Shown piece after piece: positions 1-31,426 of a stretch of 31,426 nt of DNA; position 1 is the first letter of the stretch, and each line of letters starts with the position of its first letter. The DNA comes from a virus. Position numbers and translations under genes: made by a program. Under the pieces are notes generated by a model. The model made no database searches. It saw only the letters and a program-made list of their open reading frames with translations, and was not told where the DNA came from. The DNA lies in the IMG/VR virus record IMGVR_UViG_3300042868_004208, positions 1 to 31,426 of that record; one strand, 5' to 3'.

Positions 1-593
1 GAGGTGGCTGAAAAGTCAATGCCTTTGCCTGATGTGCCAATGACTACGTTGCCTGTGCTTAAAGTTACATCGCCAACTAATGTCGGCGTTGTAATTGATG
101 GACTGGTGCTAAACACCAAGTTTGTGGTGGTGGTTCCTGTTGCCCCCGATGCGGAATAGCCAGTAATGTTGTTAAAACTGGTGATGCTGGCCGTGCTGGC
201 GTTTGTCCCACCATTGGCCACGGGCAAAACGCCCGAAATGTGCGTTGTAAGGTCAATTTTTCCCCAGGAAGGGGCAACCCCTACACCACCCGAAATTAAT
301 GCGTTGCCGGTCGCCACGTCAGCCAATTTGGCCAGCGTGGTGGTGGTGTTTGCATAAAGAATGTCGCCCACCGCATAGGATGTTTGGCCAGTACCGCCAG
401 CCGTGGCCGGAACCACTTTCCAACCAATAACCTGGATGGCGTTAGCGTTGTCTTTGTAGAACAGTTTGCCATCGGTGATGTTGATGGCCAGTTCTGATCC
501 CAGCGTGCTGTTGGTCAGGTTGCCAGCAACCGGCGCGGCGGCTGCCGTGCTGCTGCTGTAAATTTGAATCGGGGTAAATCCGGTTTGTGCCAT
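1..593 (-). CDS. Tail fibre / appendage protein, 5' part (cut by window edge)
   Basis: The start ATG is at 593 and the frame stays open to position 1, giving 197 codons plus two bases. The translation begins MAQTGFTPIQIYSSST and is rich in Thr, Gly, Ala and Ser. It carries the fibre-type motifs TGGTGQTSYAVGDILYA, HISGVLPVANGGTN and TPTLVGDVTLSTGNVVIG, which are common in phage tail and side fibres. If the molecule is circular the frame runs on at 31426 and stops at 31315, for a 234-residue protein. It starts 2 bases after the stop of the 166-residue fibre-base gene, so the two are probably co-translated. The role as a fibre or appendage subunit is inferred from composition and position; no receptor-binding domain can be identified. 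Confidence 0.8.
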   Translation of the reverse strand, partial: MAQTGFTPIQIYSSSTAAAAPVAGNLTNSTLGSELAINITDGKLFYKDNANAIQVIGWKVVPATAGGTGQTSYAVGDILYANTTTTLAKLADVATGNALISGGVGVAPSWGKIDLTTHISGVLPVANGGTNASTASITSFNNITGYSASGATGTTTTNLVFSTSPSITTPTLVGDVTLSTGNVVIGTSGKGIDFSAT

Positions 594-595
594 GC

Positions 596-1096
596 TCAAT
601 ACTCCACTTCAATTTTTGAAGTAATAGGCGGCGCCTCGGAAAATGTTAATGAAGTTCCAGAAACGGAAAAAGTGTTTTTAAATTGGTAAACGCCATTGAT
701 AAACACATTTATAAAATTTTCTGAAATTGGCGCCACGGGCAAAGTAAACAACACTGTTGCACCGTCTCCGGTGTAATTCACAATGTTCGTAAATACGTTT
801 TGATTGATGCCTTGAACGTTGTCAAATGTACCAATTAACGCGCCAGCAGAATCCTTAACAACAAATTTGTACGAAATGCCACCTTCTAGCCAAATTTGGC
901 CGCTTGGCACACGACCAGCGCCATCCAACACAATAGGATTGGTATGCGCGATATTCCCCGCGCTGGTTGTGTATGTTGGGGTGTTGGTGGTCGTTCCGGC
1001 TAGGTACGTGTTGATTGTGCCGCCCGCCAAAGGATTGCCATTGTTGTCAAACAGTTGGCCAGCAACGCCATAAAAAGGGGAAAGACTAACTGTCAT
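596..1096 (-). CDS. Tail fibre / tailspike base protein with head-binding-like domain
   Basis: 166 residues. The N-terminal ~100 residues follow a pattern seen at the start of many podovirus tailspikes and fibres: SPFYGVAGQLFDNNGNPLAG, a YLAGTTT stretch, a NPIVLDGAGRVPSGQIWL stretch and a YKFVVKDS stretch ending near DNVQGIN. From about residue 108 a second beta-rich part begins (YTGDGATVLFTLP, then INVFINGVYQ), resembling a small fibre module. The protein is short for a whole tailspike and lacks a beta-helix enzyme domain. It may be an adaptor that anchors separate fibre proteins to the tail. It sits between two other appendage genes with gaps of only 2 bases. Confidence 0.75.
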   Translation of the reverse strand: MTVSLSPFYGVAGQLFDNNGNPLAGGTINTYLAGTTTNTPTYTTSAGNIAHTNPIVLDGAGRVPSGQIWLEGGISYKFVVKDSAGALIGTFDNVQGINQNVFTNIVNYTGDGATVLFTLPVAPISENFINVFINGVYQFKNTFSVSGTSLTFSEAPPITSKIEVEY

Positions 1097-1098
1097 AT

Positions 1099-1419
1099 TT
1101 ATTCCTCAAAAGTGGGTGTGAACACCTGGGGCGACCATGGCAGCGGGCGGGCTTGTTGCTCCACCACGTTCACCATTTGTTCGGCCAGGCGGGCTTCAAT
1201 CATGTTTTTGCCATCGGCCATGGTTTCGGCCTTGATCCAACCCACAATCATCGTTTCCGTCACTTGGTCGAACGCGACGTCCATTTTAGGTTCACGGAAA
1301 AACCAGTTGCCTTCGGTTTCAACGGCGGCAAACTGATTTTCAAGGCGGGCAAAATACCTGGCTTCGGTGATTAAATCACCATCCGCTTTGATGCCTAGGA
1401 TTTTCCAGGTCGTGTTCAT
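1099..1419 (-). CDS. Small conserved phage protein (MNTTWKI-type)
   Basis: 106 residues starting MNTTWKILGIKADGDLITEA. The opening T-W-K-I followed by an aromatic and acidic beta-rich body resembles small proteins that recur next to phage fibre genes and have no assigned function. No signal peptide or membrane segment is visible. Its start overlaps the stop of the large fibre gene by one base (1419), indicating translational coupling. It may be a chaperone or minor structural protein of the fibre; this is inference from position only. Confidence 0.7.
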   Translation of the reverse strand: MNTTWKILGIKADGDLITEARYFARLENQFAAVETEGNWFFREPKMDVAFDQVTETMIVGWIKAETMADGKNMIEARLAEQMVNVVEQQARPLPWSPQVFTPTFEE

Positions 1420-3584
1420 TAGAAGTTGCCCCCGCCAGTGCCACCCGTTGCGGTAAAAATACCTGTGGATGGGTTGAATTTAAGTTTAGTCGATGACACT
1501 CTCGCGGGCAAGTTTCCGGTTGAATTTGTGACCCAAACAGGAAAGTAATCTGCGTTGGTCGTGGTGTCGTCAGTAACCGCAAAGTTGGTTGCGTTTGTTG
1601 CGTTTGTTGCACTTGCAGCCGATCCCGCGCTGCCATCAATCGAAACACCGGTCAGGCTTTGGCTGGCGCTGGCACGGTTCAATGCAATGGCGGTCGTGCC
1701 AATGTGCAGCGACGAATTGCCCAGCACGGTGGATGGGATGGTTCCGGTCAACTCACCCGCGGGCAAGCCGGTCAGGCCCGTGGCCAGGCCAGCAAACCCC
1801 GTCGCCGTCAGGATGCCGGTGGACGGGTTGAATTGGTACTTGGTGGACGCCGCAAACACCGTGGCCAGGTTGCCCGATGTCTGGTTGGCGAACAGCGGAT
1901 ACCTGGTTCCGTTGGTGGTCGTGTCGTCGGTCACCGTCGCGTAAGCCACGGGCGTCACCCAGGTTGGGGCCGACGTACCGTTGGATTGCAACACCTGGCC
2001 AGTTGTACCGGTTACACCAGACGCAGCCAACGTGCCGCTGAAATCAATGGTGGTAAATTTTGCCGACGATGCTGTGCTGGCGCCGATGGCCGTGTTGTCA
2101 ATGGTTCCGGCGTTGATGTCAGCCGTGTCGGCAATCAGGCTGTCAATGTTGGCCGTGCCGTCAATGTACAAATTACGCCATTCGTGGCCGGTGCGCCCCA
2201 AATCGTATGTGTTATCGGTCGCTGGATCAAAGTCGGAATTTATGCGCCCGACAAAATTGATTGTGTCGGTATTGCTACTGCCCAGCGTGGTGTTGTCTTC
2301 CACCGTCAGCGTGGTAAACCGGCCCGTGTTGGGGGTGGTGTTGCCAATGGTCGGGGGGCTGGACAAATCCAACGTGCCGCCCAGGGTCAAATTGCCGCTG
2401 GTGGTAACCGTGCCGGACAGCGTGATGCCAGACACTGTACCCGTGCCGCCGACCGACGTGACCGTGCCGACCGTGGGCGTTGCCCAGGATGGGACGCCGC
2501 TGGCCAGGGTCAGCACTTGGCCATTTGCCCCAGCGGCCAGCATAGCGGTGGCGCCAGCGCCCGATTGATACGGAACCGACCCAGCCCCACCACCAGCCAG
2601 GTTTGTCGCCGTGGTGGCCGTTGTGGCGCTTCCCGCGGTGGTTGCTGTGGCCGCGTTGCCGCTGATTGATCCGGTGATCGTATTGGTCACCGTCAAATCC
2701 AACAACGTGCCAAGGCCAGTAATGCCAGAGTAAGCGCCGCTGATTCTGGCGCTGTCAATGGTTCCGCTGGTCAGTTGGCTGGCCGCAATGGCAATATTGG
2801 CCGCAGCCATGGCGGTCAATTGCCCCTGGGCGTTGACGGTCGCCGTCAATGTTTGGCTGGCGCTGCCATACGACGCAGCAGCCACGCCGGTGTTTGCAAT
2901 GCTGAATGTCGTGCCAATCAGCGACAGCCCCGTTCCGGCGGTGTATGTGCCAGCGCCCGAAAACTGCGTCCAGGGCATGGCCGTTACGCCGATTGTGCCG
3001 GTCGGCGCTGCGGTGGTCACCCAACCGGTGTTCAAAAGGGCTGTTCCGTCTTCAATAAACGTAAACGCCCCTGGCACTTCCAGCCAGTTGTCCATGTCAA
3101 GGGTGCGTGTCCATCCGCTGGCGCTGGCCGCGTAAATGCCGTTTTGCGCCGCGTTGGTCTGCAATCTAACCAGGATGCGGTCGCCAGCGGTCAACGCCGA
3201 CGGCCAATCGCCGCCAGCCTGGGTGGCCAGGCCCGACAGCGCAATGTTGTTTGTGGTCGTGTACAAACACGACGCTTTGATGTCCAGCCCCTGGGCCACG
3301 GAATCAACGTAAGCCTTGTTGGCCACGTCGGCATCCGCAACAGGCATTGCAGCCACCTGGGCAGCGGTAAAAAATGCCGCTGCGGGGACATTCCCACCAA
3401 TGACCGACGAATCAATCGTCGAATTGGTAATGGTTAACCCTGATTGAAGCGGGCTGATTGGGGCAAAAAACGGCGTACCAGCAGGGCCAACAAAATATTG
3501 GATGGCAAACGTTGGTTCAGGGTCGAAAACGCCCTGAACCGGTACGATGTTTGTGGTCTGTTTGCTGGCGACCTGGTTGGTCAT
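1419..3584 (-). CDS. Large tail fibre protein, 721 aa
   Basis: Very rich in Thr, Ala, Gly, Ser and Asn, as expected for a trimeric beta-structured fibre. Residues ~90-215 contain ADVANKAYVDSVAQGLDIK and a following globular-looking part (TAGDRILVRLQTNAAQNGIY) that recurs in many phage fibres. The middle has repeated T-Y-T-A-G-T-G-L-S and GTVTSVGGTGTVSG segments. Motifs of the form x-I-G-x-x-T-P-x-x-G-x-F-T-T-L occur in the second half and again in the small protein at 28215-28454. Two related ~50-residue units (TDDTTTN ... FNPSTGI.TATG) end the protein, near codons 553-602 and 668-718. The C-terminus is glycine-rich (GGTGGGNF). It probably contacts the host; the receptor is unknown. Confidence 0.85.
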   Translation of the reverse strand: MTNQVASKQTTNIVPVQGVFDPEPTFAIQYFVGPAGTPFFAPISPLQSGLTITNSTIDSSVIGGNVPAAAFFTAAQVAAMPVADADVANKAYVDSVAQGLDIKASCLYTTTNNIALSGLATQAGGDWPSALTAGDRILVRLQTNAAQNGIYAASASGWTRTLDMDNWLEVPGAFTFIEDGTALLNTGWVTTAAPTGTIGVTAMPWTQFSGAGTYTAGTGLSLIGTTFSIANTGVAAASYGSASQTLTATVNAQGQLTAMAAANIAIAASQLTSGTIDSARISGAYSGITGLGTLLDLTVTNTITGSISGNAATATTAGSATTATTATNLAGGGAGSVPYQSGAGATAMLAAGANGQVLTLASGVPSWATPTVGTVTSVGGTGTVSGITLSGTVTTSGNLTLGGTLDLSSPPTIGNTTPNTGRFTTLTVEDNTTLGSSNTDTINFVGRINSDFDPATDNTYDLGRTGHEWRNLYIDGTANIDSLIADTADINAGTIDNTAIGASTASSAKFTTIDFSGTLAASGVTGTTGQVLQSNGTSAPTWVTPVAYATVTDDTTTNGTRYPLFANQTSGNLATVFAASTKYQFNPSTGILTATGFAGLATGLTGLPAGELTGTIPSTVLGNSSLHIGTTAIALNRASASQSLTGVSIDGSAGSAASATNATNATNFAVTDDTTTNADYFPVWVTNSTGNLPARVSSTKLKFNPSTGIFTATGGTGGGNF

Positions 3585-3587
3585 AGC

Positions 3588-3929
3588 TTACCCCGCGGAC
3601 AACGGTGTCACAAAGCATTCGCCGTTTGCAGCAGTGCCGATGATGCGGATGAAAAACGTGTTGCGGGGCGCTGGAACCACGATGGGGTAATTCATGCCAG
3701 GCGGCAAGATAACGCCAGGCGTCGATGTGCCGGTGGTTGGCACGGCGGGCGCTGCGGTTTCCGCAGCAGTGTTGCCCAGGGACACCACAACCGACGCTGT
3801 GCCGGTGTTAATCAGGGCAACGTAGTTGTTTTGAACGTTGGTGTTGGATTCAATCGCTAGGGCTGTGGAAGCCGATGACGGAACAGTAATTCGGTACGTC
3901 GGCCCGTTGGGTCTAAAACTTGGCAGCAT
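3588..3929 (-). CDS. Putative structural protein, 113 aa
   Basis: The protein starts MLPSFRPNGPTYRITVPSSA and has alternating hydrophobic and Thr/Ser/Asn segments that suggest a beta sandwich. No catalytic motif, signal peptide or membrane helix is seen. The ATG is preceded by a strong GGGGAA Shine-Dalgarno sequence. It is the first gene after the terminator at 3961-3999 and lies 3 bases ahead of the large fibre gene. It could be a head decoration, head-tail or fibre-attachment protein. The function is not recognised. Confidence 0.7.
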   Translation of the reverse strand: MLPSFRPNGPTYRITVPSSASTALAIESNTNVQNNYVALINTGTASVVVSLGNTAAETAAPAVPTTGTSTPGVILPPGMNYPIVVPAPRNTFFIRIIGTAANGECFVTPLSAG

Positions 3930-3934
3930 ATTCG

Positions 3935-3960
3935 TTCCCCTTTCATGGGAAATTATAAAG
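3935..3960 (-). promoter_or_regulatory. Possible promoter ahead of fibre genes (-10 only)
   Basis: On the minus strand a TATAAT hexamer follows directly after the terminator T-tract, about 30 bases before the ATG at 3929. No convincing -35 box lies 16-18 bases upstream. It may be chance AT-richness, or a weak or factor-dependent promoter restarting transcription after the terminator. Confidence 0.3.
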
Positions 3961-3999
3961 TTTCAAAATAAAAAAGCCACCCTTTTTGGGGGCGGCTTT
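3961..3999 (-). terminator. Rho-independent terminator after the coat block
   Basis: On the minus strand a 10-bp stem (AAAGCCGCCC with GGGTGGCTTT, one G-T pair) encloses a 7-base loop. It is followed by TTTATTTT, and the last three stem bases are also T. The stem arms are at 3990-3999 and 3973-3982. It lies 24 bases beyond the stop of the 79-residue gene at 4023 and before the fibre genes, so it should reduce transcription of fibre genes relative to coat. Confidence 0.85.
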
Positions 4000-4022
4000 C
4001 CTTAAAGTTTGGCCATCCTTAG

Positions 4023-4262
4023 TTAGGAAGCGATCAAACCTTTGGTTTCAAGCAACGTGATGATCGCGTTGACTGCTGTCGCAATCTCAGTGCCGGACGC
4101 GCTGTTACCTAGGGCGGTAATAGCAGTGCCTTGCACAGTTGCGGTGGCGCCGTGGAACCCCAACAACTTAGATGCGGAACCGGCCAACACGATGCCGTCG
4201 GCTGCGTCTCCGTTAAAAAGTTGTACGGTGGTTTGGGTACTTGCTGGGCCTGGATTTGCCAT
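4023..4262 (-). CDS. Small head protein (decoration / head-fibre-like), 79 aa
   Basis: The sequence contains KLLGFHGATATVQGTAITAL and ends with a helix NAIITLLETKGLIAS. An F-[FH]-G-A-T-P-like stretch followed by a C-terminal L-E-T-[KR]-L-x-x-L-G-L helix is seen in small proteins encoded just after phage coat genes, some of which are head decorations or fibres. It follows the coat gene by 25 bases and is itself followed by a strong terminator, so it is probably made in large amounts with coat. The head-protein role is inferred from context and pattern. Confidence 0.7.
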   Translation of the reverse strand: MANPGPASTQTTVQLFNGDAADGIVLAGSASKLLGFHGATATVQGTAITALGNSASGTEIATAVNAIITLLETKGLIAS

Positions 4263-4287
4263 GATTATTTCCTTTCAATGTGAATGA

Positions 4288-5532
4288 TTAGGCTGCAACA
4301 CGGCAAGCCAGTTCGGGGTACAAAGGCGCCCAACCGTACAGCACATCCAAACGGGTTGGGATGCTGTCGTTGTTGATCGTGTACTGACGAACCACGCGGA
4401 TCGACAAGCCAAGTTCCTTATCGGAAGCGCGGCCAGCGAAATGAACGCCATCAGGCAGTTCCAAGTCGGCGGTGGCCAACGTGAAAGCGTTTTTGTGCAT
4501 GATGATGTTTTGCGGGGAAGTGGCGCCGGTCTTGTTGAACGGGGTCACAACAGCAGTTGCGCTGGTTGCAGTCACCACGACGTTTTGGAATTGACCGCCG
4601 GTGATGATGGCGGGCGAAACCGTAACAGCAGTACCGCCACCGGATGCAACAGTCACGTTTGCAGTCACCACGAAATTACGCAGCTTGCCCGAACCGTAAG
4701 CAGCGCGGTTCTGTGGGTTGACAGCGAACACGTTGGCGATCTGGATGACGTCACCTTGCTTCAATGCAGCAGTACCAGCCGACGACACCAGGGTGATGGT
4801 GGAAGTCGATGCCCAGCCAGTTGCAATCGAACCGGTGAAAGTGGTGGTGTTGGTGGCCAATGTGTCAGCGTAGGAACCAAAGGTTTGGTTCACAACGTTT
4901 TGATCCATCTTCCAGTTCATACCGCCAGAATCACGGCCCATCAAGCCCTTGGTGTATTGGCTGCTGACTTGCGTTTGTGGATTAAACAAACCCTTCAGGC
5001 TGTCCACGATGGTGGCGCTGGTGAAAGGTTCGATGATGCACGAACGACGGCCATCGCGGGGTGCGCCTTCGCTGTCCAGGAAAGCCTGGGCAGTCAGGTA
5101 CGTGATGAGGCCGGTGGGTGGCGTACCAGCAGTACCAACGATGTTGGCGGTGCTGTTCTTGGCCATGGTCAAACCGTCAAAGTCGATCTTGTTGGCGATG
5201 GCGGCGATGGCGGGCTTCAACACGCGGTCGCTGAACATATCCAAAGACAAGGCCAAATCCTGGGTCGTGAATTGGGTATCGACGTGGAATTGGGTGGACA
5301 AGGTGACGGGGACGCTGGTTTCGTTGAAGTCTTCAACGTTCAGCGCGGGGCCGGTAGTGCCGATGAAACGACCAGGGCGACGGACGTTCAATGTGTTACC
5401 GATTTTGGCGCCGGTAACAGCAAACTGATCGTCATACTCGCGGTTGACTTCGCTGGTAAAAGTCAATTCGTTTTCCAAGACCATCAACGCTTCGTTGGTG
5501 ATCTTGCTAATGGTAAGCAAATTGTTGGACAT
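4288..5532 (-). CDS. Major capsid (coat) protein, P22 gp5-like
   Basis: 414 residues, close to the 430 of P22 coat. The N-terminal part (ITNEALMVLENELTFTSEVN, a QFAVTGAKIGNTLNVRRPGRF stretch, SVPVTLSTQFHVDTQFT) matches the P22 coat family, which has the HK97 fold. The middle (around residues 230-340) is Thr/Val/Ala-rich and beta-like, where P22 coat carries its inserted I-domain. The C-terminal part has LPDGVHFAGRASDKELGLSI and LDVLYGWAPLYPELACRV, again family-like. It forms the procapsid shell with the scaffold gene just upstream (28-base gap). P22 coat folding is known to depend on GroEL/GroES, which is relevant to the phage GroES gene at 12180-12440. Confidence 0.93.
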   Translation of the reverse strand: MSNNLLTISKITNEALMVLENELTFTSEVNREYDDQFAVTGAKIGNTLNVRRPGRFIGTTGPALNVEDFNETSVPVTLSTQFHVDTQFTTQDLALSLDMFSDRVLKPAIAAIANKIDFDGLTMAKNSTANIVGTAGTPPTGLITYLTAQAFLDSEGAPRDGRRSCIIEPFTSATIVDSLKGLFNPQTQVSSQYTKGLMGRDSGGMNWKMDQNVVNQTFGSYADTLATNTTTFTGSIATGWASTSTITLVSSAGTAALKQGDVIQIANVFAVNPQNRAAYGSGKLRNFVVTANVTVASGGGTAVTVSPAIITGGQFQNVVVTATSATAVVTPFNKTGATSPQNIIMHKNAFTLATADLELPDGVHFAGRASDKELGLSIRVVRQYTINNDSIPTRLDVLYGWAPLYPELACRVAA

Positions 5533-5560
5533 GATTATTTCCTCAAAAATGGGTTAAATG

Positions 5561-6505
5561 TCAGCGGATTCTACGTGCTGCGCGGGCTGCTTTCCACTGC
5601 TGATATGAACCATGGAAATTGCCATCGGCATCCAGGCCCGCATCAACGGTATTCAAGGCTCCACGCAGCGGCGAAATCGGCGCTGGCGCTTTTGACTTTC
5701 CAACAACAGGCTTCACGTCTGGAACGGTCGCTTTTGCGTCCCTCTCATAACGGGCCTCAATCTTTCCAATCTCACGGACGGCTGACACAAGTGACATTCC
5801 GGCCAGCTTTTGTGCAATCTCGGTGTTTTCAGCCAAGTAGTACAAAATCTGCGGGCCATGCTCTGATTCGATGATTGCATCGCGCACTGGATCGCTGACG
5901 CGAACCTCGCTGCTTTGCACCATGTCGTCAAAGTCGGGTAGGTTCGATTTCGCCGCGTTCACTCGGTCTGCCCAGGCTTTGAATTTCACTTCCTGTTCAG
6001 CCGCTGCCTTACGGTTCAAATCTTGCTGATCCCGTTCTGCCAACTTCTTATCAGCGGTATATTCGGCCAACGCTTTCGCGTATTCGTACATATCGCTGAA
6101 TTGGTCGGGTGTTGGTTCCTCGCCAATGTCATCCTGTGGGGCTTGCGCCTGTGGGGTGACCTTGCCTTCCAGTTCCTTGACCCTGGTTTCCAAACGTTCA
6201 CGCTGTTCGCGCTCTAAGCGGGCTTCCTCGCGGGCCGCTTCGCGCTGCTTCGTGATCTCTGAAAACCGCCGTTCCAACTTGGGGTTGGGCTTGCGTTCCT
6301 TTTGATCGTCTGCTGTTGTCGCGTCATTCCCGTCCCGATCTTGTTCACTCTGATTTTCCGCGTCCGGCTCGGCATTCACGTTATCGTGTGCCGCCTCGGT
6401 GGCTGCGGGTTCTGAATCAACTAAACCAAGTTTTTGGGCTGTGAATTCCGCTAAATTTTCGCTTGTTACGATGTTACTCGCCAGGCGTTCTTGCACTTCC
6501 GACAT
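5561..6505 (-). CDS. Scaffolding protein, P22 gp8-like
   Basis: 314 residues, close to P22 scaffold (303). It is highly charged and mostly helical. Residues ~30-75 are acidic and disordered-looking. Residues ~75-130 form a charged coiled coil (ERRFSEITKQREAAREEARL, then REQRERLETRVKELEGKV). A middle part contains SDMYEYAKALAEYTADKK. The C-terminus is basic (WKAARAARRIR), matching the basic coat-binding helix-turn-helix end of P22 scaffold. The position between portal and coat is the same as in P22. It directs procapsid assembly and then leaves the head. The start is ATG at 6505 with an AGGA site; the leader before it holds two hairpins. Confidence 0.87.
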   Translation of the reverse strand: MSEVQERLASNIVTSENLAEFTAQKLGLVDSEPAATEAAHDNVNAEPDAENQSEQDRDGNDATTADDQKERKPNPKLERRFSEITKQREAAREEARLEREQRERLETRVKELEGKVTPQAQAPQDDIGEEPTPDQFSDMYEYAKALAEYTADKKLAERDQQDLNRKAAAEQEVKFKAWADRVNAAKSNLPDFDDMVQSSEVRVSDPVRDAIIESEHGPQILYYLAENTEIAQKLAGMSLVSAVREIGKIEARYERDAKATVPDVKPVVGKSKAPAPISPLRGALNTVDAGLDADGNFHGSYQQWKAARAARRIR

Positions 6506-6522
6506 AGGTAATCCTACGAATT

Positions 6523-6568
6523 AACCCAGTGAAAACCCACTGGTAGGTTTTGGGTTGATTTTCAACCC
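6523..6568 (-). promoter_or_regulatory. Tandem hairpins in the scaffold gene leader
   Basis: The 81-base gap between portal stop and scaffold start holds two inverted repeats. One is GGGTTGA-ttt-TCAACCC (6552-6568, 7 bp). The other is CCAGTG-n6-CACTGG (6526-6531 with 6538-6543, 6 bp). AACCC at 6523-6527 could alternatively pair with GGGTT at 6552-6556, so the two structures may exclude each other. Neither is followed by a T-tract on the minus strand, so they are not ordinary terminators. They could act on mRNA stability or translation of the scaffold. Confidence 0.5.
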
Positions 6569-6586
6569 TAATTCTTGCAATGTCAA

Positions 6587-8806
6587 TCACATCATGCCTG
6601 GCTGCATTCCTGGCTGCGGTGGTTGCATTCCTGGTTGCATTGGCGGCTGCTGCATTGGCATTTCAGGCTGCATTTGTGGTTGCATCAATTCCTGGCCAGC
6701 CTGAATAAATGGGTTGGCGGTTTTATTGACTTCCATTTCGGCAAATGCGTGGGCTTGTTGCTGCTCAATATTGCGGCGCTCCATTTCCGCGGCCAACGCT
6801 TCGGGCGTAATGCCAGCCAACACCAGGCGCGTCATGGCGTCCAGTTCCATCCTGTTTTGGTCGGAAACGGCCTTCATGTTGGTTTGATTGACGCGGGCTT
6901 CGTTGATCGTGTCGGTGTTGTAGGCGCGTGAAATCACGTCCATCAACTTGCGGCGGTTGTTGCCGTCTTCCTTGATCTTGGCCACTTCGCCGCGGTTGTT
7001 GATTTCCAACTGCAACGCAATCATTTGCTGCTGCATATCGGCAACAGCCTTTTCGGATTGCAACAGCTTCATTTGAATCTGTGGCGGCACGTCTGACTTG
7101 TCATCAATCTGCGACAGCGGGTTCATGGCAGCCAAGCGGTCGGCAATGATGTCCGCACCAGGGAAATCCATGTTGCGGAACAACAAATCGCCCGCGGCTT
7201 GGAAAATCTGCGGGTCGGCCATCAACGGCATCATGGTGTCCACGGCTTGCTGGCGCTTGCTGTTGTAGCCTGGGCCAATGTCCATCACCACGTCGTACAG
7301 GCCCACGGTGACGTCGTTCAACACCTCTCCGGTGGCTTGGCGCTCGTTCAGGGTCACCAGGTCGGGCTTGCCGTCGGCGCCGATGATACGCAACACGCGC
7401 TGGGTGTCGTACACCTTGGGGATCAAATCCAAAATAACTTTGCCCGTGTGCTTAATGCTGCGCGTCATGTTGTCGTAGAAGTGGAAGTTCGACAGGTCAA
7501 CTTGCTGCTGCTGGCCTTGCAGCGCCTTACCGGAAATGTTGCCTGGCAGCGCCTGGGACGGGTCAAAGATGCCCAGCACGGTTTTCAGGTCGTCAGCAAT
7601 GGCAGCCGCGGCCACCATGATGCCGTCCGGTGGTGGCTCTGGCTGGATGCGTGTCGGCACGGGCGCGGGGACGCCTTCGATGTCTTTTTGCTTGTAACGC
7701 AAAACAGGCGTTGACTTGATGTTGGCCATCGCCCATTCGGATTCGTGGCCCTCGTCTTGACCTTCGGCCAGCAGCCACTTGGGCTTGGGCGCCAGGGCAA
7801 TGCTCTCGGTCATGCTGGTGCGCCAAAAGTTATACATCCGCTGCGGGTCTTTGGCGAACCGCACCAGGCCGTATTTTTTGCGCTTGCCCTCAATAATCAT
7901 TTGGGCGCCGTAGCACGGGATGATTGGAATGTACTTACCCGCCCAATCCTTTTCCTCTAGCACTTCCATGGCCGTCAGCTTGCACCACTTGACCTTTTTG
8001 CGGTACGACGGGCGCTTGTCCATGATGGTGATCTTTGACGCGTCCAGCAACTCAGGGCTGGGCAATTCGTCTTCATACACCTTTGTGCCGTCGGACAGCA
8101 TCACCAGGGTGGCGCGTTCGCGTTCCACGTACCAGTATTCAGCAACGCGCACATCCTCACGGGTGACCCATTCCGCGGTGTCGTCGCCGGTGGCCCTTGG
8201 TAGAAACCCTGATCCATCGTCGGCGCCTGGGTATTGTTCGCGGAACGTCCGCTTGGACATCACGCTGGTGACCAGGCATTTTTCAGCGTCCGAACCATCG
8301 GGCGACACGCTGTTGGGGTCAAAATAAACACTGAACGGATCGTCAATCGGGTCAATGTAGATTTCCTGGTCGAAACTGTCTTCCGACACGTAATTGGTGT
8401 TGACGCGCCAGTAACCCCAGCCCATGCGGACAGCGTATTCAAACGCGGTGTCGTAGGCGGTATCGGCGTTGGAATTGATTTCAATGTGGCGGGTGATGCC
8501 CTCGACCACCTGGGCGATTTTCAAATCGCCTTCGTTGTTGACGGGGTGAACCTTGATGCGGGGGCGCTGCTGGCGCTGCTGGTTGGTGACCTGGCGCACA
8601 TAGGCGTCAATCTTGTTGATGGTCAGACACGGGCGCGATTCCAGGTTGCGGCTGTTCTGAATCTCCACTGGCCACTGGTCGCCACCGGCAAACTTCAGGT
8701 CGCCCAACGCTTCAGCGCGGTTTTGCGAATCAGCTTCGGCAACCAATCGCAAAAACTTAATCGCATCACCGATGCGGCCATCCATGTCAGTGTCTTGCAA
8801 AGCCAT
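6587..8806 (-). CDS. Portal protein, P22 gp1-like
   Basis: 739 residues, compared with 725 in P22. Family features include an N-terminal FLRLVAEADSQNRAEALGDL, FAGGDQWP, RPCLTINKIDAYVRQVTNQQ and RPRIKVHPVNN, then WGYWRVNTNY and DPFSVYFDPNS. Further on are IPIIPCYGAQ and a C-terminal coiled coil (residues ~570-620), as in the P22 portal barrel. The extreme C-terminus is a low-complexity run of Met, Gln and Pro, in QPGM-like units. Twelve copies would form the ring at one head vertex through which DNA enters and leaves. It sits between terminase and scaffold, as in P22. Confidence 0.95.
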   Translation of the reverse strand: MALQDTDMDGRIGDAIKFLRLVAEADSQNRAEALGDLKFAGGDQWPVEIQNSRNLESRPCLTINKIDAYVRQVTNQQRQQRPRIKVHPVNNEGDLKIAQVVEGITRHIEINSNADTAYDTAFEYAVRMGWGYWRVNTNYVSEDSFDQEIYIDPIDDPFSVYFDPNSVSPDGSDAEKCLVTSVMSKRTFREQYPGADDGSGFLPRATGDDTAEWVTREDVRVAEYWYVERERATLVMLSDGTKVYEDELPSPELLDASKITIMDKRPSYRKKVKWCKLTAMEVLEEKDWAGKYIPIIPCYGAQMIIEGKRKKYGLVRFAKDPQRMYNFWRTSMTESIALAPKPKWLLAEGQDEGHESEWAMANIKSTPVLRYKQKDIEGVPAPVPTRIQPEPPPDGIMVAAAAIADDLKTVLGIFDPSQALPGNISGKALQGQQQQVDLSNFHFYDNMTRSIKHTGKVILDLIPKVYDTQRVLRIIGADGKPDLVTLNERQATGEVLNDVTVGLYDVVMDIGPGYNSKRQQAVDTMMPLMADPQIFQAAGDLLFRNMDFPGADIIADRLAAMNPLSQIDDKSDVPPQIQMKLLQSEKAVADMQQQMIALQLEINNRGEVAKIKEDGNNRRKLMDVISRAYNTDTINEARVNQTNMKAVSDQNRMELDAMTRLVLAGITPEALAAEMERRNIEQQQAHAFAEMEVNKTANPFIQAGQELMQPQMQPEMPMQQPPMQPGMQPPQPGMQPGMM

Positions 8807-8827
8807 ATGTATCCCCTTTGTCCAGGA

Positions 8828-10129
8828 TTATCCCATCCATCCCCCACCCATCGCAACCGGTTTGGGCTTGCGGATTTTGGCGGGTTCTTTAATCATCAGT
8901 CCGATATACCGGAATGCGTCGGCCCCGTGCGAATACTGGTCATGCAGCGGGGTTCGACTGAATTGGCCCGTGTCGGGGTCAACCTCATAACGGTAATGTC
9001 GCAAACAGTTTAATCCGTCCGCGCAATTTTCGCGATCAAAATAACAGTTGGAAAATATCGTGCGGGCCGCGTTAATCGAATCAGCGACCGGCACACGCTC
9101 CAATATGCGCGTCTTGTACCCAGCCCCGCGCACGATATCTTCAATGCTGCGACCGGCTGCGGCCAGTGTTTTGTTTTGGGCGTCGTGTGGCAGCCAAATG
9201 GTGTCGTACACATACCCAAACGTTTGCAGTTGCGCCAGGTAACTGGTCATCGTGCGCTGCGTGTCTTCAAAGTAACGGATCAGGCGCGTTTCCATGCCTA
9301 CAAACTGCACAAACCACCAGGCGGTGGCGTCGGCCCAGCCCAGGTCGCAAACAGCGTGAACGGGCTTGGTCGGGTCGTACGGCACTCTGGTCAGGCGTTC
9401 GTCCCGTTCGGCCTGGACAAGTTCCTTGGCAAAGATGGCGCCGTCCACTGTTTGGCGGCACATCCCTTCCCAAACCTGGTTGTAGGCTTCGGGGTCGCGC
9501 ACCTTCAGCGCGTCCTTTTCCAGCGCCAGCGTTTCGGGAAACCAGGGGTTATCGTGCCAGTTGATCTTGATGCTTATGCAATCCCGCGGGGGCTTGACCA
9601 CAAACCGCTGGTACGTTTCATCGGTTTCCAGTTCGGGGTTGAACGAAACCCATATCTCGCTGCCCTGTTTGCGGATGGTCGGGATCAAAATGTTCCAGGA
9701 CAAGCGGCTGACGGTCTGCGCTTCCTCCACCCAGCACACGTCCACGCCTTCAAACGACTTGATGTTGGTCGGGTTGTTCTTCAGGCCAATGAACGCAAAT
9801 TCCGTGCCGTTGGCCCCGCGAATGGTGGCCTGGGTGATGTCGTAGAACCCCAGCAGCCCCAATGCCTCGATCTGGTCGCACAGCAGCTTGTGGACAGAAT
9901 CCTTGATGCTGGTCTGGTACTCACGGGCGCACAACACGCGGATGGGCTTTTTGACGCCCTTAATCAGCAGCGCCCTGGCAATGCCCCATGACTTGGCGCC
10001 GCCTCGCCCGCCGTACAGCACTTTGTAGCGGCTGGATCGGAACAACCCTTGCAGCTTGACCGGAAACTGCGCGTTGGCAGCCGCCTGGTCAGCTTGCTGG
10101 GTGGCTGTCAAGGTTTGCGATTGATCCAT
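8828..10129 (-). CDS. Terminase large subunit
   Basis: 433 residues. The ATPase has a Walker A-like GGRGGAKSW (residues 40-48) and a Walker B VDVCWVEEA (129-137). RVLCAREYQTSIKDSVH and YDITQATIRGANGTEFAFIG are typical of PBSX/Terminase_3-type large subunits. The C-terminal nuclease has acidic residues in CDLGWADATA (D262), WLPHDAQNK (D316) and HGADAFRY (D404). It pumps DNA into the procapsid through the portal and cuts the concatemer. The N-terminal 41 bases overlap the small subunit gene and the portal follows 21 bases later. The type of ends (headful is expected from the P22-like head) cannot be read from sequence alone. Confidence 0.95.
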   Translation of the reverse strand: MDQSQTLTATQQADQAAANAQFPVKLQGLFRSSRYKVLYGGRGGAKSWGIARALLIKGVKKPIRVLCAREYQTSIKDSVHKLLCDQIEALGLLGFYDITQATIRGANGTEFAFIGLKNNPTNIKSFEGVDVCWVEEAQTVSRLSWNILIPTIRKQGSEIWVSFNPELETDETYQRFVVKPPRDCISIKINWHDNPWFPETLALEKDALKVRDPEAYNQVWEGMCRQTVDGAIFAKELVQAERDERLTRVPYDPTKPVHAVCDLGWADATAWWFVQFVGMETRLIRYFEDTQRTMTSYLAQLQTFGYVYDTIWLPHDAQNKTLAAAGRSIEDIVRGAGYKTRILERVPVADSINAARTIFSNCYFDRENCADGLNCLRHYRYEVDPDTGQFSRTPLHDQYSHGADAFRYIGLMIKEPAKIRKPKPVAMGGGWMG

Positions 10130-10652
10130 CGGGGTTCATAAATTGCACGGAAATGACTGACGGCCCCAACGGGGCGCCATCCTTGCCGGTGATTTCCTGT
10201 TCGATCTTGTCACGCCAGCCCAGCACGTTCTTGGCTGTAAAGATGGCAAACGTGCTGTTGTAGGCGCCTTGCATCGTGCCTTCCACCAGGTTGGCTTGCT
10301 GCAAATCCTTCGCCTTTTTATAGGCATAAGAAAACGGCGGGTTGCGTAACGTTCCGTCCAAGTTCTTTGCGGTCGCCCAATCGTGCAGCGTCTCAGTAGT
10401 AACCCCTATGTTCGTGGCGAACCTGGCCAGGGTTGGAAACTTGCCTGGCAACACCTGGATGGTTTCGTTGCCTGACTTATCCATCACGGTTACGTCCCTG
10501 GTGGGGGATTGGCTAAAAAACTCCAGCAGCATATCCACGAATTCATCGCGGTACTTTGTGGGCCTTCCGGTCGTCTTTGGCTCCACGCTGGCGGGCGTAT
10601 CTTTGGGGGTGTGGCGCCGCCCCCGCTTTTTGACGGGTGCGTCGGTCGTCAT
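10089..10652 (-). CDS. Terminase small subunit, P22 gp3-like
   Basis: 187 residues. A basic disordered N-terminus ([10 protein letters not shown]) is followed by [20 protein letters not shown] and [20 protein letters not shown], a helix-turn-helix-like arrangement. [20 protein letters not shown] and [19 protein letters not shown] follow; the last is the characteristic end of gp3-type DNA-packaging proteins. It recognises the packaging initiation site. The start ATG overlaps the stop of the preceding 47-residue gene as ATGA. In P22 the pac site lies inside gene 3, so a pac site may lie within this gene. Confidence 0.88.
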
Positions 10653-10792
10653 TTTTTACCCTTCGGCTTGGCGGCTTCCCGCTTTACAGAATAGGCAATG
10701 GCCACCGCTTGCTTGGGTGGCTTACCGGCTTTGATCTCGGCCTGGACGTTCTTTTCAAACGCCTTCTTGCTGGGTGATTTCGTCAACGGCAT
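10649..10792 (-). CDS. Small basic phage protein, 47 aa
   Basis: Begins [20 protein letters not shown] and ends [15 protein letters not shown]. The pattern K[25 protein letters not shown] recurs in small uncharacterised proteins next to phage terminase genes. It is lysine-rich, suggesting nucleic-acid or acidic-partner contact, but no fold is assigned. The stop overlaps the small terminase ATG (ATGA) and the start lies inside the preceding 61-residue gene, in another frame. Confidence 0.75.
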
Positions 10793-10940
10793 GGTCTTCC
10801 TTGGATTTGTCCTGGCTCAATTGGGCAAGGACATTGTTGTATTCCTGGATGGCTCCGCTGATCTGCAACAAGATAGCTTCGTGTTGCTTCGCCAGTTCTC
10901 GCAATTCAGCCAGGCGTTTAGCAATTTGTTCCGGTGTCAT
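10755..10940 (-). CDS. Small coiled-coil protein, 61 aa
   Basis: [20 protein letters not shown] is followed by a helix with heptad-like Leu/Ile spacing ([20 protein letters not shown]) and an acidic tail. No function is recognised. It shares ATGA overlaps with its upstream neighbour (10937-10940) and overlaps the 47-residue gene downstream by 38 bases, so it belongs to the compact string ahead of terminase. Confidence 0.65.
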
Positions 10941-11101
10941 TTTTTCGCTGTCTTGGCGCTTTGTTTAAAGGCTTTGGCCGTGGGGGCGCCTTTGTCCCCA
11001 GGGCTTCGCATACGTTCAGGCGTTTTGCCCGCGGCTTTTTGGCTTTCGATCCGGTCACGCTTTGCAGCGATGTTGGCGTAAAGCCCAGGTTTGGCAGCCA
11101 T
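10937..11101 (-). CDS. Small basic phage protein, 54 aa (GLYANI-type)
   Basis: Begins MAAKPGLYANIAAKRDRIES and ends with [18 protein letters not shown]. The combination GLYANIxxKRxRI, then a short linker with K-x-P-G-x-K-G-A-P-T-A-K-A-F, is a recurrent family of very small basic phage proteins without known function. The start ATG at 11101 touches the TAA of the preceding gene and the TGA overlaps the next ATG. Confidence 0.8.
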   Translation of the reverse strand: MAAKPGLYANIAAKRDRIESQKAAGKTPERMRSPGDKGAPTAKAFKQSAKTAKK

Positions 11102-11268
11102 TAGTCAGTCCCTCCAATTTTTTGATCTTCATCAACTGGTTGATCAATTTGCTGTTGAAGTTTTTGAACCATGCAAAAATAGGCAGCAGCCTGGGCTACC
11201 GCCTGATCCCGCTGGCTTTCCAACATTTCCACCAGGAATTGCACTTCAGGGTCAGGGTGCTTCAACAT
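11101..11268 (-). CDS. Small helical protein, 55 aa
   Basis: Begins MLKHPDPEVQFLVEMLESQR and continues with a Gln/Ala-rich helix (DQAVAQAAAYFCMVQKLQQQ) likely to form a coiled coil. No domain is recognised. It overlaps both neighbours by a single base, so its expression is coupled to the 200-residue structural-like gene before it. It could be a minor virion or assembly factor. Confidence 0.7.
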   Translation of the reverse strand: MLKHPDPEVQFLVEMLESQRDQAVAQAAAYFCMVQKLQQQIDQPVDEDQKIGGTD

Positions 11269-11870
11269 TAGGCAGCATCCGAAACCATCAGGTAATACGG
11301 GGTGCCCGCGCTGTCCACAATCCGAATTGTGTGGCTTACAGCGGAAGCAACGTCAGTAGCGACCATTGCCGCCGGTACGTTCATTAGGTTTGTAATGGTG
11401 CCGCTGTTGCTGTTGGTAAACCGCAAAAATGCAGCCGAACCAGGCAACGTTACAGTGTTCGGGAAATCCGAATCCACTTGGATAGCGGCCAAAGTGCCGC
11501 CAGGCGTTACGCCGGTTGCTACACCAAGGGTTGCCCTCAAAGCATTACCAGCGCCGCTTATGCTGCCGCCAGCGTTTACGGACATGGAAATGTGGGCGCC
11601 ATTGGTTGTCTGACCGGAACCCTGTGCGGCAGCCACGGTTGAAAATGCCCGCAACGTTTCGCCAGCGCCAGCGCCAGTAAAGTTTGTGCGGGCATAAATG
11701 CCGCGAACGCCGCCACTTGCGTGGGATGCGGTTACATAAAACTGGTTGACACTTGCTGCGCTTGCCTGAACAACAGGGCTGTCGGACGATCCAGCGTATA
11801 TCGCGCCAGCAGTGACAGAATCAAATTGTGGGTCGGCAAATGCGACACCGATTGCTTTGGTATTAGGCAT
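11268..11870 (-). CDS. Putative beta-rich structural protein, 200 aa
   Basis: Rich in Ala, Gly, Ser, Thr and Val with long beta-forming stretches (NQFYVTASHASGGVRGIYAR; AISHTIRIVDSAGTPYYLM-like end). No signal peptide or membrane helix. Composition resembles phage head decoration or fibre-like proteins rather than enzymes. It is isolated from the main structural block by several small genes and lies upstream of terminase. No family could be named; a virion surface role is a guess from composition. Confidence 0.65.
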   Translation of the reverse strand: MPNTKAIGVAFADPQFDSVTAGAIYAGSSDSPVVQASAASVNQFYVTASHASGGVRGIYARTNFTGAGAGETLRAFSTVAAAQGSGQTTNGAHISMSVNAGGSISGAGNALRATLGVATGVTPGGTLAAIQVDSDFPNTVTLPGSAAFLRFTNSNSGTITNLMNVPAAMVATDVASAVSHTIRIVDSAGTPYYLMVSDAA

Positions 11871-11885
11871 GATTTCAGTTCCTTT

Positions 11886-12152
11886 TTAACAGTTCCAATT
11901 TTTAAGGGATGCTTTGGCCCGTTCTGCTGGGCCTTTGGCGTTTTTAACCACCCCTTCCATTCTCGCGCAAAAGGACGCCTTGCGTCCAGCGTCTGCTTTT
12001 GACTTTGGGTTTGGTGCTGGTGGTTTTAGGTTTGCGTCATTCTTGCGGTTGTATTCCGCACGGCCCGCGGCTGTCATGCCCGCGCCCTTTTCCGTCGGGT
12101 TGTAGTTCTTACCCTTGCCGGTGGTGGTTCGCGCAATTGGTTTGCTGGCCAT
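11886..12152 (-). CDS. Small basic conserved phage protein, 88 aa
   Basis: Contains GKGKNYNPTEKGAGMTAAGR, EYNRKNDANLKPPAPNPKSK and RKASFCARMEGV. The order K-G-A-G-[ML]-[TS]-A-x-G-R-x-x-Y-N-R-x-x-x-x-N-L-K, then P-x-P, then R-K-[AS]-F-C-A-R-M, is widely conserved in tailed phages, possibly the family listed as DUF6321 (from memory). The conserved short basic sequence suggests a structured nucleic-acid or capsid-associated peptide, but its role is unknown. A 27-base gap separates it from the GroES gene. Confidence 0.75.
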   Translation of the reverse strand: MASKPIARTTTGKGKNYNPTEKGAGMTAAGRAEYNRKNDANLKPPAPNPKSKADAGRKASFCARMEGVVKNAKGPAERAKASLKNWNC

Positions 12153-12179
12153 GACGTGTCCTTTTACAAAGTATCCTGG

Positions 12180-12440
12180 TTATTCCTCAACCACGCAAGC
12201 AATGTCCGCTTCCTGGATGATCTGGTAATCCTGGCCTTCAAAACGCTGTACGGGCCAATCTAAGTATGTCCCGTTGCCGTATTTGATTTTGTCGCCCACC
12301 TTAATTTCATGCACCTGGGGGCCGATGGCCACAATTTCGCCTTCGTTGAATTTTTCGGTGTTCTTGACGTAAATGATGTCTGACAGGTTTCTGACAAACG
12401 GCTTTACAACAACACGGTCATGCAGCGGGCGCATTTGCAT
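12180..12440 (-). CDS. Phage GroES co-chaperonin (Cpn10)
   Basis: 86 residues. MQMRPLHDRVVVKPFVRN matches the start of bacterial GroES (M-N-I-R-P-L-H-D-R-V). GEIVAIGPQ, VKVGD-like IKVGDKIKYG and DIACVVEE match the rest of the single GroES domain. The mobile loop that contacts GroEL is short; its hydrophobic tripeptide would be IIY at residues 22-24, where E. coli has IVL. The roof hairpin region is also short. The start at 12440 is chosen because GroES homology begins there and a GGAAGG site lies about 9 bases before; upstream codons in the same frame overlap the 83-residue gene. It probably forms a lid on host GroEL to fold phage proteins such as the P22-type coat. Confidence 0.88.
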   Translation of the reverse strand: MQMRPLHDRVVVKPFVRNLSDIIYVKNTEKFNEGEIVAIGPQVHEIKVGDKIKYGNGTYLDWPVQRFEGQDYQIIQEADIACVVEE

Positions 12441-12669
12441 TTTTTGGCTTCCTTCCAGGTTTCTTACGTTCGACCGGCACTTCGGCCATCTTGGTTTCGT
12501 CGGTGGTGATGTCGTACACGGGCAAAGAAACCATTTGGATGGTTTGCTCGACGTGTTCGCCGCACCAATCCATTTCATGCTTGTTTTGGGTCGTGGGGTA
12601 GCGACGGCAACCGCCAATCACCTGGCCAACGACAAAAAAACGACAGGTTTTGCAGCGGACGTCGCTCAT
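12418..12669 (-). CDS. Cys-rich small protein, probable zinc-binding, 83 aa
   Basis: Begins MSDVRCKTCRFFVVGQVIGG and then CRRYPTT; a further Cys lies in DWCGEH. The spacing C-x2-C-x11-C-...-C is suited to one zinc ion. The C-terminus is basic (ERKKPGRKPKNANAPAA). Proteins with this C-K-x-C-[RK]-x-[FY] start are seen in phages and bacteria without assigned role. Its start overlaps the previous stop as ATGA and its 3' end overlaps the GroES start by 23 bases, so the two are coupled. Confidence 0.7.
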   Translation of the reverse strand: MSDVRCKTCRFFVVGQVIGGCRRYPTTQNKHEMDWCGEHVEQTIQMVSLPVYDITTDETKMAEVPVERKKPGRKPKNANAPAA

Positions 12670-12845
12670 CGCACTGTCTTTCCAGCGCGGACAGCCCCGT
12701 TTAGGGCTGCGGCCATGTCTTCAGCAGCCGAACGCACCTTTGCTTCGTGCATCCGCTTCATACGATGTTCAGCGGGCGTTGCCTCGCGTCCCTTCGTAGA
12801 TGGCTTGGCTGATACTGCCGCTTCGGTAGGCTTTTTCAAGGGCAT
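12666..12845 (-). CDS. Small basic protein, 59 aa
   Basis: Begins MPLKKPTEAAVSAKPSTKGR and continues with a basic/alanine helix (MHEAKVRSAAEDMAAALNGA). ATG at 12845 is chosen over a GTG one codon upstream, since AAGGA lies at good spacing. It overlaps the 3' end of the zeta-like gene by 77 bases, long for this genome, which lowers confidence; the ATGA junction with the next gene supports it. No function recognised. Confidence 0.55.
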   Translation of the reverse strand: MPLKKPTEAAVSAKPSTKGREATPAEHRMKRMHEAKVRSAAEDMAAALNGAVRAGKTVR

Positions 12846-13698
12846 CACTTAATCCTTTTCTCACTTCATTGTGATCCAGGCGTGGCAACTTGTCAAGTCC
12901 GCTTACAACAGTTGCATTGCCTGGGCCGCGGCTGTTGTCGATGACCATCATGTGGAACCGGTGATCGTCGCCGTATTTCGCTTGCAGTTGATCCATCACG
13001 TCACGCGAACCCATGTGGGTTTTGAAATGCTCGTCAATTGGAACGGTGCGACCGGTTCCCATTTCGGCTTCCATACGGCTGGCGCGTTTCAATGCACCGC
13101 CTTCCATGGCTTCCACGGGGTCGCGGTAGGTGTACACAATGCCCACCTTGCGACCGGCTTTCAGTGCCTGGTCGATTTTCTTGTCAGCCGAATCAAACGT
13201 GTTCATGTTGGTGTCGTACACCATTTCAGCGTCACGAATGCTTTGACTGACTTTTTGGGCTTCCTGTAAACCGGTGGTCTTGCCCGCGCCAGTGCCGCCA
13301 GCGGTGAACAACACGGTGTTGTCCATGCCTGGCGGCGTGGGTTGCGACAGCTTTTCGGCATACATCTGTTTGACAAATGCCGACGACGGCTCATGCACAT
13401 CAGCCGACCTGGTGCGGTCGGCGCGGTACTCCGGCGACATTTCGCGGGCGTCGTCTGTGTTCAAAATGCGCCCGCCGTCAGTTTGCGGCAATGCCGCGTA
13501 TTCCGCTGCCAAACCGGTGTAATCGTTGGTCAGGCGCTCAAAATACGACTGTGCAATCGGATCGCCCGATTGGCTTGGGGCTTGGGGCAACGTCGGCTGC
13601 GGGGCAAAGGAAGCCAGGGTCGATTGAACCGATTGCGCCCCTTGCGGCGCTTCCTGTTGCTGCCCCACCGCTGCCAGTTGTGACAGCGGGGTAGCCAT
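12769..13698 (-). CDS. Zeta-toxin-like P-loop kinase, 309 aa
   Basis: Residues 1-50 are Gln/Pro/Ala-rich and probably disordered. Residues ~75-120 hold GGRILNTDDAREMSPEYRAD and VHEPSSAFVKQMYAEKL, a pattern found before the kinase core in phage and bacterial zeta-family proteins. Walker A is GGTGAGKTT at 134-142. Then come VYDTNMNTFDSADKKIDQAL and KAGRKVGIVYTYRDPVEA, where zeta toxins have their substrate-binding strands, and GRTVPIDEHFKTHMGSRDVM. True zeta toxins phosphorylate UDP-N-acetylglucosamine. No epsilon-like antitoxin is recognised nearby. Position in the late block suggests a virion or late-stage role; substrate unknown. Confidence 0.75.
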   Translation of the reverse strand: MATPLSQLAAVGQQQEAPQGAQSVQSTLASFAPQPTLPQAPSQSGDPIAQSYFERLTNDYTGLAAEYAALPQTDGGRILNTDDAREMSPEYRADRTRSADVHEPSSAFVKQMYAEKLSQPTPPGMDNTVLFTAGGTGAGKTTGLQEAQKVSQSIRDAEMVYDTNMNTFDSADKKIDQALKAGRKVGIVYTYRDPVEAMEGGALKRASRMEAEMGTGRTVPIDEHFKTHMGSRDVMDQLQAKYGDDHRFHMMVIDNSRGPGNATVVSGLDKLPRLDHNEVRKGLSDALEKAYRSGSISQAIYEGTRGNAR

Positions 13699-13916
13699 CA
13701 GTCTTGGCAGGATTTACGGTCGTGCGAGTAGCACACACCTTTGCTGCGGCCACCGTCAAATTTGCTGTCGGCGCCAGTTGCATCGGCTTTGCCCATGCCC
13801 ACGCCATTTTTGACCATACCAGTGCGGTCGCCAGTTTTGTCACTGGCAGCAGCACCGGCGGGCGCCTTGGCGCTTGTACCGTAACCCTTGGGTTGCATTT
13901 CGGCGTTATGTTTCAT
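13698..13916 (-). CDS. Small Gly/Lys-rich protein, 72 aa
   Basis: Begins MKHNAEMQPKGYGTSAKAPA and ends GGRSKGVCYSHDRKSCQD. It is hydrophilic and probably mostly disordered, with two cysteines in the last ten residues. Its stop overlaps the zeta-like start by one base (TGATG). Function not recognised. The clear site AAAGGGAAAACC just before the ATG supports translation. Confidence 0.6.
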   Translation of the reverse strand: MKHNAEMQPKGYGTSAKAPAGAAASDKTGDRTGMVKNGVGMGKADATGADSKFDGGRSKGVCYSHDRKSCQD

Positions 13917-13927
13917 GGTTTTCCCTT

Positions 13928-14287
13928 TCAGTTGAGGAATTTTAAACGATACAACGTTTTGTCAATCAACGATGCGATTTCGTCGATGATATTCTGAAGT
14001 TCAGAATCTTGTGGCAAGTCTTCCCTGGCTTCTTTGACAAACTCAGACAACGATTCCAGGTATTTCACTGGATTTTTGGCGTTGTGGAATTCTTCAGGGT
14101 ACTTTTTGATTTTTTCGTATTTGCCTTGGAACGCTTCGGCAAAGTCGTCGGCCAAGTCAATGATTTCGACGTAATACTTCCCCAGCGCCTTATGTTCCGA
14201 ATACGAATCGGTCGATAAGTGCATGAAATGTGTCACCGTGCTGCTGTGCAGCAATGCGGCGATAAATTCGGATGCGTCGTTTTCCAT
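13928..14287 (-). CDS. Conserved phage helical protein (DUF5856-like), 119 aa
   Basis: Starts MENDASEFIAALLHSSTVTH and continues FMHLSTDSYSEHKALGKYY, EIIDLADDFAEAFQGKYEKI and a long C-terminal helical part. The H-x-x-H-L-x-[ST]-x-S-[YF]-[AS]-E-H-K-A-L-G-x-Y-Y pattern resembles an uncharacterised phage family (DUF5856, from memory) and recalls the metal-binding helices of ferritin/Dps proteins. The frame is open upstream to 14374, but that extension would run through the terminator at 14301-14330; ATG 14287 is the better start, although no clear Shine-Dalgarno is seen. First gene after that terminator. Confidence 0.75.
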   Translation of the reverse strand: MENDASEFIAALLHSSTVTHFMHLSTDSYSEHKALGKYYVEIIDLADDFAEAFQGKYEKIKKYPEEFHNAKNPVKYLESLSEFVKEAREDLPQDSELQNIIDEIASLIDKTLYRLKFLN

Positions 14288-14300
14288 GTGGCGATGATAA

Positions 14301-14330
14301 ATGAAAAAATCGGGGGGTGGTAGCCCCCCG
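14301..14330 (-). terminator. Rho-independent terminator after the replication/nin block
   Basis: On the minus strand a 7-bp all-GC-type stem (CGGGGGG with CCCCCCG, arms 14324-14330 and 14311-14317) with a 6-base loop is followed by ATTTTTTC. It begins 10 bases beyond the stop of the HNH gene. It separates early replication genes from the late block on the same strand. Confidence 0.88.
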
Positions 14331-14340
14331 TCAAGGTGGC

Positions 14341-14700
14341 TCAGTTCTGGCAACTGTCGATAAGCCGCGTCCATTCTCGTTCATCGGGTAGCGGTACGTC
14401 AACAGGCCACTGGCCGCTGTCAACCAGGTTTTGAACCGTTTTCATGTGTGCTGCATACCAGGCTTGCTGACGCTCTCGTTTTAACCACTGAACGCCTTGG
14501 TCGATGTCGTGGTGGCAACTCATACAAAGCGCGGCCACCAGGTTGTCGTCGGCCTTGATGCCGCGGCCCTTGCCCCCTCCCCAATTGGTGTGCGCCGCCT
14601 GGACAAAATGCCCCGACCCGCACAACTGGCAATCCAGGCTGGCCACCAGGCGCAACAACTTTTTGCTTCGCACGTAAGGGTGTTTGGGAACGGCTGTCAT
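14341..14700 (-). CDS. HNH-type nuclease, YbcO/Ref-like
   Basis: 119 residues. The core DCQLCGSGHFVQAAHTNWGG, then GRGIKADDNLVAALCMSCHH, gives a C-x2-C ... A-H ... G-x-K-x-D-[DN] ... C-x2-C-H array, expected for a zinc-stabilised beta-beta-alpha-metal nuclease. The A-H-x-N-x-G-x-G-K-G-x-G-x-K-A-x-D part recalls YbcO (DUF1364) and the P1 Ref family, both tied to lambdoid recombination genes. The start overlaps the NinB stop by ATGA. It probably cuts DNA during recombination or repair of replicating phage DNA. Confidence 0.8.
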   Translation of the reverse strand: MTAVPKHPYVRSKKLLRLVASLDCQLCGSGHFVQAAHTNWGGGKGRGIKADDNLVAALCMSCHHDIDQGVQWLKRERQQAWYAAHMKTVQNLVDSGQWPVDVPLPDEREWTRLIDSCQN

Positions 14701-15098
14701 GTTTCAATCCCTTTTTCAGCGCACCATGCCAGCAACCATTCAATGAATTCGGTGGCGTCGGGGATGGTGAATTTGTGTGTCTGTCGGCCCAACTGGACGA
14801 CGCGCTGGCCATCCAGGCTTGGCGCGACCTTGCCAATCTTGCGGTCGGTTTCGTGCGCCCATTGGTCAATCAACAGGCGTTTCCAATCGTCTGACGACCA
14901 ATCCGATCCAGCCGCCCGCATCGCCAAATAAATCTGGTGGATGATGGCGTGGAACATATCGTTTTGATCCGACGACCTGGTGGCGCGTTTGATTTCCAAA
15001 CGCATTTTGTGGCCAGCCATTAAATTGTTTTTGACTTCGGGCCAAATGTTGTCCATCAACACCTTGGCTTGTTGAGCGTTGTGTAGTTCGTAAATCAT
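14697..15098 (-). CDS. ninB: NinB / Orf recombination mediator
   Basis: 133 residues. The features RLEIKRATRSSDQNDMFHAI, QIYLAMRAAGSDWSSDDWKR and TDRKIGKVAPSLDGQRVVQL, plus a C-terminal ATEFIEWLLAWCAEKGIET, follow lambda NinB (Orf). Orf loads recombinase at ssDNA and replaces RecFOR functions in phage recombination. Length is near the usual ~140. It is flanked by two nucleases in overlapping frames, as in a lambda nin-type region, and works with the ERF annealase and YqaJ exonuclease of the plus-strand operon. Confidence 0.88.
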   Translation of the reverse strand: MIYELHNAQQAKVLMDNIWPEVKNNLMAGHKMRLEIKRATRSSDQNDMFHAIIHQIYLAMRAAGSDWSSDDWKRLLIDQWAHETDRKIGKVAPSLDGQRVVQLGRQTHKFTIPDATEFIEWLLAWCAEKGIET

Positions 15099-15385
15099 TT
15101 AATCACCCCCAACGCACGTAAGGCAGCGTCCACGCCATCCACAACGGCCAAGGGGCCACCGCGCCAAGCGCCGTGCCATTTCAGTTGGTCTTCAGTTAAC
15201 CGCCTAGCCGACGGCGGTTTTTGGCCATCCTTAACTTCCATAAGCAAGGTCTTGCCCTGAAATCCCACCAGCAAATCAGGTACACCTTGGCCAACAGCCG
15301 CCAAAGACTGAACCGTAGCGCCAGCCGCTTGTAAGGCCAATACAACCGGTGTTTGGTTCGCATCAATTTTTGCCGCCCTTCTCAT
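15095..15385 (-). CDS. VRR-NUC-type nuclease (PD-(D/E)XK fold)
   Basis: 96 residues. After an N-terminal helix come GQGVPDLLVGFQGKTLLMEVKDG, giving catalytic D, E and K in a P-D-x(n)-[ML]-E-V-K arrangement typical of VRR-NUC and Holliday-junction-resolvase-like nucleases. A later part LTEDQLKWHGAWRGGPLAVV matches the L-x-x-x-Q-x-x-[WF]-H-x-x-W-x-G-[GP] end of this family. Standalone VRR-NUC proteins of this size are known in phages. It likely resolves branched DNA before packaging. ATGA overlap with ninB. Confidence 0.85.
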   Translation of the reverse strand: MRRAAKIDANQTPVVLALQAAGATVQSLAAVGQGVPDLLVGFQGKTLLMEVKDGQKPPSARRLTEDQLKWHGAWRGGPLAVVDGVDAALRALGVIK

Positions 15386-15638
15386 TTTTAATCCTGTTCA
15401 TGTCCGCGATCAAGGTATCTAGACCAGCCTGGCCACGCGCCTTCAGGATGCCCTCCTTCATTTGCGCCCACCAAACATTTGCCATGCGCGTCCCCCGTTC
15501 TTTGACGTGCAATTTGAATCGCCTGATCCAATCCCTGGCTTCGCATTCCCGCCGCCAGGCTTCCGACCAGGTGGGTTTCTCGCCATCCAGCAAGGTCGCC
15601 GGTTGCAATGAGGGCGGCGGTGATTTGTTCGTATTCAA
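15363..15638 (-). CDS. Small conserved helical protein, 91 aa (TTG start or frameshift product)
   Basis: Contains PTWSEAWRRECEARDWIRRF, a motif like the P-x-W-R-x-x-C-E-A-R seen in small phage proteins near replication genes, then a helical body ending NRIKNEKGGKN. No ATG exists at the 5' end: the frame is open back to a TAA only five codons before a TTG at 15638; the first internal ATG is at codon 52. It overlaps 250 bases of the 101-residue frame below. Either TTG is used or the frame is entered by shifting from that ORF. It overlaps the VRR-NUC start by 23 bases. Confidence 0.55.
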   Translation of the reverse strand: MNTNKSPPPSLQPATLLDGEKPTWSEAWRRECEARDWIRRFKLHVKERGTRMANVWWAQMKEGILKARGQAGLDTLIADMNRIKNEKGGKN

Positions 15639-15693
15639 AGGTTTGGCCCTCTTTTATTTTGTCCAACAACAAATGGCCTTCGTCGCAAGTCAT
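15388..15693 (-). CDS. Small nin-like protein, 101 aa (only N-terminal third convincing)
   Basis: Begins MTCDEGHLLLDKIKEGQTFE, then YEQITAALIATGDLA; this start resembles small phage proteins that end soon after an A-L-x-x-T-G-D-L motif. The remainder is Gly/Arg/His-rich and looks like an out-of-frame reading of the 91-residue gene. The ATG overlaps the previous stop as ATGA, so translation surely begins here. The original stop may have been lost, or ribosomes may shift into the 91-residue frame. Confidence 0.55.
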   Translation of the reverse strand: MTCDEGHLLLDKIKEGQTFEYEQITAALIATGDLAGWRETHLVGSLAAGMRSQGLDQAIQIARQRTGDAHGKCLVGANEGGHPEGAWPGWSRYLDRGHEQD

Positions 15694-16079
15694 TTCGGCA
15701 TCCTCATTTGTTTTGTCATTTCGCGCAGCATGGCCAAGGCTTTTTCTTTGGCTTCCTTGGCTGCAATCTGTTCGTGAACGGTCGGCTGGCGCGTCACCAG
15801 CGTGTGGGGCTTGTCAGGAATGCGCGGGCCGTCGTTCAACAGCTTGGCGAACGCCAGAGCCGACGGCGGGCGGTCGGGGTTCATGTGCTTCAACGCGTAA
15901 TCCATTTTTGGCCGGTACGTCAGGCCGCGCCCGCATTCATCCATCCATGCCTGGCGAATGATGGCCGGATCAATGTCGCGCCAATGGTTGGCAAAGGTGG
16001 CGCCGTAAATGGCGTTCATCTTGGTAAAGATGTAATCAAAGCCGCTGTCGGCATCACAAAAGTCGTTTGCGTTCCACAT
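15690..16079 (-). CDS. Replication protein P-like (possible helicase loader partner)
   Basis: 129 residues. SGFDYIFTKMNAIYGATFAN and HWRDIDPAIIRQAWMDECGR, then RPKMDYALKHMNPDRPPSAL with AFAKLLND, follow the pattern of short phage P-like proteins: a Y-G-x-x-[FW]-x-x-x-W domain, then P-P-S-x-x-x-F. Lambda P loads the DnaB helicase. Here the known P-type AAA part is missing, so the match is only to the helical domain. The C-terminus is a charged helix. It overlaps the O-like gene by 26 bases, as O and P do in lambda. Confidence 0.65.
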   Translation of the reverse strand: MWNANDFCDADSGFDYIFTKMNAIYGATFANHWRDIDPAIIRQAWMDECGRGLTYRPKMDYALKHMNPDRPPSALAFAKLLNDGPRIPDKPHTLVTRQPTVHEQIAAKEAKEKALAMLREMTKQMRMPK

Positions 16080-16758
16080 CGGACACCTCCACGGTTTGTT
16101 CAGGTTTCGCCCAAAAGTTTGCTGACGCTGGTTTTGGTGTGGCCAGGCCGCGGGTAAGTGCCGCCATTTGCGTCAAACGGGCCTCTGACGCGGTTTTCTT
16201 GGCTGTCTGTTGCCGACGTACCCAATTGCGCCAAGTCGCTGTCCAATCGGTTTTTACGCCCTTTTGGCCAGGCTGGGCAATCCAGTAGTCGCGGAACCCG
16301 TCGAACGTTTCCCTGGGGTCAAGTTCGGGCCGGTGTTGGCGACAAAAACCAACCCATTCGTCAGACAACGAAAAGTCAGTTGGCAAGCGCGTCCCGCGCT
16401 GCGTTTGCTTTCCCTCTCTCTTTGTCTCTGTCTCTATCTCTGTCTCTGTCTCTAGTAGATCATCTTGATATTCGGTTGATATCAAACTGATATCGTCTTG
16501 CTCCAGCCAATGAGACAACTTGTTTAAGCATTCAAAAGTTTGTTTTTCAGACATACGAAGCCGAAAAGCCAACGTTTTTGTGTTTGGTAGGTTGCCGTCG
16601 TCTTCACTGGCAATAAGCCAACACATAACCAGCACTTTACTTGCGGTCGCGTCCAGTTCGTGCCATTCAATGTCGTCAAGAATGTCACGGTACAGTTTTA
16701 CCCAAGGCGGTTTGCGGTCTTTGAAATGTTGAAATTTCGACCAATTTTTGATCTTCAT
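16054..16758 (-). CDS. Replication initiator O-like protein
   Basis: 234 residues. The N-terminal ~100 residues (WVKLYRDILDDIEWHELDAT, then LVMCWLIASEDDGNLPN and LAFRLRMSEKQTFECLNKL) look like the winged-helix domain of phage replisome organisers. A charged low-complexity linker of Glu/Thr pairs follows (from TCTCTR repeats). The C-terminal part has FDGFRDYWIAQPGQKG and DWTATWRNWVRRQ, found in phage O/DnaT-like proteins. It likely binds origin repeats and recruits the helicase with the P-like protein. Candidate iterons lie inside this gene, as the lambda origin lies in gene O. An AAGGG site precedes the ATG. Confidence 0.75.
   Translation of the reverse strand: MKIKNWSKFQHFKDRKPPWVKLYRDILDDIEWHELDATASKVLVMCWLIASEDDGNLPNTKTLAFRLRMSEKQTFECLNKLSHWLEQDDISLISTEYQDDLLETETEIETETKREGKQTQRGTRLPTDFSLSDEWVGFCRQHRPELDPRETFDGFRDYWIAQPGQKGVKTDWTATWRNWVRRQQTAKKTASEARLTQMAALTRGLATPKPASANFWAKPEQTVEVSDVERKRLL
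16425..16454. repeat. Hexanucleotide repeat (TCTCTR)5
   Basis: Five perfect TCTCTG or TCTCTA units in tandem; a further pyrimidine-rich stretch extends back to about 16412. Read on the minus strand they code for alternating Glu and Thr/Ile in the O-like linker. The six-base unit keeps frame if copy number changes. It lies 10 bases from the iterons. Confidence 0.9.
16465..16497. repeat. Three 11-bp iterons, candidate replication origin
   Basis: TTGATATTCGG, TTGATATCAAA and CTGATATCGTC follow one another at exactly 11-bp spacing (16465, 16476, 16487), sharing YTGATAT; two contain GATATC. An AT-rich segment lies at about 16515-16555 and a hexamer repeat on the other side. Repeats plus AT-rich DNA inside an initiator gene is the lambda-type origin layout. 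Function is inferred. Confidence 0.6.
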
Positions 16759-16861
16759 GTCGCACCCTTAAAGTTCCACCCAAAAAAGAAACATCGGCGG
16801 GCGGGGTGGATTCGCTTTTCAGTCGGGTAATTAGTCCGACCTAGCCGTGTTTCAAACAATT
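16759..16861. other. Short gap between the O-like and Cro-like genes
   Basis: Holds the O-like gene's AAGGG site and one weak inverted repeat (GTCGG ... CCGAC, about 16824-16842) without a T-tract. No small gene or clear promoter is seen. The Cro-like and O-like genes are therefore probably one transcript. Confidence 0.5.
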
Positions 16862-17020
16862 CTATCCCTTGAACCACTTGGGCCGCAAGGCCCGCAACTG
16901 CCACAACCGCGCCTGGGGAACCCTGTCGCCCCATTGGCTGATCGCCTGGCGCGTGATGCCCAGCAACTTGGCCAACGCTACGGCGCTGCCCGCTTTTTCA
17001 ATTGCTTGATGTGTTTCCAT
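16862..17020 (-). CDS. Cro-like helix-turn-helix repressor, 52 aa
   Basis: METHQAIEKAGSAVALAKLL is followed by GITRQAISQWGDRVPQAR and a short tail ending PKWFKG. This is a Cro/YdaS-type HTH: A-x-x-x-G-[ST]-x-x-x-L-A-x-x-L-G-[IV]-[TS]-x-x-A-[IV]-S-Q-W, with [IV]-P-x-x-R after it. The frame is open to 17116, but upstream codons lie in promoter DNA; ATG at 17020 is where homology begins. It lacks a Shine-Dalgarno; the promoter puts transcription start at or within a base of the ATG, so translation is probably leaderless. It likely binds the 12-bp operators at 17031, 17097 and 18019, repressing its own operon (leading to replication genes) and both plus-strand promoters. Confidence 0.85.
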   Translation of the reverse strand: METHQAIEKAGSAVALAKLLGITRQAISQWGDRVPQARLWQLRALRPKWFKG

Positions 17021-17026
17021 GGTCGC

Positions 17027-17055
17027 ATGGTAAGCCAACTTTCGTTTTTTTGCAA
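17027..17055 (-). promoter_or_regulatory. Leftward promoter for the cro-like/replication operon (PR-like)
   Basis: TTGCAA (17050-17055), 17-bp spacer, TACCAT (17027-17032). The cro-like ATG begins 7 bases after the -10 box, where transcription normally starts. A second, weaker candidate (TTTACA, 17 bp, TACAAA) lies further upstream and would give a leader, but it lacks an operator. Confidence 0.65.
17031..17042 (-). promoter_or_regulatory. Operator copy 1, AAAGTTGGCTTA
   Basis: Read on the minus strand. It overlaps the first two bases of the leftward -10 box, in the same register as the copies at 17097 and 18019. Half-site GCTTA is perfect; the other half is AAAGT. Confidence 0.7.
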
Positions 17056-17083
17056 CACCTTGAAAAATATTTTGTAAGGGGGC

Positions 17084-17112
17084 TTGACATGGGTGTAAAG
17101 CTGGCTTAATAT
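17084..17112 (+). promoter_or_regulatory. Strong sigma-70 promoter of the early operon (PL-like)
   Basis: Consensus TTGACA (17084-17089), exactly 17 bp, then TAATAT (17107-17112). It reads into the LPD29 gene after a ~43-base leader carrying AAAAAGGAAATTG as ribosome site. It is divergent from the cro-like promoter. Confidence 0.9.
17097..17108 (+). promoter_or_regulatory. Operator copy 2, AAAGCTGGCTTA
   Basis: Occupies the 3' half of the spacer and the first two -10 bases, so a bound repressor would block RNA polymerase. It differs from copy 3 by one base. Confidence 0.75.
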
Positions 17113-17161
17113 TCACTCATGCCCTAACACATTGCACGGGGTCTTTAAAAAGGAAATTGTG

Positions 17162-17740
17162 ATGACTACATATCTCTCTTGCGCTGACACTGCAAAACTC
17201 GTTCGCGCTGCTCTCAAAGAAACATTCCCTGGCGTCAAGTTCAGCGTCAAGTCCAGCGTTTACGCTGGCGGCGCCAGCATCAACGTGTCGTACATCGACG
17301 GCCCTTGCGGTGGCCAGGTTGAAGCGGTCGCCAAGGCTTTCCAGGGCGCTTACTTTGACGGCATGACCGATTACAAGGGCAGCAACTACAACACCCTTGA
17401 CGGCCAGGCTGTTCGCTTCGGTGCTGACTTCATCTTTGTGAACCGCAAGTTCACCGCGCCAATTTTGACCAGCATCGCCAATGAAGTTTGCCGCCGGTTT
17501 GGGTTTGCCAATGAAGTCGTGATTGTTGACAACGGCTTTGGTGCTTACATCAACAAAATCAGCGACAACGCCGACACCGCTGCGCGGGGATACACAACCT
17601 ACGACGTGGATCGCGTGATCCGCGACGCTTGCAGCGAATACAGCATGGACGACAGCGCACCAAGCGCAACATTGGCCCGCGTCGCCTTTGCCGGTGACGA
17701 CGGTTACGGATACAACAGCGTTGGCCGTTTGGCCGCATAA
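17162..17740 (+). CDS. LPD29-type protein, 192 aa, first gene of early operon
   Basis: Begins MTTYLSCADTAKLVRAALKE, followed by TFPGVKFSVKSSVYAGGASI and NVSYIDGP; then FQGAYFDGMTDYKG. The order A-K-x-[VI]-R-x-x-L-x-x-x-F-P-x-x-[KR]-F-S-V-[KR]-x-x-x-Y-[AS]-G-G-x-S-I-x-V-x-[WY]-x-D-G-P identifies the large polyvalent protein-associated domain 29 (from memory). C-terminal residues 120-192 lack a recognised domain. Start ATG 17162 has AAAAAGGAAATTG before it; an upstream in-frame ATG at 17132 does not. LPD domains are found in polyvalent proteins of phages and plasmids thought to act on entry into a new host. First place behind the strongest promoter suggests an immediate-early role against host functions, which is inference. 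Confidence 0.8.
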   Translation: MTTYLSCADTAKLVRAALKETFPGVKFSVKSSVYAGGASINVSYIDGPCGGQVEAVAKAFQGAYFDGMTDYKGSNYNTLDGQAVRFGADFIFVNRKFTAPILTSIANEVCRRFGFANEVVIVDNGFGAYINKISDNADTAARGYTTYDVDRVIRDACSEYSMDDSAPSATLARVAFAGDDGYGYNSVGRLAA

Positions 17741-17750
17741 GGGGAAAGCC

Positions 17751-17849
17751 ATGAACCGCGAACCAACCGATTGGGAAATTGTGGGCATGGCACTGGTAAT
17801 CGCGCCGGTGCTGTACATCTTGCTGTGGCTTGTGATGGCCATCTTTTAA
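17751..17849 (+). CDS. Tiny membrane protein, 32 aa
   Basis: Begins MNREPTDWEIVGMALVIAPV and ends LLWLVMAIF. About residues 11-31 form one hydrophobic helix with the short charged N-terminus probably inside. A GGGGAAAG site precedes the ATG by good spacing, and a similar GGGGAA follows for the next gene. Such early single-span peptides can be membrane-active or modulate host membrane proteins; no family recognised. Confidence 0.7.
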   Translation: MNREPTDWEIVGMALVIAPVLYILLWLVMAIF

Positions 17850-17859
17850 GGGGAACTAC

Positions 17860-18021
17860 GTGAGAATTTTTAAAGTGCATCGGGCTGGCAAAGTTTTCTT
17901 TGCCGCCTACCTGGGCAGCGTTTACATCGAACGCGCCAGCGAAAAAGAATTGCGTGAAGCAATAGCAGTCCGTGAAAGATTTGCAAAAATATTTGCGGAA
18001 CCTGTTGACATTGCCGGTTAA
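17860..18021 (+). CDS. Small protein, 53 aa, GTG start
   Basis: Begins MRIFKVHRAGKVFFAAYLGS and continues VYIERASEKELREAIAVRER. A short beta strand pair followed by a helix is likely. The start is GTG with GGGGAA at 10 bases upstream of it. The 3' end of the gene contains the -35 box and half of the operator of the next promoter, so repressor binding at 18019 lies over its stop codon. Unknown function. Confidence 0.65.
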   Translation: MRIFKVHRAGKVFFAAYLGSVYIERASEKELREAIAVRERFAKIFAEPVDIAG

Positions 18022-18034
18022 GCTGGCTTACAAT
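18005..18034 (+). promoter_or_regulatory. Second early promoter
   Basis: TTGACA (18005-18010), 18-bp spacer, TACAAT (18029-18034). It lies over the end of the 53-residue gene and reads into the gene at 18075. It resembles the 17084 promoter in its operator and in its leader. Confidence 0.87.
18019..18030 (+). promoter_or_regulatory. Operator copy 3, TAAGCTGGCTTA
   Basis: The only copy with perfect inverted half-sites: TAAGC, two central bases, GCTTA. It overlaps the -10 box by two bases exactly as in copies 1 and 2. Confidence 0.75.
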
Positions 18035-18074
18035 CGAACCATGCCGGAAACGGTCTTTTAAAAAGGAAATTGAA

Positions 18075-18329
18075 ATGAATGCAAACACTACCAACCGCGA
18101 CAGCCAAATGTATGGCTGCGACTTCCAGAAATTCCTGGACAGCGTTACCAGCTCCATCACCTACAAATTCAGCGGCGCCAACATGATTGTGGCGGGCTTG
18201 ATGTCTGACGCCCAGGAACAAATGGCGTTTGGTGATACTGAGGGCGCCCGCCAAACCCTAAACCGCGCCAAAGGCGTTTTGTTTGCGGTAATGGAGGGTC
18301 AATTGAACGCAAGCGGGGTGGCAGCATGA
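18075..18329 (+). CDS. Unknown early protein, 84 aa
   Basis: Begins MNANTTNRDSQMYGCDFQKF, followed by two predicted helices (MIVAGLMSDAQEQMAFGDTE; GARQTLNRAKGVLFAVMEGQ). The ribosome site TTTAAAAAGGAAATTG is identical over 16 bases to the one before the LPD29 gene. It overlaps the next gene by ATGA. No family recognised; expressed from the second operator-controlled promoter. Confidence 0.75.
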   Translation: MNANTTNRDSQMYGCDFQKFLDSVTSSITYKFSGANMIVAGLMSDAQEQMAFGDTEGARQTLNRAKGVLFAVMEGQLNASGVAA

Positions 18330-18538
18330 ACGCCGTCACCATCACCAACCCCAACCAAATCGCAACGTTTGTCAATGCTGACCTGGGCGTGGCTGCCTTG
18401 GTCACAAAAATCAGCACGGGTTACGCCGTGACGTTGTGGGACACCGACGCGGAAATGCCGGTCGGCGGCGTTCGCACCTATGGCAGCGCAATGCTGGCGC
18501 CAGCCATCAACTACGCGCAAAAACTGGCCAATGTTTAA
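18326..18538 (+). CDS. Unknown early protein, 70 aa
   Basis: Begins MNAVTITNPNQIATFVNADL, with a predicted alpha/beta body (GVAALVTKISTGYAVTLWDT) and an end GSAMLAPAINYAQKLANV. No catalytic motif or membrane segment. Coupled to the gene before it by a 4-base overlap. Function not recognised. Confidence 0.7.
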   Translation: MNAVTITNPNQIATFVNADLGVAALVTKISTGYAVTLWDTDAEMPVGGVRTYGSAMLAPAINYAQKLANV

Positions 18539-18548
18539 GGAACCCAAA

Positions 18549-18881
18549 ATGACACGACCACCATTTGAAATTGACGGCCCGTATAGGGCCAAGCGCAAAC
18601 CCGCCAAGCGTTACGTGGCCATCGCTGTTGCGGTGATCGCTGGCGCTGCTGTACTGCTGCTGTCGGGCTGCTCTAGTCTCCCACCCAACACAACGTTGGA
18701 CGCGCAACAGCAACTGATCCTGGACAAACAAGTTCAGCCAATGTCGCGCAATGAAGTCATCACCGCGGTGACTGAATGCACATCCAGCGGCCTTCGCGCT
18801 GTGATGCTCTACGGCAAACGCAAAATCAACAACGCCACGACCGACATCGTGGTGGACGTGACTTGCGCCCCGAAATATTGA
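18549..18881 (+). CDS. Small early lipoprotein, 110 aa
   Basis: A cytoplasmic basic start (residues 13-22, RAKRKPAKRY) precedes a hydrophobic helix (23-38) and the lipobox LSGC with Cys41, followed by SSLPPNTT. This should be a signal-peptidase-II lipoprotein with Ser at +2, hence probably outer-membrane directed. The mature part has two more cysteines (ECTSSG and DVTCAP) that could form a disulphide. ATG at 18549 is used; a longer in-frame opening overlaps the previous gene. Early phage lipoproteins such as T5 Llp and T1 Cor block the receptor against superinfection; that role is a reasonable guess. An Rz1-like spanin is less likely far from lysis genes. Confidence 0.75.
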   Translation: MTRPPFEIDGPYRAKRKPAKRYVAIAVAVIAGAAVLLLSGCSSLPPNTTLDAQQQLILDKQVQPMSRNEVITAVTECTSSGLRAVMLYGKRKINNATTDIVVDVTCAPKY

Positions 18882-18891
18882 AAGGAAAATC

Positions 18892-19491
18892 ATGGACACG
18901 TTTAGCAAAGTCGCATCGGCCCTGGTCAAAGCGCAAAAAGAATTCGGCCCCGCGCTGAAGTCATCCAGCAACCCGCATTTCAAATCGCGCTACGCCGACC
19001 TGGCCGCGTGTGTTGAAGCGGTGGTGGAATCACTCAACAACAACGGCATCGCATTGACGCAACGCGTTAGCCCATCGGAAAACGGCGTGATCGTCGAAAC
19101 CGTGTTTATTCACGAATCCGGTGAAGTCATTAACTGCGGCCAGTTGCACGTACCAGCCAGCAAACACGACGCCCAAGGTTATGGCAGCGCGTTGACGTAT
19201 GCCCGCCGTTACAGCCTCATGGCGGCTTGCGGCATCGCTCCGGAAGATGACGACGGCAACGCAGCCAGCAAGCGGCCAACAGCGCCAGCAATCCCGACGC
19301 CTGACATTACCGACCACCTGGCAGCCATCCAGGCCAGCGCCAACAGCGACGAATTGGCCAATGTGTTCAAAGATGCGTTTTTAGCTTGCCAGGGCAACCA
19401 GGCGTTACAAACCAAAGTGATCGACGCCAAAAAAGCCCGCGTAGCCCGTGCCAAAAAAGAACAATCAACCAAAGGAAATGAAAATGTCTGA
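18892..19491 (+). CDS. erf: ERF-family single-strand annealing protein
   Basis: 199 residues, near P22 Erf (204). The N-terminal domain has FSKVASALVKAQKEFGPALK, NPHFKSRYADLAACVEAVVE, NNNGIALTQRVSP and KHDAQGYGSALTYARRYSLM, the classical ERF signature including Y-G-S-A-x-T-Y-[AG]-R-R-Y. The C-terminal half is a linker and a lysine-rich tail. It anneals homologous single strands during phage recombination, partnering the exonuclease encoded next (8-base overlap). P22 Erf also circularises incoming terminally redundant DNA. Confidence 0.93.
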   Translation: MDTFSKVASALVKAQKEFGPALKSSSNPHFKSRYADLAACVEAVVESLNNNGIALTQRVSPSENGVIVETVFIHESGEVINCGQLHVPASKHDAQGYGSALTYARRYSLMAACGIAPEDDDGNAASKRPTAPAIPTPDITDHLAAIQASANSDELANVFKDAFLACQGNQALQTKVIDAKKARVARAKKEQSTKGNENV

Positions 19492-20110
19492 CGAAATCGA
19501 ACAACGCACCGACGAATGGTTTGCCGCCCGCCTGGGCAAAGTCACCGCGTCCAAGGTGGCCGACGTGATGGCCCGCACAAAATCGGGTTACAGCGCCAGC
19601 CGCGAAAACTACATGGCCCAACTGGTGGTCGAACAAATCACCGGCACACGCCAGGAATCGTTCAGCAACAGCGCCATGCAATGGGGAACCGACCAGGAAC
19701 CATTTGCCCGCGGCGCGTATGAAGCAACCAGCGGCAACATGGTGGAGGAAGTGGGCTTTATGAACCACCCGACCATCGCCATGGCTGGCGCGTCACCCGA
19801 CGGCCTGATTGGCGACGACGGATGCGTAGAAATCAAATGCCCCAACACGGCCACCATGATCGAAACGCTGTTGACCGGCGCCGTGCCGCAAAAGTATTTC
19901 ACGCAAATGCAAATGCAAATGGCCTGTGCTGGCCGCGCCTGGTGCGACTACGTGGTGTTTGATCCGCGGATGCCAGCCAAGGCGCAACTGTTCATTAAGC
20001 GCGTACCGCGTGACGATGTGTTTATCGCTGACATGGAAGCGGAAATTATCAAGTTCCTGGCCGAAACCGCGGTCAAGGTCGATCAACTGAAAAAAATCAT
20101 TGGGGAATAA
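19484..20110 (+). CDS. YqaJ-type (lambda Exo-like) recombination exonuclease
   Basis: 208 residues. QRTDEWFAARLGKVTASKVA is the typical YqaJ N-terminus. Catalytic motifs: Glu in WGTDQEPFAR (E72), Asp in ASPDGLIG (D106) and Glu/Lys in CVEIKCPN (E116, K118). Then YFTQMQMQMACAGRAWCDYV, with the conserved Q-x-Q-x-Q-[ML] pattern. ATG at 19484 follows AAAGGAAATGAAA and overlaps the ERF stop. It degrades one strand of DNA ends 5' to 3' to make tails for ERF. Confidence 0.94.
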   Translation: MSDEIEQRTDEWFAARLGKVTASKVADVMARTKSGYSASRENYMAQLVVEQITGTRQESFSNSAMQWGTDQEPFARGAYEATSGNMVEEVGFMNHPTIAMAGASPDGLIGDDGCVEIKCPNTATMIETLLTGAVPQKYFTQMQMQMACAGRAWCDYVVFDPRMPAKAQLFIKRVPRDDVFIADMEAEIIKFLAETAVKVDQLKKIIGE

Positions 20111-20113
20111 ATC

Positions 20114-20317
20114 ATGGCAGCAAAAAAACAACCATCAACTTACACAATTCAAAATTGCAACATTACAAACACCAGCGCGGCAAATGAACACACAAGGGCG
20201 GCAGTTGAAGCGCTTTCAAAAGCGGCTCAAGCAAATGCTGAAGCAATTTTGGCAATCGCAAATGCTTTAAAAGGTTCACCAGCAACTATCGAAACCGGCA
20301 TCAAATTGGGAGCATAA
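20114..20317 (+). CDS. Unknown small protein, 67 aa
   Basis: Begins MAAKKQPSTYTIQNCNITNT, followed by an Ala-rich amphipathic helix (ALSKAAQANAEAILAIANAL) that may oligomerise. It lies three bases after the exonuclease stop and three before the next gene, so it is part of the recombination operon. More AT-rich than its neighbours. No function recognised. Confidence 0.65.
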   Translation: MAAKKQPSTYTIQNCNITNTSAANEHTRAAVEALSKAAQANAEAILAIANALKGSPATIETGIKLGA

Positions 20318-20320
20318 ATC

Positions 20321-20599
20321 ATGGCAAAACTTATCAACGAAATCACCGTCATCACCGGCACGTACACCAACGCGCAACAGCAGCAAAAAAACCGTTACCA
20401 GCGCATCGGTTCGATCATCGAAACCAAGAACGGGCCGATGCTCAAAATTGACGTGATCCCCCTCAAAGAGGGCGGTTGGGACGGCTGGGCATACATCAAC
20501 GAACCACGCGAACGCGACGACCAGCCGCAGCAGCGCGGTCGCCAGGCGCCGCAAAGCAGCGGGTTTGACGACATGAACGACGACTTGCCAAACTTCTAA
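20321..20599 (+). CDS. Possible small single-stranded-DNA-binding protein, 92 aa
   Basis: MAKLINEITVITGTYTNAQQ, then NRYQRIGSIIETKNGPMLKI and DVIPLKEGGWDGWAYINEP, form a five-strand-like beta pattern compatible with a short OB fold. After a Gln/Arg-rich linker it ends FDDMNDDLPNF, an acidic tail with a terminal Pro and Phe like the DDDIPF tip of bacterial SSB that docks partner proteins. Position after ERF and exonuclease fits. It is shorter than normal SSB, and the call rests on pattern and tail only. Confidence 0.6.
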   Translation: MAKLINEITVITGTYTNAQQQQKNRYQRIGSIIETKNGPMLKIDVIPLKEGGWDGWAYINEPRERDDQPQQRGRQAPQSSGFDDMNDDLPNF

Positions 20600-20608
20600 G
20601 GGGCTGTC

Positions 20609-21121
20609 ATGCAGTTGGATTTTTTTGGTGATGCTGAACACTACCTGGCGCAACTAAAAACCAACTGGCGGGCCACCATTGAAAGCGACGGGGGCCACTG
20701 CCCCTGTTGCGACAAGTGGGGCAAGATTTCCCCCTTCACCATCACTGAAACACACGCCTTGGCCCTGTTATGGCTGTCCAAGGCGCCGTGTGACAGTGAC
20801 GGGTGGGTGGACGTACCGCCAATTGCACCGGCCTGGATGCTGCGGGGCAAAAACTACACGACGATGGCCAAGTGGGGGCTTATCGAACAGGGTGGCCACG
20901 ATGACACATCAAAGCGGTCGGACGGGTTTTGGCGCGTGACTGCAAAGGGCTTGCACTTTTTGTGCGGAACCATTACCGTTCCGAAAAAGGCTTTCATCTA
21001 CAACAACAAGGTGCAAGGCTGGTCTGACGAATGCGTGTCGTTCAGGGATTGCTTTGGCCGACACTTTGATTATGCGGAAGTCATGTCGGAAAATTTCAAC
21101 CTAAATGCCATCAAACTCTGA
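20609..21121 (+). CDS. Unknown protein with zinc-knuckle-like motif, 170 aa
   Basis: After QLDFFGDAEHYLAQLKTNWR comes HCPCCDKWGKISPFTITETH, where the C-x2-C pair and a nearby His could bind zinc. HALALLWLSKAPCDSDGWVD and WMLRGKNYTTMAKWGLIEQG look like a winged-helix domain, followed by WRVTAKGLHFLCGTITVPKK. It resembles uncharacterised proteins encoded near phage recombination genes. Could be a DNA-binding regulator or accessory of recombination; no firm function. Confidence 0.75.
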   Translation: MQLDFFGDAEHYLAQLKTNWRATIESDGGHCPCCDKWGKISPFTITETHALALLWLSKAPCDSDGWVDVPPIAPAWMLRGKNYTTMAKWGLIEQGGHDDTSKRSDGFWRVTAKGLHFLCGTITVPKKAFIYNNKVQGWSDECVSFRDCFGRHFDYAEVMSENFNLNAIKL

Positions 21122-21346
21122 ATGCCCACCATGCAACATGAATTGCAACCAGGGGCGCAACTGTCCGAAACGGATTGGGTGTGTCCCTTTTGTTACGCGT
21201 CCGGCTGCCCCGATCCGGTGGGCTGCAAAAATTTGGCACTTCGCAACCAGGTGCTGGAGGAAGTTGCCAAGGAATTTGACAAAATGAAAAGCCTGGGCGA
21301 CACCGCAGCGTCGTTTGCGGTGTTCGTCAGGAACATGAAGCGTTAA
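21122..21346 (+). CDS. Cys-rich small protein, 74 aa, last gene of early operon
   Basis: VCPFCYASGCPDPVGCKN gives C-x2-C-x4-C-x5-C, probably one zinc site; a helical rest ends ASFAVFVRNMKR. The ATG follows the previous TGA directly; a second ATG three codons on is also possible. It ends 4 bases inside the converging endolysin gene on the other strand. Function not recognised. Confidence 0.65.
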   Translation: MPTMQHELQPGAQLSETDWVCPFCYASGCPDPVGCKNLALRNQVLEEVAKEFDKMKSLGDTAASFAVFVRNMKR

Positions 21347-21780
21347 GCGAACGGCCTGGCGCCAGCCTTGTCGATAATCAGGGCTTGCTTGCGCGGTGCG
21401 GTCGAATCAGTGTTAGGTACGCTGATATGCGTCCAGCGGTCAAACTCGCGAATCACCTGGTCGTACCCGATGCCGCTTGCAATGACGGCTTTCACCACCT
21501 GGTCAGGCGTCATGCCTGGCACACGAATATCGGCTGCACAACCAATGCGGTGCTGGCTGGTGTCCTTGCTGCCAACGGCATCGTTGACGCGCTTGCTGCG
21601 AAATGCGCTGTTGACCATGATGGGCTTACCGCCCAACACGACCTTAACTTGCTCCAGGAAATCAGCCAGGCGCGTCAAGTTGGCCAACTCGGCGTCGGTG
21701 GGGCTGTTGTCCCATCCGTTGCGCTCGGCTGTTTCGGATACGGTCAATTCTTCCAAAGTGAAATGTGGCGTCAGGTTCAT
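21343..21780 (-). CDS. Endolysin, M15-type peptidase
   Basis: 145 residues. HFTLEELTVSETAERNGWDN is a typical start of phage M15_3 peptidases. The zinc and catalytic signature is SQHRIGCAADIRV (His77, Asp84), then THISV with His118 as third zinc ligand; SAFRSKRVNDAVGS precedes it. It cleaves peptide cross-links of peptidoglycan (L-Ala-D-Glu or D-Ala type not determinable). No signal peptide, so it needs the holin. It overlaps the holin gene by four bases and ends the leftward late operon. Confidence 0.92.
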   Translation of the reverse strand: MNLTPHFTLEELTVSETAERNGWDNSPTDAELANLTRLADFLEQVKVVLGGKPIMVNSAFRSKRVNDAVGSKDTSQHRIGCAADIRVPGMTPDQVVKAVIASGIGYDQVIREFDRWTHISVPNTDSTAPRKQALIIDKAGARPFA

Positions 21781-22187
21781 TTTTTGGCTTTCATGTCAAC
21801 GATTTTTTCCAGTGTGCGGCCACCAAAGTAAAACGACATCACCAGCATCCCCCACTGGCCCAGCAGCGTAACGTATGCCTCGTTGGCGTCGTAGTTAAAC
21901 GCCGACATCATGGCAAACACAAAGTAGCCCACAAAGATGGCCACCAGGGTCATGGGGCGGATGTTTTTGGACAGCCAAGAATCCGACGACATATCGGCTT
22001 TCAGGCGGTCGGTCAGGTTGTTTTGCTCGGTCTTGTACAGGTCGGTGTCGTTGGCCATCTTGGCCAGTTCGCCCGACTGCGCCAGCGTGGCCAGTTCCAG
22101 TTGCGCCTTGGCCTTGGCTTCAGGATCGGGAATCAGTTTGTCAATCAGCTTGCCGCCGACATCAAGCAATGCGGTTAATGGAAACAT
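21777..22187 (-). CDS. Holin, 3TM gene-transfer-agent type
   Basis: 136 residues. The start FPLTALLDVGGKLIDKLIPD, with PEAKAKAQLELATLAQSGEL, then an amphipathic stretch, followed by WLSKNIRPMTLVAIFVGYFV, is typical of the holin family first described for gene transfer agents. Hydrophobic segments lie around residues 78-96 and 107-122. It permeabilises the inner membrane to free the endolysin encoded next. Confidence 0.85.
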   Translation of the reverse strand: MFPLTALLDVGGKLIDKLIPDPEAKAKAQLELATLAQSGELAKMANDTDLYKTEQNNLTDRLKADMSSDSWLSKNIRPMTLVAIFVGYFVFAMMSAFNYDANEAYVTLLGQWGMLVMSFYFGGRTLEKIVDMKAKK

Positions 22188-22190
22188 GGC

Positions 22191-22610
22191 TTACCCCTTT
22201 GATGCTGTTACGGTGTCGTCGCCTTTGGACACGGTGACCTTTTCGCCTTCCACGGTGACTTTCATCGGCTGCTCTTTGCGATCCAGTTTGTCCAGTTTGT
22301 CGATCAACTGTTTCATCACTTCAAACTCTGGCTTTTCCTGTTTGGCGTTGGCGCCAGCAATCCCGTTTAGCATGGAAATCAAAGCGGTCAACGATGCACC
22401 CAAAAGGCCCATCACGGCGGCGATCTTGTCTTTGTCCAACACCAGGCTGGACGCAACCCCAATGGCCACAATCAGCGTGATGTAAAACAGGCCGTGTTTA
22501 CCGATGGCGCGGCCAGCAACGTCCTTGGCGGGCGATGTGGCTTCCAGCTTGCTCAACTCGACCCTGGCCTGGGCCTTAATCAATTCAATCTCGTGTGTTT
22601 GCTCAGTCAC
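22191..22610 (-). CDS. Small membrane protein of the lysis cassette, 139 aa
   Basis: An N-terminal helix (IELIKAQARVELSKLEATSP) is followed by two hydrophobic segments (LFYITLIVAIGVASSLVL; IAAVMGLLGASLTALISML) and a charged C-terminus ending TVTASKG. Position between two lysis-type genes suggests a second holin, antiholin or spanin-related role. No family named; adjacency is the main evidence. Confidence 0.7.
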   Translation of the reverse strand: MTEQTHEIELIKAQARVELSKLEATSPAKDVAGRAIGKHGLFYITLIVAIGVASSLVLDKDKIAAVMGLLGASLTALISMLNGIAGANAKQEKPEFEVMKQLIDKLDKLDRKEQPMKVTVEGEKVTVSKGDDTVTASKG

Positions 22611-22611
22611 G

Positions 22612-22854
22612 TCAGTTCCCTTTCATCCAGCTAAATGTAAATCCTACCGCGCTGGAAATGAACGACACAAACGCCATTCCAGCCCAAAAGCCCCCGCGGC
22701 CCTGGTTGGCCAGCGCCACCAGTTTTTCCAGGTTGCCTTCCATCTTTTCCATTTGTTTTTCCATGGCGTCAAATCGGCGCTCGTAGTTCTGCACCTTTTC
22801 CCACAACACGCCATATTTCACAGGATCAATTCCGGATTCATCAAACTGCGCCAT
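22612..22854 (-). CDS. XhlA-like coiled-coil membrane protein, 80 aa
   Basis: Residues ~18-50 form a coiled coil (VLWEKVQNYERRFDAMEKQM, then EKMEGNLEKLVALA) and residues ~55-74 one hydrophobic helix (GFWAGMAFVSFISSAVGFTF), then a WMKGN tail. Coiled coil followed by a C-terminal membrane helix is the XhlA/haemolysin-type plan found in phage lysis cassettes. ATG 22854 with AAGGA is preferred to GTG one codon earlier. Lysis regulator or attachment role is inferred. Confidence 0.7.
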   Translation of the reverse strand: MAQFDESGIDPVKYGVLWEKVQNYERRFDAMEKQMEKMEGNLEKLVALANQGRGGFWAGMAFVSFISSAVGFTFSWMKGN

Positions 22855-22864
22855 CACGCATTCC

Positions 22865-25471
22865 TTAATCTAATGTTGGATCAATTCGTGGCGGGGCAAC
22901 AATGTCAACCCTTGGCGGCTGCCCTTGGCGGCTGACTTCGGACAACGTGCTTCCGGCGCCTGGTTTCAATGCTTTTTCGGCTTCGCGACGTTCGCGGGCA
23001 GAACGAATAACGCGCCGTCCTTCGCTGCCAATTGGATAACCAAAAGTTTTTAAGCCAATGATGTTTCCGGTTTGCTCCAAAGTTCCAGCAGCCTTTTCAG
23101 CCATGTATCCAACCAGGGTGTTGGAATTGTTGACAAACGATCCGCGTGGTTGAAACTGCGAATACGCAGCCACGTTGCCCAATGTCTTCAGTTGCAACTG
23201 GCTTTCAGGGTCAAAGATGGCCCCAAATTTTTTAAAGTCGTCCAACTGTTTGATGGCCTTGTTGTAGTTGGCCTGGCTGAAATTGCCTTTGCCGTCCACA
23301 ATTCCCGCCTTGTCTGATAGGTGGTTGATTGTTCCAGCCTTGATGTGCTGGTGGCCCAATGAATCACGACCCAAGGTGTCGATCATCGTGTTGATGTTTT
23401 TGTTGTCGCCGTTGATGATAAATTTGTTGAAATATTTATCAGCGGATACAGCGTCAGTAACCGCAGCTTTGTAGGCTGGGTCTTTTTTCAACGCATCAAA
23501 ACGGGCTTTAGCCAAATCACGCGCTTTGTCTGCAACGGGTTTAAGCGCCGCAGCTTCGCCTTTTAACGGCAAATTTTCCATGGCTTCGCGAATTACGCCC
23601 ACGGCAAATTCTCTGTTTCCATCGCCAGCCCGCGCTGCTTTTCTTCCTTCAGCAGCCAGGTTGGTTCGCAATGCCTCAAATTGCTCAAACGTCATCGGCT
23701 CGCCTTCGCGAAACCTTTTCAAATCAGCAGCAATTTCCGGCGGCACAAAATTGGTTTTCAATTTTTTGGCCAACATTGCGTCAGCGTTGCGAACAATTGC
23801 TTGCCCATCAACAGGAAATTGCCCGCCGTTCGCGTCTTCCAATGCTTTGTAGGCTGCGGAAATCTCGACGTTTCTTGTGTCGTCCAGGGCTTTGTACGCG
23901 TTAATCAACGCTTCGCTAGATTCAATCGTTTTGGTGGCGTACACGTCGGGCGCTGCGCGTTCGCGAATCAACGGCACGTTGTCCACCAGTTGCTGGTTTT
24001 GTTCGTTGAAACGACGTGCAAATTCTGGCTGGCTACCGCGCAAGTTTTGTTCGCGAGACAACTTCACAACGTCAGCCGTGGCTTGGCCTTCCGTCAAACG
24101 AACAGGGACAGGCAGCGAATCAGCTTCCAAGTGACGCAACACCACGGGCGTGTTCACTTTGTCCAGCGGCATATTGCCGTACAACTGTTGAAATTCAGGT
24201 GTTGCAGTGGTCAAAGCCTGGCGAATGATGGTTGCGTCTGGTGTACCAGCAGCGCCCACGCTTGCGCGGCCTGGGGGCTTGATTGCACTGACGGCTGCAC
24301 CAGGGGCCGCAGCGCCTGGGGGCATAGGTTGGCCTGGGGCGCCCAGCGTTGGCGCCCTAGGCGGCATTCTGGTGGTTCCTGGTGCTATTGCCTCAACGGT
24401 TGCACCGACGCCGCGCTGAACGGCTGCGGGCGTCACGTCCTTGGTGGCTTGCAAAACCTTTCCACCGGCTTGCTTTACCGCTTGGCCAGCCATGCCGACT
24501 TCGCGCTGCACAGTTTTGCTGAACGGGGCCGCAGTCAGGCCCAATTCCATGTAGTACTGCACTTCCTGTTTGGGAATGCCTGTTTGTTTGCTGATCCAAT
24601 CGGCGCCCTTGTCCACGTTTTCGCCAATAAACTGCATGATGCGTTGGGTGGCTTCGCCTTTGTATTCTGGCGTTTCAGTGATGCCAAACGCTTTGCCAAA
24701 CGGCCTGTCAATGGCGCTGACAACTTTGCCCTTGGTGGCTTCGGCTTCCTCTGGTGTTTGGCCAGCAGCGCGGGCGCCAGCATAAGTGACCATGCCAGCC
24801 ACGCCTGGCACAACGCCGGTGATCGTGTCGGCCAAGGCGGCGCTGGATCGCAAAAACGATGTGACCTTGCTGGCCACTTTGCCTTTGGGTGGCGGCTCGT
24901 TAAATGCGTCGGCCACCGCGGCGTTCACCGCGTCGGGTTTCATCAGGTCGTCAACGCTCAGTTGGCCAGGCGTTTGGGCTGGCTGGCCGCTAGGCTTGGC
25001 TGACGCTGTGGCGCCGCCAGTGACTTTGCTGACGTACTCGATGGGGTCTTTGGTGACAAACCCGCCGTAATCCTTCAACGCCAGTTCAATGTTGCCGTTG
25101 TGACGCTGGGCCAGCCTTCCCAAATACTGCCTGGCAGCTTCGCGGGATTCGTTTTCATCAAACGGATTGAATTTAATCCCTTGCTTGTGCAACATTTGAA
25201 CCGTATCAGGCATGAATTGATACGGCCCCATGGCCTTGGTTTTTTTGTTGATTGCAAACGTGTCACCGCCGCTTTCAACTTTTCTCAGGCTGTCCAAAAG
25301 TTGGTCTGAAATGACAACGTTGGGACGACTGCCAGGGGCCGCTGCGGGGGTTGCTGGCGCTGCCTGGGGCTTTGCCGCTGCTTGAGGCTTTGCCGTCGGC
25401 TTGATCTTTACGCCAAGGGCATCGCCCACCGCGGCATCAATTTGTGCGGGGTCAAACATTTCAGTAGCCAT
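22865..25471 (-). CDS. Ejection protein with lytic transglycosylase domain, 868 aa
   Basis: After a Pro/Ala-rich start (residues 20-50) comes an SLT-type domain: DSLRKVESGGDTFAINKKTK with catalytic Glu66, MGPYQFMPDTV (81-91) and the supporting LGRLAQRHNGNIELALKDYG. The remaining ~700 residues are mostly helical, with a Gly/Pro/Ala linker (~360-410). It resembles the large internal virion proteins that are ejected with DNA and form or clear a path through the cell wall; in P22 the equivalents are gp16 and gp20. Its stop lies 11 bases from the lysis genes and its start overlaps the 538-residue gene by one base. Confidence 0.83.
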   Translation of the reverse strand: MATEMFDPAQIDAAVGDALGVKIKPTAKPQAAAKPQAAPATPAAAPGSRPNVVISDQLLDSLRKVESGGDTFAINKKTKAMGPYQFMPDTVQMLHKQGIKFNPFDENESREAARQYLGRLAQRHNGNIELALKDYGGFVTKDPIEYVSKVTGGATASAKPSGQPAQTPGQLSVDDLMKPDAVNAAVADAFNEPPPKGKVASKVTSFLRSSAALADTITGVVPGVAGMVTYAGARAAGQTPEEAEATKGKVVSAIDRPFGKAFGITETPEYKGEATQRIMQFIGENVDKGADWISKQTGIPKQEVQYYMELGLTAAPFSKTVQREVGMAGQAVKQAGGKVLQATKDVTPAAVQRGVGATVEAIAPGTTRMPPRAPTLGAPGQPMPPGAAAPGAAVSAIKPPGRASVGAAGTPDATIIRQALTTATPEFQQLYGNMPLDKVNTPVVLRHLEADSLPVPVRLTEGQATADVVKLSREQNLRGSQPEFARRFNEQNQQLVDNVPLIRERAAPDVYATKTIESSEALINAYKALDDTRNVEISAAYKALEDANGGQFPVDGQAIVRNADAMLAKKLKTNFVPPEIAADLKRFREGEPMTFEQFEALRTNLAAEGRKAARAGDGNREFAVGVIREAMENLPLKGEAAALKPVADKARDLAKARFDALKKDPAYKAAVTDAVSADKYFNKFIINGDNKNINTMIDTLGRDSLGHQHIKAGTINHLSDKAGIVDGKGNFSQANYNKAIKQLDDFKKFGAIFDPESQLQLKTLGNVAAYSQFQPRGSFVNNSNTLVGYMAEKAAGTLEQTGNIIGLKTFGYPIGSEGRRVIRSARERREAEKALKPGAGSTLSEVSRQGQPPRVDIVAPPRIDPTLD

Positions 25472-27087
25472 TACTGCCCCTTAATCAATTGCTGCATTCT
25501 GACGATGTTGTCTGTCAGGCGCTTGTAACCAGGCGTGTTCGGGCCACCGGCTGCATTTACAACTTCAACAATTGCTTGCTTGTCGTTGTTTTTGATGGCG
25601 TCGAACAAACGCACGGCGTTGATGTCCACGGTCTGCGACCACCTGTTCTGAAAATCACGCGCCGCAAACGGATCGTTGGATTTGCCAAACGAATTTTGGA
25701 CGCCCTGGTTAAACAGGTCGGTGGCGGTGGACAACGCACGGTTGACGCGGGCAGTCTGTTTGATCGCTGGCGCTGTCCAACTGGTTGTTCCGGAAATCTC
25801 GCCAGCAATGCCGCGGGCGGCGTCCGTACTGCCAAGGCCCGACGAATTGGCCAGCGATGCGGTTTGCAGCGCCATGTAGTGGCCCAATTGGTTCAGGTTG
25901 GTTGCGTTGTCGCTGGTAAATGGAATTGCCGCATAACCGCCGGTCAAATTGCCCACAAAACTGGCGCCCTTACCGGTTATCACGTCGTCGGCCAATTTGA
26001 TGATCTGGTTGTTGTTGAACGTCTGCAATGGCACTTGCTGGGCTGCTGTCATGCTGTTAACGCGCAAGTCGTTGGCCGCTTGCATAGTTTGCGGCGTTTC
26101 GCCTGGGCGCAAACGTGCCACGGGTGTTGTGCCCCCAGCGGGTGGCAATGGTTGGCCCTGAACGGCTTGCGGCGGCATTGGGCCACCAACTTGCACACTT
26201 GGGGCGCCAGGCGCCGGTGAAACAGGGCGTTGCATTTGACCGCCAGGCAGTTCGCCAGCGCCAGGCGTACCCGTGCCAGCGCGTTGGCCAACAAATCGAC
26301 CGTTGGCGTCGAACACGTTGACGATGGGGTTGTTGTTGACGTCCACTTGACCCGTCGGCACTTCGCGGCTGCCTGGGGGCAATTGCGCGGTGACCAAAGG
26401 CGTTTGGCCAACGGTAATAGTGGGCGCCTCGCCAGCCACAGATGGGCGGGTAGTGGTTGGAAACGTGGCGGCGCCGGTGCTGGCCGTGCCAGCCTGGGGG
26501 GCGAATGTTGTTTGTTGCTGCGCGGGGTTCAGCAAAGAATTGGCGCCGGAAATGGCCAGCGACGGCAAATCAGCGTCACCAGGCAAAACGTCAATTGTGG
26601 TTTTGTAAGCCCCCACCAAGTTTTTCAAATCAGGGTTGTTGGGGTTTTCTTTGACCAACTGATCCAACTCGGCCATGTAAGCGCGTTTGTCTTTGACGCC
26701 AAGGCGCCCCATAAGGGACAGCCGCGACGCAATCATTTCGCGCTGCGTTTGCGTCAGGTTCTGGCTGGCTTGCAGCGCGGTGGTTTGTGCGTTGCCCAGC
26801 GTGGTGTATTTTTGCATCCAATCGGCGCCGGTCAGCGGGGCAATTCTTGGAATCTCGGCGTTCAGCTTGTTGATGTCCACGCGGCCTTCCGTTTGGAAGT
26901 TTTCGGGGCGCTTCAAATATTCGGTGATGCGGTTGCGCTCTTGTTCCTTTTGCTGCTCCAGGGTCAGGGCGATGCCCTCTTGCTGGTACTGCTGGGCGCC
27001 ACGCGCAAAGTTCATCATCTCGCCTAGGCTCATACCTGGCACGGGTTTGATTTGGCTTGCAACAGGGGTTACGCTTAAATCTGCCAT
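25471..27087 (-). CDS. Putative DNA ejection protein, 538 aa
   Basis: The N-terminal ~180 residues are helical and Gln-rich (EMMNFARGAQQYQQEGIALT; LTLEQQKEQERNRITEYLKR). Residues ~185-335 are Pro/Gly/Thr-rich and probably disordered. The last 200 residues are helical again (RVNSMTAAQQVPLQTFNNNQ, end MQQLIKGQ). No enzyme motif. The order gp7-like, this, SLT protein parallels the P22 ejection trio 7-20-16, so a gp20-like role is likely from position. One-base overlap with the SLT gene. Confidence 0.75.
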   Translation of the reverse strand: MADLSVTPVASQIKPVPGMSLGEMMNFARGAQQYQQEGIALTLEQQKEQERNRITEYLKRPENFQTEGRVDINKLNAEIPRIAPLTGADWMQKYTTLGNAQTTALQASQNLTQTQREMIASRLSLMGRLGVKDKRAYMAELDQLVKENPNNPDLKNLVGAYKTTIDVLPGDADLPSLAISGANSLLNPAQQQTTFAPQAGTASTGAATFPTTTRPSVAGEAPTITVGQTPLVTAQLPPGSREVPTGQVDVNNNPIVNVFDANGRFVGQRAGTGTPGAGELPGGQMQRPVSPAPGAPSVQVGGPMPPQAVQGQPLPPAGGTTPVARLRPGETPQTMQAANDLRVNSMTAAQQVPLQTFNNNQIIKLADDVITGKGASFVGNLTGGYAAIPFTSDNATNLNQLGHYMALQTASLANSSGLGSTDAARGIAGEISGTTSWTAPAIKQTARVNRALSTATDLFNQGVQNSFGKSNDPFAARDFQNRWSQTVDINAVRLFDAIKNNDKQAIVEVVNAAGGPNTPGYKRLTDNIVRMQQLIKGQ

Positions 27088-27097
27088 GTTCTTGTCC

Positions 27098-27760
27098 TTA
27101 TGCGACGGGTACGGTTGCGGGACGGTTTAGCAGCGAATACATCAACGCGCTGTTTCCGGCGTTTCCAAATGCGTTAGCGTATGCGTTGGCCGACCCGACT
27201 TGGCCAGCGGCAATAGCCGATGCACCACCAATTGCAGCCTGGCCAATGTTGCCAGCAGCCGCTGTGCCAGCAACGTTGGTTTGCGTTTGCGCGGTTTGGC
27301 CAATGCCAGCGATGCCCGCCAGGGTGTTGTAAATGTTTTGGCGTTGCGCGATGACTTGCGGCATGGCCGTGCCAAGCGTGTAGTCCATTGCAAATTTTTG
27401 CGATGCGCGATCTACGTTTGAACCAGGGCTGCCCACGTTCATGTTTTGACGCGTGGCCCCAACGCCTTGTTCGATGGCAAACTGGTAACCAGGCAAGCCC
27501 AAAATTTCCTCACGGGAAACGGGCGCCGTCAGGCCAGGCAGCATTTCGCCAATGCGGGTTAGGGCGCCATAACCAGCTTCGCGATAAGGCCGCTGCTGCT
27601 GGTTGATGACGTCAAACATTTCGCGCTGTTGGTCAGCGGCGTATTGGGCTGCACCAGCCTGTGTTTGCGCCGCCGATTTTGCGGCGCTTGACTGCATACC
27701 GGCGCCAATTAATCCAGCGCCAGCCCCCAAAAGTAATGCGGTTCCGGTTCCGATTGCCAT
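27098..27760 (-). CDS. DNA ejection (transfer) protein, P22 gp7-like
   Basis: 220 residues, close to P22 gp7 (229). The hydrophobic, glycine-rich N-terminus (GTALLLGAGAGLIGAGMQSS) then AAKSAAQTQAGAAQYAADQQ and QRPYREAGYGALTRIGEM, followed by LPGYQFAIEQGVGATRQNM, are hallmarks of this family of ejected membrane-active proteins. C-terminal part is Ala/Gly/Asn-rich. It probably inserts in the host envelope on ejection. ATG overlaps the stop of the acetyltransferase gene by one base. Confidence 0.85.
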   Translation of the reverse strand: MAIGTGTALLLGAGAGLIGAGMQSSAAKSAAQTQAGAAQYAADQQREMFDVINQQQRPYREAGYGALTRIGEMLPGLTAPVSREEILGLPGYQFAIEQGVGATRQNMNVGSPGSNVDRASQKFAMDYTLGTAMPQVIAQRQNIYNTLAGIAGIGQTAQTQTNVAGTAAAGNIGQAAIGGASAIAAGQVGSANAYANAFGNAGNSALMYSLLNRPATVPVA

Positions 27761-28218
27761 TATTTCAACTCCTTAATGAACGTTCTTTCAAGCGGTCTAA
27801 AGCCAGCCCGAAAGTAAACTTTTTCCATTGCTGCTGCGCGTTCATCTTCCAAAGCAATCATAAACAGCGCCCTTGCGTCTTTTTCTTTTGCCCAGGCTTC
27901 AATTGCCTTGAACATTGCCTGGCCAACACCGCTGCCCCTGGCTGCGGGCGTCAGCCACCACCACAATTCCTGTGCGACCTGGTAATCGGGGTTGAAGTAC
28001 AGCGGATACATCAAACACGATGTCACGCCCACAATTTCGCCGTCCAATTCACCGACCAACAACAGAATGCTGCTATTTTCCAATGATGCGACCAAAAATG
28101 CACGGGTTTTTACAGCGTCAAAATCGGCAACGCCGGTCATGGGCGACGCGGCGTGAAAGTGACCCAGCAATTCAATGTATTTGTCCAGGTCTTGCTCGGT
28201 TGCTTGTCTGACGTTCAA
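27760..28218 (-). CDS. GNAT-family acetyltransferase, TTG start
   Basis: 152 residues. N-terminal NVRQATEQDLDKYIELLGHF is followed by LLVGELDGEIVGVTSCLMYP, then WWWLTPAARGSGVGQAMFKA with the acetyl-CoA loop R-G-x-G-[VI]-G (R-G-S-G-V-G), and ALEDERAAAMEKVYFRAGFR, the standard GNAT end. The frame extends upstream to 28380 but homology starts at TTG 28218, which overlaps the previous TGA and follows GGTGGGGG. It transfers acetyl from acetyl-CoA to an unknown amine. Its place between tail and ejection genes suggests it may modify a virion protein or host target late in infection. Confidence 0.82.
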   Translation of the reverse strand: MNVRQATEQDLDKYIELLGHFHAASPMTGVADFDAVKTRAFLVASLENSSILLLVGELDGEIVGVTSCLMYPLYFNPDYQVAQELWWWLTPAARGSGVGQAMFKAIEAWAKEKDARALFMIALEDERAAAMEKVYFRAGFRPLERTFIKELK

Positions 28219-28454
28219 AATGTACCCCCACCAATACCGTTGATCGCAGTCAATAATGTAAACGTACCAGCCGCTGGCGTCACGTTTCCAATGACGGTAT
28301 TGTTGATTTCGCCGCCGTTGATGATTTGAAAATTGACGACCTGAGACACCAGTTGCGGGTTTTGCAACCAAATAATCCATTCACGCGATGGCCGACCGGT
28401 ATTCTGGTCAAGAAACGGCGACGTCGGAAACCGGATGTTGGTTTGGGTGGCCAT
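28215..28454 (-). CDS. Small virion protein with fibre-like end, 79 aa
   Basis: MATQTNIRFPTSPFLDQNTG, then RPSREWIIWLQNP, resembles the start of small proteins next to podovirus tail genes. The C-terminal half, VIGNVTPAAGTFTLLTAING, has the x-I-G-x-x-T-P-x-x-G-x-F-T-x-L motif of the large fibre (1419-3584) and ends GGGTF, like the GGGNF of that fibre. Possibly an attachment or tail-tip part that trimerises like fibres. One-base overlap with the gp10-like gene. Confidence 0.72.
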   Translation of the reverse strand: MATQTNIRFPTSPFLDQNTGRPSREWIIWLQNPQLVSQVVNFQIINGGEINNTVIGNVTPAAGTFTLLTAINGIGGGTF

Positions 28455-29926
28455 CAGTTATCCCCCGCCGACGCCTTCAGGTTTGCGGACACGATGACAG
28501 CCTTCACGGGGTCGGTGACGGCCACCTCAAAGATGCGGTCACGCGCCCAGCCCAAACGGCGCCAGATAGCGCGGTTGGTGTAATTGCCCTGTTTGCCGAT
28601 GCCGACCCAATGCTCATTCGACCAAGTAGAACCGCCGTCATTTGACCAGCGCAACATGGCCTGGGGGTCGTCGCCCTGGCCGGTGGTCAAGCCAACACCA
28701 GGCTGGAATTGGATTTGGAATTCCTCAAAATACTGGCGCTGCAAATCGGTGGTGATGTGCGGGGCGCGACGCAGCCGACGGATTGGGCTGCCAGCGTCGG
28801 TGTACTGGTCAAAATTTATGCTGTAAATCTTGCCATTTTCCCAATCGCCCACCAGGTTTTTGTTGGCAAACGCGATGCCGCAGTTGCCGCGGTGGCGGTG
28901 GTACGTGGCCGTGGCCGAATCCCAATACAGCCATTTGTGCCACTGCTGCGTGGTCAAGTCATAAACCCAGGTCAGGTCGGCATTGGGAAACGTGATGACG
29001 TAAAACTCATGGCCTTCAACCTGGTACGTCCAGGCGCGGGCGTCGGTCACGTCAATGCCCACCAGGCTGTTTTCCACGGCATGGGTTGACAGGCGCTTGT
29101 ATTCGTAGCCTTGCATGATGCCGATGGTGGACGTGCCAAGGGTATCCCGCGCCAGGAACATGAACGTTTCAGCGTAGCGGGCCACGGAAAACGCAGCGCC
29201 GCAGCCGTTTTGCGACGATGTGCCGGACACGCGCTGGAACGGAAACGACAACAGGCCGCTGATCTGGCTGCCAACGTCCACCCAAACTTCGGTGGTGACT
29301 TCGCCCAACAGGTAAACCTGGCGGTGGTCAACAATCAGCGACACCAGATTGTCGGGCGATCCGTTCTTTGTGCCGAACCAGGCTTGCGTGGACAGCGGGG
29401 TGTCCAAGTCGGTTGCACCGTAGTTTTGCGTGTTTGGCTGGTTGTACAGAATGTACCCGTCCACCACGTCGTTCACGGTGGCGCCTTGCCAGGGGCCGTC
29501 AGTCGATGGCAGCGTCACAAACGTGTTTGTGGAAACCACGTAGTAATAACGGTTGGGGCCGTCCACGATGTACGCGGTCAGGCCGTTGGTGGTCATTTGG
29601 TTGTCAGTAATCGACACCGGCCCCGCGCTGGTCGTCAGCGTTCCGACCTGGGTAAATGCCAAACTGGTGTCGATCCGAAACACGCGGTTGCCGCACACGG
29701 CGATGGCGTATTCCAGGCCCGACAGCGCCCGCATCCCGCGCACTTCCGCGGTAATAGGGAACGTGATTTCGGTTACCAGGCCAGGGGTTGGGTACAGCGC
29801 AACGATGCCCCGTTCGCCTGGCTGTTTAGTCGGGTCGATTTCGGGGTAAAAATTGATGCACTCCTGGTCGTTTTGGTAAATCGACCTGGTGGTGTACGAC
29901 GCACCGACAAAACCAAAATCAGGCAT
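28454..29926 (-). CDS. Packaged-DNA stabilisation / tail protein, P22 gp10-like
   Basis: 490 residues against 472 in P22. FGFVGASYTTRSIYQNDQEC with INFYPEID, then ALYPTPGL, start the family; VNDVVDGYILYNQPNTQNYG, WFGTKNGSPDNLVSLIVDHR and QVYLLGEVTTEVWVDVG follow, then QNGCGAAFSVARYAETFMFL. The repeating beta pattern fits a propeller-like fold. In P22 six copies extend the tail tube below gp4 and keep DNA inside. It overlaps the gp4-like gene stop by one base. Confidence 0.92.
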   Translation of the reverse strand: MPDFGFVGASYTTRSIYQNDQECINFYPEIDPTKQPGERGIVALYPTPGLVTEITFPITAEVRGMRALSGLEYAIAVCGNRVFRIDTSLAFTQVGTLTTSAGPVSITDNQMTTNGLTAYIVDGPNRYYYVVSTNTFVTLPSTDGPWQGATVNDVVDGYILYNQPNTQNYGATDLDTPLSTQAWFGTKNGSPDNLVSLIVDHRQVYLLGEVTTEVWVDVGSQISGLLSFPFQRVSGTSSQNGCGAAFSVARYAETFMFLARDTLGTSTIGIMQGYEYKRLSTHAVENSLVGIDVTDARAWTYQVEGHEFYVITFPNADLTWVYDLTTQQWHKWLYWDSATATYHRHRGNCGIAFANKNLVGDWENGKIYSINFDQYTDAGSPIRRLRRAPHITTDLQRQYFEEFQIQFQPGVGLTTGQGDDPQAMLRWSNDGGSTWSNEHWVGIGKQGNYTNRAIWRRLGWARDRIFEVAVTDPVKAVIVSANLKASAGDN

Positions 29927-30906
29927 CAGTTAAATCCCCCGTCAAGAATGAACGCTGCATCCTTTGTTCGTCCGGTCATCAGCGTATTGGGATACCTGGA
30001 CACTTGGGGCGGCTTCATGTTGGTGCGCTTGATCGTCGCTTTGGCTTGGGCGGCATAAGCGGTGATCTGGCCCACCTGGGTCTGGTTGACCTTGCCAAAC
30101 ATCGGCATCAGGCGTTCGGCCATGCACCAGCGCAAAGCCATGTTGTAGCCTTGCGGAAATTGCATTTCGCCATACAAATCGCCAAACTCGCGGAAAATGG
30201 TCTGCGTGAACAGGTGCAATTCGCCTTGGGCGGGGTTTGGCCAAACGTAAACAATGCCCAATTGCTCGGACGGCTGGTAATAGATGGCCTTGGGCCATGG
30301 GCCGTTCAGCGCCTTCAGGCCAATGGATTCGTATTCCTCCAGGCTCAAAATGCTGATTGGGTAGTCCAAGCCCCCACCGTAGATGGGAACACCGTTGGAC
30401 GTCGTATTGACCCGCACAAAGGCCGATTCGATGGTCAGGGGGCGCTCATAAAAGGCGTCGATAATTTGGGCCACCACGGGCGTTGTGTGCGTCCGGCTGA
30501 CGGTATATGTGCCGCCTTCGTTGACGTTGCCGCCAGCGCCGGTGTTGAACGACACAATGGTCGTGCCAGGCAACACGCCAGGGCCGGTTAGGGTCATGCC
30601 CATGGTGATGGCGCCCTTGGTCACGCCGTCCACCGGCACGGTCAAGGTCGTGCCGCTGATTGAACCGACAAACCTTGCCGACACATTACCGCCAGGGCCA
30701 AGCGTGTATTGAATTTGGTTCTGGACGCACGGGAAAATGATTTCGGTGCGGTAAAACACCATCATGTTTTCGTTTGACCATTGCGCGATCATGTCGTTCA
30801 GCATATCCAGCCCGTCCTGGGCTTCGTCTGCTGTCGGATTCTCGCCGCTGGCCAACGCGCCGATGTCTTTCATGGCGCGGGTGATGATGTCGTAAGGCGT
30901 GGTCAT
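29926..30906 (-). CDS. Tail accessory factor, P22 gp4-like, with inserted beta domain
   Basis: 326 residues from ATG 30906 (MTTPYDIITRAMKDIGALAS, then GENPTADEAQDGLDMLNDMI and AQWSNENMMVFYRTEIIFPC), the typical gp4 N-terminus. After QYTLGPGG at about residue 73 an extra ~70-residue Thr/Gly-rich domain is inserted (ARFVGSISGTTLTVPVDG to THTTPVVAQI); family sequence resumes with FYERPLTIESAFVR. P22 gp4 is only 166 residues; the C-terminal part here is also longer. In P22 gp4 seals the portal as the first tail adaptor. A longer frame to 30960 has no ribosome site and overlaps the previous gene, so it was not used. Confidence 0.88.
   Translation of the reverse strand: MTTPYDIITRAMKDIGALASGENPTADEAQDGLDMLNDMIAQWSNENMMVFYRTEIIFPCVQNQIQYTLGPGGNVSARFVGSISGTTLTVPVDGVTKGAITMGMTLTGPGVLPGTTIVSFNTGAGGNVNEGGTYTVSRTHTTPVVAQIIDAFYERPLTIESAFVRVNTTSNGVPIYGGGLDYPISILSLEEYESIGLKALNGPWPKAIYYQPSEQLGIVYVWPNPAQGELHLFTQTIFREFGDLYGEMQFPQGYNMALRWCMAERLMPMFGKVNQTQVGQITAYAAQAKATIKRTNMKPPQVSRYPNTLMTGRTKDAAFILDGGFN
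30466..30678 (-). other. Inserted Thr/Gly-rich beta domain inside the gp4-like gene
   Basis: Roughly residues 77-147. The pattern [FV]-x-G-S-I-S-G-T-T-L-T-V ... I-T-M-G-M-T-L-T-G-P-G-V-L-P-G-T-T-I-V ... G-G-T-Y-T-V-S is a module seen repeatedly in structural proteins of environmental phages. It interrupts otherwise continuous gp4-family sequence. Confidence 0.65.
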
Positions 30907-30907
30907 G

Positions 30908-31165
30908 TCATACCTCGATGTTTGCTTGCGCGGCTTCCTGGGCTGCCTGGTAGGCTGCAATCACTTCAGGCGTGTGGGTGGCTGCACAAATGGCTTTTAC
31001 GCGGTCAGATTCGCCACTGTAATCGTCGCCAGGAACAATAACGTGGCGGTGAAAATTTCCGCTTATTTGCTTGCCGTCTTCCATGATGGCGGTTTTGGTG
31101 CGTACTTGCACACTGCCGTTTTCTAAGACCTCGATGCGGTCAACGATTTCAATTTTCTCAAGCAT
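30908..31165 (-). CDS. Conserved small phage protein, 85 aa
   Basis: LEKIEIVDRIEVLENGSVQV, then RTKTAIMEDGKQISGNFHRH and VIVPGDDYSG, is a widely seen phage pattern (I-E-[VI]-x-x-x-G-x-[VI]-Q-V-R-x-x-T-x-[IV]-x-[ED]-[DN]-G ... F-H-R-x-x-[VIL]-x-P-G-[DE]-D), without assigned role. A charged helix ends it. Its stop is one base before the gp4-like ATG, suggesting coupling. Probably a minor tail or assembly protein. Confidence 0.75.
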   Translation of the reverse strand: MLEKIEIVDRIEVLENGSVQVRTKTAIMEDGKQISGNFHRHVIVPGDDYSGESDRVKAICAATHTPEVIAAYQAAQEAAQANIEV

Positions 31166-31182
31166 GATGCTTTCCTAATATG

Positions 31183-31202
31183 GCCCAAGAATCCACTTGG
31201 GC
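31183..31202. promoter_or_regulatory. Perfect hairpin between small late genes
   Basis: GCCCAAG-AATCCA-CTTGGGC, a 7-bp perfect stem with 6-base loop. On the minus strand, the coding direction here, no T-tract follows; on the plus strand only a weak TTTGGTTT. It lies between the stop at 31209 and the start at 31165. mRNA processing or protection is as likely as termination. Confidence 0.45.
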
Positions 31203-31208
31203 TTTGGT

Positions 31209-31307
31209 TTACAAAAACAAACTTGGTTTTTTGTTATTTTCTTGCAATTTTTTTTCGTGCTCTCGCAACTGTTCGTTGCCAGTTTTAAATGGAGTTTCAA
31301 TAGTCAT
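31209..31307 (-). CDS. Very small charged protein, 32 aa
   Basis: MTIETPFKTGNEQLREHEKK is followed by a Lys/Gln/Asn-rich helix and ends PSLFL. A GTGAGGAAAAA ribosome site sits at good distance before the ATG and overlaps the stop of the fibre frame ending at 31315, which supports expression. No function recognised; AT-rich compared with its neighbours. Confidence 0.6.
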   Translation of the reverse strand: MTIETPFKTGNEQLREHEKKLQENNKKPSLFL

Positions 31308-31314
31308 TTTTTCC

Positions 31315-31426
31315 TCACTGAGCAAAAGATTGGTTTTTTTGAAAAGACACAGCGTCAAAATAACAGTCAAACTCAAGGCATTGAACCGCAGAAATTCTCC
31401 AAGTTATGTCAGACGTTACTCCCGTG
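31315..31426 (-). CDS. 3' end of a CDS entering from the window edge (probably the fibre gene at 1-593)
   Basis: An open frame runs from the right edge (first full codon at 31425) through 36 codons to TGA at 31315; the other two minus frames hit stops within the first six codons. The end reads SDITWRISAVQCLEFDCYFD, then AVSFQKNQSFAQ. Joining position 1 to 31426 completes codon 198 of the fibre at 1-593 and continues in this frame. The C-terminal sequence itself has no recognised domain. Confidence 0.65.
   Translation of the reverse strand, partial: TGVTSDITWRISAVQCLEFDCYFDAVSFQKNQSFAQ

What the first reader, a model, noticed from the sequence alone, without database searches (positions are those of the whole stretch)
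17018..17055. Leaderless mRNA predicted for the cro-like repressor
The promoter TTGCAA-17-TACCAT ends 7 bases before the ATG, and no Shine-Dalgarno precedes it, in a genome where most starts have strong ones. This mirrors lambda cI transcribed from PRM, which is leaderless, but here it is on the Cro-like gene. Leaderless translation would link repressor level to ribosome state or infection stage.
Basis: partly seen in the sequence, partly recalled or inferred. Interest (0 to 1): 0.55.

Follow-up and report, generated by a model that had tools for sequence, protein, structure and literature searches.

The report
Conserved leaderless Cro-type phage repressor gene
In a group of uncultivated phages, the gene for a small Cro-type repressor sits exactly where its promoter should start transcription, so its messenger RNA very probably begins with the start codon itself; the layout recurs in many relatives but has known precedents in phages lambda and PY54.

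Summary
The minus-strand promoter TTGCAA(17055-17050)-17-TACCAT(17032-17027) lies 6 nt before the ATG (17020) of a 52-aa P22_Cro-family gene, so the predicted +1 is the A of the ATG; there is no Shine-Dalgarno (SD). In the window alone this is weak: the upstream TTTACA-17-TACAAA promoter scores slightly higher (8.9 vs 8.6). Relatives decide it: of 67 non-redundant upstream regions, 55 have a -10-like hexamer ending exactly 6 nt before the ATG, and 0 of these 55 have an SD at SD distance. Three other gene sets from the same loci give 0 of 37, 0 of 31, 0 of 21. The upstream promoter is not conserved. Of 8 relatives without the layout, 6 have an SD. A P22-like operator (AAG-N4-CTT) overlaps the -10 of this promoter and of both rightward promoters, suggesting autoregulation plus early repression; binding is untested. 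Leaderless phage repressors are known (lambda cI, PaaR2), and PY54 cro was mapped as leaderless, so this is a new, widely conserved member of a known kind. No 5' end was mapped; the link to ribosome state is untested.

The parts
16862..17020 (-). Cro-like repressor gene, 52 aa, ATG at 17020
   Evidence: Pfam P22_Cro 48.7 bits (cut-off 30.2), also YdaS_toxin 36.6 (cut-off 30); start aligned with the first Met of most relatives
17027..17032 (-). -10 hexamer TACCAT, ending 6 nt before the ATG
17050..17055 (-). -35 hexamer TTGCAA, 17-nt spacer
17020..17020 (-). predicted transcription start, the A of the ATG
   Evidence: inferred from the 6-nt distance, the same as in lambda cI and PY54 cro; not mapped
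17031..17041 (-). operator-like AAGTTGGCTTA, overlapping the -10
   Evidence: AAGYTGGCTTA occurs exactly 3 times in the window, each over a -10
17098..17108 (+). operator-like AAGCTGGCTTA overlapping the -10 of the divergent promoter
18020..18030 (+). operator-like AAGCTGGCTTA overlapping the -10 of the second rightward promoter
17076..17085 (+). possible further operator AAGGGGGCTT between the divergent promoters
   Evidence: one of 10 AAG-N4-CTT sites in the window; weak on its own
17071..17099 (-). alternative upstream promoter TTTACA-17-TACAAA, thought not to be the main one
   Evidence: score 8.9 in the window but not conserved
17084..17112 (+). divergent promoter TTGACA-17-TAATAT; predicted +1 at 17119 begins ATGCCCTAA
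18005..18034 (+). second rightward promoter TTGACA-18-TACAAT; predicted +1 at 18041 begins ATGCCGGAAACGG
17162..17740 (+). first gene of the divergent operon, LPD29 domain, with SD
   Evidence: Pfam LPD29 E 2.8e-24; SD -5.8
16054..16758 (-). replication-initiation-like gene downstream of cro, with SD
   Evidence: PHROG primosomal and replication proteins; SD -6.3

Best explanation
The gene encodes a P22-Cro-type DNA-binding repressor whose own promoter places transcription start on the A of its start codon, so the mRNA is leaderless and translation starts at the 5'-terminal AUG without an SD. The repressor probably binds AAG-N4-CTT sites overlapping the -10 of its own promoter and of the two rightward promoters, so it turns down itself (with the replication gene behind it) and the rightward early genes. 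Those early transcripts share the promoter and operator type but have a leader with an SD; the leaderless start probably keeps repressor synthesis low. Shown: the anatomy, its conservation and the absence of an SD. Inferred: the start site, repressor binding, low output.
For: 55 of 67 non-redundant upstream regions (101 of all 115 distinct ones) have a -10-like hexamer ending exactly 6 nt before the ATG; 1 ends at 5 and 3 at 7 nt; no other distance from 0 to 59 nt exceeds 12 of 67. 17 different -10 hexamers and best -35 spacers of 15-19 nt occur while the 6 nt stays. At SD distance (-17..-4), 0 of the 55 reach -5 kcal/mol; of the 8 with no -10 at 5-7 nt, 6 do, L203 has -4.7 and L079 none. Controls from the same loci, -10 at 5-7 nt: LPD29 gene 0 of 37, replication gene 0 of 31, gene 15690 0 of 21. 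43 of 55 have an in-frame stop within 60 nt upstream. Operators: 3 exact copies in the window, each over a -10; AAG-N4-CTTA starts at -21 in 33 of 55 (tally); the P22 operator region holds AAGTGTTCTT and AAGATGACTT. Lambda cI and RACE-mapped PY54 cro show the same 6 nt.
Against: No 5' end is mapped for this or a near relative. In the window the upstream promoter scores slightly higher and the frame is open upstream to a GTG at 17116. In the wider SD window -20..-1, 21 of 67 regions reach -5; apart from the SD-led ones these are mostly GGTGG of the operator or G runs touching the ATG, which I judged not to be SDs. The script preferred an ATG near the expected start, so ATG use is partly built in. 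Of 7 named relatives viewed by eye (30 records matched), 6 show an SD-like leader and Vibrio phage K242 is unclear, so the layout is not family-wide. 18 of 55 lack any AAG-N4-CTTA within 100 nt upstream and 4 have one only elsewhere.
Confidence: 0.8

Rival explanations
1. cro is transcribed mainly from the upstream promoter TTTACA-17-TACAAA (17099-17071) and has a leader of about 44 nt without an SD.
For: Scores 8.9 against 8.6 in the window; similar matches in near relatives: L018 8.2, L003 7.2, L007 6.7.
Against: Not conserved: 5 of 55 reach 8 at gap 46-54 (median 3.1; shuffles 2.5, 4.2% reaching 8), against 43 of 55 for the 6-nt promoter. Its hexamers overlap or adjoin the operator-like sites at 17076 and 17098, so the match may be a by-product. 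Such a leader would carry no SD.
Confidence: 0.1
2. The real start codon lies further upstream and the protein is longer, so the ATG at 17020 is internal.
For: The frame is open to a GTG at 17116 in the window.
Against: 43 of 55 relatives have an in-frame stop within 60 nt upstream, often the TAA or TAG that begins the -10 itself.
Confidence: 0.03
3. The promoter-like match beside the ATG is a coincidence of an AT-rich, operator-bearing intergenic region.
For: 18 sites of equal or better score, itself included, occur in the window.
Against: Exactly 6 nt in 55 of 67 regions with differing hexamers; best promoter at 6 nt in 47 of 67 against 1.7% in shuffles.
Confidence: 0.03

Closest known systems
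Phage PY54 cro
   Same: Cro-type repressor with a leaderless mRNA mapped by RACE (PMC4488713, passages read); CATAAT-6-ATG
   Different: PY54 has a cI gene beside it; its Cro binds one site, OR3, and the authors think it apparently does not repress itself; here an operator-like site lies in the cro promoter
Phage lambda cI from PRM
   Same: TAGATT-6-ATG; leaderless repressor mRNA (stated in PMC8630535 and PMC4488713, passages read)
   Different: cI is the lysogeny repressor; here a 52-aa Cro-type protein in front of a replication gene
Phage P22 cro and c2
   Same: same Pfam family as Cro; AAG-N4-CTT in the operator region; annotated c2 transcript start leaves a 4-nt leader
   Different: P22 cro has a leader between its promoter and start; P22 has a c2 repressor gene beside it
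PaaR2 of an E. coli O157:H7 cryptic prophage
   Same: leaderless prophage regulator shown by RACE and N-terminal sequencing, divergent from ydaS (PMC8630535, passages read)
   Different: there the regulator of a toxin-antitoxin operon is leaderless; here the P22_Cro/YdaS-like protein itself is
-10 motif adjacent to open reading frames in Deinococcus-Thermus
   Same: -10 directly before the ORF for leaderless expression (PMC12340547, listing and passages seen)
   Different: a common mode in a bacterial phylum; here one gene of a phage group whose other genes mostly have an SD

Membership tests
Leaderless mRNA | transcription starts at, or within a few nt of, the start codon | tested here: inconclusive
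   predicted from the 6-nt distance, kept in 55 of 67; no 5' end mapped
Leaderless mRNA | AUG start codon | tested here: met
   ATG in the window and in 55 of 55, with the caution that the script preferred ATG
Leaderless mRNA | no SD upstream | tested here: met
   window -1.7 kcal/mol; 0 of 55 at -5 or better in -17..-4
Leaderless mRNA | translated from the 5'-terminal AUG by 70S ribosomes | not testable with these tools
   needs toeprinting or reporter assays
P22 Cro family (PF14549) | profile match above the curated cut-off | tested here: met
   48.7 bits against 30.2; YdaS_toxin also passes its cut-off
P22 Cro family (PF14549) | binds operators with AAG-N4-CTT | tested here: inconclusive
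   sites are there by sequence and resemble those in the P22 operator region; binding not tested; the defining role of this motif is my inference
Lambda-type cI/cro lysogeny switch | second repressor and integration genes | tested here: not met
   no Phage_integrase (PF00589) match; the only HTH_3 match is this gene, below cut-off; none of 30 window proteins scanned with PHROGs matched an integration family. Serine integrases were not searched for on their own, further ORFs were not scanned, and the linear record may be incomplete

The most novel reading that the evidence does not exclude
The whole early control region is built around 5'-terminal AUGs: the repressor is leaderless, while the early transcripts it faces also start with AUG but carry a short hairpin and an SD. 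Shifts in the ribosome pool (IF2/IF3 ratio, 70S availability) would then change repressor and early proteins in different ways, making repressor level a readout of the translation state during infection.
Probability: 0.12. Interest if true: 0.7.

Novelty: new member of a known kind. Interest (0 to 1): 0.42.

Why it matters
Leaderless phage repressors are known from a few single cases. Here the layout recurs in a large set of related environmental phages, with SD-led relatives to compare, so the value of a leaderless start can be studied by comparison. One intergenic region offers a natural pair: similar promoters and operators, one leaderless output and one SD-led output.

Tried and rejected
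Unstructured, A-rich 5' coding end as a leaderless signature: the first 36 nt of cro fold more weakly than the rest in 53 of 54 leaderless relatives long enough to test, but SD-led genes do the same (LPD29 37 of 37, replication gene 28 of 31, gene 15690 20 of 21), so it was dropped. The A fraction at +4..+30 is 0.49 in cro, 0.44 in the replication gene, 0.27 and 0.29 in the other two; not used.

Start-stop mini-ORF in the divergent leader: AUG-CCC-stop was seen in 18 of 18 leaders with a +1 AUG, of 37 LPD29 leaders. In the wider set the third codon is a stop in 104 of 146, so a strict start-stop rule is rejected. The +1 AUG is kept in 146 of 151 leaders, but those were selected by a hairpin pattern and by a -10 at the fitting distance.

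Protein tree of 66 rows: 54 of 102 columns, 24 of 62 inner branches open; the leaderless label needs 4 changes (starred branches force at least 3; shuffles 6.8 on average, 0 of 500 as low), so it is clustered, but a single origin is not shown.

Rows dropped before the counts: two matches without a start codon (L039 and one of two pieces of L128); matches with under 100 nt upstream (number not printed); exact repeats, leaving 115; then regions over 85% identical in 60 nt, leaving 67. The window itself falls in the cluster of L003. Several of the 67 are distant HTH proteins (L079, L094, L120, L121, L164, L172) that may not be orthologues; five of these six count on the leaderless side. The SD of the four regions with a -10 at 5 or 7 nt was not tallied.

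Full report
The finding concerns window 17018-17055, minus strand. The sequence shows TTGCAA at 17055-17050, a 17-nt spacer, TACCAT at 17032-17027, six bases, and ATG at 17020-17018. With the usual distance from -10 to transcription start, the start is the A of the ATG. The gene (16862-17020) encodes 52 aa and matches Pfam P22_Cro at 48.7 bits (cut-off 30.2) and YdaS_toxin at 36.6 (cut-off 30). Its SD duplex is -1.7 kcal/mol against a median of -5.9 over 41 starts of the window.

Taken alone the promoter is ordinary: 18 sites on both strands of the window, itself included, score at least 8.6, among them an upstream one for the same gene, TTTACA-17-TACAAA, with 8.9. I therefore collected relatives from viral contigs with three proteins of the region (the last two lists are capped at 80 loci each). 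From 218 loci, 115 distinct upstream regions of cro relatives were obtained and reduced to 67 at no more than 85% identity over 60 nt.

A hexamer with at least 4 of 6 matches to TATAAT, A at position 2 and T at position 6, ends exactly 6 nt before the ATG in 55 of 67 regions (101 of 115 before reduction); 1 more ends at 5 nt and 3 at 7 nt; no other distance from 0 to 59 nt exceeds 12. The best-scoring promoter lies at exactly 6 nt in 47 of 67, against 1.7% in mononucleotide shuffles. The hexamers differ (17 kinds of -10; best -35 spacers of 15 to 19 nt), so the distance is kept while the promoter sequence changes. At SD distance (-17..-4) none of the 55 reaches -5 kcal/mol; of the 8 regions with no -10 at 5-7 nt, 6 do, L203 has -4.7 and L079 none. 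In the wider stretch -20..-1, 21 of 67 reach -5; apart from the SD-led ones these are mostly GGTGG of the operator or G runs touching the ATG. Three other gene sets from the same loci have a -10 at 5-7 nt in 0 of 37, 0 of 31 and 0 of 21, and an SD of -5 or better in 37 of 37, 21 of 31 and 21 of 21.

The upstream promoter is not conserved: 5 of 55 reach a score of 8 in its region (median 3.1; shuffles 2.5, 4.2% reaching 8), while the 6-nt promoter reaches 8 in 43 of 55. A longer protein is unlikely, since 43 of 55 have an in-frame stop within 60 nt upstream, although the window itself is open to 17116.

AAGYTGGCTTA occurs exactly three times in the window, each time over a -10: at the cro promoter (17031-17041), the divergent promoter (17098-17108) and a second rightward promoter (18020-18030). 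AAG-N4-CTTA starts at -21 from the ATG in 33 of the 55; 18 have none within 100 nt upstream and 4 have one only elsewhere (tally). The operator region annotated for P22 contains AAGTGTTCTT and AAGATGACTT, with the same spacing. This supports, but does not show, that the protein represses its own promoter and both rightward promoters. Since the 6-nt layout also occurs where this operator is missing, the leaderless start does not depend on that operator.

Context: the gene behind cro resembles replication proteins. The rightward genes begin with an LPD29-domain gene and include an Erf-like annealing protein. Portal, terminase, head, holin and endolysin families were recognised. There is no Phage_integrase match, and the only HTH_3 match is this gene, below cut-off. 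The record is linear and may be incomplete.

Precedents: the lambda cI start shows TAGATT-6-ATG. In PY54 both cI and cro mRNAs start at the AUG by RACE (PMC4488713, passages read), and its cro shows CATAAT-6-ATG. PaaR2 is another leaderless prophage regulator (PMC8630535, passages read). Of seven more distant named relatives viewed by eye (of 30 records matched), six show an SD-like leader and Vibrio phage K242 is unclear. I saw no report of this conserved layout in the listings of six paper searches; that library holds open-licence papers only.

It is a new and widely conserved member of a known kind. The suggested link to ribosome state or infection stage remains a hypothesis.

Noticed in passing
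17119-17161 and 18041-18074, + strand: Both rightward transcripts are predicted to start with AUG, followed by GCC[C/G], a short hairpin-like stretch ending in GG(G)TCTTTT, and an SD. In 151 distinct leaders selected by this pattern, +1,+2 is AT in 146, and the third codon is a stop in 104 of those 146. Lambda PR likewise shows ATGTACTAA 6 nt after its -10. 5'-terminal AUGs on SD-led mRNAs are a described class in E. coli (PMC4965119, abstract read).
   Followed up: partly
17076-17085: A further AAG-N4-CTT site lies between the divergent promoters, so the region may hold three operators, somewhat like the OR region of lambda.
   Followed up: no
L044, L045, L040: Relatives at about 60% identity have an SD directly before cro and no -10 at 5-7 nt, so the two arrangements replace each other among relatives.
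   Followed up: partly
window 16413-16759: Part of the replication-like gene is about 70% identical in DNA to Xanthomonas phage PBR31 and Limnohabitans phage DC33, among 5 phage records matched; at most a hint at the host.
   Followed up: no
window 13928-14374, minus strand: Protein matching PHROG 858, annotated as starvation-inducible transcriptional regulator.
   Followed up: no
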